Positions 1 to 57,793 of a DNA stretch of 57,793 bases are shown one piece after another. Every line of letters begins with the position of its first letter. Within the stretch, counting starts at the first letter, position 1. Source of the DNA: Deltaproteobacteria bacterium (lineage in GTDB: Bacteria; Myxococcota_A; UBA9160; UBA6930); assembly GCA_019312665.1 (NCBI GenBank), contig JAFDCZ010000003.1:1-57793 (forward strand). The letters are read 5' to 3'. A model generated the notes under the pieces. The model searched no databases and was not told the origin of the DNA. It saw nothing but the letters and a program-made list of their open reading frames with translations. The translations under genes and the position numbers were made by a program.

Positions 1-993
1 CTCGGCGGCGCGAAGTTCGCGATCGAGGTTCACCGAGTGGTCGTAGGGCACGAGGCGGTCCTTGGTTCCGTGGATGAAGTAGAAGGGGGGATCGGAAGGA
101 TCGACGTGCAGGATCGGCGATGCGCTCCGGGCGGCTGCCAGGACCGCCTCGCCACCGCCGCCCAGGAACGCGTCCCTGCGTGAGGAACCGCCCGTCGCTT
201 GGGGCGCCTGGCGCACCAGGTCCGTCGAACCGAAGAGCGGGATGGCGCACTGGACATCCGACGACTCCGACCTGTGGGGCCCCAGCGAACCCGCGTGTTC
301 GGTACTGCCGTTCGTCGTCGCGATCAGGGAGGTCAGGTGCCCGCCGGCCGAGGCGCCCATCACGCAGATCCGACTGGCGTCCAAACCGTGCCGCGACGCG
401 TTCGCTCGAATCCAGCGAATGCCTGCCTTCAAGTCGTGGAGCGGGGCGGGATAGCTCACCTCGCCGCTCAAGCGATATCCGATGGCCGCTGCGGCGTAGT
501 GGCCGGACGCGACATGGGGCGCCACCTGCGGGCGCGCCATCAGGCGGCTACCCAGGCTCCAACCCCCGCCGTGAACATAGACGATCACCGGCAGCGGGCC
601 CTCTGTCTCGCGAACCCTGGGAAGCAGGAGATCCAGCTGCTGGCGATGATGCTCGGTTCCCGCGTAGGGGATGTCAGCGATCAGCTCCACGTTCTCGGGC
701 AGAGGGGCGTCGAAGTCACCTCCGGGCTGGTCCAGGAATGCGACGTACTCGTCGAGATCGAGCGCGCCGTCCCGACTCGTGTCGGCGAGGCGCATCCACG
801 GCCGCGTGGCGGGTTGCATCTCGAAGAGAGCGATCTGGCCGTCACCATTCGGGTCGAGCGCTTCGAACTCGGCCGCTTGACGGGCTCGCTCGGCAACGCG
901 GGACCCCGTGTCTCCCGCGGCTGGAACGCTCCCCAAGCTCCAGAGGAGCACGAGTGCGAGCGTCACGAGAAGGGTCGCTTGTGCGTTCGCCAT
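1..993 (-). CDS. Secreted EF-hand / alpha-beta hydrolase (HSL-type esterase), 3' end cut by window edge
   Basis: The reading frame is open from the ATG at 993 to the window edge (331 residues seen). Residues 1-27 form a signal peptide. Two EF-hand loops follow at about 47-58 (DPNGDGQIALFE) and 71-82 (DTSRDGALDLDE), with acidic residues at the calcium positions. An alpha/beta-hydrolase domain of the hormone-sensitive-lipase type begins near 135, with the oxyanion motif HGGGW at 141-145 and nucleophile elbow GASAG (Ser215). An acid-containing GTKDRLVPYD segment lies near 316. The catalytic His may lie beyond the edge. It probably hydrolyses ester substrates outside the cytoplasm, possibly with calcium-dependent folding. 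The start abuts the stop of the SnoaL-like gene, so the two are probably co-transcribed. Substrate is unknown. Confidence 0.85.
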   Translation of the reverse strand, partial: MANAQATLLVTLALVLLWSLGSVPAAGDTGSRVAERARQAAEFEALDPNGDGQIALFEMQPATRPWMRLADTSRDGALDLDEYVAFLDQPGGDFDAPLPENVELIADIPYAGTEHHRQQLDLLLPRVRETEGPLPVIVYVHGGGWSLGSRLMARPQVAPHVASGHYAAAAIGYRLSGEVSYPAPLHDLKAGIRWIRANASRHGLDASRICVMGASAGGHLTSLIATTNGSTEHAGSLGPHRSESSDVQCAIPLFGSTDLVRQAPQATGGSSRRDAFLGGGGEAVLAAARSASPILHVDPSDPPFYFIHGTKDRLVPYDHSVNLDRELRAAE

Positions 994-1413
994 TCAGCGG
1001 GCGTTCTCACGGAGGTACGCGGCCATCTTCGGTGCGATCACGTCGCGGAGCGCCTCCAGGGCATTCATCGGTCGGATCATCACGTCGAAGGTCTGGACCT
1101 CACCCTGGGGGTTCAATCGGATGAGGTCGATCCCCTCGAGTTCGAGCGGTGCGACGTGGCCGCGGAAGTCGAGGGCGAACTCCTCGTGACCTCGGGACGT
1201 GTCATACCGCTCACAGTCGTACGTGAAGTCCTCGATCGTGGGGATGATCCAGTCGAGCAGGTGATGGACCCGCGGACGTCCCTCGAGACGGTCCCAATCG
1301 GGCAGCTCCCCCATCGCGACGTCGGTCGCCAGGACCTTCTCGGGTGCGGGCAGGTCGCGGCTCGCGACGAGCCGGTGCCACACTTCGAGGAATTCTTCAC
1401 CGATCGATGCCAT
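994..1413 (-). CDS. SnoaL-like / NTF2-fold protein
   Basis: A 139-residue protein with the length and pattern of the SnoaL/NTF2-like fold: an N-terminal helix with a WHRLV segment, a middle WIIPTIEDFTYD strand region, and alternating beta strands ending in a helix with MNALEALRDVIAP. Members are small ligand-binding proteins or enzymes, often isomerases or polyketide cyclases, acting in the cytoplasm. No active-site assignment can be made here. Its stop codon directly abuts the ATG of the downstream hydrolase gene, and it follows the small membrane protein by 15 bases, so the three minus-strand genes look like one operon. Confidence 0.7.
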   Translation of the reverse strand: MASIGEEFLEVWHRLVASRDLPAPEKVLATDVAMGELPDWDRLEGRPRVHHLLDWIIPTIEDFTYDCERYDTSRGHEEFALDFRGHVAPLELEGIDLIRLNPQGEVQTFDVMIRPMNALEALRDVIAPKMAAYLRENAR

Positions 1414-1428
1414 CGCGGGATCGCTTCC

Positions 1429-1683
1429 TCAGCCCGAATCGGTGGCCGCGGCCTCCTCTTCCAGGGGCTTCCAGTGGAAGAGGCCGTAGATCAGGGTCTG
1501 GCAGAAGTGATTCGCCATCGAGCCGCCGGCCGCTTCCATCACGGAGCGTTTCACGAAGAACTCCACGATATGCGCGATCAGGGTCGCCCAGAACACGAAA
1601 TGTCCGACGCTGGAGATCCAACCCGATCCCCACAGGATCGCGGCGCCCGACCCCAACCAGATCAACCACACGCTCTGCTTCAT
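1429..1683 (-). CDS. Small membrane protein, DUF1145/TMEM254-like
   Basis: An 84-residue protein with hydrophobic segments at about 3-22 and 25-43, followed by a conserved-looking tail containing HFCQTLIYGLFHW. The pattern of an H-x-x-E after the second helix and a QTLxxGxxHW motif recalls the DUF1145/TMEM254 group of small membrane proteins, whose function is unknown. The assignment rests on remembered pattern only. It is the first gene of the short minus-strand set with the SnoaL-like protein and the EF-hand hydrolase. The ATG at 1683 has a GGAGGAATG-type ribosome binding sequence just upstream. Confidence 0.55.
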   Translation of the reverse strand: MKQSVWLIWLGSGAAILWGSGWISSVGHFVFWATLIAHIVEFFVKRSVMEAAGGSMANHFCQTLIYGLFHWKPLEEEAAATDSG

Positions 1684-1791
1684 GACTCATTCCTCCCTGG
1701 CGCGTGCAGGCTACCACAGGCTCGCCGCCCTCCTTGGCGGCTCCTTCGGCCCGGACGTAGTCTTTCGCGGAATGCGAAGCGGAGGGCGCCC

Positions 1792-3017
1792 ATGAGCGAG
1801 AGACGACCCGTGATCATCTCGTGCGACGGCCATGCGACCGGACGCCCGCAGGACTACGTGCCCTACGTCGACCCGGCCTACCGGGAGAAGTACGAGGAGT
1901 TCGTGCGCGGGTTCAGGGCACAGCAGGCGAAGCAGGCGGACGCCAAGAAGGAAGGGACCTCCCTCTTCACGGACGAGGGCAGCTTTGCCTTCAACGAAGA
2001 GCGCGGTGACGCGCGCGACGGTGAGTGGAACTCGACGATCCGCACGCAGGTGCTCGAGGGCGAGGGCATCGTGGCCGAAGTTCTCTTCCCGAACGGTGGC
2101 GTGCCCTTTGGAGGTTTCGGCGAGTCGGCCGAGCACGAACTGCGTGGGGTCGGCAATCGCGCCTACGATCGTTGGCTCGCCGACTTCGCGGACGATCTTC
2201 CGGGACGCCGGGCCGCGCTCGCAATGCTGACCGTGCACGACCTCGAGGCCACGTGTCACGAGATCCGCTGGGCTGCCGAACGCGGAATGAAGGGCGTCAT
2301 CATCCCGACCGTTCCTGGCAAGGGGCTCCCGCCCTACTACGACGAGTGCTACGACCCGCTCTGGGCGGCCTGTCAGGACACCGAACTGCCCGTGCACATC
2401 CACGGGGGTGGCGGCACGCCGGACTACGGTGACTACGGCGTCGTGAGCATGTTGATGTACGCGACCGAAGCGACCTTCTTCTCGCAGCGCAATCTCTGGG
2501 TGCTGATCTGGGGGGGGTGCTGGAGCGCTTTCCGCGCCTGCAAGTGGTCTTCACCGAGACGCGTGCGGATTGGGTGCCAGGCTCACTCGCATTGCTCGAC
2601 GGCATCCGCAACGCCCCCTTCTTCCAGAACATCGCGAACACCGCGCGTCTCAAGCCGAGCGAGTATTTCGAACGGCAATGCCATGTTGCGGCGAGCTTCA
2701 TGGGGCCCCACGAGGCCGCGATCCGTCACGAGATCGGACTCGACCGCCTCATGTGGGGCGCCGACTATCCGCACGTCGAGGGGACGTGGCCACGCACGCG
2801 GAAGTCGCTGGCTCGCTGCTTCGAGGGCGTGCCCGTCGAAGAAACGCGAACGATCCTCACGACGAATCCGGCCAAGCTGTATGGCTTCGACGTGGACGCA
2901 CTCCAACGCATCGCCGACCGCGTGGGACCGAGCGCCGAAGAACTGCTCGGGGCGGCGCCGGTCGCTGTTTCCTGGCCGCGCCGATCCGGAACCACGAAGC
3001 CCTCCGGTCCCCGCTGA
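1792..3017 (+). pseudogene. Amidohydrolase (Amidohydro_2 type), broken by a 1-nt frameshift in a G tract
   Basis: Starts at ATG 1792 and reads through 2517 in one frame, then continues in the next frame to 3017. The N-terminal half has the metal-binding start (SCDGH) of the amidohydrolase superfamily and a HIHGGGG strand. The C-terminal half has VLERFPRLQVVFTE and the metal-site WGADYPH motif. The break is inside a run of eight G at 2510-2517; nine G would restore a continuous protein of about 408 residues reading WGGVLERF. Such enzymes hydrolyse or decarboxylate small substrates in the cytoplasm. The frameshift may be a sequencing error, slippage or a real mutation. As written, the first-frame product would lack the second half. 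Confidence 0.85.
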
Positions 3018-3159
3018 GCCCGGGACCGGGGATGGGAGTTCCAACAGGGTTTCCATGTCCGACAACCGGGTCACTTGACCAATCCCCCAGGCAAACCGAG
3101 GCTTCATGGCCAACCGTGCAACCCATCGGGAAGGTCCCCTGGGCGCGCAGCGAATGCCG

Positions 3160-4152
3160 CTAGGGTGCGAAGCTGGCCTGCAACCCCACCGTCTCGAGCC
3201 AGGCGAGGACGGTTCTTTGTTCCTCGGGTTCGAGCTGGTCTCGAATGCGCAGTTGCACGAATCGGCGCGACTGTTCCGGATAGGGCCGCGCCAGATAGCT
3301 CGTGGCTTCCCCGTAGGTCTCGATCGTGAACGCCTTCTCGCCGGCCGCGAGTGCAGCCGCATTGCCGAGTACGAAAGGAGCGTACTGATCGCGCCCGACC
3401 TGCAGGATGTGCCGCGCGACGGAGCTGCTCTCGGGAAACGATGCCAACTCGCCGGAACCATCCCAAAGGTCGGCGTTCTCCTTGTCCCATTTCACCACAC
3501 GCGGGTAGCCCGAGAGGTCGGGCACCGGATCGGCGTTGGTATGAGCTCGGAGACCGCCGAGAAGAATGGCGTCGACCGCGGTGGGCCGGCCACCCAGGGC
3601 GTAGGGCGTCTCGCCGAGCTGTCTTTCGAGGACCTCCATCAGCGCGTGGTACTCCTCCTCGGCCATCTGTTGCTGGTGGAGCGATTCGGTGCCCGTCGCG
3701 CGACAAGCACGCGGCCCCCACTGGGCCAGAGGGAACTCGCGCGCCTCTTCGGCCCCCACCTCGCGCCCGAGGATCATGCTCACGACGGCTCGAGTGTTCT
3801 GCTCGTAGTGCCATCGGTAGTGGACCATCGTTCGGGCAAACCACTCGTCGAGGATTTCCTCGACGACGTGAACGAGGACGCCAAGCGGCCCGGCTGGAAA
3901 GAGCCGTCGAGCGGGGATGCGCCCGTCGAGGAGGGCAAGGATCGGGGTCGTGTCGGCGATCATCCAGTTCTCGGGGGTCTCGAGCACGGGGACTTGATGG
4001 GTGGCCGCGCGCATGGCCACGTCACCGCCCCCGCCGCGAACTCCCAGTTTCGCGTTCTCGAAGGGGAGCCCGTAGAAGCGGAGCGCCGCTTCGAGCTTTC
4101 GCGTGAAAAGACTGATCTCGCCGCCGTAGAGGATGTAGTGGTCTCGTGCCAT
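3160..4152 (-). CDS. Glutathione S-transferase family protein
   Basis: About 330 residues from the ATG at 4152 (ARDHYILYGGEISLFTRK); an upstream in-frame start at 4173 would add seven residues that do not look conserved. Residues 4-80 form a thioredoxin-like GST N-domain with the cis-Pro motif THQVPVLE. An all-helical C-domain follows, with ALGGRPTAVDAILLGGL, the usual GST helix N-cap region. The protein is about 100 residues longer than typical GSTs, with an extra C-terminal segment of unknown role. The SLFTRK segment in place of a clear catalytic Ser/Cys motif leaves the reaction open. It is expected to be cytoplasmic and lies downstream of the broken membrane-protein gene on the same strand. 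Confidence 0.75.
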   Translation of the reverse strand: MARDHYILYGGEISLFTRKLEAALRFYGLPFENAKLGVRGGGGDVAMRAATHQVPVLETPENWMIADTTPILALLDGRIPARRLFPAGPLGVLVHVVEEILDEWFARTMVHYRWHYEQNTRAVVSMILGREVGAEEAREFPLAQWGPRACRATGTESLHQQQMAEEEYHALMEVLERQLGETPYALGGRPTAVDAILLGGLRAHTNADPVPDLSGYPRVVKWDKENADLWDGSGELASFPESSSVARHILQVGRDQYAPFVLGNAAALAAGEKAFTIETYGEATSYLARPYPEQSRRFVQLRIRDQLEPEEQRTVLAWLETVGLQASFAP

Positions 4153-4226
4153 GGATCGACCTCGTGGTCCCACAATCGCGGAGACTCCAGCATGCGTGGT
4201 GTCCGGATCTGCGAGGGAGCATCACG

Positions 4227-5389
4227 CTACCCGGCTCGCCGCGCGCCGCCAACTCGCGGAGGACACACGGCATACGAGTCCGCCGGAACCGCCTCCGCGT
4301 TGCAGATCAGCGATTCCCCTCTTTGCGTTGCACTGAAGTCCACGGGTCCCCCCTGACGAACGGTGGCGTGGATGTTGCCGAGGATGGCCCGGCCCGTGAC
4401 CACGAGCAGCAGCGGCTCGTCCTGGTCGCCGCCCGACCGCTCCTCGCCCCTCTCGCCTGTCACGAGCCGGCGTACGATCGAGCGCACCCGCGGCGGCCGC
4501 TTGCCTTGCTGCTTCACCTCACCGAACACGCAGCGGACGCTCTCCATGCGGATCTCCGCCTCGGGAGGCACGATCAGCTCGACGTTTCCCGTCAGCACTT
4601 CATGGTGGATCTCGGCGATCCCGTCGTCCGGGAGTCCGCCTCGCGGAAGTCGAGGGTGATGTCGCCCAGCGTCGCACGTGCGAGGATCGCGTCGGCGGGC
4701 GGCAACGGGCCCGACCGTTCCGTCAAGCGGAGCAGGACCCGGAATGCGTCGCGTATCCACTTGTGTTTGCGATCCAACACGAGGATCGTGAGATCCTGCT
4801 CGCTTGCGAATGCCCGAACCAGCACAAACGCCACCACGGAAACGGCACCGATGTTGCCGACGAAGAACAACGTCGTCAGAAGCGGTGGCAGGTTGTTCGG
4901 ATTTCCTGAACTCAGGGCTCCGCCCAGCACCACGAGCCCCAGATAGGCGGCGAACCAGCCGAGCGCCTGCCGACGCCCGGCGAACACCAGTGCGCCCAGC
5001 GGTGACGTGAGCGACCACAACACGACACCGCTCGATTGCACGAACCCGCCGAGTGCGAGCATCAGGAAGAACGGAAGCAGCAGGCTGAACAGGAGCTGGC
5101 TGGAACGAAACAACGAATAACGGCGAACCCGCCAGAACACGAAGAGACTGATGAAGGACGCGATCGAATAGATCAATGGGATCGCGCCTGCAGCGGGTTC
5201 GCCGTAGATGCCGTAGACCGATCCCCAGAGCACGGCGGCCGTCGCCATCATCACGGTCGAGGCGACCAGGAGTCTTTTCTGCAGGCGAACTTCGGCGCTG
5301 TCGCCGGGGTCCGCGCCGATACGAAGTAGTGACTCGAGCCACCCCGCGATGCCGGTTGCATTTTGTGTCGCCGCTTTTGAGTCTGTCAG
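4227..5389 (-). pseudogene. Membrane protein: cyclase-type sensor N-terminus joined to a LiaF-like C-terminal domain, frameshifted
   Basis: The upstream frame encodes an amphipathic start (ESLLRIGADPGDSAEVRLQ) and about six transmembrane segments, with SSGVVLWSLTSPLGALVF, as in the membrane part of many bacterial adenylate/guanylate cyclases. Instead of a cyclase domain it continues into LGDITLDFREAD. Here, near 4629-4637, the frame must shift by one base to continue as LPDDGIAEIHHEVLTGNVEL and then LLLVVTGRAILGNIHATV, which has the repeated G-N/D-(V/I) strand pattern of the LiaF/DUF2154 cell-envelope domain. The start is unresolved: no ATG or GTG is in frame, and CTG at 5389 or TTG near 5537 are the options. 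It is either a decayed gene or a draft error. Confidence 0.6.
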
Positions 5390-5640
5390 TTCCTCTGTCC
5401 TGATTGTCTGCTCTCTCGGCCACGGCCATCTTCGTTCGTGTCGAACGGTCGAATCCCGAACGCATGGCCGCCAACCACAGCGTAACCCGAAAACACCGCG
5501 GTCGAAGATAGAGGCCCTGAAACGTCGGCACCTCAATGCCTGGGGTCGTAAGGCACCGGTTGGCCCGAGGCCAACGGAGTAGCTGTCCCGGGAATTCCGC
5601 CGCAAACTCTGCGAGTCGAGACCCTTAACTCCGGGAGTGA

Positions 5641-7374
5641 ATGATGACCGATGTGATCGTGTTGGGCGGTGGTGTTGGGGGCATGAGCGCTGCGCAGGAG
5701 CTCGCGGAGCGTGGCTTCCGTGTTCATGTCTACGAGAAGAGGTCCGTGCCTGGTGGCAAGGCACGGAGCATTCCTGTCCCGGGAACCGGAATCGATGGCC
5801 GCCAGGATCTTCCCGGTGAGCACGGGTTTCGCTTCTTCCCGCGCTTCTATCGCCACGTCACGGACACGATGAAGCGCATCCCCTACCCGGGAAATCGCGA
5901 CGGCGTCTACGGAAACCTCGTCCAGGCAAGCCGCGACATGCTGGCGCAATTTGGGAAAGCGCCTCTCGCTTTTCCCGCTCGGTTTCCACGCAGTGTGGCC
6001 GACGTCGAGCTGATGTTCGAAGACATGATGCAATCGGGCGAGCTGGGAATCAGCAAGGCGGATCTCGGCTTCTTTGCCGAGCGGATCTGGCAGCTGATGA
6101 CGAGTTGCAGTACTCGCAACGAGGAGCAGTATGAGCGGGTCAGCTGGTGGACCTACACCGATGCAGCCAACCGCTCCGCGGCCTACCAGGCGCTGCTGGT
6201 CCAAGGCCTGACGCGCACGCTCGTCGCCGCGAAGGCGCGGGTGGCCAGCACGCGCAGCGGGGGCACGGTTCTGACCGAGCTCGTCTACGCCACCGCACGC
6301 CCAGGGCGTAGTGACGACAACCTGCTCGATGGTCCGACGAATATGGCTTGGATCGACCCATGGTTGACGTATCTCCGCGAGTTGAACGTGGACTATCACC
6401 TCGACGCGGAGGTCGAAGCCATTCATTGCAAGAACGGAGTCATCGTCGGCGCCACGATCCGCGAAGGTGACAAGAGCATCGAGGTCAACGGGGACTACTT
6501 CATCGCTGCAGTTCCGGTCGAAGTCATGGCCAAGCTGGTCACGGATGAGATGCTGGAGAAGGATCCGCTGCTCGGCGGCATTCAGGAGCTCGCGAAGGAC
6601 GTGTCGTGGATGAACGGGCTGCAGTTCTTCCTGAGTGAGTCGGTGCCGATCGTGAACGGACACGTGAGCTACATCGACACGCCGTGGGCGCTGACCTCCA
6701 TTTCCGAAGAACAGTTCTGGACGATCGATCTCGCCAACTACGGCGACGGCAATGTGAAGGGCGTCCTTTCGGTCGACATCTCCGATTGGGATACCCATGG
6801 CATCTTGACCTGGCCCGAAGGGGATCCGAATGGAAAACGTCTCACCGCCCGCGACTGCACGGTCGAGCAGATCAAGGAGGAAGTCTGGGAGCAGATCAAG
6901 AAGAGCGTGAACGTGGACGGGAAGGAGATCCTGAAGAACGAGGTTCGTCTTCATTCCTTCCTCGATCCCGACATCTCGCGCGACCCTTCGGGGCGCACGG
7001 ATTCAGAGCCTCTCCTGGTAAACAAGGCGGACACGTGGCACCTGCGCCCTCAGGCGTGGACGCATATCCCGAACCTCTTCCTCGCCTCGGACTACGTGCA
7101 GACGAATACGGACCTGGCCACGATGGAGGCCGCCAACGAAGCGGCACGCCGCGCGGTCAACAGCATCATCAGCGCTTCGGGCGCGAACGTTCCCTACTGC
7201 AAGATATGGAAGCTGTATCAACCCTGGGTCCTCGCACCGGTGCGCTGGTATGACCAGTGTCGATATGCGAGGGGGCTACCGTGGCGCTCCGAGCTGAGGC
7301 TTCCCATGAAACTCGTGCACACGATCAGTGTGTACCTGAATCACTCCGTTCGGTGGCTGACCCGGTTGTGGTGA
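5641..7374 (+). CDS. FAD-dependent oxidoreductase, phytoene-desaturase / amine-oxidase superfamily
   Basis: 577 residues beginning with the dinucleotide-binding motif VIVLGGGVGGMSAAQELAE, then EKRSVPGGKARS, the standard start of carotenoid/squalene-type desaturases and hydroxysqualene dehydroxylases. The C-terminal FAD-contact region reads NLFLASDYVQTNTDLATMEAA, again typical. The reaction is probably FAD-linked desaturation or dehydroxylation of a hydrophobic substrate, but the substrate is unknown. The last roughly 70 residues are basic and aromatic and may bind membrane. The gene starts with ATGATG at 5641 behind a GGGAG sequence. Its 3' end overlaps by 50 bases the convergent 3' end of the large cyclase gene. 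A longer paralogue-like protein lies at 11576. Confidence 0.8.
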   Translation: MMTDVIVLGGGVGGMSAAQELAERGFRVHVYEKRSVPGGKARSIPVPGTGIDGRQDLPGEHGFRFFPRFYRHVTDTMKRIPYPGNRDGVYGNLVQASRDMLAQFGKAPLAFPARFPRSVADVELMFEDMMQSGELGISKADLGFFAERIWQLMTSCSTRNEEQYERVSWWTYTDAANRSAAYQALLVQGLTRTLVAAKARVASTRSGGTVLTELVYATARPGRSDDNLLDGPTNMAWIDPWLTYLRELNVDYHLDAEVEAIHCKNGVIVGATIREGDKSIEVNGDYFIAAVPVEVMAKLVTDEMLEKDPLLGGIQELAKDVSWMNGLQFFLSESVPIVNGHVSYIDTPWALTSISEEQFWTIDLANYGDGNVKGVLSVDISDWDTHGILTWPEGDPNGKRLTARDCTVEQIKEEVWEQIKKSVNVDGKEILKNEVRLHSFLDPDISRDPSGRTDSEPLLVNKADTWHLRPQAWTHIPNLFLASDYVQTNTDLATMEAANEAARRAVNSIISASGANVPYCKIWKLYQPWVLAPVRWYDQCRYARGLPWRSELRLPMKLVHTISVYLNHSVRWLTRLW

Positions 7375-10300
7375 AGCTCGCCTCCGGTCGAGACGGGGCC
7401 GACAAGAGAGCCTCTGCAGTCGTGGTGCTGCGCAGCATGATGAGCCGCTGAAGGTGAGGGCCCGCCTCTTTCTCGGAGAGTTGCATTACGAGTTCGCGGT
7501 GGGCCAGCGCCTCTTCGAGATCCATGTGCAGGGTCTGAGCCTCCGCGACGGCACGCCGAGCACAGCGGAGCGCCGTCGCGGGACGGCCCGCGAGCCGCGC
7601 CCGGCGCGCGCGCATCGTCCAGATCCGCGGACGCCCGATCGGACATAGGCGAGCAAAGGCCCGGAGCCCCGTGAGTGCGAGATCCGCCTGTCGCTTCCAA
7701 CGCGTCTTCCCTTCGATCTCCCAGAGATCGAGGTACAGCTCACAGACGTATCCATTGCCTAGAAGCGTGTGAAACGACGCCGGCGGGAAACGAGCGATCC
7801 GAACCGATGCCTCCTTCGCGTGGGAAAGTGCATCGTCGCGATCGCCCTGGGCCCAGTAGGAGCGCGCGAGCAAGCCGTGGCTCATGATGGCATCGCTGTG
7901 ATCCACGCCGCGGGCCAGCAACAACTCGAGATCGAGTATCGAGTTCGCATCGACCCGACCCTTGCGTGCAAGCTCGATGGCGAGGAGGCCTGCGACGCTC
8001 CAGACTTGCGCCTGGACTGCGCCCTCGGTCCCAACCATCTGGTACGCCCGCTCGAAGAGCTCCTTGGATTCGCCGAGTTGCCCGCGGTGGAGCAGGCCGT
8101 AGGCGCGAAGGATGATGCAGGTCTGCCAGCGGAAGCGATCCCCGAGTGATTCGAAAAGCTCGCTGCCAGTGCGCCCGGCCGCCTCGATCTCCTCCCAGTT
8201 GCCGTTCGAGTTGTGATAGATCGCCTCAAGCTCGCGAGAAAACGCAACCGTGTCCGTGTGGCTCACATGCTCCGCGACACGCCTCGAACGCTCGGTGTAG
8301 AAACGGAACCAGCTGGAGAGCCGGGCGAGCCCGAACGTGAAGCCCATCACCTGATACGCCAGCTGCAGCTCCTTGGATTCCCCTGTCCGCTCGGCTTGGT
8401 TGAGCGATGCGACGGTCGAGTGCAGAAGCGTTGCGAAATCGTGCTCCCAGTAGCCGACTTCGGCCAGGCGTTGATGGATATGGGCAGCTTGCCGAAGGCG
8501 CATGGCACGACGGACCTGGCGCCCGATGAACCAACCCGGCGCGATCCGATGCAACCCCTGAACAGCCAGTTCTCGCCCGAGCTCGAGCCAAAGGCCTCGG
8601 GTGGTGCGCGGGACGCCCAGACCGAGCAGGGCGAGCGAGGCTTCATAATGCTTCCGTGCATCGACGTAGCGTGAGAGCTTGTGGAGCGCTTCGCCAAGCC
8701 GCCATTCCCATACGCTCTGGCGCTCCGCCGGAATGTCGACGTTCTCTCGCTCCAGGATTTCCAGCGCTTCCGTCATGAATCGCACGACTTCTTCGTTGGC
8801 GTGACTCGCAAACGCCTGCTCGGCAGCACGTTCCAGGTAGTCGAGGGCTTTGAGGTGGTCACCCGTTTGCGACCAGTGATGAGCCAGCGTCGAAAGGTAG
8901 GGGCTGAGATCGTTCGCGTAGGCCGCCTCATACCAGAGCGCGACTCCACGATGGAGTTCGCGACGCTGGGCATAGGCCATGAGCCCATACACGACTTGCT
9001 GCGTGATGATGTGTTTGAACAAGTACGCGAGGCTTGGATCGGGGTTCTCGAGCAGCGTGAGATCGAGAGCGTCGAAGGTCTCGAGTTGCTCCCGGAGCTG
9101 AGCCGGTGACTCGAGATCCGGGTGTACGGCCTCGAGCAATCGGACCAGGAAAATGCGGCCGATGGCACTCGCCACCTTGAGTGTGATCTGTTGGCCCGGC
9201 GAGAGCCGATCCACGCGTTCGACGATCACTCCCTCGACCGAATCGGGCACCCCGAGCGAGTCGAGGTCGGTCACGTGAGCAGCGAGCCGACATCGGCCAC
9301 CCTCGACCCGCAGGTGGCCAGCCTCATACAGCGCGAGGCAGAGCTGCTCTCCGAAGAACGGGTTTCCACGCGATCGATCCGCGATGAAGGATGTCGCCGG
9401 TGGCGGAAGCTCACTCACGCCGAGCCTTCTTGCCGAGAGGGCCTCGACCTCGGCGGAACTCATTCCCTCGAGCACGATCCGGTCGTCTCCTGCGCGTGTG
9501 CAGAGCCGCTCCCACTCTGGCGGAGGCGCGGCGAAGGGACGGCTCCCGATGACCAGCAGCAATGAATCGACACGCGTCGCGATGGCTTCGACCAGCGCCC
9601 ACGAGGCGGAATCGAACCAGTGGGCATCATCGAGCACCACCACCAGGCTTTCCTTCTCCGCTCGGTGACGAAAGAGCTGCACCACCAGGTCACGCAAGGC
9701 GTCTGCGCGGACGCGTGCGTCCTGTTCCGCCATCGCTGCAGTCTCTTCCAGATCGAGCGGAAGGATCCCGTTCAGTAACGGCGCACTGGCCTCGTCCAGG
9801 CCCGCTTCTCGAAGTCTCTCTTTCACTCGCTCGATGAGGTCACTGCCATCGAGCTCACGGGCGTCGAGAAGGTCTGCAAGAATCTCGCGCCAGATATAGA
9901 AGGATGTGGAGCGCTCGATTGCGTCGGCGTCCCCTGAGAAGCATGCGAGCTGACGTTCCTCGGCGGCGCGGCGTACGAACTCCAGAAGCTGGGACTTTCC
10001 GATCCCGGGCTCTCCCTCGATCAAGACGACCGCCGATGGCCTGCCGTTGCCAATGGCCTCGAGCTGCGCTTCGAGCCGCTGCTTCTCGTTCTCTCGCCCC
10101 ACGATCGCCTGCCCGCTCGCGCGGGTCGCGGCGATTTCAGCGCGCGCTCGGTAGACGCTGACGGGCTCTGCCTTCCCCTTGAGTGACAACGGCTCGAGGG
10201 GCTCCATGTCGATTCGGCCTTCGGCTGCTCGTGCGGTCTCGCGATCGCACACCACCCCGACCGTTTTCGAACTCATCAGCCGCGCAGCCAGGTTCATGAC

Positions 10301-11434
10301 GTTGCCGAGCATCGCGTATTCCTGGCGGGTTTCGGTACCGCGGTGTCCGCAGAACGCACGTCCAGTTGCAACACCGATCTCGCACCCGATGCCGCGAGCC
10401 TGCAACGCTTGATGGATGTCGAGCGAAGCGCGGAGCGCGCGCACGGCGTCGTTGGCGTGTGTGGCCGAGGGCATCCCCCACGCCACAATCAGCGTGATGC
10501 CCTTGTCGTCACACGCGGCCTGGTAGAACGCGCCCTCATATCGGGCAATCGCTTCCTGGACACATCGGGTTGCACTTTGGACCGGCTGGAGACTTTGCGA
10601 CTTCTCGGCATCGATGCCGCGCAACCCGACGAAGCAAACCGTGACCCGCCGAAACTCGGCGAGCCATTGGCTGTGATCCCTTTCGAGATGGGCCACGATC
10701 TCTCGAGGAGCGAATGCGCGAACGACCGCTTCCGCAATCGGCGACGGCGGATTCTGGGGCAGCGAAGGGGGGGGGTCGGCGTGGTCGACCTGCCAGAAGC
10801 CATCTTGCGTCGAAGAGGTGACACACCGGTCTGCGATGAGATTCCGGGCATTCGACTCGAGCGTCAGAGAGCCCGGGGCGCCAGCGGCGGCGGCCAACCC
10901 GGCGGACATGACCGTGGGTCCGATGACCATGTAATGCCAGCGGTCGGCAACCCCTCCGAGCAGGAGCGCGTGCAACGAACCTGCCGCGATCCCGACGCGC
11001 AACTCGAACGTGCCTTCATCGCGGTCGGCGTCTTTGGCGCGGCTACCTGGAATCGACCGACTCACATGTCCGATCATGGAAAGCCCGCATACCGTGCTCC
11101 GCTGTGTGAGCTCAGCCAGGGACTCGCCGCCGCCAGAGCTCCATAGCGCCACGATGGCGTCGCCGGCGAAGAACAGGACCTCTCCGCCGTGGGCATGAAT
11201 CTCGGCGGTCAAGCGGCCAAAGCTCTTGTTGAGCGCGTCCGTGAGCCCCTCGACGCCGGACGGACCCTCCGAGCCGTAGCGCTCCGTCGTCGATGTAAAG
11301 CCCACGACGTCGGCAATCATCAGAACGCCTTCGAATGTGCGCGCCTCGGCTCCCGGCAGGGGATGTGGCAATTCCCCCAACCAACGCAGGAGTGACGGCG
11401 GCAGGTAGCTCCGCAAATCTCCGGAATCGCTCAC
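7325..11434 (-). CDS. Soluble adenylyl cyclase-like protein: two cyclase domains, AAA/STAND ATPase and helical repeats
   Basis: A 1369-residue protein starting at GTG 11434. Cyclase domain 1 spans about 34-200, with metal aspartates Asp42 (IADVVGFTS) and Asp92 (FFAGDAIVALW). Cyclase domain 2 spans about 262-430, lacks the first metal aspartate and contains EYAMLGNVMNLAARLM. An ATPase module follows at about 445-720, with Walker A GEPGIGKSQ (474-482) and Walker B LVVVLDDAHW. The rest is TPR-like helices. This order and the degenerate second domain match ADCY10-type soluble adenylyl cyclases, which make cAMP. The positions I align with the bicarbonate-binding Lys95 and Arg176 of the human enzyme appear not to be conserved, so bicarbonate control is doubtful. 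No membrane segments are seen. Confidence 0.88.
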   Translation of the reverse strand: MSDSGDLRSYLPPSLLRWLGELPHPLPGAEARTFEGVLMIADVVGFTSTTERYGSEGPSGVEGLTDALNKSFGRLTAEIHAHGGEVLFFAGDAIVALWSSGGGESLAELTQRSTVCGLSMIGHVSRSIPGSRAKDADRDEGTFELRVGIAAGSLHALLLGGVADRWHYMVIGPTVMSAGLAAAAGAPGSLTLESNARNLIADRCVTSSTQDGFWQVDHADPPPSLPQNPPSPIAEAVVRAFAPREIVAHLERDHSQWLAEFRRVTVCFVGLRGIDAEKSQSLQPVQSATRCVQEAIARYEGAFYQAACDDKGITLIVAWGMPSATHANDAVRALRASLDIHQALQARGIGCEIGVATGRAFCGHRGTETRQEYAMLGNVMNLAARLMSSKTVGVVCDRETARAAEGRIDMEPLEPLSLKGKAEPVSVYRARAEIAATRASGQAIVGRENEKQRLEAQLEAIGNGRPSAVVLIEGEPGIGKSQLLEFVRRAAEERQLACFSGDADAIERSTSFYIWREILADLLDARELDGSDLIERVKERLREAGLDEASAPLLNGILPLDLEETAAMAEQDARVRADALRDLVVQLFRHRAEKESLVVVLDDAHWFDSASWALVEAIATRVDSLLLVIGSRPFAAPPPEWERLCTRAGDDRIVLEGMSSAEVEALSARRLGVSELPPPATSFIADRSRGNPFFGEQLCLALYEAGHLRVEGGRCRLAAHVTDLDSLGVPDSVEGVIVERVDRLSPGQQITLKVASAIGRIFLVRLLEAVHPDLESPAQLREQLETFDALDLTLLENPDPSLAYLFKHIITQQVVYGLMAYAQRRELHRGVALWYEAAYANDLSPYLSTLAHHWSQTGDHLKALDYLERAAEQAFASHANEEVVRFMTEALEILERENVDIPAERQSVWEWRLGEALHKLSRYVDARKHYEASLALLGLGVPRTTRGLWLELGRELAVQGLHRIAPGWFIGRQVRRAMRLRQAAHIHQRLAEVGYWEHDFATLLHSTVASLNQAERTGESKELQLAYQVMGFTFGLARLSSWFRFYTERSRRVAEHVSHTDTVAFSRELEAIYHNSNGNWEEIEAAGRTGSELFESLGDRFRWQTCIILRAYGLLHRGQLGESKELFERAYQMVGTEGAVQAQVWSVAGLLAIELARKGRVDANSILDLELLLARGVDHSDAIMSHGLLARSYWAQGDRDDALSHAKEASVRIARFPPASFHTLLGNGYVCELYLDLWEIEGKTRWKRQADLALTGLRAFARLCPIGRPRIWTMRARRARLAGRPATALRCARRAVAEAQTLHMDLEEALAHRELVMQLSEKEAGPHLQRLIMLRSTTTAEALLSAPSRPEASFTTTGSATERSDSGTH

Positions 11435-11575
11435 CTAGCCGCGCACCTCGCTTCGCTATGCCCCGGCGGCCTGTCACTCACCGGACGGACGTTTTCCGAT
11501 CACAACTCTTCGGCGTTCAGTGTAGAGTGCAGAGGATCCGGGTGGCGACCCATCTCCTGCATCCTGGAGGCTCCC

Positions 11576-13726
11576 ATGCCTGGGCTTGCAAATAGACCGA
11601 AGAAAATTGCCATTTTGGGAGGCGGAATCGCCTCGCTCAGCGCGGCCTACCAGCTGACCAACCGTCCAGGCTGGAAGAAAGACTACGACCTCACGCTCTA
11701 TCAGCTCGGTTGGCGGGTTGGAGGGAAGGGCGCGAGTGGTCGCAATCGAGAGCACAATGATCGCATCGAAGAGCATGGCCTTCACGTCTGGTTTGGCTGC
11801 TACGACGAGTCCTTCAAGATGCTTCGGACAAGTTATGAGGAGCTCGCTCGCAGCCCCGGTTGTCCGATCCGTAGTGTCGAAGAAGCCTTCGACGGCGTCG
11901 ATACGACCCCGTACATGGAGCATATTGGAGACCAATGGCTGCACTGGCCGGTCGAGTTCCCGCCGAACGCGCTGACGCCCGGGGAGGGGCCGGGCAACCT
12001 CAGTGCATGGCAACACGTTCTCCAGCTGATCCATTGGGTGGAACTGGCCTTCGAGACTGGCTTCGAGCGCAGCCCCGCTAGTTCGACCGCAGTGCATCAC
12101 GTGCCCGATTGGCTGGAGAAGATCGTCCCCAGCCCGGAGACAGAACCTTCGCGTTACGGGTCCCACCGCTACCTCTCGCGGCTGACGCGCCTGGTTCATG
12201 AGCTGCCGGAAGATGCACACGCGCACCTGCCTCACCATCACCACGGAATTCTCTGGCTCACGGATCAGGTGCGGGGGTGGTTCCACCGCGAAACCCGGGA
12301 CTTGTTGACCAAGGATGACGATCTCCGACGGATTGCGATCGGAATCGATCTCGCAATCACGATCGCCCGAGGCTTCGTCGCGGATGGCGTCTTGATTCAC
12401 GGTTACAAGGCCATCGACGGAGAGGATACGCGGGCCTGGCTCGAGAGACATGGCGCGCACGATTTCAGCGTCTGGTCCGCGCCGATACGCGCGCTCTACG
12501 ATCTCTGTTTTGCCTATGTGGACGGTGATCTCGATCAGCCGAATTTCTCCGCTGGCTCGTCTCTTCACGTCGTGATGCGCATCGCTTTCGAATACAAGGG
12601 CCACGTCGTCTACGAGATGAATGCGGGCATGGGCGATGTCGTGATCGCCCCAATTTACCAGGCACTCGCGAAACGGGGCGTCAAGTTCGAGTACTTCCGG
12701 CGCGTCGAGAAGCTCGAGCTCTCTGCCGACAAGAAGAGCATCGAGTGCGTGAGAATCGCCCGCCAGGTCGACCTGCTGGGCGATACCTACGAGCCGCTCC
12801 ATGATTTCCAGGGATTGCCGTGCTTCCCCTCGACGCCACTGGTGGAACAGATCCGGGACGGCAGCAAGCTGAAGGGAATCAACCTCGAGTCGAAATGGAG
12901 TGGCTGGACCGACGTCGGACGCGCGGACATTCACGCGGGAGTCGATTTCGACGAGATCGTGCTGGGGATCTCGCTCGCCGGCCTCGAGACCATCTGCGAA
13001 GACCTGCGCTGTGACTCGGATTGGGTGGCGCTGCTCGACGGCATGGGAACGGTTCAAACCGCGGGCGTGCAACTCTGGATGAGCCGCGGCTTGACAGAGC
13101 TTGGTTGGACCCAACCACCGCTTCCGATCGACGCGGGGCCCGAGCCGCTCGATGTCTGGGCAGACCGAAGCGCGATCATGCACTTCGAAAACTGGCCGCC
13201 GATCCACGGACCCAAGAGCTTGCAGTATCTATGCGGTCCACTGCCCGGCAGCTTCTACGAACAGCCGAGCTCCGACCTCGAGGTGCCGGAGATCGCGCAA
13301 GAAGAGGTCGACCAGCTGACGACGCGTTGGCTCGAGGAACAATCCCAGGTGCTATGGCCGACCCTCACGGGCGAGAACGGGTTCGATTGGGATTCGCTTT
13401 ACGCGCCGGGGCTCACGACCGATGGTGACCGTCTGGGCGCGCAATACGTGCGGGCCAATATCGATCCCAGCGAACGCTATGTGATGTCGCTCGCGGGGAC
13501 GGGGCATCTGCGCTTCAAGCAAGGACAGACCGGTTTCAAGAATCTGGTCGTCACTGGAGACTGGACCCATACATCCTGGAATGCAGGCTGTATCGAGTCG
13601 GCCGTCCTGTCTGGGATCCACGCTGCCGAGGCCATCGCGAAGAAGACCGGCCATGGCGAACCCGAGCGTGGTTTCTTCGCCAAACTGCTCCATCGTCTCT
13701 GGAAGATCGTCCGCGGCTTGTTCTAG
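11576..13726 (+). CDS. Large FAD/NAD(P)-binding oxidoreductase of the phytoene-desaturase superfamily
   Basis: 716 residues with an N-terminal KIAILGGGIASLSAAYQLT dinucleotide-binding motif, followed by LYQLGWRVGGKGASGRN and EEHGLHVWFG, features of the carotenoid-desaturase-like group. The C-terminal part has FKNLVVTGDWTHTSWNAGCI then ESAVLSGIHAAEAI, the FAD-binding helix region. It is longer than classical desaturases (about 500 residues) because of an inserted middle region rich in His and Glu. A GGAGGCTCCC sequence precedes the ATG at 11576. It is divergent from the cyclase gene, leaving about 140 bases for promoters. It resembles the protein at 5641 in family but is not a recent duplicate. 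Substrate unknown. Confidence 0.78.
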   Translation: MPGLANRPKKIAILGGGIASLSAAYQLTNRPGWKKDYDLTLYQLGWRVGGKGASGRNREHNDRIEEHGLHVWFGCYDESFKMLRTSYEELARSPGCPIRSVEEAFDGVDTTPYMEHIGDQWLHWPVEFPPNALTPGEGPGNLSAWQHVLQLIHWVELAFETGFERSPASSTAVHHVPDWLEKIVPSPETEPSRYGSHRYLSRLTRLVHELPEDAHAHLPHHHHGILWLTDQVRGWFHRETRDLLTKDDDLRRIAIGIDLAITIARGFVADGVLIHGYKAIDGEDTRAWLERHGAHDFSVWSAPIRALYDLCFAYVDGDLDQPNFSAGSSLHVVMRIAFEYKGHVVYEMNAGMGDVVIAPIYQALAKRGVKFEYFRRVEKLELSADKKSIECVRIARQVDLLGDTYEPLHDFQGLPCFPSTPLVEQIRDGSKLKGINLESKWSGWTDVGRADIHAGVDFDEIVLGISLAGLETICEDLRCDSDWVALLDGMGTVQTAGVQLWMSRGLTELGWTQPPLPIDAGPEPLDVWADRSAIMHFENWPPIHGPKSLQYLCGPLPGSFYEQPSSDLEVPEIAQEEVDQLTTRWLEEQSQVLWPTLTGENGFDWDSLYAPGLTTDGDRLGAQYVRANIDPSERYVMSLAGTGHLRFKQGQTGFKNLVVTGDWTHTSWNAGCIESAVLSGIHAAEAIAKKTGHGEPERGFFAKLLHRLWKIVRGLF

Positions 13727-13775
13727 AGGTCGAAACCCAACGGGCCCTCGGGGTCAGTGAGGTCGGCCTTCTCCG

Positions 13776-15113
13776 CTATTTCGGGGACTCTCCGATGCCC
13801 CATCCCCTCAGGTTGTCTTCAGTCGGGGCGCACGGTGGTTGGCTCCCGCTGAGATCCCCTTCGCCCTCAGTCCCCCGGCGCTTCTCCGCGCAGACCACTC
13901 GACCTCGCGAATCGTAGACGATTGCGGCGGGCAGGCTCGCAACCCCGAAATGCCTTTGGATCTTTTCGGCGCTCGCCACGAGAACTTTCAGCCACGAGGA
14001 CCCCTCATTCGTAGAGTAGAACAGGAGCTCCGAAGCATCCGAGATCTGATAGTCGCGAAAAGCCGAATCTCCATCGGCAGCCAACGCAAGGAAGTCGATC
14101 CGTTCGTTGTAGGTGCTCCGCAGGCTGGCCACTGTTCGCGCCTGCGCGGTAGACCACGGCTCCCCTGCCTTCCAGAAGAACAAGTAGAGTGGTCGATGGT
14201 TCTCCTGGTAGGAATCAAGTGGCACGGTCCGTCGCCAAGGCAGTTCCTGCGCCTGAAAGCCTGACAGACCTCGTGAATGGGCTCCCAGGAAGGGGGCGTA
14301 GCTCGACGAAGTTGGTGCCGAAGGCGCAGGATCGTCACCGGATGGCGACTCGTCTGAGGGATCAGAGAGGAAGTCGTCCGCGATTTCGTCCCAGAGATCC
14401 GAGAGACCATCGTCGGCTTCCTGGCCAGGCGACTCACCTGATCCCTCTGCCATTTCTTGGAGCCATGGTGCGGTCGTCTCCTGGTATTCGAGCAGATGGA
14501 ACGACGAGCCTCTTACGCCGTCGGTGCTGAACAGATCCAGCGGTAGGCCAGCTTCCGGCGATACGCAGGCACTGGCGGAGACGCCAGGGCCGCCATGCCG
14601 AATGGAATGACGGAAACTGACAGACTGCCCATTCATTCCGGCAAATGAGCACCGTGCCCCACTCGTCTGGATCGTAGCCCCGCGGACGGTTGGATGAGCA
14701 ACCGAGAAACCCTCCGGCCAGGAAAGGCGATCGACAGGCGAGTCGAACAGGAGGGCTGCCCGCAACAGCTGGTGAGCCGTTCCGAGCGCGGCAGGCTGAC
14801 CTTCTGATGGAGGAGGCCCCGAGGCCCAAGATTCGGGTGAGGTAGCGCGGACTGATCCGGAGCGGCTCAGCGAGTGGCCTTCCAGGCTGGTCGCCTCGGC
14901 ACTCACTATCCAATCCAACATTTCCACGGCCTTGAAATCGATCCGTAGCCGATACTCGACCGTGCTGTCGTCGACATCAAGTTGGATGACACTATAGGTT
15001 GCCGTGGTGTCGCCGCGGAAGACCAGAGGCGTCCAGTACCTGTCTTGCGTGCCAGCTGAAGCGAGTGTGGAGAATGCGATGCCAGCCAGCAGAAACTCGA
15101 AGTAGCGTTTCAT
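13776..15113 (-). CDS. Exported protein with a C-terminal thioredoxin-like domain lacking CxxC
   Basis: 445 residues. A signal peptide covers about 1-20 (LLAGIAFSTLASAG). Residues 20-220 are a beta-rich region of unknown family. An acidic low-complexity linker lies at about 225-275, rich in Asp, Ser, Glu and Pro. Residues about 305-425 look thioredoxin-like: the strand LYLFFWKAGEPWS stands where WCxxC would be, and GVASLPAAIVYDSRGRVV provides the cis-proline strand. No redox cysteines are present at that site, so a structural or binding role is more likely than disulfide exchange. The start overlaps the stop of the Cys-rich gene by four bases (ATGA), indicating translational coupling, and GAGAGGTAG lies upstream of the ATG. 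Confidence 0.65.
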   Translation of the reverse strand: MKRYFEFLLAGIAFSTLASAGTQDRYWTPLVFRGDTTATYSVIQLDVDDSTVEYRLRIDFKAVEMLDWIVSAEATSLEGHSLSRSGSVRATSPESWASGPPPSEGQPAALGTAHQLLRAALLFDSPVDRLSWPEGFSVAHPTVRGATIQTSGARCSFAGMNGQSVSFRHSIRHGGPGVSASACVSPEAGLPLDLFSTDGVRGSSFHLLEYQETTAPWLQEMAEGSGESPGQEADDGLSDLWDEIADDFLSDPSDESPSGDDPAPSAPTSSSYAPFLGAHSRGLSGFQAQELPWRRTVPLDSYQENHRPLYLFFWKAGEPWSTAQARTVASLRSTYNERIDFLALAADGDSAFRDYQISDASELLFYSTNEGSSWLKVLVASAEKIQRHFGVASLPAAIVYDSRGRVVCAEKRRGTEGEGDLSGSQPPCAPTEDNLRGWGIGESPK

Positions 15114-15514
15114 GTGGATCTACCTCTCGTGCGGGCGGAGCAGAGGCGCAAAACAGTCTGGTGCCCGAAACACTGGCCCTTGAAACAGGCTTCTGATTTG
15201 CGGCTTTGCGCCCTGGCGGTACACGTCTTCAGTTCGGGGAGCTTCGGCCGCGTGAAGCACACACCCCATTCGATCCGGCACTTCGGAGCATCCGGACTGA
15301 GGGAGCCAGGGCGCGGCAGAGAAATCGGCGCAGACGATCCAAACCAGCCAGTCATCCTCGGGCACGCCGAGTTCTCGCTGCAAGCCCTCCGATCAGCCGG
15401 CACAACACGCCACGCTGTCGATCGGCACACAGGAGTCTCCGAAGCACGGGCCATCACCGGCGAGCCGATGACCATGGCAGCCACCGCTCCCAAGGGCACG
15501 AGCATCGATCGCAT
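15110..15514 (-). CDS. Small exported cysteine-rich protein (unrecognised)
   Basis: 134 residues from ATG 15514, preceded by AGGAAAGCGTG. A signal peptide is clear (MLVPLGAVAAMVIGSPVMARA). The mature part has nine Cys in about 110 residues, enough for several disulfides, and is otherwise basic. The stop shares the ATGA overlap with the thioredoxin-like gene, which supports this frame. However, the alternative frame from about 15383 to 15120 also reads like protein, with more typical codons, so a frameshift near residue 43 is possible. No family is recognised. Confidence 0.45.
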   Translation of the reverse strand: MRSMLVPLGAVAAMVIGSPVMARASETPVCRSTAWRVVPADRRACSENSACPRMTGWFGSSAPISLPRPGSLSPDAPKCRIEWGVCFTRPKLPELKTCTARAQSRKSEACFKGQCFGHQTVLRLCSARTRGRST

Positions 15515-15757
15515 CACGCTTTCCTGTTCTCGTGGCCGCGGTTCCGGAGCCGAGAATGGGTACCGCCATTGCCCAGCATGCGGGCCGCGATGCACTGCAA
15601 TCGATGCTACTGCCTTCCTTCGAGCTGTCCAGACTCGACCGCCATCAGCTGAACGGCCCATTGGATTCGACCGGCGAGCGACCCTCTCCGAGGTTGGAGA
15701 CCTTGAGGCTATGCTTCGTTGAGTTCGCGGGATCGTGAGGATGAGGAGAATCTCCCC

Positions 15758-16105
15758 ATGAACGAGGCAGGGCCGAAGGACGACTCCGAGAACCTGCGCG
15801 AGCTCGAACTCATCGACATCGAGGACATCTTTGTCTCGGGCGGCGATGCGGGCCGGGTGCGATTGACCCGCCGAGTGCCAGCGGTCGGAGAGCTAGTCCG
15901 GGATTCGGCGGGCTTCTACTTTCTGGCACCGGAAGAGGATTTTCGGGGCGGAGGAATGGGCTCGATTCGTCTTCACTCCCTCGGCGCGGAGGCAAAACGC
16001 CGGTTCGTGGGAAGGGTCGTCAAAGTGGCCGGGATCTTCGAGGACGACAAAGGCCTCGACGTCGAAGCCGTAGCCCTCGAGGATGAACCTTTCGCGGACT
16101 CGTGA
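15758..16105 (+). CDS. Hypothetical acidic protein
   Basis: 115 residues from ATG 15758, preceded by GAGGAGAATCTCCCC, a good ribosome binding site; an upstream in-frame start at 15719 is less likely. The N-terminal 30 residues are acidic and probably disordered. The tail from GRVVKVAGIFEDDKGLDVEA has an alternating strand pattern that could fit a small OB-like barrel, but this is only a guess. No known family is recognised. It is divergent from the Cys-rich/thioredoxin-like pair, separated by about 240 bases in which nothing else was identified. Codon use looks like that of its neighbours. Confidence 0.5.
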   Translation: MNEAGPKDDSENLRELELIDIEDIFVSGGDAGRVRLTRRVPAVGELVRDSAGFYFLAPEEDFRGGGMGSIRLHSLGAEAKRRFVGRVVKVAGIFEDDKGLDVEAVALEDEPFADS

Positions 16106-16367
16106 AGTGCATGCAAACCCGTCGCACAAGGCCGAAACCGCGGCCTGGCTTGCCACCAGGAGCCGTCTCTTGGCAGCGACCACCCATCGCCCGAAACATT
16201 CTGACGACGTACACCTATGAGAGATCGAGTCAGGCGATCCGAGCCTTCCATGCTCTCGCCCATGCATGCCGGCCCAAGGTGAAGACCTCAGCTTCGCCAG
16301 CTACGGCGCGTCCACGATCAACGCCGGCAACGGAGCCGATCAATCCCGCTCAGATCCGTTCCGCGCG

Positions 16368-17849
16368 TCACTCGTACTTGAACACCTCGTCGTCGAGCTT
16401 GATGTCCGGAATGTCGTTCTTCTCCGCCCAGTAGTCCTGGCTGTGCTGCCAGTCCGGTTTGTCACCTCGTTTCGGCAGCAGGTGCATGCTTCGCATCAGG
16501 TAGCCGGGGTTGAAGTTCTCCGGGTCCATCCAGGGCAGGAGCGGCATGTCCTTGTCTTGCTCTCGGAGGGCGGGGGTGACCTTCTCGAGACCGTTCTCCT
16601 TCATGTAGTTGAGGAGCCGGCACACGAAGTCGCAGAGCAGTTCGACGCGCAGGGTCCAACTGGCCCGGAAGTAGCCGAAGACCCAAAGCATGTTGGGAAC
16701 GCCAGTGAACATCATGCCGCGGTAGGTGACGGTCTCGGAGAAGTCGACGGGAGCGCCATCGACGGCGAACTCGATATCGCCCAGCACGCTCAGGTTGAAG
16801 CCAGTCGCGGTGACGATGATGTCGGCTTCCAGGGTCTCGCCCGATTTCAGCAGGATGCCCTTCTCTGTGAAGCGCTCGATCTCGTCGGTCACGACCGAGG
16901 CTGCGCCGGAAGCGATCCCCTTGAAGATGTCGCCGTCCGGGACGAAGGCGATGCGTTGTCTCCAGGGCCTGTACGACGGGGTGAAGTGTTTCTCCACATC
17001 GTAGTCGGGGCCCAGCAGGGCACGAACCGCTCCGATCAGCTCGCCCTTCAGGAACTCCGGCTGCTCGAAGGACAGCCGGGTGATCGCGGCTTGATCGTGC
17101 AGGATCTTCCTGCGCGTGATCTCGTGGATCCAGGTCTCGTCGATCTCCAGCTCGCGCAGTTGATCGGCGAGCTCGTTCTGGTTGAGGCCCGGAATGAAGT
17201 AGGTCGGAGAGCGCTGCAGCATCGTGACGTGGCCACAATCTCCGGCGATCGCCGGAACCAGCGTCGCCGCGGTGGCGCCCGAGCCGATGACCACGACGTT
17301 CTTTCCCTTGTAGTCCAGATCCTCCGGCCAGGTCTGCGGGTGGACGATCTGTCCGTTGAAATCCTCCATCCCTTCCCAGTCGGGCGTGTAGCCCTTGGCG
17401 TGCCTGTAGTAGCCCTGGCACATCCACAGGAAGTTGGCGGTGAAGCTCAGCTGCTCCCCGGTTTCCGTGCGGATGGCTTCGAGCGTCCAGAGATTCTCTT
17501 CGCTGGACCAGCTGGCCGTGGTGATCTTGTGCCCGTAGCGGATGTGTCGGCCGAGATCGTTCTCGTCGATCACCTCGCCCATGTAGGTGAGGATCTCCGC
17601 TCCCGTGGCGATCGGCGGGCCGGTCCAGGGCTTGAAGCGATAGCCGAAGGTGTAGAGATCACTATCGGAACGGATGCCCGGGAAGTGGTGCATCTGCCAC
17701 GTGCCACCGAAGCTCTCGAGGGCTTCGAGCGCCACAAAACTCTTGTCCGGGCATTGCTGGGTAAGATGGTACGCGGCGCCCACTCCGGAGATTCCGGCTC
17801 CGACGATCAGGACATCGAAATGTTCGGGTTGGCTTTGTGTGCTCGACAT
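16368..17849 (-). CDS. Flavin-containing monooxygenase, Baeyer-Villiger type
   Basis: 493 residues. The N-terminal FAD motif VLIVGAGISGVGAAYHL is followed by the Baeyer-Villiger fingerprint FNGQIVHPQTWPED (pattern FxGxxxHxxxWP) and then the NADPH motif VVVIGSGATAATLVPAI. Length and order match EtaA-like single-chain monooxygenases, which insert oxygen into ketones or oxidise sulfur or nitrogen using NADPH and O2. It is probably cytoplasmic. It lies downstream of the linalool dehydratase/isomerase homologue and an FAD oxidoreductase on the same strand, with a 125-base gap, so it may act on a ketone derived from their product. The substrate cannot be read from the sequence. Confidence 0.9.
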   Translation of the reverse strand: MSSTQSQPEHFDVLIVGAGISGVGAAYHLTQQCPDKSFVALEALESFGGTWQMHHFPGIRSDSDLYTFGYRFKPWTGPPIATGAEILTYMGEVIDENDLGRHIRYGHKITTASWSSEENLWTLEAIRTETGEQLSFTANFLWMCQGYYRHAKGYTPDWEGMEDFNGQIVHPQTWPEDLDYKGKNVVVIGSGATAATLVPAIAGDCGHVTMLQRSPTYFIPGLNQNELADQLRELEIDETWIHEITRRKILHDQAAITRLSFEQPEFLKGELIGAVRALLGPDYDVEKHFTPSYRPWRQRIAFVPDGDIFKGIASGAASVVTDEIERFTEKGILLKSGETLEADIIVTATGFNLSVLGDIEFAVDGAPVDFSETVTYRGMMFTGVPNMLWVFGYFRASWTLRVELLCDFVCRLLNYMKENGLEKVTPALREQDKDMPLLPWMDPENFNPGYLMRSMHLLPKRGDKPDWQHSQDYWAEKNDIPDIKLDDEVFKYE

Positions 17850-17974
17850 CGGTCGCTCCTGGAATGGCGAGGAAAATCCCGACCCGCCTGGTCATCCAAT
17901 CCTAAACAATATTTCAGATCCGAACCCAGGTCATCTCGTGCAGGCCCAGGCCACGTGCCGTCCGGTCCGCGTCT

Positions 17975-19333
17975 TCAGGAAGACGGTGAGGTCGGCGCCC
18001 GCCTCGCTGCGGCATCCCCGCCGTTCATGCGTGCAGGATCTCCCCACAAACAATTCGGACAATCCCTGCCCTCTACCGGCTCCGGCAGGGGCCGCTCCGG
18101 GTCCAGGTCGTAGACTTCGGCGGGAAGCAGATCGTTCCACTGCATGTCCGAGACGTCGGGGACGGCTACCGGGAGCGGGTGCCCCCAGTCGTGGTCGATC
18201 ACGGCATCCCAGCCCCCGTGGAGCTTGGTGGCCAGGACCACCCCGTTGATCAGGATTCCGTCCTCGCTCTGGTAGGTCATCCCGCCGGTTGCCGGATCCT
18301 TCGTCAACCGGCCCAACTTATCCGTCGTATTGCGGAGCTTGCGGTAGAGCTCGACGTCGCCCATTTCCTTCGCCACCCACATTCCGAACACGTGCGCGAC
18401 CGGATCGGATGTGCCGCCCTTCTCCCCGTCCACGGTCGCATACGGGCCGAACTCGGTGACGAAGACCTCCTTCCAGATGGGATACAGCCGTTCGGACCAT
18501 TCCGGAACGATCGGGCGCAAGAAGGTGATGATCCAGGCGTTGTTGTAGCCGAGCAGGCGCGTATCGACGACATCGTGGCTCGGGTGGTACTGGCGATAGA
18601 AGAGGCCCGTCTCCGGATCGATCATGCGCTTCTCGATGAAATCCAGCGTCCAGGCGATCTCGTTCTCACGATAGGTCGTGCCGAAGAGCTGGTCGTAGAT
18701 GTGAAGACTGAGCATGCCGATAGCGTTGCATTCGACGAACCAGTGGTCGGGTTCACAGGTCGTGCCTTCGTAGACCCCCCCGTGATGAAGGCGCATCTCG
18801 TCCGCGATCTGATTGGTGAGCCACGTGTATTCGCGTGCGTAGCGGAGATCTCCGGTAGTGAGCTGGTAGAGGCCGTACATGAGGTTCAGGTGGCCCTTGT
18901 ACATGATGTTCTGGAACGAGATGGGGTCCTCGCCGAATCCCATCTCCGTGAAGTCACCCCATACGAGCCGCGACTTCATCTTCTGGATCATCATGGAGAG
19001 CAGGTGCTCGAGCTGCGGGCGTTGCTCGGGGGCGAATCGCATCGCCGAGGGGATTCCGTAGGAGGAGAATGCGATCGTGTACTTCCAGAAGAGCCGCCGT
19101 TCCCGGTTCCAACCCTCGAAGAGATCCCCGCTGGCGCTGAGCGTCCGGTATCCGTTCAGCACCTCCGTCAGCTGTCCGATCTCGTCCTCCTGGAGCTTTC
19201 GATCGGCCGCTGGATCGAAGTAGCGCTCGGCGTCGGTCAGGCCGAAGGGCAGGAAACGGCCACCCGCGTAGACGAGTCCGCAAGCGATCAGGAGGGCTGC
19301 TGCCTGGAGGAACCGGCGCGGGGACATCTTCAT
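17975..19333 (-). CDS. Linalool dehydratase/isomerase homologue
   Basis: 452 residues from ATG 19333, chosen because GGAGAACGCA precedes it. An N-terminal signal or anchor follows (RRFLQAAALLIACGLVYAGG), so export is likely. The body closely follows the Castellaniella defragrans enzyme: WKYTIAFSSYG, GFGEDPISFQNIMYKGHLN (His148), LMYGLYQLTTG and TTCEPDHWFVECN, with Cys193 and Cys202 nine residues apart like the two catalytic cysteines of the known enzyme. That enzyme interconverts geraniol, linalool and myrcene cofactor-free in the periplasm. The roughly 60-residue C-terminal extension with a DCPNC pair is unusual. It is co-directional with an FAD oxidoreductase upstream and the monooxygenase downstream. 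Confidence 0.88.
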   Translation of the reverse strand: MKMSPRRFLQAAALLIACGLVYAGGRFLPFGLTDAERYFDPAADRKLQEDEIGQLTEVLNGYRTLSASGDLFEGWNRERRLFWKYTIAFSSYGIPSAMRFAPEQRPQLEHLLSMMIQKMKSRLVWGDFTEMGFGEDPISFQNIMYKGHLNLMYGLYQLTTGDLRYAREYTWLTNQIADEMRLHHGGVYEGTTCEPDHWFVECNAIGMLSLHIYDQLFGTTYRENEIAWTLDFIEKRMIDPETGLFYRQYHPSHDVVDTRLLGYNNAWIITFLRPIVPEWSERLYPIWKEVFVTEFGPYATVDGEKGGTSDPVAHVFGMWVAKEMGDVELYRKLRNTTDKLGRLTKDPATGGMTYQSEDGILINGVVLATKLHGGWDAVIDHDWGHPLPVAVPDVSDMQWNDLLPAEVYDLDPERPLPEPVEGRDCPNCLWGDPARMNGGDAAARRAPTSPSS

Positions 19334-19423
19334 TGCGTTCTCCGGGGCGGGCATGAACAGGCCCGCCCGCGTCCCCTCAATCTACCCTTCCCCGGAACAC
19401 CGGTCTCGTTGCCAGGAGCCCTG

Positions 19424-20764
19424 CTACGTGAGCCGGACTCCCTGCTTTCGGAGCGCGTCCTGAACCCTGCCGATATCCACCTCACGCGAAGGAACGCCCG
19501 ATTCTAGTGAGATGGCCGAGGCCACGCCCGCACCCTGGCCGGTAACCGTGCAACACATCATCTGACGGGTCGCCGCGTGAGAGACCTTGTCGCCGGCGAC
19601 GCAGCGGCCAGCGACGAGGAGGTTCTCGACCTGCTTGGGAACCGTGATCCGGAACGGCACCTGGAAGTAGCGCCCGGTCGAGGGCATGATCGCAATGCCG
19701 TTGCCGTCGAGGAACTCGGGGAAGATTCCGATCGAGTCGTCGAACTCTGCCTGGTTCAGCACGTCATGCTCCGTGAGATCGTATTCGCCGAGGATCTTGC
19801 GCGACTCTCGGCAACCGATCGATGCACCGATGGTCCGAAGCCGAGCTTCTTCGAAGCCGGGCGCGTACTTCTTGAGGGCCGCCACCGCCCACATGACACG
19901 CTGGCGGCCTTCGATCTCGCCGCGCGTCAGATCCCAGACGTCCGTCGAATCGATGCCTGCCATGTGGATGGCATTCATGTTCGGAATCTCACCAGCGTCG
20001 GTGAAGCTTCCCCAGTAGCTCTCCATGCGCACGTCCTCGGGGATCTCGCCGGCTTCCTTGGCCTTGTCGAAGGGCTCGCGGATGTAGGTGCTGAATTCGG
20101 TCGCTTCCTTCTCGCCCGAGGCGTCTCCCCAGTCTGCGATGGAGCTCGGGTTCTTCAGGATGTGGGTGATGAATTTCTCGAGATCGATACCGCTACAGCC
20201 GAAGTTCACGGTCGCGCCTTCGAGATCTTCCTTTGGATCGATCCAGAAAGGGGCGCCCGCGCGAGCGGCCACATCGCCGTCACCCGTGGCATCGATCACG
20301 CGCTTCGCCAGGATCGCCTGGCGCCCCGACTTGCTCTCGGTGATGACACCCGTGATCGCACCGTCCGCCTGGAGGACATCCACGATCTGGGTGTGCAGAA
20401 GGGGCACGATGCCCGCCTCCTGGATCATCTGGTCGGCAATGAACTTGAAGACCTCGGTATCGAGCACCTGGTAGTGATTCACCTGAAGGCTCGCGTTCAT
20501 GGCCTTCGCTCGCTGCTCGAACTCGACGCCGATGCCGCCGGCATCGACCGTCTTTTCCGTCGTCCGATACCAGGCGATGGTGCCGACCATGGATTGGGCG
20601 ATGACGCCGCCAAAGCAGCCGTAGCGCTCGACCAACATCACCCGGGCGCCCTGGCGCGCGGCGCCGAGCGCGGCAGCCAGCCCACCCGGGCCGCCTCCGA
20701 CCACCAGTACATCCGTCTCCGCCAGGATGGGAGTCTGCCTGGCCGGCTCTTCGATCACTGCCAT
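19424..20764 (-). CDS. FAD-dependent oxidoreductase (FAD_oxidored family)
   Basis: 446 residues from ATG 20764, which has GGAAGGAGAC immediately upstream. The N-terminus carries VLVVGGGPGGLAAALGAARQ and VERYGCFGGV, the FAD-binding start of the family related to fumarate-reductase-like flavoproteins. RVIDATGDGDVAARAGAPFW is the second conserved FAD motif, and ENLLVAGRCVAGDKVSHAAT is the C-terminal FAD-binding strand. Such proteins oxidise or reduce small organic substrates, with specificity unknown. It is the first gene of the minus-strand set with the linalool dehydratase/isomerase homologue (90 bases upstream of its ATG) and the monooxygenase. It is divergent from the acyl-CoA dehydrogenase at 20906, sharing a 141-base promoter region. 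Confidence 0.85.
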   Translation of the reverse strand: MAVIEEPARQTPILAETDVLVVGGGPGGLAAALGAARQGARVMLVERYGCFGGVIAQSMVGTIAWYRTTEKTVDAGGIGVEFEQRAKAMNASLQVNHYQVLDTEVFKFIADQMIQEAGIVPLLHTQIVDVLQADGAITGVITESKSGRQAILAKRVIDATGDGDVAARAGAPFWIDPKEDLEGATVNFGCSGIDLEKFITHILKNPSSIADWGDASGEKEATEFSTYIREPFDKAKEAGEIPEDVRMESYWGSFTDAGEIPNMNAIHMAGIDSTDVWDLTRGEIEGRQRVMWAVAALKKYAPGFEEARLRTIGASIGCRESRKILGEYDLTEHDVLNQAEFDDSIGIFPEFLDGNGIAIMPSTGRYFQVPFRITVPKQVENLLVAGRCVAGDKVSHAATRQMMCCTVTGQGAGVASAISLESGVPSREVDIGRVQDALRKQGVRLT

Positions 20765-20905
20765 ATCGTCTCCTTCCTCTCTCACTTGAGATGTTGAAAC
20801 GGATTGCGTGATTCGTCGAGAGGGCAGCGTTCCCGCAGCGGCCCGATGAGGTTACCCTGTGTCGCCTGTTTGGCCCCGAGGGCCCAGCCTCGGAAGGAGA
20901 AAAAG

Positions 20906-22600
20906 ATGATCCTGCTCGACCCGAAGAATCTCGATCGCAGCTATCCCGATGAGCGAAGTGCCGAGATCATGCGCAAGACCGTCGAGTTCTTCGAGACCAA
21001 GGGCAAACGGAAGCTTCTCGAGGATTACTACGACCGGGCGTGGTACGCGGACTTCCTCGAATTCGTCCGCAAGGAACGCATCTTCGCCTCCATGTGCACG
21101 CCGGCCGGCGAAGGCGCACCCGATGTGCGGTGGGATACGTGGCGCAATTGCGAGTTCGCCGAGATCCTCGGCTTCTACGGGCTTCCGTACTGGTACACGT
21201 GGCAGGTTTCCGTGCTCGGCCTCGGCCCGATCTGGATGACCGAGAACGAGGCCCTCCGCGAACGCGCGTCCAAGGCCCTCGAGGATGGCGGCATCTTCGC
21301 CTTCGGTCTCTCCGAGAAGACCCATGGCGCCGACATCTACTCCACCGACATGGTGCTCACCCGCGATGGCGATGGCTGGCGCGCGAACGGGCGCAAGTAC
21401 TACATCGGCAACGGGAACGAAGCCGCAATCGTCTCCACGTTCGGTCGCTTCGAGGAGGGCGACGAATACGTGTTCTTCGCGGTCGATTCGAATCATCCGA
21501 ACTATCACCTGGTGCAGAATGTCGTTGCGAGCCAGAACTACGTGTCCGAGTTCGAGCTGCGCGACTACCCGGTGCGGGAGGAGGACATCCTCCACCGCGG
21601 CCGCGGCGCCTGGGATGCCGCGCTGAACACGGTGAACATCGGAAAGTACAACCTGGGCTGGGCCTCGATCGGCATCGCCACCCATGCCCTCTACGAGGCG
21701 ATCACCCACGCCAACAACCGCGTGCTCTACGGGAACCGGGTCACCGAGATGTCCCACGTGCGCCGCATGTTCGTCGAGGGCCACGCGCGGCTCGTCGCGA
21801 TGAAGCTCTTTGCGCTGCGCGCGGCCGACTACATGCGATCCGCCTCCTCCGACGATCGCCGCTACCTGCTCTACAACCCGATGGTGAAGATGAAGACCAC
21901 CACCCAGGGTGAGGCCGTGATCAATCTCTTCTGGGACGCGATCGCCGCGAAGGGCTTCGAGAAGGACATGTACTTCAGCCAGGCTGCCATCGACATCCGC
22001 GGACTGCCGAAGCTCGAGGGCACGGTCCACGTCAACATCGCCCTGATCTCGAAATTCATGCCCAACTACTTCTTCAACCCGGCCGAGTACCCGGAAATCA
22101 GCCGACAGGACCACGGCCGCAACGACGATTTCCTGTTCAACCAGGGGAGCGCTCGCGGACTCGGCCAGATCCAATTCCACGACTACCGGAAGGCCTTCGA
22201 AGGCGTCGACCTTCCGAACGTTCGCATCTTCGCCGAGCAGACCGAAGTCTTCCGCCGGATGCTTCAGGAGGCGCCCCCCGGGCCCGACCAGATGAAGGAC
22301 GTCGACTTCTTGATGGCGGCTGGCGAAATCTTCGCGCTCGTCGTCTACGCCCAGCTCATCCTCGAGAACGCACGCATCTACGAGATCGACGCCGACCAGC
22401 TCGACCAGATCTTCGAGTTCATGGTGCGCGATGTCGCAGAGCACGCCCTCCAACTCTTCGGCCAGGCGAGTAGCAACGACGTGCAGATGGCCCTCTGCCA
22501 GGAGATGATGCGCAAGCCCGAACACGACCCGGACCGCTACGCCCGTGTCTGGGAGCGACACGTCGAGCCCCTCGACGGCGCCTATTCGATGAATCCCTGA
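20906..22600 (+). CDS. Acyl-CoA dehydrogenase
   Basis: 564 residues from ATG 20906, with CGGAAGGAG upstream. The central part has FAFGLSEKTHGADIYSTD and GWRANGRKYYIGNG, the standard substrate/FAD-binding strands of acyl-CoA dehydrogenases, followed by the helical C-domain. It is longer than the usual 380-400 residues, with an extended tail, as in the larger long-chain or atypical members. The reaction is alpha,beta-desaturation of an acyl-CoA with FAD, in the cytoplasm. It is divergent from the FAD oxidoreductase/linalool dehydratase-isomerase/monooxygenase set, so it is a candidate for the CoA-linked steps of the same pathway. The acyl chain is not deducible. Confidence 0.88.
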   Translation: MILLDPKNLDRSYPDERSAEIMRKTVEFFETKGKRKLLEDYYDRAWYADFLEFVRKERIFASMCTPAGEGAPDVRWDTWRNCEFAEILGFYGLPYWYTWQVSVLGLGPIWMTENEALRERASKALEDGGIFAFGLSEKTHGADIYSTDMVLTRDGDGWRANGRKYYIGNGNEAAIVSTFGRFEEGDEYVFFAVDSNHPNYHLVQNVVASQNYVSEFELRDYPVREEDILHRGRGAWDAALNTVNIGKYNLGWASIGIATHALYEAITHANNRVLYGNRVTEMSHVRRMFVEGHARLVAMKLFALRAADYMRSASSDDRRYLLYNPMVKMKTTTQGEAVINLFWDAIAAKGFEKDMYFSQAAIDIRGLPKLEGTVHVNIALISKFMPNYFFNPAEYPEISRQDHGRNDDFLFNQGSARGLGQIQFHDYRKAFEGVDLPNVRIFAEQTEVFRRMLQEAPPGPDQMKDVDFLMAAGEIFALVVYAQLILENARIYEIDADQLDQIFEFMVRDVAEHALQLFGQASSNDVQMALCQEMMRKPEHDPDRYARVWERHVEPLDGAYSMNP

Positions 22601-22644
22601 GATCACGCGATCCGGTCGAACTTCATACCGGACGAGACGCGGAA

Positions 22645-23103
22645 ATGCCTAGACTCGGGGTCGTGCATCAGGGAACACCCGCGTGGCGCACCCGCGCCGA
22701 GCATTGGTTCGAGGCTCCGGAGCGCAAGCTCCCGGGTGGCCGTTGGCTGCGCACGAGCCTCCGCACACTGCATCTCATTGCAGTCGGAGCGCTCTACGGC
22801 GGGCACGTATACGGCGTCGATGCCGATCGACTCGTGCCTGCCCTCGTCGCCGTCCTCGCCAGTGGTGGAACGCTCGTCGTCTTCGAAGTCTGGCAGGCGC
22901 GCATCTGGTTGGTCCAGGTGCGAGGCATTGCCACGTTCTTCAAGCTGGGGCTCGTCGCCGCCGTCAGCTTCGCCTGGGAGCTTCGGCTCGCGCTGCTGAC
23001 CCTCGCGCTGATCATCGGCAGCGTGAGCTCCCACATGCCAGGCCGCTGGCGGTACCATTCCCTGCTGCACGGGCGAGTCGTCGGCCCCACAGAGAAGGGC
23101 TGA
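22645..23103 (+). CDS. Four-helix membrane protein next to NnrS
   Basis: 152 residues with four hydrophobic segments (about 38-56, 63-82, 94-112 and 114-131) and His residues at helix ends (TLHLIAVGALYGGH and SSHMPGRWRYHSLLHGR), a pattern compatible with heme or metal binding. No family is recognised with confidence. The stop at 23101-23103 is followed within five bases by the TTG start of the NnrS gene, so the two are almost certainly co-translated and may work together. It lies 44 bases downstream of the acyl-CoA dehydrogenase gene on the same strand. Confidence 0.6.
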   Translation: MPRLGVVHQGTPAWRTRAEHWFEAPERKLPGGRWLRTSLRTLHLIAVGALYGGHVYGVDADRLVPALVAVLASGGTLVVFEVWQARIWLVQVRGIATFFKLGLVAAVSFAWELRLALLTLALIIGSVSSHMPGRWRYHSLLHGRVVGPTEKG

Positions 23104-23108
23104 GTGCG

Positions 23109-24305
23109 TTGAGTTCGAAACCCGCGCCCGATGAGCCGACCGCCCTGCCTGCCGCTTTGTTCGCGCTGGGCTTTCGCCCGTTCTTCCTGGCCGCCGGTGT
23201 TGCCGCCATCATCCTGGTCGCCACCTGGGTGGCCGCGCTCCGCGGCGTCGCGCTCCCCACGGTGTACGACCCGGTCGGAGGCCCCATGGCCTGGCACGGC
23301 CACGAGATGCTCTTTGGCTACGTCAGCGCGGTGATCGCGGGCTTCCTGCTCACCTCCGTCCGCAACTGGACCGGGCAGCCGACGCCAACGGGCCCACGGC
23401 TCGTCGGACTGGCGGCGCTCTGGCTGGCGGGCCGCGTCGCGCCCTTCCTGCCCGCGAGCATCCCTCCGGCCTGGGCCGCCGGCATGGATCTCGCCTTCCT
23501 GCCCGCACTGACACTCGCGCTTGCCATTCCGCTGTTGCGCCAGGGCGCGGCCCGCAATCTGGTGTTCGTCCCGATCCTGCTCGCGTTGACAGCCGCCAAC
23601 GTGATGTTCCACCTGCAGGTGCTGGGCATTGCAGCCACCGGACGCACGGGGCAACTGCTGGCGGTCGATCTGATCGTGCTGGTGATCACGATCATCGGCG
23701 GCCGGGTGCTGCCCTTCTTCATCGACCGTGCCCTCCCAGAGGCCCACCCTGTCACGAGACCTGGGTTGGACGCGCTCTGCGTTGCCGCCGTCGTCGCACT
23801 CGCCGTGCTTCGCTTGCTCGGCGCAGATGACGCGCTGCGCGTGGTCGCAGGGCTCGCCGCCGCGCTCCATGCGGCACGGCTCGCCGGCTGGCATGACGCG
23901 CGGCTCTGGTCGAAGCCACTCCTCTGGGTGCTCTATCTGGGCTACGCATGGCTCGTCGTCGGCTTTGCAATGACCGCGCTCTCGGGCGTCATGCCTCGCT
24001 TCACATCGCTGGCCCTGCATGCGTTCACCGCGGGAGCCATGGGATCGATGACCCTCGGCATGATGACGCGCGTCTCACTCGGTCATACCGGACGCCCGTT
24101 GGTCGCTTCAGGTGCGGCGCTCTTCAGCTTCGTCGCCATCCTCGCGGCCGGCCTCATCCGCGTTCTCATCCCCGCCGTCGCGCCGAGCCTGTACAACGAC
24201 CTGATCGCGGTCGCCGGGCTCCTTTGGATCGCGGCCTTCCTGCCCTTTGTCGCGGCCTTCGGGCCCATTCTCATTCGGCCGCGGCCCGATGGACGGGCGG
24301 GTTAG
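23109..24305 (+). CDS. nnrS: NnrS family heme/copper membrane protein
   Basis: 398 residues. The start is taken as TTG 23109, with AGAAGGG upstream. The frame is open much further 5' but that part overlaps the preceding gene. The protein has about twelve hydrophobic segments and the family signature MAWHGHEMLFGYVSAVIAGF and LLTSVRNWTG near the N-terminus, plus GFRPFFLAA before it. NnrS is a heme- and copper-containing inner-membrane protein linked to relief of nitric oxide or nitrosative stress in other proteobacteria; its exact chemistry is not settled. The 3' end overlaps the convergent histidine kinase gene by four bases. No nitrite or nitric oxide reductase genes are seen nearby. Confidence 0.88.
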   Translation: MSSKPAPDEPTALPAALFALGFRPFFLAAGVAAIILVATWVAALRGVALPTVYDPVGGPMAWHGHEMLFGYVSAVIAGFLLTSVRNWTGQPTPTGPRLVGLAALWLAGRVAPFLPASIPPAWAAGMDLAFLPALTLALAIPLLRQGAARNLVFVPILLALTAANVMFHLQVLGIAATGRTGQLLAVDLIVLVITIIGGRVLPFFIDRALPEAHPVTRPGLDALCVAAVVALAVLRLLGADDALRVVAGLAAALHAARLAGWHDARLWSKPLLWVLYLGYAWLVVGFAMTALSGVMPRFTSLALHAFTAGAMGSMTLGMMTRVSLGHTGRPLVASGAALFSFVAILAAGLIRVLIPAVAPSLYNDLIAVAGLLWIAAFLPFVAAFGPILIRPRPDGRAG

Positions 24306-26383
24306 CCCTCGCTCGATTGAATCTCCTCGGATTCTCCGACCAGCTCGTAGACCGCGTTCCGCATTTCGGCCAACGAGAATGGCTTGGCGAGAAATCTCGT
24401 GGGGACGTCACCGGACTCGGAGAGATCCAGCTGTCGATCGCTATAGCCTGACACGAACAGCACGGGTAATTCCGGCTGGCCCGACCGCAAGCGCGCAGCC
24501 AGTTCGGGGCCACGCATCTCCGGCATCACGACGTCGGAGATCAACAAATCGATCCTTCCGCGCGCTGCTTCGCGGAGCGCAGCAGGGCCATCCGCCGCTT
24601 CGACCACCTCGAAGCCGTCTCGGCGCAAGCAATCGCGCACCAGGCGCCGCACGCTTTCCTCGTCCTCCACCAGCAACACACGCCGGCCGCTGGCGACGAA
24701 CGCCGGTGCGGGGGCCGGCTGCGCTGCCTCATCGACAACCGGCTGGCCACTCACCCGCGGAAAGAAGAGCGCGACCTCCGTGCCAAGGCCCGCCGTGCTG
24801 CTCAGCTGAATGCCGCCGTGGCTCTGCTCGACGATACCGTACACCGAAGCCAGGCCGAGCCCTGTGCCCTCTCCGACTTCCTTCGTCGTGAAGAAGGGCT
24901 CGAAGGCGCGTTCCAGCGTCTCGGGCGCCATGCCGGTGCCGGTATCCGCGACGACCAGCCGCACATACTCTCCAGCCGGAACACCAAGCGCCGCCGCCTC
25001 CTCTCCCTCGATCTCTGTCTTGCTCGTTTCGATGCGCAGCGATCCACCGTCGGGCATCGCGTCGCGCGCATTGCTCGCCAGGTTGACCAGGACCCGTTGG
25101 ATCTGGCTCGGATCGACATCGACGGCCCAAGGAGCCGCGTCGAGCCGAAGCTCGAGGCTCACTTCCTCGCGGATCAGGCTCTTCAACATCTCCTTGAGGT
25201 CCGTCACCAACCCATCGAGTGTCATCCGCCGGGGCTTGAGCACCTGTTGGCGGCCGAAAGCGAGGTGCTGTCCGGTGAGCGAAGCCGCCCGTTGGGTGGC
25301 GCGGCGAATCTGCTTCACCGGCTCGCTCGCATCGAGCACATCCGCATAACCAGCGATCACGGTCAGCAGGTTGTTGAAATCGTGGGCAACGCCGCCGGCC
25401 AGCACACCCAGGCTCTCGAGCTTCTCCGCGGCCCGCAGCCGCTCGCGCTCTTCCCGCTCTCGGGTGATGTCGCGGCCGGCAAAGATCCAGCGCTCCTCTC
25501 CGTCCTGCGTTCGGTATCGGCTAGCTACAACCTCTTGCCAAACAAGGCTGCCGTCGCGATGCCGATTCTCGATTTCATAGCGACGGCCCGATTCCATACG
25601 ACTTTCGACGGGCTCGGCGCCCTGCGATGTGGTCACCGCGAGCACCCCCGCTGGATGGCGCCCCAGCATCTCGTCCGGCGAATAGCCCAGCACCGATTCG
25701 AAGCGGGGGTTCACGTAGAGCACGATGCCGTCGCGATCCGTCTCGACGATGGTCTGGAACGAATCGTCGCTGAGCGCCCGGAACCTCGCCTGTTCCACCT
25801 CGAGGTGACGGGATGTGGCCTCCGCAGCCCGCCGGGCGCTCTCCGCCTCGGCCACGGCGCGGCTGCGTACCATCTCGCCCAGCACGGCGACCCCGAAGAA
25901 CGCTGCGGTGAAGGCGATCGTCGACCAGGTGACCGCCAGGGGCGTCTGCGATGCCGCGCTCAGCCGTTCGCCCTGCCATACCGCCAGGGGCCACGCGCTC
26001 AGGACAACGACCGCCACCCAGCCCCACCCGTCACGAATCCCGATCAGCACCACGGCGGCCAACGGCACGACGAAGAGAAAGACCATGGAGAGGGTCTGGC
26101 CCCAGACCAAGGTCGCTTGGCCCGCTAGATCGAGGAACACACCCAGCGGGATCCATGACGCGGCTGCGCGATTCGAGCGAGTGAGCCATAGGGTCGGCAA
26201 CGGGAGAGCCCACAGGAATGTGGCCAACCAGGACAGGCGAGCCCCGACGGGGTTGCCTCCCTGCTCTGCCACCCACGCGCCGATCGCCCCGACCCCAACG
26301 AGCAGGATCGAGACACCCGCCAGGAGCCGAGCGCGTGAGCGCGCCTCAGGCCCACCGGTCTCGAGGACGCGAGCAGGCAGCAA
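24302..26383 (-). CDS. Hybrid sensor histidine kinase: membrane domain, PAS, kinase and receiver
   Basis: 693 residues. About six transmembrane segments occupy residues 20-175. A coiled linker follows, then a PAS domain at about 200-310 (SFQTIVETDRDGIVLYVN) with its PAC end DGEERWIFAGRDITRERE. The phosphoacceptor is in GVAHDFNNLLTVIAGY. ATPase boxes NLASNARDAMPDG, VADTGTGM and GEGTGLGLASVYGIV follow. A receiver domain lies at about 565-685 with the acceptor Asp in LLISDVVMPEM. There is no DNA-binding output domain, so the phosphate probably passes to another protein not encoded here. It overlaps nnrS tail to tail by four bases, which does not by itself imply a functional link. Confidence 0.9.
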   Translation of the reverse strand: MLPARVLETGGPEARSRARLLAGVSILLVGVGAIGAWVAEQGGNPVGARLSWLATFLWALPLPTLWLTRSNRAAASWIPLGVFLDLAGQATLVWGQTLSMVFLFVVPLAAVVLIGIRDGWGWVAVVVLSAWPLAVWQGERLSAASQTPLAVTWSTIAFTAAFFGVAVLGEMVRSRAVAEAESARRAAEATSRHLEVEQARFRALSDDSFQTIVETDRDGIVLYVNPRFESVLGYSPDEMLGRHPAGVLAVTTSQGAEPVESRMESGRRYEIENRHRDGSLVWQEVVASRYRTQDGEERWIFAGRDITREREERERLRAAEKLESLGVLAGGVAHDFNNLLTVIAGYADVLDASEPVKQIRRATQRAASLTGQHLAFGRQQVLKPRRMTLDGLVTDLKEMLKSLIREEVSLELRLDAAPWAVDVDPSQIQRVLVNLASNARDAMPDGGSLRIETSKTEIEGEEAAALGVPAGEYVRLVVADTGTGMAPETLERAFEPFFTTKEVGEGTGLGLASVYGIVEQSHGGIQLSSTAGLGTEVALFFPRVSGQPVVDEAAQPAPAPAFVASGRRVLLVEDEESVRRLVRDCLRRDGFEVVEAADGPAALREAARGRIDLLISDVVMPEMRGPELAARLRSGQPELPVLFVSGYSDRQLDLSESGDVPTRFLAKPFSLAEMRNAVYELVGESEEIQSSEG

Positions 26384-26498
26384 GTGGTCGAGCAGGCTGC
26401 TGGTCAGGAAATCCGCGCGAGGCCCACGATCCCCCCCTGGAGCAAGGCCCTGAGGATACAGGCTGCGGAACCTCGTGCAGCGCCTAAACTACTCGCAT

Positions 26499-27263
26499 AT
26501 GTCCAACGAGAACACCCGAAAAACTGAATCCCTCCCGCCTCATAAGACGCTCACCACCTACTACGATTCGGATCCGGAGCGGAGCGCCTACGTCCACGAT
26601 CTCTTCAAGCGGACGGCGCCCCACTACAACACGATCGAGCGGATCTTCGGCAACTTCGGCCTGACCTACCGGCGCCTTTCCCTTCGCTTCAATGGCCTGA
26701 AGCCCGGCATGAAGGTGCTGGACGTGGCAATCGGCACGGCCGCCGTCTCTCGCGGCGCCGTGAAGCTCGTCGGGCCTACCGGCAGGGTCTACGGCGTGGA
26801 CCCTAACGAGGGCATGCTGGCCGAGGCTCGGAAGAACTTCGACGGGCCCCTCACCCGGGGCGTCGCCCAATCCTTGCCCTTCAAGAGCAACACGTTCGAT
26901 TTCGTGACGATGGGCATCGCCCTGCGACACGTCTCGGATTTGAAGGCGACCTTCTCCGAGTACCACCGCGTACTCAAGCCAGGCGGCAAGGTATGGCTGC
27001 TCGAAGGCCACGTTGCCAAGAGCCGAATCGGCCACGCCCTTACCCGTTTCGTCTGGAAAACGGCCATACCTGGCCTCACGCTCCTGTTCACCCGCGATCG
27101 CGATGCCAAGCTGCTGATGGACTACTACTGGGACACGGTGGAGCAATGCGTCCCCGAGGAAGAGATCGTCGCAGCCATGGCAAGCGCCGGCTTCGAGCAC
27201 GCCCGCGTGCGCGTCACGATGCCCGGAGCCTTCTGCGAATACAAAGGCCAGAAGGCGACCTAG
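26499..27263 (+). CDS. Class I SAM-dependent methyltransferase, UbiE-like
   Basis: 254 residues from ATG 26499; a GTG at 26475 in the same frame is an alternative. The N-terminal FKRTAPHYNTIERIFGN resembles the UbiE/MenG start. Motif I is VLDVAIGTAAVSRGAVKLVG, followed by VYGVDPNEGML, and the post-motif region is FDFVTMGIALRHVSDLKATF and RVLKPGGKVWLLE, all standard for SAM-binding. UbiE-type enzymes methylate quinone precursors, but this protein lacks the exact family end and could act on another lipid-like substrate. It is divergent from the histidine kinase with about 115 bases between them. A 512-base gene-free stretch follows it. Confidence 0.82.
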   Translation: MSNENTRKTESLPPHKTLTTYYDSDPERSAYVHDLFKRTAPHYNTIERIFGNFGLTYRRLSLRFNGLKPGMKVLDVAIGTAAVSRGAVKLVGPTGRVYGVDPNEGMLAEARKNFDGPLTRGVAQSLPFKSNTFDFVTMGIALRHVSDLKATFSEYHRVLKPGGKVWLLEGHVAKSRIGHALTRFVWKTAIPGLTLLFTRDRDAKLLMDYYWDTVEQCVPEEEIVAAMASAGFEHARVRVTMPGAFCEYKGQKAT

Positions 27264-27358
27264 CATCGCGGGAAGTACCGCGTGGAGTCTGTTTCGGTTG
27301 GCCCCGGGACCCTAGAGAGCCGGTGACTGATCCCTGGTCCGCTTCGCGTCTCGTTGCG

Positions 27359-27510
27359 GATCGCGGGACGGGGGGTGGCCAGCGCTCCATGGCTCACCAG
27401 ACCCTCGAACGCGCGTGCACCGAGTTTGCCGAGCTCGCGATGCGAGGGCGCGTACTCTCGGGCCTGGCTCCGCTTTTACTTCCGCGCTGACCACCCCCCG
27501 TCCCGCGATC
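27359..27510. repeat. Long imperfect palindrome A
   Basis: Arms at 27359-27385 and 27484-27510 are inverted repeats matching at 26 of 27 positions (the mismatch is 27379/27490). Inside, 27397-27400, 27402-27404 and 27409-27414 pair with 27464-27467, 27460-27462 and 27448-27453, and the centre contains a CTCGCGATGCGAG hairpin. The whole 152 bases can fold into one long stem. No convincing gene is present; the minus-strand frame across it reads as low-quality arginine- and proline-rich sequence. Confidence 0.75.
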
Positions 27511-27535
27511 GGCTGTGCTGGTAGCCGGGACCGCT

Positions 27536-27710
27536 TCGCCGGGGCTGGGCGCGGGCCGGGCGGAAATAAAGCGCAGGCATAGGTGCCGTTTGGCGTGCGC
27601 GTAGGTTGCCCGTGGCGAAGCCACAAAGGGCAACACCCTGTCCAGCTCCCTACGCGGCCACCCGACCCCCGGCCGAGCCATTCCGCCCGGCCTGTGCCCA
27701 GCCCCGGCGA
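27536..27710. repeat. Long palindrome B with central hairpin
   Basis: Arms at 27536-27564 and 27682-27710 are 29-base inverted repeats differing at two positions, both of which become G-U wobble pairs if the plus strand is transcribed. Inner pairing joins 27598-27605 with 27649-27656, and the centre holds a stem GTTGCCCGTGGC/GCCAC-AAA-GGGCAAC at 27605-27634 with a GAA loop. Together with palindrome A it fills most of the 512 bases between the methyltransferase (ends 27263) and peroxiredoxin (ends 27776) genes. It could be a structured RNA, a transcription terminator or a non-autonomous repeat. Confidence 0.7.
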
Positions 27711-27775
27711 CTCGCGTTCGCGCACGAGAAGCAAAGCGGCTTCAACGAGTCCGAGAGTCGATCGGAGGTGCCCGG

Positions 27776-28324
27776 TTAGTCGGCTCCGTCGGTTCGGGGG
27801 AAGCCTAGTTCGGCGAGGTGGCCGGCGATGTCCTGGCCCGCGCTTCCGACGTTCACGTTCTTGTCGATCTTGCGGATCACGCCCTCGCGGTCGATGTAGA
27901 AGGTCCAGCGCTTGGCGAACAAGCCTCCGAAACCGCGGACACCGTAGGCCTTGGCGGCCTCCCCCGTGATATCGGAGAGCAAGACCTGTTCGGCATTCAG
28001 GGATTCGGCGAACTCCTGGTTCTTCTCCGGGTCGTCGAGGCTCACCATGAAGACGGCCGCGTCGAAGGCCGCGAGATCGGAGGCACTGTCACGCAGCGCC
28101 TTGAGCTCCTCCGTTCAACCCTTGGTGAAGGCTTTGGGGAACCAGGCGAGAACCACGCCTTTTGTTCCCACGAAATCTTCCAAGGCGTAGGCCTTGCCGT
28201 CGGAACCGCTAAGACGAAAAGCCGGCGCGACTGATCCGACAGCGAGATCGGCGGCGCCAGCCACCGAAGCGAGCAAGCCCCCGGCCAGTAGAGCCATGCA
28301 GAATCGCCAATTCGTGCGTCGCAT
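27776..28324 (-). CDS. Exported selenocysteine-containing peroxiredoxin (in-frame TGA at codon 70)
   Basis: 182 residues if the TGA at 28115-28117 is read as selenocysteine. A signal peptide covers about 1-24 (CMALLAGGLLASVAGAA). The domain starts AVGSVAPAFRLSGSDGKAY, and the active-site loop reads LAWFPKAFTKG-U-TEELK. This is the peroxiredoxin motif PxxxTxxC with U for the peroxidatic Cys. After the TGA the same frame continues without a break through FMVSLDDPEKN, LLSDITGEAAKAYGV and FAKRWTFYIDREG (conserved Arg) to the TAA at 27776. No other Cys lies in the mature protein, so an outside reductant is needed. It would reduce hydroperoxides in the periplasm. A SECIS-like hairpin follows the TGA, and selB lies at 37704. 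The GNAT gene is 32 bases upstream. Confidence 0.9.
28078..28117 (-). promoter_or_regulatory. Bacterial SECIS-like element following the TGA codon
   Basis: Reading on the minus strand from the TGA (28117-28115), a stem GGCGCTG (28100-28094) pairs with CAGTGCC (28088-28082), with one G-U, closing the five-base loop CGTGA (28093-28089). A lower helix CGGA/TCCG extends it. The loop starts 21 bases after the TGA and has G as its second base. This fits the known bacterial SECIS rule (16-37 bases to the loop, G in the first two loop positions), which is what SelB recognises. Confidence 0.75.
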
Positions 28325-28356
28325 CCGAGCCTCCTTGCCGCAAACATAGCCTTCCG

Positions 28357-29052
28357 TCAAAGGTCGGCGACCATCCTCTGCGCGTGATGCCTCCCGCCTT
28401 CGGGCGTGCGCATTCCCGGCACCAGGCTTGGTTCCCCATGGCGGCGGAAGCCCAACGCTTCGAAGAAGCGGATCGCTGCATGGTTCTCCCCGATCGTGCC
28501 TAGATGACATCCCGGGGAGCCCTGTTCGCGGAGCTGGCTGAACCACGCCTCCATCAGGCGCTTCCCGGCGCCGCGACCCCGTGCGGGCGGCAGCAGGTCG
28601 ATATGCAGATGAGACGGCCAACGGGGGTCATCGAGCTCGCCGCCCGGGAGGCCGGATCGAAGGACATCTCGGAAGGAATGCCAGAAGAAACCGGCGGTAC
28701 CGGGACGAAACAGCAGCCCGTGGCGAAGCATCGCGCGCAAGATCGCCTTCTCGTCGCCAGGCGCCCGCTGTGTATCGACGCAGCCCGCCAGGTAGCCCAA
28801 TACCTCGCCCGATTCCTCGACCACCCACATCGATTCGGGCTCTTCATCGGTGTAGTAGCCGGACCAGATGTCGGAAAAGCTCGCGCGATGCCGCCAGTAG
28901 AATGTCGGCGGCTCACCCATGTAGCCCGTCTCATACGTGACGTGGCGAACCCCTTGGCGATCGGAAGCCCGATACGGTCGGATGATCAGATCAGGAATGG
29001 CGTGCCTCGACCTTTCCCCTCTACGATACCAGCAGAGCGGGAGGAGAAGCAT
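28357..29052 (-). CDS. GNAT family N-acetyltransferase
   Basis: Up to 231 residues. The acetyl-CoA-binding segment is LPPARGRGAGKRLMEAWFSQ (pattern Q/RxxGxG/A), and the C-terminal GENHAAIRFFEALGFRRHGE is the typical last strand-helix of the fold. The conserved domain begins at DLIIRPYRASDRQG (about residue 21), so the first 15-20 residues may not be translated and the true start could be a rarer codon. It acetylates an amine on an unknown substrate in the cytoplasm. It ends 32 bases before the selenoprotein peroxiredoxin and probably shares its transcript. Its 5' end overlaps the start of the divergent decayed gene at 29051. Confidence 0.85.
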   Translation of the reverse strand: MLLLPLCWYRRGERSRHAIPDLIIRPYRASDRQGVRHVTYETGYMGEPPTFYWRHRASFSDIWSGYYTDEEPESMWVVEESGEVLGYLAGCVDTQRAPGDEKAILRAMLRHGLLFRPGTAGFFWHSFRDVLRSGLPGGELDDPRWPSHLHIDLLPPARGRGAGKRLMEAWFSQLREQGSPGCHLGTIGENHAAIRFFEALGFRRHGEPSLVPGMRTPEGGRHHAQRMVADL

Positions 29053-30136
29053 GCGGCGTGGATCTCATCTGTGGATGGCTTGGCTGATCGTGCTGGCCGC
29101 GCCGGCAGATGGACGAGATGCCAAGGGCACGAGCTCCCCCCCCGTCACACAGGCCGGCTCGGGGAGCGCCTTGCCGCCAGCGCCGTAGAATCCCTTGCCT
29201 CGCGTCGGTGGCAAGACGTTGCGCACGCACAGCGGGCCTACCACACAGCAGACCGGTACTCGGCAATCCCAGGTTCCCCACGGGACCAGCCAGCCTCATG
29301 CGGAGGGAAGTGAGGTCACACGCACGGGCGCCTCGTCCAGCCTCCTCGAAGCCTGGGTCGCCGCACCCGAGTTGATCCTCGGCAACATGTGCAGTGCGCT
29401 GTAGAAGTTCAACATGTTGCCGATCCTTTCGACGCGCCAGCAGTTCCCGAAGGACCATCCGATCCGGCTGCGTATCAAGGCGACCCTCGATGACTCACCG
29501 ATCGCAGGCACCGCGAGTGGATGTCCGAGTGAAAGCCGAGCTGCCGGACGGACGGATAGGCGTGGGAACCATCGGCGTGCGGGCCCCGGACGTCAGCGAT
29601 GAGATCGAGTGGATCGAGCCTCGAGTTCCGCTGGTCATCCTGGCAGGCAGAGACCTGTACGAGCTGGACGACCTCCCCCTGCGAGCACGCTACACCCGCA
29701 ACGGGACGAGCGTAGAGGCCGAGGGCCTGCTGCCGATCCTTCCGATCCGGCGCCAGATGCTCCTCTCGCCCGATCCGAGCATGCCCGCGGAGATTCATCC
29801 CAGCTACCAGGTGGGGCCGGGGACTACGGTGGATCCGGGGGCCTGGCTACACGTCGAGGAGGAGCCCGGACGATGTGCTTCTCCACCCCTCCGGGAGCTC
29901 TCTCAGGAAATCGAGTGGACCCTTCGCCCGCCTGGCGGGGCCACCCGCCCGCTGGTGCCCCCGGAGCCCCTCCAGGAGTCCGGGAAGTATCGCGTGCTGG
30001 CCCGCTCTACCCGCTTTCCTCGGGCGGGGCCTTCGTCGATTGGATCGAGATCGAGGTCCTCCCCTCCCGTGCCACCGTGAGGGTGGGCCCGGTTCAGCCC
30101 GGCCTGGCAAGACCCGGAGTGAATTCAATACGATGA
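29051..30136 (+). pseudogene. Decayed gene for a secreted protein (multiple frameshifts and stops)
   Basis: A strong ribosome binding site (GGGAGGAGAAGC) leads to ATG 29051 and a clear signal peptide (MRRGSHLWMAWLIVLAAPA), but the frame stops at 29188. Protein-like stretches continue in changing frames: about 29195-29400 (GASSSLLEAWVAAPELILGN), 29410-29500 (FPKDHPIRLRIKATLDDSPIAG), 29515-29870 (VRVKAELPDGRIGVGTIGV) and near 30020-30080 (GAFVDWIEIEVLP). Read together they look like one exported beta-sandwich protein, similar in style to choice-of-anchor or von Willebrand-associated proteins. At least three frame changes are needed, so this looks like a real pseudogene. The exact family is not recognised. 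Confidence 0.55.
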
Positions 30137-30155
30137 GAGGCCCGAACTCTCGATC

Positions 30156-30563
30156 TCAGCGGCTCCTTCTCCGCTTGCCGGCCCCCCGGCGCTCGTGCTC
30201 CAGGTAAGCCGCCACGGTTGCTCGGACATCGACGTCCTCCACCTCCAGCTCGAAGGCCGTTCCGGCCGGCGGAAAGCCCACCCTGTACTCCGCTCCGTCT
30301 GGGCTGCGCTCGAGCAGACCGTGATCCACGAGCAGGCGACGCAGAGTCACATGGTCTGTGCAGATGGCGGGAGTCACGTCGCGGCCCCGGGCGCGCAGCA
30401 GAAGGTTGATCTCGCGCTCGCTGTAGCTCCGGCTGCTATCCATCAGCATCAGGATGCTCTTAATGAGGATCTGGCGGTCGCGGCGACGCCGGGGGAAACG
30501 ACGAGGCCCGCGGTCCACGGCCAGGCGAAGCAGCCTATCCAGGAACTCGTCTAACGCAATCAT
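30156..30563 (-). CDS. DUF2087 domain protein (winged-helix-like)
   Basis: 135 residues. The core is FPRRRRDRQILIKSILMLMD, SYSEREINLLLRAR, DHVTLRRLLVDHGLLERSPD and GAEYRV, which matches the DUF2087 signature of a basic start, an SEREIN helix and an LRR-LVD-GLL-R helix. The domain is predicted to have a winged-helix fold and often sits at the end of transcription regulators, but here it stands alone, with an extra 35-residue tail that is acidic and then strongly basic (GAGKRRRSR). It may regulate transcription, though no DNA target is known. It is divergent from the 60-aa gene at 30660. Confidence 0.8.
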   Translation of the reverse strand: MIALDEFLDRLLRLAVDRGPRRFPRRRRDRQILIKSILMLMDSSRSYSEREINLLLRARGRDVTPAICTDHVTLRRLLVDHGLLERSPDGAEYRVGFPPAGTAFELEVEDVDVRATVAAYLEHERRGAGKRRRSR

Positions 30564-30637
30564 GGCTCTCCTGGCGCCCTGATCTCCAATGAATCGCCCT
30601 GAACTGTGGCGGGTTGGTGGTAATATGCGCTAACACA

Positions 30638-30651
30638 CCCCCGTTTGGGGG
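30638..30651 (+). promoter_or_regulatory. Hairpin overlapping the ribosome binding site of the 60-aa gene
   Basis: CCCCC (30638-30642), a GTTT loop, then GGGGG (30647-30651) form a five-pair all-GC stem. The second arm is the start of the ribosome binding site GGGGGAGGTAACA before ATG 30660. Such a hairpin could hide the site and make translation of the small gene conditional. Confidence 0.45.
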
Positions 30652-30659
30652 AGGTAACA

Positions 30660-30842
30660 ATGGCAAGTCGAAGAGACTGGCAAACTATCATCGAGCGTCT
30701 GAATCAGAGCCAGAGTGGCGTGATGCGGATCAACATGGGTTCACCCGGGAGCGCGCAGGTCACTCGCTGCCGCCTGCTCGCCGAGTGGAACAACCTCGAG
30801 GCGACTACGGTCGGCTCGATGCTCGAGCTGCGCCTCCGCTAG
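30660..30842 (+). CDS. Hypothetical 60-residue protein
   Basis: 60 residues from ATG 30660, behind a near-perfect ribosome binding site (GGGGGAGG, eight bases from the ATG). The sequence has an N-terminal helix (WQTIIERLNQSQSGVMRI) and a second half that could form strands and a helix, with no Cys and no membrane segment. No family is recognised. The strong start signal and normal base composition argue that it is translated despite its size. It stands 69 bases upstream of the phosphatase-superfamily lipoprotein on the same strand and may be its leader gene. Confidence 0.5.
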   Translation: MASRRDWQTIIERLNQSQSGVMRINMGSPGSAQVTRCRLLAEWNNLEATTVGSMLELRLR

Positions 30843-30911
30843 TACGCTGGCGCTGTCCCTGAGAACTGCGCCACTCTCGGACACGTTCCGGAGACAGGTT
30901 AGGTTCGGCTC

Positions 30912-33794
30912 GTGAACCCCAGGCTTCCTGGCCTTGTCCTATGCCTGTTGGGCTTGCTCGCGAGCCTGGGTGTGGGCTGCGGCGAGCTGCAACGGCCGTT
31001 GACCAGTGCGATCGAGCTGCGGCTTCGGGAGGTCTACGACGCGGAAGCGTGGCTTCGCCGCGTGCCCGCGGAACTCGCCATCTCGCTTTTTGCACGGGCC
31101 AAGCTGGAGGGCTTCGTCAGCGAACTCGAGCTCCCGGCGGATGTGCGTACCCGCGTCCGAGCTCGAATTCAGGCCCGTGATTTCGTCGATGAACTGGTGC
31201 CGTTCCTGCTCTTCTTGCGCGAGATGTACACCGCGCCGGAAGGCCGAAGCGCCGAAACCTTCGATGACCACCTGCGCGGCTCCTTCCAGCCCGGCAACGG
31301 GATCCCGGGCATGGAACATTCCATGTTTCGGTGGAAGAAGGCCCCGGAGAACGAGGAAGCAGCAGAGCTTCCGAATCTCGACCCCGAGCTTGTTCGCCAC
31401 CTGATCGGATTCTACGACGTGCTGTATCTGCAGGGCGAGCAGGACAGCAGCGTCAGCGATCGCCTCGCCTGTGAGAGCCGAACCCTGGAAAGCGGCCTCG
31501 AGGACGCCACTGCCCGCGCGAGACATGCCGTGCGCGGCGTCCTGCAGGCGTTGAGGACCCAGCTCGCCGCCCAGGCCGATGTGGGCGCCGCCGTGGATGG
31601 CGTCCTCCGCGACGACTCCCGGCTCGACGCTGCAACGGCAGCGCTGATCCGCTTCGTCGACCAGACCGTCTGCCGGAACTACCGGTTCTTTGCGGCCCGC
31701 GCGTTCCGCGTCCAGCAACTCGAGCGCTGGATGCGAAGCGAGCTCGATGAGCCGAACGGCGGCGAGCTCTGGGGCTTCCTCGAGCATGCCAACCGGCAGC
31801 GCCGTTACGGCGTGGCCATCGTCGTCGACGGATTGCAGGGCTCCCTCATGAACTCGCTGGCCGCGGGTGAGGCCAGCCATCCTTTCATCCGTACCATCGC
31901 CCGCGAGCAGGCGGAAGCCGGCGGCCGCGCTCCGAGGGCGCGTTCGCTACGCGCGCCGAAAGGCCAACAGACCCGCTTTCTCGAATCCCTCGCAGCCTCA
32001 GGCTTCTCCCATCCTGCCTACCTCCCCTTCTTTCGCGAGCTGCGCGAAATGGAACGAAGTTTCTGGGTGCCGATCGGCATCTCGACGACCCCTACGATCA
32101 GCGTTCGCAACATCCCCATCGCGCTCACCGGAGCACCCGTCGCAGGAGAACACGCTACCGGCCTGCCCAATTTTCATTTCGTCGATCGTGAATTCACACG
32201 CAACTCCGAGCAGCGGGGGCGGGCCTACTACTTCTATGGGAGCGACGCGGTGGAGCTGGTTCAGCTTGCCGACCAGGCCGGCATGCAGAGCCTGTTCGAG
32301 CGTTTGCCGCACCTCGGGAGCCTGAGCTGCACGGCCCAATACGACGAGCGCTCGCAGTTCGGTATCGATGCCCTGCTCAACCTCGGCCTGGGCGAAAAGC
32401 TCCGCGATTTCGGCGACCGCCTGTGCGCGGCTGAGCTCGAGCAACGAAGCAAGACCGAGCGAGAGCTTCGCGAGCTGCGCGAGAAGCTCCTCGCGAAGCG
32501 CTCGATGTTCGTGAGCGAGCGCCCGTGGTACGCGCTCTGGCAACAGATCGGTGACGACCAGGACAAGGCCCTTGCACAGCGCTGGATCCACGAAATCGCG
32601 AGGCTCGAGCAGCGGACGCTCCCGGAACTCCTGGTCTACTACAACCCGTGGCCGGACCATTTCGCGCACTTTGCCGGGCCGTTCTCGGATGAAATCCTGG
32701 CCCCCTCGGGCGAGCTGAACCGGCTCGACTATTGGCTCGGGCGGGTCCAGCGCGCCTATCGAGAAGCCGGCGTGCTCCCCCGCACCCTGTTCGGGCTCGC
32801 CGGCGACCATGGTCTGGCACCGGTCTTCCACTTGCTGAACCCCGAAGCGGAGGTCTTCGACCCGCTGCGCGCAGAAGGTGTAGATTTCAAGCTGGTGAAA
32901 ATCTCCTCGGATGAAGGCGAGGGGCCCAAACTCACCAACCCCTTCGACCCGCCGACGATGAAGGGCATCGACGTCGTGGTCGCCTCCACGGCGGGGGGCA
33001 ACTACATGCTTGATCTCTTCCGGGACCAGGATGATGGATTCAGCACGCAACCTGTCGCCGCCGAGCTTCGGGCGATACGCCCCCTGGCCAACCCCGACGC
33101 CCCACCCATCGATCTGCTCAGCGAACTCACGACGCGCCTGGCAGATTCCCTGGACTACCTGGTGGTTCGAGATTCCTCCTGCTCGCCTGCCGGCGGTGCC
33201 GTGCTGGTGCTAGGCGAACGCGGCGGCAGCATGGCATCCGGAAGGATTCAGCGGCGAGGGCGCCGCATCCACTACGCATTCGAGGGCAGTGACCTCCTTG
33301 CTACCGACGCACTCTCGCCCTACGAGGCCCTCGATGCGGAAGATCGTGAGGAACACGCCCGATTGAGGACGCGTTGCCTGGCCGCATCCGAAGACGCTCC
33401 CGAAACCTGGTGCGACGAGACCCTCTGGCGGCGGATCGCGTCCTATACCACTCGGCCGGATTCGGTCGTCCAGCTTGCTCACCTCTACGATGCGGAGCGA
33501 GCCGGCACGATCAACCTCTTCCCCCGCGAGGGTGTGGGCTACAACTCCGGCGTTCCCGGTCGACACGCTGGCGAATCCTTCCACGAGAAGAACGCCTTCC
33601 TTGCAATCTGGGGAGAGCCGCTGACCAGGGCCCGTGAGACAGGAGGCCTGCGCAGCGCCGTGAATGGCGCCATGCCGATGGCCATCTACGAGCATCTCAC
33701 GGGAGATCGACCCGAAACGGGAACGGACGGCTGGGGATACGACCCGCTTCCCGCACAGGCCTACCGGCGTCGCTCGGCGGATGCGAGCCCGTGA
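30912..33794 (+). CDS. Alkaline phosphatase superfamily lipoprotein (phosphodiesterase-like)
   Basis: 960 residues from GTG 30912. An N-terminal signal ends in LLASLGVGC, a possible lipobox (Cys23). The helical region up to residue 300 is unassigned. From about 302 the sequence follows the alkaline phosphatase/nucleotide pyrophosphatase fold: VAIVVDGLQGS (metal Asp and Ser nucleophile), YNPWPDHFAHFAGP (Asp-His-His), LFGLAGDHGLAP (Asp-His) and GRHAGESFHEKNAF (last His). It probably cleaves phosphate esters or diesters outside the cytoplasm. At 960 residues it is about twice the usual length because of the N-terminal part. The cysteine-cluster gene starts right at its stop. Confidence 0.82.
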   Translation: MNPRLPGLVLCLLGLLASLGVGCGELQRPLTSAIELRLREVYDAEAWLRRVPAELAISLFARAKLEGFVSELELPADVRTRVRARIQARDFVDELVPFLLFLREMYTAPEGRSAETFDDHLRGSFQPGNGIPGMEHSMFRWKKAPENEEAAELPNLDPELVRHLIGFYDVLYLQGEQDSSVSDRLACESRTLESGLEDATARARHAVRGVLQALRTQLAAQADVGAAVDGVLRDDSRLDAATAALIRFVDQTVCRNYRFFAARAFRVQQLERWMRSELDEPNGGELWGFLEHANRQRRYGVAIVVDGLQGSLMNSLAAGEASHPFIRTIAREQAEAGGRAPRARSLRAPKGQQTRFLESLAASGFSHPAYLPFFRELREMERSFWVPIGISTTPTISVRNIPIALTGAPVAGEHATGLPNFHFVDREFTRNSEQRGRAYYFYGSDAVELVQLADQAGMQSLFERLPHLGSLSCTAQYDERSQFGIDALLNLGLGEKLRDFGDRLCAAELEQRSKTERELRELREKLLAKRSMFVSERPWYALWQQIGDDQDKALAQRWIHEIARLEQRTLPELLVYYNPWPDHFAHFAGPFSDEILAPSGELNRLDYWLGRVQRAYREAGVLPRTLFGLAGDHGLAPVFHLLNPEAEVFDPLRAEGVDFKLVKISSDEGEGPKLTNPFDPPTMKGIDVVVASTAGGNYMLDLFRDQDDGFSTQPVAAELRAIRPLANPDAPPIDLLSELTTRLADSLDYLVVRDSSCSPAGGAVLVLGERGGSMASGRIQRRGRRIHYAFEGSDLLATDALSPYEALDAEDREEHARLRTRCLAASEDAPETWCDETLWRRIASYTTRPDSVVQLAHLYDAERAGTINLFPREGVGYNSGVPGRHAGESFHEKNAFLAIWGEPLTRARETGGLRSAVNGAMPMAIYEHLTGDRPETGTDGWGYDPLPAQAYRRRSADASP

Positions 33795-34328
33795 TTGAGA
33801 GAGGACCCTCTGAGCGCCACTGAAGAAGCCCTGGCCGCGCTGCGTCGCCTTCACGAGAACGTGGACCGACGTGCGGAGGCGTTGCGCGCCGAACATGCCG
33901 ATCGGCTTCAATGCGGGCTCGGTTGCGCCGCGTGTTGCTTGGATGGCCTCAGCGTCAGCCAGATCGAAGCCGAACGGATTCGGCGGGCGCACCCGACACT
34001 CTTGACCGAAGGCCTGCCGCACGCCGAAGGCGCGTGTGCGTTCCTCTCCGATGATGACGCCTGCCGGATCTATTCGGACCGTCCCTACGTATGCCGCACG
34101 CAGGGATTGCCCCTTCGCTGGCTCGCCGAAGACCAGGAGGGAGAGATCCAGGAACATCGGGATATCTGCGAGCTGAACCTTGTCGGGCCACCGCTCGCCG
34201 GTCTGGACGAGGAAGCCTGCTGGCTGCTAGGCCCAACGGAGCTGGCGATCGATCGGATCGAGCAAAGCTGGCGCCCAGGCCCTCAGCTTCGTGTTGGATT
34301 GAGGACTCTCTTCGAGCGAGAACGCTAG
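33795..34328 (+). CDS. YkgJ family cysteine-cluster protein
   Basis: Up to 177 residues. The family pattern is clear: CGLGCAACCLDG, then EGACAFLSDDDACRIYSDRP and YVCRTQGLPLRW, followed by HRDICELN. The cysteines are proposed to bind zinc or an iron-sulfur cluster; the molecular function is not established. The TTG at 33795 touches the previous stop, but the sequence GAGAGGA lies downstream of it, so the true start may be the CTG at 33810. Either way it is translationally close to the phosphatase-superfamily gene and likely co-expressed with it. Confidence 0.82.
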   Translation: MREDPLSATEEALAALRRLHENVDRRAEALRAEHADRLQCGLGCAACCLDGLSVSQIEAERIRRAHPTLLTEGLPHAEGACAFLSDDDACRIYSDRPYVCRTQGLPLRWLAEDQEGEIQEHRDICELNLVGPPLAGLDEEACWLLGPTELAIDRIEQSWRPGPQLRVGLRTLFERER

Positions 34329-34350
34329 GTCGGCCCTGGGCCCACGAGCA

Positions 34351-34704
34351 TCAGCTTCCGACCTGCCCGCCCCGCGTCTGGCATTCGTGGATTCGCATGA
34401 ACTGATCCCGCCCGTCCAGCCGACACTGCACGATGCTCTCATCGTTCTTGGATGAGCTCAGTGTGCGCGCCCCCTTCCACCATGCGCGGAGGTCGGGCAG
34501 CTTTTCATCCCAGAAGGAATCGCTGGCTGATGCCGGAGGCGTTTCCGGTTGGGCATTCCTGTTCGCCCGGCGCTCTAAAGCCACCTTCGGCTTGATCGGA
34601 TGCTTTTCGAGTTCGGCCATTCCCCAATCGAGCTCGTCGAAGACGAAGCAACCGCCCAGCGCAAAGATCAGCGGCAGGACGAGAACGAACCGAAGCACAC
34701 GCAT
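34351..34704 (-). CDS. Small lipoprotein
   Basis: 117 residues with a lipoprotein signal (RVLRFVLVLPLIFALGGC), the lipobox LGGC placing the lipidated Cys at 19. The mature part has no recognised domain: a short acidic start (DELDWGMAELEKHP), a proline- and serine-rich stretch, and a tail with two Cys (IVQCRLDGRDQFMRIHECQ) that could form a disulfide. The gene is convergent with the cysteine-cluster gene and divergent from the dienelactone hydrolase gene. It is likely anchored in the outer or inner membrane; Phe at +2 does not indicate inner-membrane retention. Confidence 0.7.
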   Translation of the reverse strand: MRVLRFVLVLPLIFALGGCFVFDELDWGMAELEKHPIKPKVALERRANRNAQPETPPASASDSFWDEKLPDLRAWWKGARTLSSSKNDESIVQCRLDGRDQFMRIHECQTRGGQVGS

Positions 34705-34771
34705 GGGCTCTGTATCGGCCGACCGGCGGTCCCGACTTGTGATCTCGTTCCAACAGGTCGAGTTTCACCAA

Positions 34772-34795
34772 GAAATTGTTTTCAATAATGATTTC
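34772..34795. promoter_or_regulatory. AT-rich imperfect palindrome, possible operator (Fur-box-like)
   Basis: GAAATTGTTTTCAATAATGATTTC is 24 bases of strikingly AT-rich sequence in GC-rich DNA, with GAAAT/ATTTC ends and 9 of 12 symmetric positions. It sits between the divergent lipoprotein and dienelactone hydrolase genes. The composition recalls Fur boxes, but the match to the Fur consensus is only partial. Confidence 0.3.
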
Positions 34796-34926
34796 ATAGA
34801 CTTGTATCGGCTTTTGCCTACTCGAACCAGCCTGCGATTGCTCTGACCGAGGGGATTGGAGCCTGCCTGGCAGATCGGAATCCGTGTTGGCTAACGTCCG
34901 CGGCTCGCAACAAGGAGGCCGGGGAA

Positions 34927-35664
34927 ATGGCTATTCAGACCGAGAGCATCGAGATCAGCGTGGATGGCGCGAGCATGGGGGGCTACCTGGCTCGGCCGGA
35001 AGGCGGCGGGCCCTTCCCTGGCGTGATCGTCTGGATGGAGATCTTTGGTGTGAACTCGCATATCCGGGATATCACGGAGCGAATCGCCGCTCTCGGTTAC
35101 GTGGCGCTGGCCCCGGATTTCTTCCACCTCACTGCACCCGGCATCGAACTCGACTACGACGAAACCGGTTTCGAAGAAGGGATGAAAAATCTCTCGCTCC
35201 TCGACGCCGACCAGATGGTGGCCGATGCGCGCGCCGCGTTCGCCTTTCTGGGAGAGCGCTCGGACGTGACCGCCAAGATCGGGACGATCGGATTCTGCAT
35301 CGGCGGCCACATGGCCTACCTCACGGCCTGTGAAACCGATGTCGTCGCGGCGGCTCCCTTCTACGGCGGCGGCATTGCCGCACCCGAAGGCCCCGGAGGG
35401 AAGGAGCCCACCCTCTCGCGCACTGGAAAGATCGGGGGAAGGATCCTCTGCATGTTTGGCGGACAGGATCTGCTGATCCCGTCGGATCAGGTCGCGAGCA
35501 TCACATCCGCGCTCGAAGGGGCGAAGACGCGCCACGAGGTCGTCGTCTACGAGCCTGCCGATCACGGCTTCTTCTGCGACCAGCGCGCGACCTATCATGA
35601 AGAATCGGCAGCGAATGCCTGGCAGCGAGTCGAGGCGCTCTTCGCGGAAGAGTTGGCGAGCTAA
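34927..35664 (+). CDS. Dienelactone hydrolase family protein
   Basis: 245 residues. The N-terminal GGYLARPEGGGPFPGVIVWM and EIFGVNSHIRDI match the family, including the Glu of the EIFG motif. The nucleophile is Cys in GTIGFCIGGHMAYL, the acid is Asp in MFGGQDLLIPSD, and the His is in YEPADHGFFCDQR, giving a complete Cys-Asp-His triad. Members hydrolyse dienelactones or related esters and lactones in the cytoplasm. CAAGGAGGCC lies just before ATG 34927. The gene is followed after 33 bases by the damaged M24 peptidase gene and then serS-selB on the same strand. Confidence 0.9.
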   Translation: MAIQTESIEISVDGASMGGYLARPEGGGPFPGVIVWMEIFGVNSHIRDITERIAALGYVALAPDFFHLTAPGIELDYDETGFEEGMKNLSLLDADQMVADARAAFAFLGERSDVTAKIGTIGFCIGGHMAYLTACETDVVAAAPFYGGGIAAPEGPGGKEPTLSRTGKIGGRILCMFGGQDLLIPSDQVASITSALEGAKTRHEVVVYEPADHGFFCDQRATYHEESAANAWQRVEALFAEELAS

Positions 35665-35697
35665 GGCGAGCCGCGCCGCCGGCCGATCGGGAGAACC

Positions 35698-36340
35698 ATG
35701 AGCATCGGCGACGAAGCAGACGTTCGCGGGCTGAAGACGATCGGCAGGGTGGTTGCACGCTGCCTGCGGGAGATGAGCCAGGCATCACCACGGGTGAGCT
35801 CGACGAGATCGGCGCGGCCTTCCTGGTGAGCTGGTGATCCGGGCCGGCGATCTCGTGCACATCGACGTGTCTGCCCGCAGCCGTGCGGGGTATTTTGCGG
35901 ATACGGGCGCGAGCTTCCCCGTCTCGCCGATCTCGAAACGCGACCAACGCCTCTGCGTGACCGCGAAAATGGCGCTTCGCGAAGGGATCAAGGCCGCACG
36001 GCCGGGTGCGCGAATGGGACGCATTGGACGGGCCTTCGAGAAGACCGCCCGGCGGGCCGGCTTCGCAACGATCCGCAATCTCTGCTCCCACGGGGTCGGG
36101 CGAGCCCTCCACGAAGAGCCGACGGAGATCCTGGGCTACGACGAGCCCTCGGATCGTCGGCGCCTCGAGGAAGGCCAGGTCCTCGCCATCGAGCCCTTCA
36201 TCACCGATGGCACACCCTGGGTCGAAGCAGGCGACGACGGCTGGTCCCTTCTCACGGATCCCGGCCGCCGCGCGGCCCAATTCGAGCACACCGTGATCCT
36301 GACCCGCGGAAAGCCCCTGGTGGTGACGCTCCCCGGCTAG
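35698..36340 (+). pseudogene. M24 metallopeptidase gene with internal deletions
   Basis: A start at ATG 35698 (MSIGDEADVRGLKTIGRVVA) is typical of methionine-aminopeptidase-like M24 enzymes, but after SQA about 10-13 bases are missing before GITTGELDEIGAAFL (other frame). Roughly 100 bases are then missing before LVIRAGDLVHIDVS. The lost part should contain the first active-site His. The remaining domain is intact from about 35834 to 36340 and keeps the metal ligands: HIDVS, YFADTGASF, CSHGVGRALHEEP, IEPF and QFEHTV. A GTG at 35834 could start a 168-residue fragment, which would probably be inactive. The deletions are not at homopolymers, so a real mutation is likely. Confidence 0.7.
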
Positions 36341-36420
36341 GCAGCCAGCGTCGCGCCGGCGACGGCCGGATCGACGACGAGCGTTGCGCCGGAGCGGGGG
36401 AGTTGCTTCCCTTCTTGGCC

Positions 36421-37704
36421 ATGCTGGACCCCAGGAGCCTCGCGGACCGCCGCGACGAGATCGAAGAGAGCTGCCGGAAGCGCGGTGTCCGGGCCGATGT
36501 TGAGGGTGCTGCCACGCTCTACGAGCAGGTCGCGGCCCGCCAGACGGAGCTCAACGACGCGAACCGCCGGCGCAACGAACACCAGAAAGCGGGCAAGCAG
36601 AAGCTCGATGACGAGCAGCGGGCCGCACATACCGCCGAAGGCCGCGCTCTCAAGGAAGCGGTTGCGCGAATCGAGACGGAACTGAACGCCAGCCGGGCCA
36701 AACTCGACGAGCGGGTCGGCATGCTCCCGAACTTCATCCACCCGGATGTGCCCGAAGGCGGAGAAGAAGATTTCCGCCTGATACGCCAGGTCGGCAATCC
36801 TACGAGCTTCGATTTTGAAGCCCGGGACCACCTGGAGATCGGCTCCCAGCTCGATCTGATCGATTTCGAAGCCGGAGCCCGGGTCGCAGGAAACAAGTTC
36901 TACTACCTGAAGAACGGCGCCGTCCTGCTCGAGCTCGCGCTACAGCGCTACGCCCTGGATATCCTCCTCGAAGACGGCTTCGTTCCCTATGTCACGCCCG
37001 ACCTGGCCCGCCCCGAGATCGTCGCCAGCCTCGGCTACAGCCCGCGCGGCGAGGAAACCCAGATCTATTCGCTGGCGAATGCGGATCTCTGCCTGGTGGG
37101 CACCGCTGAGATCACGCTTGGCGGTTTGCATGCCGACACGATCCTCGAGGAAAGCGACCTCCCCATCAAGATGGCAGGCATCTCTCATTGCTTCCGCACC
37201 GAAGCTGGGGCCGCCGGCCGGGAGAGCAAGGGTCTCTATCGGGTGCACCAGTTCACCAAGGTCGAGATGTTCGTCATCACGCGCCCCGAGGATTCGGAGG
37301 CCATGCACGAGCACATTCTCGCGATCGAGGAGAAGATCTTCGGCGGGCTCGAACTGCCCTATCAGGTCATCGACATCGCCTCGGGCGATCTCGGCGCGCC
37401 GGCTTTTCGGAAATTCGACATCGAGGTCTGGATGCCCGGGCGCGGTGAGGGCGGTTCCTACGGTGAGGTCTCCAGCGCCTCCAACTGCACCGACTATCAG
37501 GCGCGGCGGCTCAAGACGCGCTTCCGGCGCAAGGAGACGAAGAAGAACGAGCTCGTGCATATGCTGAACGGCACCGCAGTTGCGAACTCCCGCGCCATCC
37601 TGGCGCTGCTCGAGAACCACCAGCGGGCCGACGGCAACATCGGTGTGCCGAAAGCCCTCCAGCCGTACATGGGCCGGGACACGATCGGGCCCGGCTCCGG
37701 CTAG
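36421..37704 (+). CDS. serS: Seryl-tRNA synthetase
   Basis: 427 residues from ATG 36421. The N-terminal 110 residues form the long antiparallel coiled-coil arm that grips the tRNA long variable loop. The class II catalytic domain follows, with motif 2 KMAGISHCFRTEAGAAGRES and motif 3 NGTAVANSRAILALLENHQ, plus TAEITLGGLH in the serine-binding region. It charges tRNA-Ser and, in organisms that use selenocysteine, also tRNA-Sec, the first step of selenocysteine synthesis. Its TAG overlaps the GTG start of selB by one base (TAGTG), so the two are probably translated together. Confidence 0.95.
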   Translation: MLDPRSLADRRDEIEESCRKRGVRADVEGAATLYEQVAARQTELNDANRRRNEHQKAGKQKLDDEQRAAHTAEGRALKEAVARIETELNASRAKLDERVGMLPNFIHPDVPEGGEEDFRLIRQVGNPTSFDFEARDHLEIGSQLDLIDFEAGARVAGNKFYYLKNGAVLLELALQRYALDILLEDGFVPYVTPDLARPEIVASLGYSPRGEETQIYSLANADLCLVGTAEITLGGLHADTILEESDLPIKMAGISHCFRTEAGAAGRESKGLYRVHQFTKVEMFVITRPEDSEAMHEHILAIEEKIFGGLELPYQVIDIASGDLGAPAFRKFDIEVWMPGRGEGGSYGEVSSASNCTDYQARRLKTRFRRKETKKNELVHMLNGTAVANSRAILALLENHQRADGNIGVPKALQPYMGRDTIGPGSG

Positions 37705-39644
37705 TGGCCGCCCCCGAACGCCTCCCGCTCATCCTCGGCACTGCCGGGCATATCGATCACGGAAAGACCACGTTGATCGAAGCCCTGACCGGCATCGATA
37801 CCGATCGCCTGCCGGAAGAGAAGGCCCGGGGAATCACCATCGAGCTGGGCTTCGCACCCTTGGATCTCGACGACGGGCTCCGGCTCGGCGTGGTGGATGT
37901 TCCGGGCCACGAGGGCCTCGTGCGCACCATGGTGGCCGGCGCGGCCGGCATCGACCTGGTGCTGCTGGTGATCGCCGCAGACGAAGGCGTGATGCCTCAG
38001 ACCCGCGAGCATCTGGCCATCTGCGATCTGCTCGGCTTGCAGCTCGGCGTCGTGGCATTGACGAAGGCAGATCTCGTCGACGAAGAAATGGTCGAGCTGG
38101 CGCGGGAAGAAGTCGCCGACCTGGTCGGAGAGACCTGTCTTGCAGGGGCGACGGTGATCCCCGTTTCCTCGCGCTCGGGCCAGGGCCTGCCGGAGCTCCG
38201 CCAGGCCTTGAGCCAGGCAGCGGCCATCGCGGAAGCCCGCACGCCGCGCCATGGGCCGCCGCGTCTCTGGATCGATCGACGCTTCGAGATGCGCGGATTC
38301 GGCAGCGTCGTGACCGGCACCCTGATCGGCGCTCCCCTCGGTGTCGGTGACCCGGTGGAGCTTCTTCCCGGAGGTGGGGTCGGGCGCGTGCGTGGCCTCC
38401 AGAGTTTCGGGGAAAAGTCGGAGTCCGTTCGACCGGGGGCGCGCTGCGCCGTGAATGTCCAGAACGTACCGTTGGCAGAGCTCTCCCGCGGCCTGCTTCT
38501 CACCCGGCCGGAAGCTCTCGCTCCAACCCATCGCTTCGACGCCCTGCTCCACTGGCTGCCTGGGGCTCCCTTGCTCGGAAACGACCCGTCATCCGTGGAG
38601 TTGTTATGCGGAACGGCCGAACGACGCGCGCGCGTGGCACCGATCGGCGTGTCGGAAATCACGCCGGGTTCGAAAGGCTTCGCTCGCATTCACATCGAAG
38701 GGGAAGCCCTCGGGCTTCTGCCAGGCGATCGCTTCGTATTGCGCGGCTTCCACCGCGCCGAGAATGCCGGCGCGACGCTCGGTGGAGGGCGGGTGCTCGA
38801 CGTATGCCCGCCCCAACGTCGCAGGAACGACCCGGCGCTCGTACAGGACCTCGACATTCTTGCGGGTGAGGATGCCGCGGCTTCCTTGCGCTGCCGCATC
38901 TCGAGGGCCGGCTTCGCTGCCGTTTCGAGCGCGACCCTCTCGCGCGAAACCGGCCTCACATCGCGGGAAGTGAGCCAGGCCCTCGCCGATCACGCCGATG
39001 CCGTGCTGCCGCTCGGGCCCGAGCTATGGCTCGCCACCGTCGCACGGGAAAAGCTGGCCGACCGCTTGCGTTCGGCCCTCCGTAGCTTTCACGACCGGGA
39101 GCCGCTCGAGCCCGGCATGCCGCGCGCAACCCTCGGCGGCTGCCTCCCTGAGAACGTTCCCGCCGCTGCCTTCGAATTCCTGCTCGCCCATCTGGTGGAA
39201 CTCGGAGCCGTCGAAATCGAAGAGAAGACGGTTCGCGCCGTAGATTTCGTGCCACGCCTCACGCAGCCACAAGAAGTTCTCGCCGCCCGCCTGCGTGCCG
39301 ACGCCATGATCGCAGCGTTGGAGCCACCTACGCTTTCCGAGTGGTCCGCCACCCTCGGACTCCCTCAGGACGAGCTTCGCCCGGTTCTCTCCCATCTGGA
39401 GCGCGACGGTTCCCTCACCCGGGCACCGGGCGATCTCTGGTTCGACAAGATCGCCGTGGATGAGCTTCGCGAGAAGGTCATCGCCCACCTGGAAGCCCAA
39501 GGGGAGCTTCCTACCCCTGCCTACAAAGAGCTGATCGGCACCACCCGGAAGTATGCTGTCCCCCTGATGGAGCTCTTCGATGCCGAGCACCTCACCATGC
39601 GCAAGGGGGAGGCCCGGGTGCTGCGCCGGAAGCCCGCCAGCTAG
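37704..39644 (+). CDS. selB: Selenocysteine-specific elongation factor SelB
   Basis: 646 residues from GTG 37704. The GTPase domain has [20 protein letters not shown] (G1), [10 protein letters not shown] (G2), [11 protein letters not shown] (G3) and TKADLV (G4), the SelB variant of the EF-Tu family. Beta-barrel domains follow to about residue 380, then the C-terminal region of winged-helix repeats (for example [17 protein letters not shown] and [16 protein letters not shown]-like end) that bind the SECIS hairpin. It delivers Sec-tRNA-Sec to UGA codons preceding a SECIS. Length is normal. It proves the organism is equipped to read UGA as selenocysteine and supports the peroxiredoxin at 27776 as a selenoprotein. 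selA, selC and selD are not in this window. Confidence 0.95.
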
Positions 39645-39686
39645 CGCAGGCCGTTGTAGAAGAGGCAGGGGCGGCCCGCCTGCTCC

Positions 39687-40844
39687 CTATTCCGGAATCA
39701 ACAGCACCCGCTTCGCGATCACATTGAGCTGCACCTCGTTGGTGCCGCCCCAGATCGAGTCGGCCCTCGTCGTGAGCCACGCGCGTGTGCGGTCGAGCTG
39801 GGTGCCCTCGAAGCCGGGACCATCCCAACCCAAGCCCTGGGTGCCGACAGCCAGCATCGCGATGTCCTGTTCGCTCTTCACCATGTTCGCCCACCGGTAC
39901 TTGCCGAGTGACCCGATGTCGCGTCCCGTCTGGCCAGCGCGCGCTTCCTCTCCTGCACGCCGCATCGTCAGGCGCAAAGCCTTCGCTTCGAGTTCCTGCG
40001 CAGCCAGCCGTTGTCGGATCGCCGGATCCGCGAGCACCCCGTTCTCGAGGCCCACCTCGCGCTTCACCAGCTGGACCAGGGTTTCCTTCTGAGCGCCACT
40101 GAGGCCGCCCTCGCTTCCACCATCCGTGCTCCGCTCGTGCTGGAGCAACCGCTTCGCGACCGTCCACCCGCCGTTCACGGGCCCCACCACGTTCTTGGCC
40201 TTTGCTCTGGCACCATCGAAGAAGACCTGAGAGAAGTCTGCACTTCCGTCGATCAACGTCAGGGGGGCAACCTCGACCCCATCCTGATGCATCGGAAAGA
40301 GGATGAAGCTGATGCCATCGTGTTTGGGCACGTCGGGATCCGTGCGAACGAGACAGAAGATCCAGTCGGCCTTGTCCGCTCCCGTGGTCCAGATCTTCTG
40401 GCCCGTGATCACGTACTCGTCGCCTTCGAGGACGGCCCGTGTCTGCAGGCTTGCCAGATCCGATCCGGCGCCCGGCTCGCTGTAGCCCTGGCACCACTTG
40501 ACCTCGTGTCGCGAGATCGGCGGCAGGAACTCCTGCTTCTGTTCCTCCGTGCCGAATTCCAGGAGCGTCGGCCCGAGCATGCTGGTTCCGAAGGAACCGA
40601 TGATCGGTGCCCGTACGGCCTTGAGTTCGGACATCAATGCCGCCGCATGCTTGCGGTCGAGTCCGCCGCCACCGTATTCGGTAGGCCAGCTGGGCGTGAT
40701 CCAGCCGCGCGCTGCCAATGCGTCGACCCATAGGCTCAGCGCTTCCCTGGGAAGATTTTTTCGATTCCCGACGCGCAGCTCGGCCGGAAGGGCCTCTTCG
40801 ACCCAGCTGCGGACTTCCTGCTTGAATTCTTCGATGGATGCCAT
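39687..40844 (-). CDS. Acyl-CoA dehydrogenase (second gene of a pair)
   Basis: 385 residues from ATG 40844; an upstream in-frame start at 40907 overlaps the partner gene. Signatures: WCQGYSEPGAGSDLASLQT, YVITGQKIWTT, and near the end IWGGTNEVQLNVIAKRVLLIPE. It is the standard acyl-CoA dehydrogenase fold with FAD. The start lies ten bases from the stop of the partner dehydrogenase gene. Such adjacent, non-identical pairs often form alpha2beta2 enzymes that desaturate CoA esters of steroid side chains or other bulky acids. It is convergent with selB (42 bases between). Substrate unknown. Confidence 0.9.
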   Translation of the reverse strand: MASIEEFKQEVRSWVEEALPAELRVGNRKNLPREALSLWVDALAARGWITPSWPTEYGGGGLDRKHAAALMSELKAVRAPIIGSFGTSMLGPTLLEFGTEEQKQEFLPPISRHEVKWCQGYSEPGAGSDLASLQTRAVLEGDEYVITGQKIWTTGADKADWIFCLVRTDPDVPKHDGISFILFPMHQDGVEVAPLTLIDGSADFSQVFFDGARAKAKNVVGPVNGGWTVAKRLLQHERSTDGGSEGGLSGAQKETLVQLVKREVGLENGVLADPAIRQRLAAQELEAKALRLTMRRAGEEARAGQTGRDIGSLGKYRWANMVKSEQDIAMLAVGTQGLGWDGPGFEGTQLDRTRAWLTTRADSIWGGTNEVQLNVIAKRVLLIPE

Positions 40845-40854
40845 GGGTGGTCTC

Positions 40855-41994
40855 CTAGTAGCCACGCAGGCTGTCGTATCGGTTCCGGTGGTAGATGGCG
40901 TCGCCAAGGGTGAACTCGGCCGCTTTGAGGCGTTTGAAGAAGAGTCCGATCTCTTCTTCGTCGGTCATCCCGATGCCGCCGTGCATCTGGATCGCTTCGC
41001 CACCGATCAGATTCGCAACGTCCGAACAACGCGCCTTCGCGCCGCTCGCGCATGCGGCCACGTCGTTCCGGCCGTCATCGATCGAACTCTGCGCATCGCG
41101 CACGACGGAGCGCGCGAATTCGAGCTCGCCGAACATCTGCGCGGCGCGGTGACGCAACCCCTGGAACGTTCCGATCTTGACCCCGAACTGCTCGCGGGTC
41201 TTCAGATACTCAAGGGTGCGCTCGAAGGCTTCTTCGAAGCAGCCGACCATCTCGGCACAGAGTCCGATCGTCGCCCGGTCGAAGACCGGATCCAGGATCT
41301 CGGCCCCGCCGTCGATCTCGCCCAGCACGCGTGCGGCGTCGATCGCCACGTCATCGAACGTGATGCGCGCAGCGTTGCGGCCGTCGATCATCTCGGTGCG
41401 CTGGATCGAAACGCCATTCGCTTCGGCGTCCACGACCAGAAGGGTCAAGCCATCTCGCTCACCGGTGCTGCCCGCCGTTCGGGCGACAACGACGATCTGG
41501 TCGGCCATGTGGCCGTCGAGCACGAACTGCTTCTCTCCGCGAATCCGAAAACTGTCGCCGTCACGCGTGGCACTGGTTTCGATTGCATGCGGCGCGAAAC
41601 GCCCACGCTCCTGGAAGGCCAGACAGAGAATCCGATCCCCGTTGCAGACGTCGGGCAGCAACTCCTTCTGCAACGGCTCGTTTCCACCTAGCAAGATGGC
41701 ATTCCCGCCAAGCAGCACGGTGGACAGGAAGGGCTCGGGGGCCAGCACGCGCCCACATTCCGCGAGCACGACACCGAGTTCGCCATAGCCCATGTCCGCA
41801 CCGCCGAGTGCTTCGGGGAACAGGATGCCGGTCCAGCCCAGCTCTCCCATCTCCTTCCAGAGCTCACGCGAAAAACCAGTTTCGTCTTGCGTATCGCGAA
41901 GCCGACGCATGCGATCGATGGGCGACTTATCGTCGCAGAAGCTCTTCGCCATATCGCGCAGGATCAGTTGGTCTTCGGACAGGATCAATCCCAT
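40855..41994 (-). CDS. Acyl-CoA dehydrogenase (first gene of a pair)
   Basis: 379 residues. The N-terminal helix LSEDQLILRDMAKSFC, the ELGWTGILFPEALGGADMGY strand and the C-terminal GGEAIQMHGGIGMTDEEEIG helix identify the family. The central substrate-contact motif is less standard (CLAFQERGRFAPHAIET) than in its partner, as in the divergent subunit of heteromeric dehydrogenases such as those used for cholesterol side chains. It is ten bases upstream of the partner gene and probably co-translated. The two may form one alpha2beta2 enzyme. Confidence 0.88.
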   Translation of the reverse strand: MGLILSEDQLILRDMAKSFCDDKSPIDRMRRLRDTQDETGFSRELWKEMGELGWTGILFPEALGGADMGYGELGVVLAECGRVLAPEPFLSTVLLGGNAILLGGNEPLQKELLPDVCNGDRILCLAFQERGRFAPHAIETSATRDGDSFRIRGEKQFVLDGHMADQIVVVARTAGSTGERDGLTLLVVDAEANGVSIQRTEMIDGRNAARITFDDVAIDAARVLGEIDGGAEILDPVFDRATIGLCAEMVGCFEEAFERTLEYLKTREQFGVKIGTFQGLRHRAAQMFGELEFARSVVRDAQSSIDDGRNDVAACASGAKARCSDVANLIGGEAIQMHGGIGMTDEEEIGLFFKRLKAAEFTLGDAIYHRNRYDSLRGY

Positions 41995-42266
41995 GATTCT
42001 CGTTCCTTCGCTCGGTCAGTGCTCGATCCGGGCGGTTCCGCTCGAGCAGATCACGTTGCCTCGTTGCGAATAGAATGCCCCAAACGAACGAGGACTCTTC
42101 TATTGGCACGTCTAGTGTCATCCTATGCAAATCCCTCCGAACCGTCATCCACTCCAAGGAAGCGCCGATCCGCAGGGTCGTCGCGGCGCCGGCAAGCTCG
42201 TTCCGGCCGAGGCCCGCGGAAAACTCGCTGGATCAGGGCGCGCCCCTCGGTGTATGTTGCCGAGCC

Positions 42267-43259
42267 ATGACTGTCGAAAGCTCCCAGGACGCGGCTCCCA
42301 TCCATCGGAATCCCGGCTCCGAGCCGGGGCTCCGCCATTTCGAAGGTTTTGAAGCCGTGCTCGCAGTCGCAGGCTTCCCGGTCCTGATCAGCCTCACGAT
42401 CGGGATCGCGATCCTGGGGATTCACCGAGGCATGGATCCCAATCTGGCGACCCTCGGGCTGATCGTCGCGGGCTACGCCTTGCTCGCGGTGGCGGAGCAA
42501 CTCTGGCCGCTGCATCGAAGTTGGCTGCACTCCCACGGCGATTTACGGACGGACATCGGCCTGGCGCTCACGAACGGGGTGATCGCTGGGATGCTCTCCC
42601 CCATTCTGCTCGCCGCTGTCGGAGTCGCGGCAGCGTGGCTCTCGGCCGCGCTCGGCAGCGGGCTGTGGCCAGCAAACTGGCCTCTGCTCGCTCAACTGGC
42701 GCTGGCCCTGTTCATCGCGGAATTCGTCGAATACTCGTTCCACCGGCTCTGGCACGAGGTGCCGTGGTTGTGGCCCATTCACGCGACGCACCACAGTGCC
42801 CCCCGGCTCTACTGGCTGAATGCCGCTCGCTTCCATCCGATCGACTTGTTTGCGGTCGGAAGCCTGAAGATGGTCCCACTGGCCATGCTCGGAGCGGGCC
42901 TCCCGATCTTCGCCCTGGTGAATCTCTTCTCCGCAATCCACGGCGCGTATCAGCATTCGAACGTTCCGGTTCGGCTCGGGCCACTGAACTGGATCTTCAG
43001 CATGGCCGAGCTCCACCGCTGGCATCACTCGAAGAACATTGAAGAGGCGAACACGAACTACGGGGGCAACTTGATCCTCTGGGACGTGATCTTCGGAACG
43101 CGTTTTCTGCCGGACGATCGCGAGCCGCCCGAGGAGATCGGGATCGAAGACCTGCCCGGCTTCCCCATGGGCTTCTGGGCGAATATCGCCTCGCCCTTCC
43201 GTTGGAAGCAGCTCAGCGAAGAGGCTGCCGATCCCAACGCTCCCGACGCCGCACGCTAG
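42267..43259 (+). CDS. Sterol desaturase / fatty acid hydroxylase superfamily membrane enzyme
   Basis: 330 residues from ATG 42267; the open frame upstream to 42075 lacks conservation. About five transmembrane segments. The di-iron histidine boxes are present in order: EYSFHRLWHEVP, PIHATHHSAP, GAYQHSNV and ELHRWHHSKN. This family hydroxylates or desaturates lipids, sterols or carotenoids with O2 at the membrane. It is divergent from the acyl-CoA dehydrogenase pair (272 bases between, with no clear site seen) and overlaps the convergent GH4 gene by four bases. The substrate is unknown but fits the lipid or terpenoid theme of the window. Confidence 0.88.
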   Translation: MTVESSQDAAPIHRNPGSEPGLRHFEGFEAVLAVAGFPVLISLTIGIAILGIHRGMDPNLATLGLIVAGYALLAVAEQLWPLHRSWLHSHGDLRTDIGLALTNGVIAGMLSPILLAAVGVAAAWLSAALGSGLWPANWPLLAQLALALFIAEFVEYSFHRLWHEVPWLWPIHATHHSAPRLYWLNAARFHPIDLFAVGSLKMVPLAMLGAGLPIFALVNLFSAIHGAYQHSNVPVRLGPLNWIFSMAELHRWHHSKNIEEANTNYGGNLILWDVIFGTRFLPDDREPPEEIGIEDLPGFPMGFWANIASPFRWKQLSEEAADPNAPDAAR

Positions 43260-44605
43260 TTCAGGTATCCGAGATATTCCGGTTGGAGCGAGATCATCGT
43301 TTCGACGAGGTCGTAGGCAGCATCGACCTTGTCCACCACCGGGTCGACCAGGAGTGCCTGGCAGACGAGTTCCCTCGATTTCTGCAGGACCGCCGCTGCG
43401 GTGAGATCGTGCACGGCTACCTGGTTGCAGAGCAGACCTGCGAAACCCTTGGGGATGTTGGGGAGCGGGATCCCTTCGACACCCGTGGCGTCGACCCAGG
43501 CCGGCACTTCGACGGAGATGAAATCCGGCAATTGGGGGATCAGGCCACGGTTCTGGACATTGAGGGCGCCTTCCTCGTAGCGCTCGCCCGTCAGGATTCC
43601 CTCGATCACCTTGACCAGCCGCTCGGTTCGGGTCGTCTTGATCGCCGGATCACTCCGCATGAGCCACTTCTTGTAGTAGACGTAGAAATCGAGGATGGCC
43701 TTGTGATCTGCAACGTCATGGGCCCATTGGATGTATTCGCCGATATGGCTGTCCGTTGTGGTCGGCAGGCAGCCAAAGCGCTCGAGGAGCACCCGGAACA
43801 CACCGCGCTCGGCCCACGGGTGCGCCCCTTCGCGCAGGGCCGGTTCGCTGCCGGGGGTGGAACCAGCGCGAGCGGCGTGAAGCTTCTTCAGGATGCTGCC
43901 GAGATCGGGCAACCCCTCGAAATAGCCGGGCGCTTTGGCGAGGACATCCGGGTAGGCGTCTGCACCGCTGTCCTTGTAGTGGGCCTCGACGAGAACACTC
44001 AAGTGATTCAGGCCGCCAGCGCGAAACGAAAGATTGGAGAGCGGCGTTTCGAGCATCAGGGGCAGGTGTTGATAGAGGGACGCAATCTCATGGCAGATGC
44101 CCGCGAACTTCAGATCGGGAAACTTGCGATGAACCGTCGTGCAGATCCGGCTCATCGGATTGCTGTAGTTGAAGACCCAGGCATCCGGACAGATGTTCAG
44201 GACGTCCTCGCAGATCTCGAGGATCGGGGGGATCACCCGGAGTGAATGAAAGAGGCCCCCGGGGCCCCCATTCTCTCCGAAGATCTGTCGAATTCCGAAC
44301 TGCTGGGGCACGCTCCTGTCCTGCTCCCAGAGCGCGAAACGATCTCCGACTTCAATGGAGATCACGCAGAAGTCCGCTCCGGCCAGTGCCTCCGCACGCG
44401 AGGTCGTGGCCGAGAGCGTCACGCCCAGCCCGTGCTCGCGAACGAAGAGCTTCCCGGCTTCGAGAACGCGCCCTAGCGTCGCCCCGTTGATGTCGTGGAG
44501 CACCACGTGGCTGCCTTTGAGGATGTCACTCTGGAAGACGTCGCCGAGCATGTCGAAGCCGAATTGCGCGCTGCCGGCCCCTATCAATACGATGCGTGTG
44601 GACAT
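43256..44605 (-). CDS. Glycoside hydrolase family 4 enzyme (NAD- and metal-dependent)
   Basis: 449 residues. The N-terminal NAD motif is IVLIGAGSAQFGFDML. Family 4 features follow: VFNYSNPMSRICT, FAGICHEIASL (metal-ligand Cys) and AGGLNHLSVLVE (metal-ligand His), then the C-terminal DLTAAAVLQKSRELVCQALL. These enzymes cleave glycosides by an oxidation-elimination mechanism using NAD+ and a divalent metal. Members include alpha-glucosidases, alpha-galactosidases and galacturonidases; the specificity is not readable. The gene lies alone, 121 bases downstream of the RND permease stop and on the same strand. Confidence 0.9.
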   Translation of the reverse strand: MSTRIVLIGAGSAQFGFDMLGDVFQSDILKGSHVVLHDINGATLGRVLEAGKLFVREHGLGVTLSATTSRAEALAGADFCVISIEVGDRFALWEQDRSVPQQFGIRQIFGENGGPGGLFHSLRVIPPILEICEDVLNICPDAWVFNYSNPMSRICTTVHRKFPDLKFAGICHEIASLYQHLPLMLETPLSNLSFRAGGLNHLSVLVEAHYKDSGADAYPDVLAKAPGYFEGLPDLGSILKKLHAARAGSTPGSEPALREGAHPWAERGVFRVLLERFGCLPTTTDSHIGEYIQWAHDVADHKAILDFYVYYKKWLMRSDPAIKTTRTERLVKVIEGILTGERYEEGALNVQNRGLIPQLPDFISVEVPAWVDATGVEGIPLPNIPKGFAGLLCNQVAVHDLTAAAVLQKSRELVCQALLVDPVVDKVDAAYDLVETMISLQPEYLGYLN

Positions 44606-44726
44606 GGCCTGGATCTCCGTGATCGGTCCGCTGGGCCTCGAGAGCCCGCGAGGGAAAGAAAGCCTGGAGATCCAACCTGGGCAAGTCGGCTCATCGTACG
44701 GCTGGGTGTCAGGCGATGCTCCCGCA

Positions 44727-47700
44727 TCAGCCCCCCGCCGAATAGGCCCCGCCGCTTGCGGAAACGGGCTCCGAACCCGCTGGTTCCGAACTCGCGCGCT
44801 CCGCCTCTTCCTCTACCGTCAGCGCGTCGCGCCGCAGCAGGCGGCTGAGATCCTCGAGGATCAGGTACGATGCCGGGACGAGCAGTAGCGAGATCACGGC
44901 GGCGAAGATCACGCCGAAGGCGAGTGACGTCGCCATCGGGATCAGGAACTGTGCCGACAGGCTCCCCTCCGTCAGCAGCGGGGCCAGGCCGGCAAAGGTC
45001 GTGATGGCGGTCAGCACGATCGGCCGGAAGCGGGCCACGCCGGCCTCGCACACGGCCTCCCTCACGGAGAGACCCCTGGCGCGGCACGTGTTGATGTAGT
45101 GCACGAGCACGAGGCTCGCGTTCACCACGACTCCGGACAATGCGATGACGCCGAAGACGCTCATCATCGAGAGGTTGCCCAGGGCCGGTGCAAACGCGCT
45201 CATCACCCGATGGCCAAAGATCGCACCCACGATCCCGAAGGGGATCACCGCCATGATGATGAAGGGCTGGCCATAGGACCGAAGTGGTACTGCCAGCAGA
45301 GCGTAGATGACGACCAGCGCGAATCCGAAGTTGCGCAGCAAAGCCTTGAGCGTCTTCTGCTGCTCGCGCTGTTCGCCCTCGAGGTCGAAACGCAGGCCGG
45401 GATGGTCGACCAGCAGCTTCGGCAGGAACTCGCGGCTCAGGTCGGCGAGCACGGCGTTGGCGTTGCCCTTGGTCTGGTCGACGTCGGCGGTCACATTGAT
45501 GACGCGACTTCGATCGGCCCGTTTGATGGTCGCAAAGCCGCGGCCGTAGTCCGCCTTGGCCACAGCGTAGAAGGGCACCTCGCCACCACCGGGCGCGCGG
45601 ATGCGCAGGTTCTGGAGGTCTTCGAGCGAGCGACGCTGGCTGCGCGGGTAGCGCACCATCACTCGGATGTCGTCGCGGCCCCGCTGGATGCGCTGCGCCT
45701 CTTCCCCGTAGAAGGCTTGCCGCACCTGGCTTGAAAGGTCGTCGAGGGTGATGCCAAGAGGCTCCGCCGTGGGCAGCAGCGAGAGCTTGATCTCGCGCTT
45801 GCCCGATTGGAAGCTGTCAGTGATGTCGAAGACACCGGGATACTCGGCCAGCTTGCTCTTCAGACGCTCGGCGGCCTCTTCGAGGCCTTTCACGTCAGGC
45901 GACGAGAGCTGCAAATCGATGGGGTCGCCCACGCTGAACAGATCCGAGGCGTAGACCAACTCGTCCACGTCGGGGATCTCCGGCGTCAGCTCTCGCCAGC
46001 GGCGCGCAACTTCCTTGGACGCGAGGGGGCGCACATCGCCACCGAGTAGCTCGATGGAGACCTCCCCCAGGTGGCTGTCGCCGGGGGCGTTGCCCGAGAG
46101 GGTCGGGCGGCCACCGCTGCTCGAGGGCTGCTGCCCGACCGAAGCGAACACGTTCTCGACGATGACTGCGCCCGTCTCGGCCTCGAGCTGCGCTTGCAAC
46201 TGTATGGCGGCGGCCTCGAGCTGCGCGACCGCCTGGGCCGTAGCGGAGGCTGGTGTGCCGAGCGGCATGACGAGGCGAGCTGAAACGTAGTCGCTCTCGA
46301 CGGGCGGGAAGAACGAGAACTTCATGCGGCCCGTTCCAACGTAGGCGACGGTGAAAGCGAGCACGGCCACGCCGGTTGCCAGTGTCGCGTAGCGCCACTC
46401 GAGAACGAAGCCGAGTGCCGGACGGTACACACGGTCGGCGAAGCGCTCGAGGCTTCCCGCGAGTTGTGCCTGGAGCCGCCGCCAGCGTGCAGAGATCGAG
46501 TCGCCCTCCATCTTCGCTTCCGCCGCCTCACCGCGCTCGAGCTTCATGTGACCCAGGTGGGCCGGCAGCACCAGCTGCGATTCCACCAGCGAAAGGAAGA
46601 GGCAGACGATCACCACGAGGCCGATGGCACCGAAGACCTGACCGAACGGGCCAGGTGAGAGAATCATCGGCATGAACGCCACCACCGTCGTGAGCACGCC
46701 GAAGATCACCGGGATGGCCACTTCCTGCGCGCCCTGGATGGCGGATTGAAGCGGGTCTTCGCCCTTTTCCTGATGGCGATGCACGTTCTCGCCGATCACG
46801 ACGGCGTCGTCGACCAGGATGCCGAGCACCAGGATGAACGCAAACAGCGAGATCACGTCGATCGAGATGTCCAGGATGGGGAACATGGCGAGCGCGCCGG
46901 CGAAGGCGATGGGCACGCCAATCGACACCCAGAAGGCGAGCCGCAGGCGCAGAAAGAGGGCGAGCAACACGAACACCAGCAAGAAGCCGGTGCGGCCGTT
47001 CTCGAGCAGGATGCGCAGCCGATCGCGCAGTACCTCGGAACCGTCGCGCCACACGGTAAGCGAGACCCCATCGGGCAGGCGAAGGCGGGCCTCCTCGACA
47101 TACGCCTTCACTGTTTCCACCAGCTCGAGCACCTTCTGGTCGCCCACGCGGTAGACGGTGATCAGCACGGCCGGCTCGCCGTTGAAACGCGCCGAGACTT
47201 CCTCTTCATCGAAGCCGTCGACCACATTGGCCACGTCGCTCAGCATCAGACGTGTACCGTCGGGGCGCGTCAGCACCACGATCTCCTCGAACTCATGCCC
47301 GAGGTAGGCCTGGCCCTTGGTGCGCAACAGCACCTCGCCGGCCGCGGTCTTGATCGAGCCACCCGGGCGATCCAGCGACCCGCGCGAGACGGCGCGCACC
47401 ACATCATCGAAGCTGATGCCGTGGCGCCGCAGCGAATCCTCGGGCACCTCGATCGAGATCTCGTACGGTCGCGCTGCCGCAAGCTCGACCTGGGTCACGC
47501 CTTCCAGCGCGGAGATCTCGTCGCGCACCCGCTCGCCGAATATCTTGAGTGCGCGCTCCGAGAGGTCGCCCGAGAGCGCGATCTGCAGCGCGTTTCGGCG
47601 GATCTCGAAGTGTGAGACCACAGGGCGCTCGGTGTCTTCCGGGAAGGTGGTGATCGAATCCACCTCGTTCTTGATCTCGGCGAGCGCGCGGTCGATCGGG

Positions 47701-47999
47701 TAGCCAGCGATCAGCTCGGCCGAGACCCCACAGTTCCCCTCGGCGGCGCTCGAGGTGATCTTCTCCACGCCCGAGAGGCCCTGGATCTCTTCCTCGATGC
47801 GTACGCAGACGCCTTCCTCGACTTCCTCGGGCGTGGCACCGAGAAACGGCACACCGATCGAGATCACATCGATCTCGAGGTCAGGGAAGCTCTTCTGGTT
47901 GGTCAGCGGTAGCGAGGCGATGCCGCCTACCACGAGCAGCGCCATCAACAAGTTGGCGGCGACGTGGTTCTGGGCGAACCAGGCGATGATGCGCTTCAC
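44727..47999 (-). CDS. RND family efflux permease
   Basis: 1090 residues with the AcrB-like layout: an N-terminal helix (FAQNHVAANLLMALLVVGG), a periplasmic region, a block of helices with the proton-relay LVLGILVDDAVVIGENVHRH (paired Asp), and the same arrangement repeated in the second half (MMSVFGVIALSGVVVNASLV). It exports hydrophobic compounds by proton antiport together with an adaptor. The start overlaps the adaptor stop by four bases (ATGA type). No outer-membrane channel gene is next to it, so a TolC-like partner must be encoded elsewhere. It belongs to the HAE-type group, but the substrate is unknown. Confidence 0.93.
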   Translation of the reverse strand: MKRIIAWFAQNHVAANLLMALLVVGGIASLPLTNQKSFPDLEIDVISIGVPFLGATPEEVEEGVCVRIEEEIQGLSGVEKITSSAAEGNCGVSAELIAGYPIDRALAEIKNEVDSITTFPEDTERPVVSHFEIRRNALQIALSGDLSERALKIFGERVRDEISALEGVTQVELAAARPYEISIEVPEDSLRRHGISFDDVVRAVSRGSLDRPGGSIKTAAGEVLLRTKGQAYLGHEFEEIVVLTRPDGTRLMLSDVANVVDGFDEEEVSARFNGEPAVLITVYRVGDQKVLELVETVKAYVEEARLRLPDGVSLTVWRDGSEVLRDRLRILLENGRTGFLLVFVLLALFLRLRLAFWVSIGVPIAFAGALAMFPILDISIDVISLFAFILVLGILVDDAVVIGENVHRHQEKGEDPLQSAIQGAQEVAIPVIFGVLTTVVAFMPMILSPGPFGQVFGAIGLVVIVCLFLSLVESQLVLPAHLGHMKLERGEAAEAKMEGDSISARWRRLQAQLAGSLERFADRVYRPALGFVLEWRYATLATGVAVLAFTVAYVGTGRMKFSFFPPVESDYVSARLVMPLGTPASATAQAVAQLEAAAIQLQAQLEAETGAVIVENVFASVGQQPSSSGGRPTLSGNAPGDSHLGEVSIELLGGDVRPLASKEVARRWRELTPEIPDVDELVYASDLFSVGDPIDLQLSSPDVKGLEEAAERLKSKLAEYPGVFDITDSFQSGKREIKLSLLPTAEPLGITLDDLSSQVRQAFYGEEAQRIQRGRDDIRVMVRYPRSQRRSLEDLQNLRIRAPGGGEVPFYAVAKADYGRGFATIKRADRSRVINVTADVDQTKGNANAVLADLSREFLPKLLVDHPGLRFDLEGEQREQQKTLKALLRNFGFALVVIYALLAVPLRSYGQPFIIMAVIPFGIVGAIFGHRVMSAFAPALGNLSMMSVFGVIALSGVVVNASLVLVHYINTCRARGLSVREAVCEAGVARFRPIVLTAITTFAGLAPLLTEGSLSAQFLIPMATSLAFGVIFAAVISLLLVPASYLILEDLSRLLRRDALTVEEEAERASSEPAGSEPVSASGGAYSAGG

Positions 48000-49288
48000 G
48001 ACGCGGGTGTCTCTGCGACCGGTGCCTGGGCCGATGCCGGATCGTCGCTAGGCGCGGCTGCGGTCTCGTCGGTGCCGGAGCCGCCGGCCACGCGCACGCG
48101 CATGCCCTCGACCACCGCGCGCAGCGGCGAGACGCAGACCCGGTCGCCGGCAACCAGGCCCGCACCCACCACGGCGACCTCGGGCTCCGTGCGGATCACC
48201 TCCACGGGGCGGATGTGCAGGCGCCCTTCGGCATCGACCACGTAGACCTCTTCGGGCGCATTCGGGTCCATCGGATTGCCCGAGCGGAGAGCAGCCCGGG
48301 GCAGCACGAAGACGTCGCGCGCCAAGCGGCCCTGGATCTCAGCGCGAACAAAGAGCCCCACGGCGAGGGGCACGGGTTCCGTCTCGGCGTGCATGCCATA
48401 GGGGTCGGCAACCTGCGCCACCACCTGGACCATGCGCGTCTGCGGATCGATCTCGCCCGCGGTGCGAACGACTCGGCCCTGCCACGCCTGCTCGCTGCCC
48501 GCGAACTCGGCGCGCAGCACCACCTCGGGGCCGGTCACGGGAAGCGCGTCTTCTTCGCCGGTCTCCCCACTGTGCCGCTGCGGGCTGCGGGGAACGTCCA
48601 CATAACGAAGCTCACGGTCGGGCACCGGCAGCGACACCTCCGCGAAATCGACGGCATACAACGTGGCGATGCTCTCACCGCGATTCACGAATTGCCCCGC
48701 ATCCACGCGCTCCCTGCGCACGCGGCCTTCGAAGGGTGCTCGCAGGGTCGTACGCGCCAGATCGCGCTCTGCGCGTTCGAGCCGCGCCTTCGCCTCGTCG
48801 AGCACCGCCGCAGCCACCCGGGCCGCATTCTCCGCATCGTCGACGCGCGTCTGCGAGGCCACACCTTTGTCTTTGAGCGTGCCTTGCCGGGTGATCTCCG
48901 TCTTCGCGCGTTGGTCCTCGCTCTGGGCGCGTGCAAGTGCCGCGCGCGCAGTCGCCCGTGCCACGCGGTAGTCGGCGGGCTCGATGCGCACGAGCGGATC
49001 GCCCTTGGCGAAGAAGCCGCCCGAGGCGAGGGCCGGGGAGATCCATTCCACCTCGCCGGCAACCTGCGGGACCAGCTCGGTTTCGTTGCGCGGCTCTACG
49101 GTGCCTTGGCTGCGCACGATGAAGCGCCAGGTGGTGGGCTTCGCCTCGACCACGCGCACCAGGGGCGTGACCTCCTCCGGGGGCTTGAGCTCGACTTCGG
49201 GGCGGGTGGCGATCAGTGCTGCGATGGCGACGACGCCCGCCGCGAGAATCGCGAGGGGCCAGATGAGCTTGGAGCTGGGACGGGGCAC
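47996..49288 (-). CDS. RND efflux periplasmic adaptor (membrane fusion protein)
   Basis: 430 residues. One N-terminal membrane segment (LIWPLAILAAGVVAIAALIA) anchors it. The lipoyl half-motif VRSQGTVEPRNETELVPQVA precedes the alpha-helical hairpin (about 120-195), and the second half-lipoyl is TTLRAPFEGRVRRERVDAGQ. Beta-barrel and membrane-proximal domains follow. It bridges the permease at 44727 and an outer-membrane channel. Its stop overlaps the permease start, so they form an operon. It is divergent from the His-rich exported protein, with 169 bases between the genes. Confidence 0.92.
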   Translation of the reverse strand: MPRPSSKLIWPLAILAAGVVAIAALIATRPEVELKPPEEVTPLVRVVEAKPTTWRFIVRSQGTVEPRNETELVPQVAGEVEWISPALASGGFFAKGDPLVRIEPADYRVARATARAALARAQSEDQRAKTEITRQGTLKDKGVASQTRVDDAENAARVAAAVLDEAKARLERAERDLARTTLRAPFEGRVRRERVDAGQFVNRGESIATLYAVDFAEVSLPVPDRELRYVDVPRSPQRHSGETGEEDALPVTGPEVVLRAEFAGSEQAWQGRVVRTAGEIDPQTRMVQVVAQVADPYGMHAETEPVPLAVGLFVRAEIQGRLARDVFVLPRAALRSGNPMDPNAPEEVYVVDAEGRLHIRPVEVIRTEPEVAVVGAGLVAGDRVCVSPLRAVVEGMRVRVAGGSGTDETAAAPSDDPASAQAPVAETPAS

Positions 49289-49457
49289 TCAGGGAACCTC
49301 GAGGATGCGGGGCGCGCATCGGGAACGTCTGAGCCTACCTCTTCTTCCGTCCTTCCCGTGGGGTCGGGTCCGTGTCGCGCGGGCCGGAGGTGCTTCCGGG
49401 CAGCCCCAACTCGTCCCCGGAGGCTCACCGAAGGAGCACCCCAAGCCCTACACCGGC

Positions 49458-49964
49458 ATGTGGTATGATCACCCCGTGTGGATCCGGACGATCCTCTGGC
49501 TGCTCGCTTCCATCACACTGGTAGCTGGCTCAGCCGCGGCTGAGAGCACCATCCTCGTCTGTCATGACGGGGACGAATGCAAGATCGTGCATTCCGATGC
49601 TGCTCCCAGCAGGGGCACCTACACCAAGGCGAGCGTCCCGACACCCGCGCCTCGACGGATTGCCCGCTACGACGACGAATCGCGAAACCATCGCATCGCC
49701 TATCCGAACGTGGGCTTGCGGCGATACATCATCGAACGCGATCACCGTCACCACAGCAGTTGCGGGCACGCCTACCAGCCGCGCTACCGGTCCAGTTACG
49801 GATACCGCTCCGGGCACCTGTACCGGGGCCATCGAGGCCGTTCCTACTACGGCAGAAGCTACGGCCGAGGCCATGGCCGGAGCTACGGAACAGGCCGCCA
49901 CCACCCGCGCCGCCACTCGAGGCACTCGCGCGGTCATCACCGCGGCCGACGCACGCGCTTCTAG
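49458..49964 (+). CDS. Exported basic His/Arg/Gly/Tyr-rich protein
   Basis: 168 residues from ATG 49458, or 162 from GTG 49476; the signal peptide (IRTILWLLASITLVAGSAAA) fits either. The mature protein has two Cys near its N-terminus (ILVCHDGDECKIV) and a C-terminal half of about 80 residues made almost only of Arg, His, Gly, Tyr and Ser, with repeated RSYYGRSYGRGHGRSYG-type units. This could bind metal (His) or nucleic acid or act in the cell surface matrix. No family is recognised. It is convergent with nqrM, leaving ten bases between stops. Confidence 0.55.
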   Translation: MWYDHPVWIRTILWLLASITLVAGSAAAESTILVCHDGDECKIVHSDAAPSRGTYTKASVPTPAPRRIARYDDESRNHRIAYPNVGLRRYIIERDHRHHSSCGHAYQPRYRSSYGYRSGHLYRGHRGRSYYGRSYGRGHGRSYGTGRHHPRRHSRHSRGHHRGRRTRF

Positions 49965-49974
49965 CGAGTGGCGG

Positions 49975-50163
49975 CTAGCTGGCGGCCTTCGCGTCCAGCT
50001 CCCGACGCAGTTTGCAACTGCGCGCCGCGAGCGGACTGCACTTGCAGGCCTTCCCGGTTCCGCCGCAGCTGCCCTGCAACCGCTTGCCCTGAACGATTAC
50101 GCCGAGGGCCATGCCGAGCGTGACGAGCCCGAACACGACGAGGGTGGCGAAGAAGGTGGCCAT
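49975..50163 (-). CDS. nqrM: NqrM, Na+-NQR maturation factor
   Basis: 62 residues: one membrane helix (LVVFGLVTLGMALGVIVQ) followed by GKRLQGSCGGTGKACKCS and a last Cys at 50. The QGSCGG start and four cysteines (33, 40, 42 and 50) are the pattern of NqrM, which delivers iron for the intramembrane Cys4 centre between NqrD and NqrE. It starts nine bases after the apbE stop and closes the nqr operon. Confidence 0.85.
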   Translation of the reverse strand: MATFFATLVVFGLVTLGMALGVIVQGKRLQGSCGGTGKACKCSPLAARSCKLRRELDAKAAS

Positions 50164-50172
50164 GCAGGGAGT

Positions 50173-51192
50173 CTACCGGGTCTGTCCTTCCACGTCGGGA
50201 GGAGCGGCTTCAGTGGCCCTCTCGACCACGCGCACTGGCGGGAAAGCTCCTGTGCTCCGGGTTGTGTAGCTGCCCGACTGGGTGCGCACGATGAAGTAGG
50301 CCGCGATGCCCAGGGCTTCGGCCACTTCCGGCCCCTCCTCGGGCCCGAGAACGGTCAGGGCGGTCGCCCAGGCGTCGGCCGTCGCCGCGTCTTCATGCAC
50401 GACGCTGACCGAAGCGAGGGCGTGGGATACGGGGCGGCCGACACGCGGATCGACGATATGCGTGAGCCGTTCGCCCTCCTGTTCGTAGAAGCTGCGGTAG
50501 TCGCCCGAAGTCGCCATCGACACATCCAGGAGCTCGACCACGCCATGAACGGCCCGGCCGTCGGGTTCTGGGCGCTCGATGGCAAGGCGCCAGGGGCCTC
50601 CTCCCGGGCGCTCACCGCGGGCGCTCACTTCTCCGCCGACCTCGACCAGGAAGCGCTCGTGACCAAGCAGCGAGAGTGCCCTGGCGGCCTCGTCCACCCC
50701 GAAGCCCTTGGCGATCGCAGATAGATCGACCTCGAGCTTCGGATGGCCCTTGCTCGCCGTCCGGCCGACCAGATCGAGCTCGAGCCGCTCGAACCCGACC
50801 CGCGCGCGGAGCAGAGCGAGCGCCGCTTCGTTGGGGCCCGCTCCGGGCAACCGTGCCCCTGCCCCGAAACCCCAGGCCGCAACGAGCGGGCGCACGGTCA
50901 CGTCGAATGCGCCACCGCTTGCTGCGCTCACCTCCTGTGCGAGCGCCATCACCCGCAGCGTTCCGTCCGAGAGCCCGAAGGGCTCCGCGCTCTCATGGGC
51001 GTTGAAGCGGGAGAGCTCCGAATCGGGATCCCAGGTCGACATCGCTGCATTGACCGCATCCAGCCGCGCCTGGACCGCCTCCCGTGCTTTTGGATCCGGC
51101 CGGGCGAGCGTCACCGACCAGGTCGTTCCCATCGTCTCGCCCGCGAGCAGCGTCTGCGCGGGAGCACCGCACCAGAGCGTGCGCGCAGTCAA
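50173..51192 (-). CDS. apbE: ApbE, FAD:protein FMN transferase
   Basis: 339 residues from TTG 51192. The same frame continues upstream to a CTG at 51246 and includes a hydrophobic run (LLPIFLLVLLVLTARTLWC) that looks like a signal, so the true start is probably further 5' with a non-ATG codon. Signatures: GETMGTTWSVTLA, VDLSAIAKGFGVDEAA, MATSGDYRSF and LTHIVDPRVGRPVS. ApbE attaches FMN covalently to Thr in NqrB and NqrC in the membrane-external compartment. It lies 76 bases after the nqrF stop and before nqrM, giving the operon its own flavinylation enzyme. Confidence 0.92.
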   Translation of the reverse strand: MTARTLWCGAPAQTLLAGETMGTTWSVTLARPDPKAREAVQARLDAVNAAMSTWDPDSELSRFNAHESAEPFGLSDGTLRVMALAQEVSAASGGAFDVTVRPLVAAWGFGAGARLPGAGPNEAALALLRARVGFERLELDLVGRTASKGHPKLEVDLSAIAKGFGVDEAARALSLLGHERFLVEVGGEVSARGERPGGGPWRLAIERPEPDGRAVHGVVELLDVSMATSGDYRSFYEQEGERLTHIVDPRVGRPVSHALASVSVVHEDAATADAWATALTVLGPEEGPEVAEALGIAAYFIVRTQSGSYTTRSTGAFPPVRVVERATEAAPPDVEGQTR

Positions 51193-51268
51193 GACCAGGA
51201 GGACGAGCAGGAAGATCGGAAGAAGACGCTTGGCCCGGGGCGTCAGCGCTTCGGGGCGGGGCGTTGGC

Positions 51269-52495
51269 CTAGCCTCCGAAATCGTCGAACATGACGTTCT
51301 CGGGCTCGACTCCCAGCTCGTCGAGCATCTTCTTGCAGGCGTCGATCATCATCGGCGGGCCACACAGGTAGTACTCGATCTCTTCCGGCTCGGGATGGTC
51401 CTTCAGGTAGTTGTCGTAGAGCACCTGATGGATGAAGCCGGTCAGGCCTGCCCAATTGTCTTCGGGCTGGGGCTCCGAGAGTGCCAGGTGCCAGTCGAAG
51501 TTCTCATTCTCGGCGGCGATCGAATCGAAGTCCTCGTTGTAGAAAGCCTCGCGCAGGGAACGAGCGCCGTACCAGAAGGTGACCTTACGATCGGCATGCA
51601 AGCGACGGAATTGATCGAAGATGTGGGAGCGCATCGGCGCCATGCCCGCACCGCCACCGATGAAGCACATCTCGTTGCCGGTTTCGCGGGCGAAGAACTC
51701 ACCGAAGGGGCCGGAGATCACGACCTCGTCGCCGGGCTTCAAATTGAAGATGTAGGAAGACATCTGGCCCGGCGGAACATCCGGGGCGCTCGGCGGCGGC
51801 GAGGCGATCCGGACATTCAACATGATGATGTCCTTCTCGTCCGGGTAGCTCGCCATCGAGTAGGCCCGCGAGACCTCCTCACTCACCTTGGACTCATATC
51901 GCCACAGGTTGAACTTGTCCCAATCGCCCCGGTATTCCTCCTCCACGTCCATGTCTCCATATTGGACGACGTGGGGCGGGCACTCGATCTGGATGTAGCC
52001 ACCGGCTCGGAAGGGCACTTCTTCGCCTTCCGGAAGCTCGAGGATCAATTCCTTGATGAAGGTCGCCACATTGTGGTTGGAGCGGACCCGGCAAGTCCAC
52101 TTCCGGACGTCGAAGACCTCCGCCGGAAGCACGATCTCCATGTCTTCCTTCACCTTCACCTGGCAAGCCAGACGCTCTCCCGCGCGGGCTTCCTTCGAGG
52201 TGATGTGGGAGGTCTCGGTGGGAAGCAGCGCTCCGCCCCCGGATTCGACGTGGCAACGGCACACACCGCAAGTGCCCTTTCCGCCGCAGGCCGACGGAAT
52301 GAAGATGCCATTGGCCGCCAGGGTCGAAAGCAACGTGTCGCCCGCGTTCACCTGCAGAGCTTTGGAATCATCATCGTTGATCCCTACCCGAACCTTGCCG
52401 CCGGGCGAGAGGTACGCCTTCACGATCAGGAGCATCACCGTCAGCAGGACGATGATGACGGTGAAGCCAACCATTCCAAAGACGACGGTATTCAC
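51269..52495 (-). CDS. nqrF: Na+-NQR subunit F (NADH-oxidising, 2Fe-2S and FAD)
   Basis: 408 residues. An N-terminal membrane helix is followed by a ferredoxin domain with Cys70, Cys76, Cys79 and Cys111 ([11 protein letters not shown] then RLACQV). A ferredoxin-reductase domain follows, with the FAD motif [12 protein letters not shown] and NADH-binding [15 protein letters not shown] and LCGPPMM. It takes electrons from NADH and passes them to the membrane subunits, driving Na+ export. It lies 28 bases downstream of nqrE and is the sixth gene of the operon. Length and cysteine spacing match the Vibrio enzyme. Confidence 0.96.
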
Positions 52496-52523
52496 GAAGC
52501 GCTCCCGTTCCCAGCTCGAGTTG

Positions 52524-53138
52524 CTAGAGCTGGATACCCGAGAAGGACATGAAGGCGATCGCCATCAGCCCAACGGTGATGAAGGTAATGCCCAGCCCAC
52601 GCAGGGGAGCTGGTACGTCGTTGTATCGCAGGCGCTCGCGCACGGCGGCGAGCGCGACGATCGCCAGGGCCCAGCCGACGCCCGCGCCAACACCGTAGAC
52701 GGTCGCTTCGCCCAGCGTGTAGTCACGCTGCACCATGAAGAGAGCGCCACCCAGGATCGCGCAGTTCACGGCGATCAATGGCAGGAAGACACCGAGCGTG
52801 CCGTACAATGCTGGCGCGAAGCGGTCGATCACCATCTCGACGATCTGGGTCACTGCGGCGATCGTGCCGATCAGCACGAGGTAGCTCAGGAAGGAGAGGT
52901 TTACGTTTTCGCCGCCCGGCAACCAGGAAAGTGCGCCCTCTTCGAGGAAGCTCTTGACCAGGATCTGGTTCAGCGGCGTCGTGAGGCCCAGCACGAAGAT
53001 GACTGCGGCACCCAGGCCGATCGCGGTTTCCACCTTCCGCGAGACGGCCAGGAACGAGCACATGCCGAGGAAGAAGGCCAAGGCCATGTTCTCGACGAAG
53101 ATCGCCTTGGTCGCGAGGCTGAGATAGTGCTCCAACAT
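52524..53138 (-). CDS. nqrE: Na+-NQR subunit E
   Basis: 204 residues, almost all membrane helices (about six). Conserved Cys lies in [16 protein letters not shown] and in [16 protein letters not shown]. Together with the two in NqrD these four hold the intramembrane iron-sulfur centre that takes electrons from NqrF to NqrC. Its ATG overlaps the nqrD stop by one base (TGATG). Confidence 0.95.
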
Positions 53139-53803
53139 CAGCGCAGCTCACTATCGTGGGCGGTCTCGAGCAGACCGACGTGGAATTCCTCTTCGACCTG
53201 CTCGGGGCGGAAGGACCGAACCGCCCAGATGAAGCACCCGATCAGGATGAACGCGGCCGGGGCCAACACCATCAAACCGTTCGGCACGTACCAGCCGCCT
53301 TCCGAGACGGTCTGGAAGACTGTGATGCCGAAGAGCTTGCCGGAACCGATCAGCTCCCGGAAGAAGGCGACGACGATCAGCACGAGGCCATAGCCCGCGC
53401 CGTTGCCGATGGCATCGAGGAAGCTCGGCCAGGGTTTGTTCTGCATCGCGAAGGCTTCGGCCCGGCCCATGATGATGCAGTTCGTGATGATCAGACCGAC
53501 GAAGACCGAAAGCTGGAGGCTGACGTCGTAGAGGAAGGCCCGAAGGAACTGGTCGGCAATCATCACCATCGAGGCGATGATCGTCAGCTGGGCGATGATG
53601 CGTACGCTTCCGGGGATCTGCTTGCGGAGCAGGCTCACCGAGACCGACGAAGCCGCCAGCACGAAGACCACGGCCAGCGTCATCACGACGGCGTTCTTCA
53701 ACTGGGTCGTGACGGCCAACGCCGAGCAGATGCCCAGCACCTGGAGCCCAATCGGATTGTTGTCGATCAACGGATCGAGCAGGATTTCCCGTGTCGTGCT
53801 CAT
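53138..53803 (-). CDS. nqrD: Na+-NQR subunit D
   Basis: 221 residues with about six membrane helices. The cysteine-containing motifs are [17 protein letters not shown] and [20 protein letters not shown], the partner half of the Cys4 iron centre with NqrE. The N-terminal [16 protein letters not shown] is standard. Its start overlaps the nqrC stop by four bases (ATGA), and its stop overlaps the nqrE start. Confidence 0.95.
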
Positions 53804-54582
53804 CCCATCTCTCCCTGCTTGCGCAGCTCGGCCAGGTAGGGGCCGAAGCCACCCCGCCCGAGCCAGAACTTCAACATGTTCGTCACGCCGTTGGAGGTAA
53901 GCGTGGCGCCGGAAAGGCCGTCGACCCGGAACGGGTCCTTATCCACGGAACCCGCCGCGCCTTTGGCAACGCGAAGCTGCGGTGCACCTTTGACATCGAA
54001 GACCTGTCGGCCCGGCCAACGTGCCTTCCAGCGGACATTGTCGACCTCACCGCCGAGCCCCGGCGTCTCCGCGTGGGAGTAGAAGGTGATGCCCTTGACC
54101 GTCTGAAGATCCGCTTCGATGGCCAGGTAGCCGTAGAGGGTGGACCAGAGCCCGTAGCCTTCGATCGGAAGAACGAAACCCGTGACCTCGTCGCCATCCT
54201 TGATCAGGTAGACCACGGCATGGTTCGGAACCCGCCGCACCTTCGCGCGGTTCGTCTCAGCCGAGCGACTTCGCTCGGGATCCTTCGCCGCCTTGCGCTG
54301 ATCGAAGGAGAGCGGATCGATGCCGTCGGCCACCTGGCCGGTGGCCAGCTCGACCACGATCGCTTCGAGACCTGCCTCGAAGCGCCCGCTCAGCTCCTCC
54401 GGCGAGAGGGTTTCGCCCGGCTTGGCCAGGCCGGCCACACCGAGCACGTTCTTGATGCGATCGAGGCGTTTGTTCTCTTCCTGGCGATCGTGCAACGAGA
54501 CCGCCACGGCCGAGACCACGACCGAGAACACGACGCAGAGCAGCGTCGTGAAGATCACCGTGTGGCGCGTACTATGCTCCAC
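53800..54582 (-). CDS. nqrC: Na+-NQR subunit C (covalent FMN)
   Basis: 260 residues. One N-terminal membrane helix ([20 protein letters not shown]) is followed by a soluble domain ending in the FMN attachment motif [13 protein letters not shown], where the Thr carries FMN added by Apb[17 protein letters not shown] and [13 protein letters not shown] are conserved. It carries electrons between the iron centre and NqrB. It overlaps the nqrB stop by 11 bases. Confidence 0.95.
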
Positions 54583-55789
54583 TGCGGGCCACCCTTCTCG
54601 CGATGTTGCGTCGGATCACGAAGTGGTCGATCAGCGGCGCAAACATGTTCATGAAGAGGATCGCCAGCATCATGCCCTCCGGGTAGGCCGGGTTGATGCA
54701 GCGGATGATCACGCAGAGCAGGCCGATCCCGAAGCCGTAGACCAGCTTGCCGCTCTCTGTGTAGGCCGACGAAACCGGGTCGGTGCACATGAACACGGTG
54801 CCGATCGCCCAGCCGCCGAGCACCATATGCCAATACCAGGGGACAGCGAACATCGGGTTGGTATCCGAGCCGATGAGATTCAAGAAAGTGGCCATCACGA
54901 CGGTGCCGATGGCCGTGCCCAGCATCGTGCGCCAGGAGCCGACGCCGGTTTGGATCAACAAACCCGCGCCGATCAAGCAGGCCAACGCCGACGTCTCTCC
55001 CATCGAGCCGGCGATCCCGCCAAAGAACGCTGCCGACCAGCTCGCCCCGTGGAGGGCGCCGCTCTCGGCAGCCGCCTGGGCCAACAGCGTGGCGCCGGTG
55101 AAGCCGTCCACACCGAGGAAATCTGCGGCGATCCAGGGGCCTTCGCCGGAGATGTAGGCCGGATAGGCAAAGAAGAGGAAGGCTCGGCAGACGAGTGCCG
55201 GGTTCAGGAAGTTCATCCCCGTGCCGCCGAAGACTTCCTTGCCGATGATCAGGCCGAAGGCGGTGCCGAGCCCGACCTGCCAGAGCGGAATGGTTGCCGG
55301 GAGGAGGAGCGGCAGCAACGCCCCGGTGACGAGGAAACCCTCCGTCACTTCGAGATCGCGGATCTGCGCGGTGACGATCTCGATCCCCAGGCCGACCACA
55401 TGCACGACGATGAAGATGGGGAAGAAATAGAGGGCTCCGAAAAGTGCGCACCAGAGGACATCGCCGGAGACGTATTGGCCGCCGAGCCATTGGAAGAGCC
55501 CGTTCTGCCAGTCGCCGAGCGGCACCGCGCCCGCTTCGATCGCCAGGAAGGCCTGGTAGCCGGTGTTCCAGTTGGCGATCAGGAGGCAGGGCCCCAGGGC
55601 CATCACCACGATGAACATCATGCGCTTGTAGTCGAGGCCGTCGCGCACATGCGAGGCGGTTCGCGTCTGGATGCCAGGCGTGAACATCATCGTGTCGAGG
55701 GCTTCGTAGGCCGAGGCGAGGGATTGGAAACGCCCGCCCTTCTGGACGTTGGGCTCTGCCTTGTCGAGGAGGTCTCGCAGGAACTGCAT
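54572..55789 (-). CDS. nqrB: Na+-NQR subunit B (covalent FMN, riboflavin, Na+ path)
   Basis: 405 residues with about ten membrane helices. The start LLDKAEPNVQKGGRFQ is typical. The FMN attachment motif DGFTGATLLAQAA is present with its Thr, and TGMNFLNPALVCRAFLFFAYP follows the family. NqrB binds FMN and riboflavin, reduces the quinone and forms the sodium channel. Its ATG overlaps the nqrA stop by one base (TGATG), so translation of the first genes is coupled. Confidence 0.96.
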   Translation of the reverse strand: MQFLRDLLDKAEPNVQKGGRFQSLASAYEALDTMMFTPGIQTRTASHVRDGLDYKRMMFIVVMALGPCLLIANWNTGYQAFLAIEAGAVPLGDWQNGLFQWLGGQYVSGDVLWCALFGALYFFPIFIVVHVVGLGIEIVTAQIRDLEVTEGFLVTGALLPLLLPATIPLWQVGLGTAFGLIIGKEVFGGTGMNFLNPALVCRAFLFFAYPAYISGEGPWIAADFLGVDGFTGATLLAQAAAESGALHGASWSAAFFGGIAGSMGETSALACLIGAGLLIQTGVGSWRTMLGTAIGTVVMATFLNLIGSDTNPMFAVPWYWHMVLGGWAIGTVFMCTDPVSSAYTESGKLVYGFGIGLLCVIIRCINPAYPEGMMLAILFMNMFAPLIDHFVIRRNIARRVARSGA

Positions 55790-57171
55790 CAGCCCTCCTT
55801 CTCGATGCGGTCGAGGTTCTTGCGCAGGATGGGGCCGAAATCCGTCTTGCCGGGGCAGACGAATGTGCAGAGGGCGAGGTCTTCCTCGTCGAGCTCGAGC
55901 GCGCCGAGTTGTTCGGCCTGCTCGATGTCACCGACCATGAGCGAGCGCAGCAGGTAGGTTGCGATGATGTCCATCGGCATGACCTTCTCATAGGTGCCGA
56001 GGGGGAAGACCGGCCGGGGGGATCCGTTCGTATCCGTCGTCATGTCGAATTTCGTGCCGGGCAGGAGGCGGGAGAAGAACACGGGCAGGATCGAGAACTT
56101 GCCGAAGCCGGGATCGATCCAGCCCAGAAATTGACGGCTCCCGCTGCGCAGGGCGCTCACCTGCAGGTGGTAGCGGCCCAGGAATCCGAACTCGGCTCCC
56201 ATGGCTTTCTTGCCGGAGATGACGGAACCGGAGATCACCCGAACCTCGCCCTCGGATTCGTCGAGTTCGCCAGCCGTGAGCTCATCCAGGTTCGCGCCGA
56301 GGCGGGTGCGTACCAGACGCGGGTTGGGAACCGGCGGGCCAGCGATCGAAACGATCCGCTCCACCGCGAGCTTTCCCGTCTCGGCCAGTTGGCCCAGTGC
56401 GATCACATCCTGGTAGCCGATATGCCACGAGGTGCGTGCGCGGGATACGGGCGCCAGCAGATGCATGTGCAGGCCCGGCGTGCCGGCAGGATGAGGGCCG
56501 TCGAAGACTTCGACCTGAACCGGCGAATCGACTCCACCGCGCACGGACGAGTCCGGGCTGACACATAAGTAGGTCGGCGCGTCACAGAGCTTGTCGATCA
56601 GTCTCAGACCGAGCTGAAACGCAGCAAGGTCTTCGCTGCAAACCGTGCTGGGTGAAGGTGCGAGCGGGTTCGTATCGATGGCGGTGACGAAGATCGCTTG
56701 AGGCGAGCTCTCCGGCTCCGGAACCTTGCTGAAGGGACGGCCGCGAAGCGAGGTCCACAGCCCGGTCTCGAGCATCAGCGCGCGAACGTCGTCGCCACTC
56801 CAGGCAGTGGGATCCCCGCCCTTCCAGCTGCTGAAAGTTTGGAGCTCCTCGGCACTGGGGTCGCCAGCGCGCTCGCTCTGGGAAAGCTCGATCACGACCG
56901 ATCGCAGCACCCGCCGGGCACCTCGAAAGATCGCCTGAACCCTGCCGGCTCCGGGCGCGGTGTAGCGAATCCCGGGACGCAGACGATCCTCGAACAGGAG
57001 CTGGCCGCGTTTGACCGTGTCTCCTTCGGCGACGGCCAGGCGTGCGCGCACACCCGGCGTGTCATCGCCCATTACGGCCACACGGCCGATCTCCGGCCCG
57101 GCGTGGATTGCCTGCTCGGGATCACCCGAGATCGGCAGATCCAGACCCCTCCTGATCCGGTGCACCGCCAT
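55789..57171 (-). CDS. nqrA: Na+-NQR subunit A
   Basis: 460 residues from ATG 57171, with AAGGGAG nine bases upstream; the open frame further up is not conserved. It has the RRGLDLPISGDPEQAI start and GIRYTAPGAGRVQAIFRGAR of the soluble NqrA subunit, and FVCPGKTDFGPILRKNLDRI at the end. It is the first gene of the nqr operon and sits at the cytoplasmic face near the quinone site. A palindrome and divergent promoter region lie upstream. Confidence 0.95.
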   Translation of the reverse strand: MAVHRIRRGLDLPISGDPEQAIHAGPEIGRVAVMGDDTPGVRARLAVAEGDTVKRGQLLFEDRLRPGIRYTAPGAGRVQAIFRGARRVLRSVVIELSQSERAGDPSAEELQTFSSWKGGDPTAWSGDDVRALMLETGLWTSLRGRPFSKVPEPESSPQAIFVTAIDTNPLAPSPSTVCSEDLAAFQLGLRLIDKLCDAPTYLCVSPDSSVRGGVDSPVQVEVFDGPHPAGTPGLHMHLLAPVSRARTSWHIGYQDVIALGQLAETGKLAVERIVSIAGPPVPNPRLVRTRLGANLDELTAGELDESEGEVRVISGSVISGKKAMGAEFGFLGRYHLQVSALRSGSRQFLGWIDPGFGKFSILPVFFSRLLPGTKFDMTTDTNGSPRPVFPLGTYEKVMPMDIIATYLLRSLMVGDIEQAEQLGALELDEEDLALCTFVCPGKTDFGPILRKNLDRIEKEG

Positions 57172-57249
57172 TGCGACGCTCTCCCTTGGCCCCTGCGGCA
57201 TGTTGGGCCCCAGGTCTCGACGGCCGCGGATCCTAGCGGTCGAGAGCGA

Positions 57250-57263
57250 TTTCGCTAGCGAAA
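57250..57263. promoter_or_regulatory. Perfect 14-base palindrome upstream of nqrA
   Basis: TTTCGCTAGCGAAA is a perfect palindrome 79 bases upstream of the nqrA start, in the 155-base region shared with the divergent CBS-domain gene. The size and symmetry suit a dimeric repressor operator controlling the nqr operon, the CBS gene or both. The regulator is unknown. Confidence 0.4.
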
Positions 57264-57282
57264 ACACCTGCTTCGGTGGATC

Positions 57283-57291
57283 TGATATACT
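57283..57291 (+). promoter_or_regulatory. Possible extended -10 promoter element for the CBS-domain gene
   Basis: TGATATACT matches the extended -10 pattern (TGN followed by a TATAAT-like hexamer), 35 bases before ATG 57327. No good -35 hexamer is seen at the expected distance, as is common for extended -10 promoters. Confidence 0.4.
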
Positions 57292-57326
57292 GGAGTCCCC
57301 TAGGGGGGTGAATCGAGGAGGACTCC

Positions 57327-57793
57327 ATGGAGATGCCCCACGTTCCCACAGCCCGGGAAATGATGACCCGCAAGCTCGTGACATTGCGCCCCGATCTACC
57401 GGCGGTAGAAGCGGCTGCTGTGCTGCTCAAGCACGGCATCTCGGGGGCCCCGGTGGTCGACGAGGAAGGCCACTTGCTCGGCTTGCTGTCGGAATACGAC
57501 TGTCTCCGCGCCGTCGCTTCGGCGGATTTCGAGATGGACTCCCACGACGCGATAGAGGTCGTCGGCGAGCTGATGAGCAAGGACTGCGTGACGATCGGCC
57601 CGGAAATGGAACTCTTCGCGGTGGCGCATGAGTTCGTCGTTCGGCGAATGCGCAGGTTCCCGGTCATCGAAGACGGGAAACTCATCGGCCAGGTCAGCCG
57701 CCGCGACGCCTTGAAGGCCGCCGTAGCCCTCCGCAAGAAGATCAGCGGCTCCCACCACCAGTACCCGGACTACCCCGAAGGCCGAAACCCGAT
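57327..57793 (+). CDS. CBS-domain pair protein, 3' end cut by window edge
   Basis: 155 residues seen, with no stop before the edge. ATG 57327 is preceded by GAGGAGGAC, a strong ribosome binding site. Two CBS motifs are clear: AREMMTRKLVTLRPDLPAVE with GISGAPVVDEEGHLLGLLSE, and VGELMSKDCVTIGPEMELF with RFPVIEDGKLIGQVSRRDAL. Such pairs bind adenine nucleotides and sense energy state; stand-alone forms often regulate other proteins. It is divergent from the nqr operon, which makes a link to energy metabolism plausible but unproven. Confidence 0.85.
   Translation, partial: MEMPHVPTAREMMTRKLVTLRPDLPAVEAAAVLLKHGISGAPVVDEEGHLLGLLSEYDCLRAVASADFEMDSHDAIEVVGELMSKDCVTIGPEMELFAVAHEFVVRRMRRFPVIEDGKLIGQVSRRDALKAAVALRKKISGSHHQYPDYPEGRNP

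Follow-up and report, generated by a model that had tools for sequence, protein, structure and literature searches.

The window analysed here, a stretch of 57,793 nucleotides (contig C312 of host genome G000), carries a peroxiredoxin gene interrupted by an in-frame TGA. By every test available this is a selenoprotein gene and neither a pseudogene nor a sequencing error, because the TGA/Cys codon pattern among homologues, a covarying SECIS element, the selenocysteine (Sec) machinery and purifying selection downstream of the TGA all agree; together with a modelled fold that continues across the TGA, these make five independent lines of computed evidence that support Sec decoding. Taken as a whole, the gene very probably encodes an exported one-Sec peroxiredoxin, with Sec at UGA-70, that reduces peroxides in the cell envelope and depends on an outside thiol for its recycling.

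Selenocysteine at the peroxidatic position

The gene lies on the minus strand (27776..28324), running from an ATG at 28324-28322 through a TGA at 28117-28115 (codon 70) to a TAA at 27778-27776. Its 182 codons include this one in-frame TGA only, and a Shine-Dalgarno-like AAGGAGG (28330..28336, minus strand) lies just 5' of the ATG. Read on the plus strand, the same interval gives a meaningless frame and no gene. The joined protein matches PF00578 (AhpC-TSA) with E = 1.4e-28 and 99.8 bits against a cutoff of 26, over residues 29-152 and thus on both sides of the TGA, and its PxxxTxxU motif reads PKAFTKGU (residues 63-70). The sole Cys besides Sec70 is C9. The initial annotation had given no strand, but what it proposed for this gene is borne out on the minus strand: a continuous 182-codon frame ending in TAA, a TGA at the peroxidatic position of PxxxTxxC, agreement of the joined protein with peroxiredoxins when position 70 is aligned, and a mature part with no other Cys, the last being correct because C9 falls within the predicted leader.

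We drew homologues from 60 related genomes and the GTDB contig collection. In the 82 that are distinct, residue 70 (28115..28117, minus strand) corresponds to TGA 58 times and to TGC or TGT 24 times, and no other codon occurs there. The known active-site residues of peroxiredoxins, here P63, T67, U/C70 and R139, do not vary in any of 56 sequences. In nine pairs, pN/pS 3' of the TGA was 0.2-0.6, like that of the part before it; the sequence downstream of the TGA is under purifying selection. An AlphaFold2 model of the protein, with Sec modelled as Cys, reached a pLDDT of 92, with low confidence before residue 20, and in this model a confident peroxiredoxin fold spans the TGA. Its best fold matches in the PDB were Bcp1 and the 1-Cys enzyme AhpE, the latter (1xxu, 5id2) with a TM score of 0.86 by target, E = 2.6e-14 and 33% identity.

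A covarying SECIS element

Bacterial SECIS elements are described as small apical loops that contain a G and closely follow the UGA (PMC1088965), and the window gene has a stem-loop of this kind, small and G-containing, just 3' of its UGA (28081..28101, minus strand). Eight contiguous pairs (AGGCGCUG/CAGUGCCU, one of them G-U) join a 5' arm at 28101-28094 to a 3' arm at 28088-28081 around the loop CGUGA (28093-28089), which starts 21 nt 3' of the TGA, as had been recognised from the letters alone. For the window gene by itself, a stem as long at that place arises in about 1 in 200 synonymous recodings. When the register after the TGA and a five-base loop were fixed, at least five contiguous pairs formed in 54 of the 58 TGA genes versus 3 of the 24 Cys genes, all TGA genes having CGTGA or CGGGA as the loop; measured against synonymous recodings, the mean z of the stem was -2.8 in TGA genes and -0.5 in Cys genes. 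Across 36 distinct TGA segments, pairing is found in 92.5% of cells, and three of the seven pairs have changed on both sides. The double-sided changes number 23, a value that none of 500 shuffles matched and that slid controls fell far below; the shuffles ignore relatedness, a weakness from which the slid controls and the contrast between TGA and Cys genes are free. Covariation across homologues thus excludes a chance stem, and the stem-loop is kept with compensatory changes in TGA genes and mostly lost in Cys genes. One Cys homologue, from Verrucomicrobiales (L059:4959-5486), retains a SECIS-like stem of seven pairs in register, which may have survived a recent change from Sec to Cys or may be due to chance.

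Sec machinery in the host and its relatives

The expected SelB is indeed encoded in the same window (37704..39644, plus strand; TIGR00475, 299 bits against a cutoff of 242), about 9.4 kb from the peroxiredoxin gene and sharing no operon with it. Upstream of selB, and ending at the base where selB begins, is serS (TIGR00414, 447 bits; the two genes occupy 36403-39644, plus strand), whose product charges tRNA-Sec with serine. Rfam and ARAGORN gave no RNA or tRNA match on the window, and tRNA-Sec was then sought genome-wide. Only matches well over 60 bits were counted, because the model also gives weaker tRNA matches in every genome, and these are probably tRNA-Ser. By this threshold the host has tRNA-Sec on C142 (68 bits); SelA is on C305 (510 bits) and SelD on C351 (22732-23658, L121). 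The selD gene has its own single in-frame TGA, so that SelD is probably a selenoprotein itself.

At least one of SelA, SelB and tRNA-Sec is present in each of the 19 sampled genomes that carry the TGA form. The initial annotation had held that its reading would fail if relatives lacking Sec showed the same stop followed by decay; we looked for such relatives, and in the four sampled genomes without SelA, SelB or a strong tRNA-Sec hit (G021, G028, G031, G043) no TGA copy was found, G043 having a Cys copy.

These data bear directly on two readings in which no Sec is made. If the TGA were a true stop or a sequencing error, the gene would be a pseudogene, and nothing favours this except the TGA itself; it is refuted by the comparative data, the TGA recurring at this codon in 58 distinct homologues, which come from many phyla and assemblies, with purifying selection downstream and a covarying SECIS, and we leave it almost no chance of being right. 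A change of code, with TGA read as Trp or another residue, would also keep the frame open, but the aligned residue in homologues is Cys and never Trp, a SECIS and full Sec machinery are present, and TGA serves as the terminal stop in several orthologues (for example L010, L015 and L016); this too is refuted, and we give it less credence still.

A predicted export leader

Residues 1 to about 25 (MRRTNWRFCMALLAGGLLASVAGAA; 28250..28324, minus strand) form a predicted Sec-type signal peptide, judging from hydropathy and A-x-A sites, with cleavage placed by eye near AGA/AD. The hydrophobic core of the leader has a Kyte-Doolittle mean of 2.25 over 12 residues. By a simple and admittedly crude rule, a hydrophobic stretch plus an A-x-A-like site, leader-like N-termini occur in 80 of 84 homologues, while no clear leader is seen in the close paralogues L026 and L044. 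Two homologues from other families of the phylum, L137 and L138, begin with lipobox-like leaders (LTAAAC and GLAAAC). Both also combine a TGA with a Cys at +4, and are probable selenolipoproteins on sequence grounds.

We infer from these features that the window protein is exported from the cytoplasm. The initial annotation had called export of such an enzyme unusual. The leader itself stands as a prediction, backed by the 80 of 84 homologues and the two lipobox sequences, but the novelty was overstated, since exported selenoproteins are already known, among them exported formate dehydrogenases and NiFeSe hydrogenases.

Relation to known peroxiredoxins

A Sec-peroxiredoxin of the TxxU type was reportedly described in Eubacterium acidaminophilum by Sohling in 2001, and such proteins have been known since 2001-2005. 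The premise that Sec-containing peroxiredoxins exist in some bacteria holds, and they form an abundant marine family, with 43 in the Sargasso Sea and 253 in GOS metagenomes (PMC1088965, PMC2398784); a 2006 list has twelve bacterial genes, three of them in Anaeromyxobacter, a myxobacterium. Some of the 253 GOS reads may belong to the present clade. The window protein shares with this family (PF00578/COG1225, TxxU) the PF00578 domain, PxxxTxxU, a SECIS after the UGA and Cys homologues, and its host has the tRNA-Sec, SelA, SelB and SelD that go with the family. The searched text of these two papers, the 2006 list and reviews (2022 and 2026; PMC13188914) makes no mention of a signal peptide or of the periplasm for Sec-peroxiredoxins; an exported one without a built-in helper cysteine seems to be undescribed before.

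None of the NCBIfam profiles reaches its cutoff on the window protein: PrxU (NF040737) scores 35 against 270 and Prx-SUH (NF045827) 21.6 against 298. All 56 clade members match the same set of NCBIfam models, the cutoffs being compared on window-protein scores. The best match is BCP/PrxQ (PRK09437, NF006960), at 73.3 bits against a cutoff of 140 that is not reached, and Bcp1 is also the best match by fold. BCP/PrxQ enzymes carry a resolving Cys in the helix that follows the peroxidatic residue, whereas the window protein has none there, only C9 in the leader; clade relatives that have a further Cys carry it at +4, versus +5 in the PrxQ-type sequences L034, L036 and L037.

AhpE of Mycobacterium tuberculosis is a Cys enzyme not known to have an export leader, and in this it differs from the window protein. 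The two are alike in having a peroxiredoxin fold and a single catalytic redox residue, as 1-Cys enzymes of the AhpE kind do, and both would therefore need an outside thiol. The Caulobacter cell-envelope peroxiredoxin PRX is reported to be recycled via the membrane electron carrier ScsB (Cho, 2012). Like the predicted location of the window protein, its place is outside the cytoplasm, but it uses Cys. The title of that work on this exported Cys peroxiredoxin (PMC3322552) is cited in PMC3672137.

Distribution and Cys forms

In a tree that contains no AhpE sequences, the clade of the window protein is widely separated from L035 and L038, which are PrxQ-like Sec proteins. The Myxococcota order of the host, together with one Hydrogenedentota sequence, has Sec as the only Cys or Sec of the mature protein, while gammaproteobacterial, acidobacterial and other Myxococcota members combine their Sec or Cys with a further Cys at +4. 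Within family f6, three genomes encode a single-Cys form (L017, L018 and L030) in a supported group (100/97) beside and within Sec sequences; in this unrooted tree the simplest reading is that Sec changed to Cys and no resolving Cys was gained. A strict match between loss of Sec machinery and this change was not found in these three genomes, whose assemblies are patchy: SelA is still present in G025 and G036, and G043 has none of the three components.

Across the phylum, 43 of 379 genomes have a homologue when the threshold is E ≤ 1e-35, and almost all of them belong to the host's order or to one sister family. In that sister family, G169 has two Cys copies of the exported peroxiredoxin, one of which (L128) apparently lacks the +4 Cys. 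Two further peroxiredoxin-type genes of the host genome also have a TGA at the peroxidatic place: L141 (on C365, DYTPGUTIEARDF) is PrxQ-like and has no leader, and L142 (on C356, DWTPTUSEEV) has a C-terminal part resembling glutaredoxin.

Proposed mechanism and alternatives

In peroxiredoxins, peroxides are reduced by a thiolate or selenolate that lies within PxxxT...R. In the scheme that we favour, Sec would be inserted at UGA-70 in the cytoplasm by tRNA-Sec and SelB acting on the downstream stem-loop, and the protein would be exported by the general secretory pathway and fold in the cell envelope. There the Sec70 selenolate, activated by P63, T67 and R139, would reduce H2O2 or organic hydroperoxides and be oxidised to selenenic acid, which would be recycled by an outside thiol because the oxidised Sec has no partner within the protein. 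Peroxidase activity and, above all, the identity of the reductant are what we infer here; the latter would most likely be an envelope thioredoxin-like protein fed by a CcdA/DsbD-type membrane carrier, and the host genome encodes one DsbD/CcdA-type transmembrane protein. No conserved operon or reductase neighbour naming a reductant was found at 31 loci. A cytochrome c gene follows the peroxiredoxin gene at four loci, all in one clade. Elsewhere in the window is a gene for an NnrS family protein (22683-24305, plus strand; PF05940, 378 bits), a family linked elsewhere to nitrosative stress.

Two other accounts accept Sec and differ on place or role. The selenoprotein might stay in the cytoplasm, its hydrophobic N-terminus being a membrane anchor or the product of a wrong start; the case for export is drawn from sequence, and L026 and L044 have no leader, but the Shine-Dalgarno at the ATG, the leaders and A-x-A sites of 80 of 84 homologues and the lipobox leaders of L137 and L138 make this account quite improbable. 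An exported Sec enzyme could also act mainly as an H2O2-driven thiol oxidase that makes disulfides in exported client proteins, needing no resolving residue, much as ER Prx4 and GPx7 pass oxidising power to client-protein thiols. The compartment is one where disulfides form, there is neither a resolving Cys nor a conserved reductase neighbour, and the clade keeps a single Cys upon Sec loss (L017, L018, L030), so that an outside thiol would always be needed. Against this role, a CcdA/DsbD-type reducing carrier is present, and the neighbouring +4 Cys clade resembles an ordinary recycling peroxidase; we consider the oxidase role unlikely, if less so than a cytoplasmic location. Were it true, it would be a bacterial selenium-based counterpart of ER Prx4/GPx7.

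Under the preferred reading, that of an exported, recycled peroxidase, what is new is a clade of exported, one-Sec peroxiredoxins whose representative in the window scores below all NCBIfam cutoffs, and annotations probably truncate such genes at the TGA because no NCBIfam model reaches its cutoff. A predicted Sec peroxidase would thus operate beyond the cytoplasm, in a compartment that lacks ordinary thioredoxin, in a whole uncultured order and in marine gammaproteobacteria. The family is also a natural experiment, since one scaffold occurs with Sec or with Cys at the active site, each either alone or joined by a +4 Cys; the benefit of Sec and the recycling of selenenic acid in an oxidising compartment are therefore directly testable.
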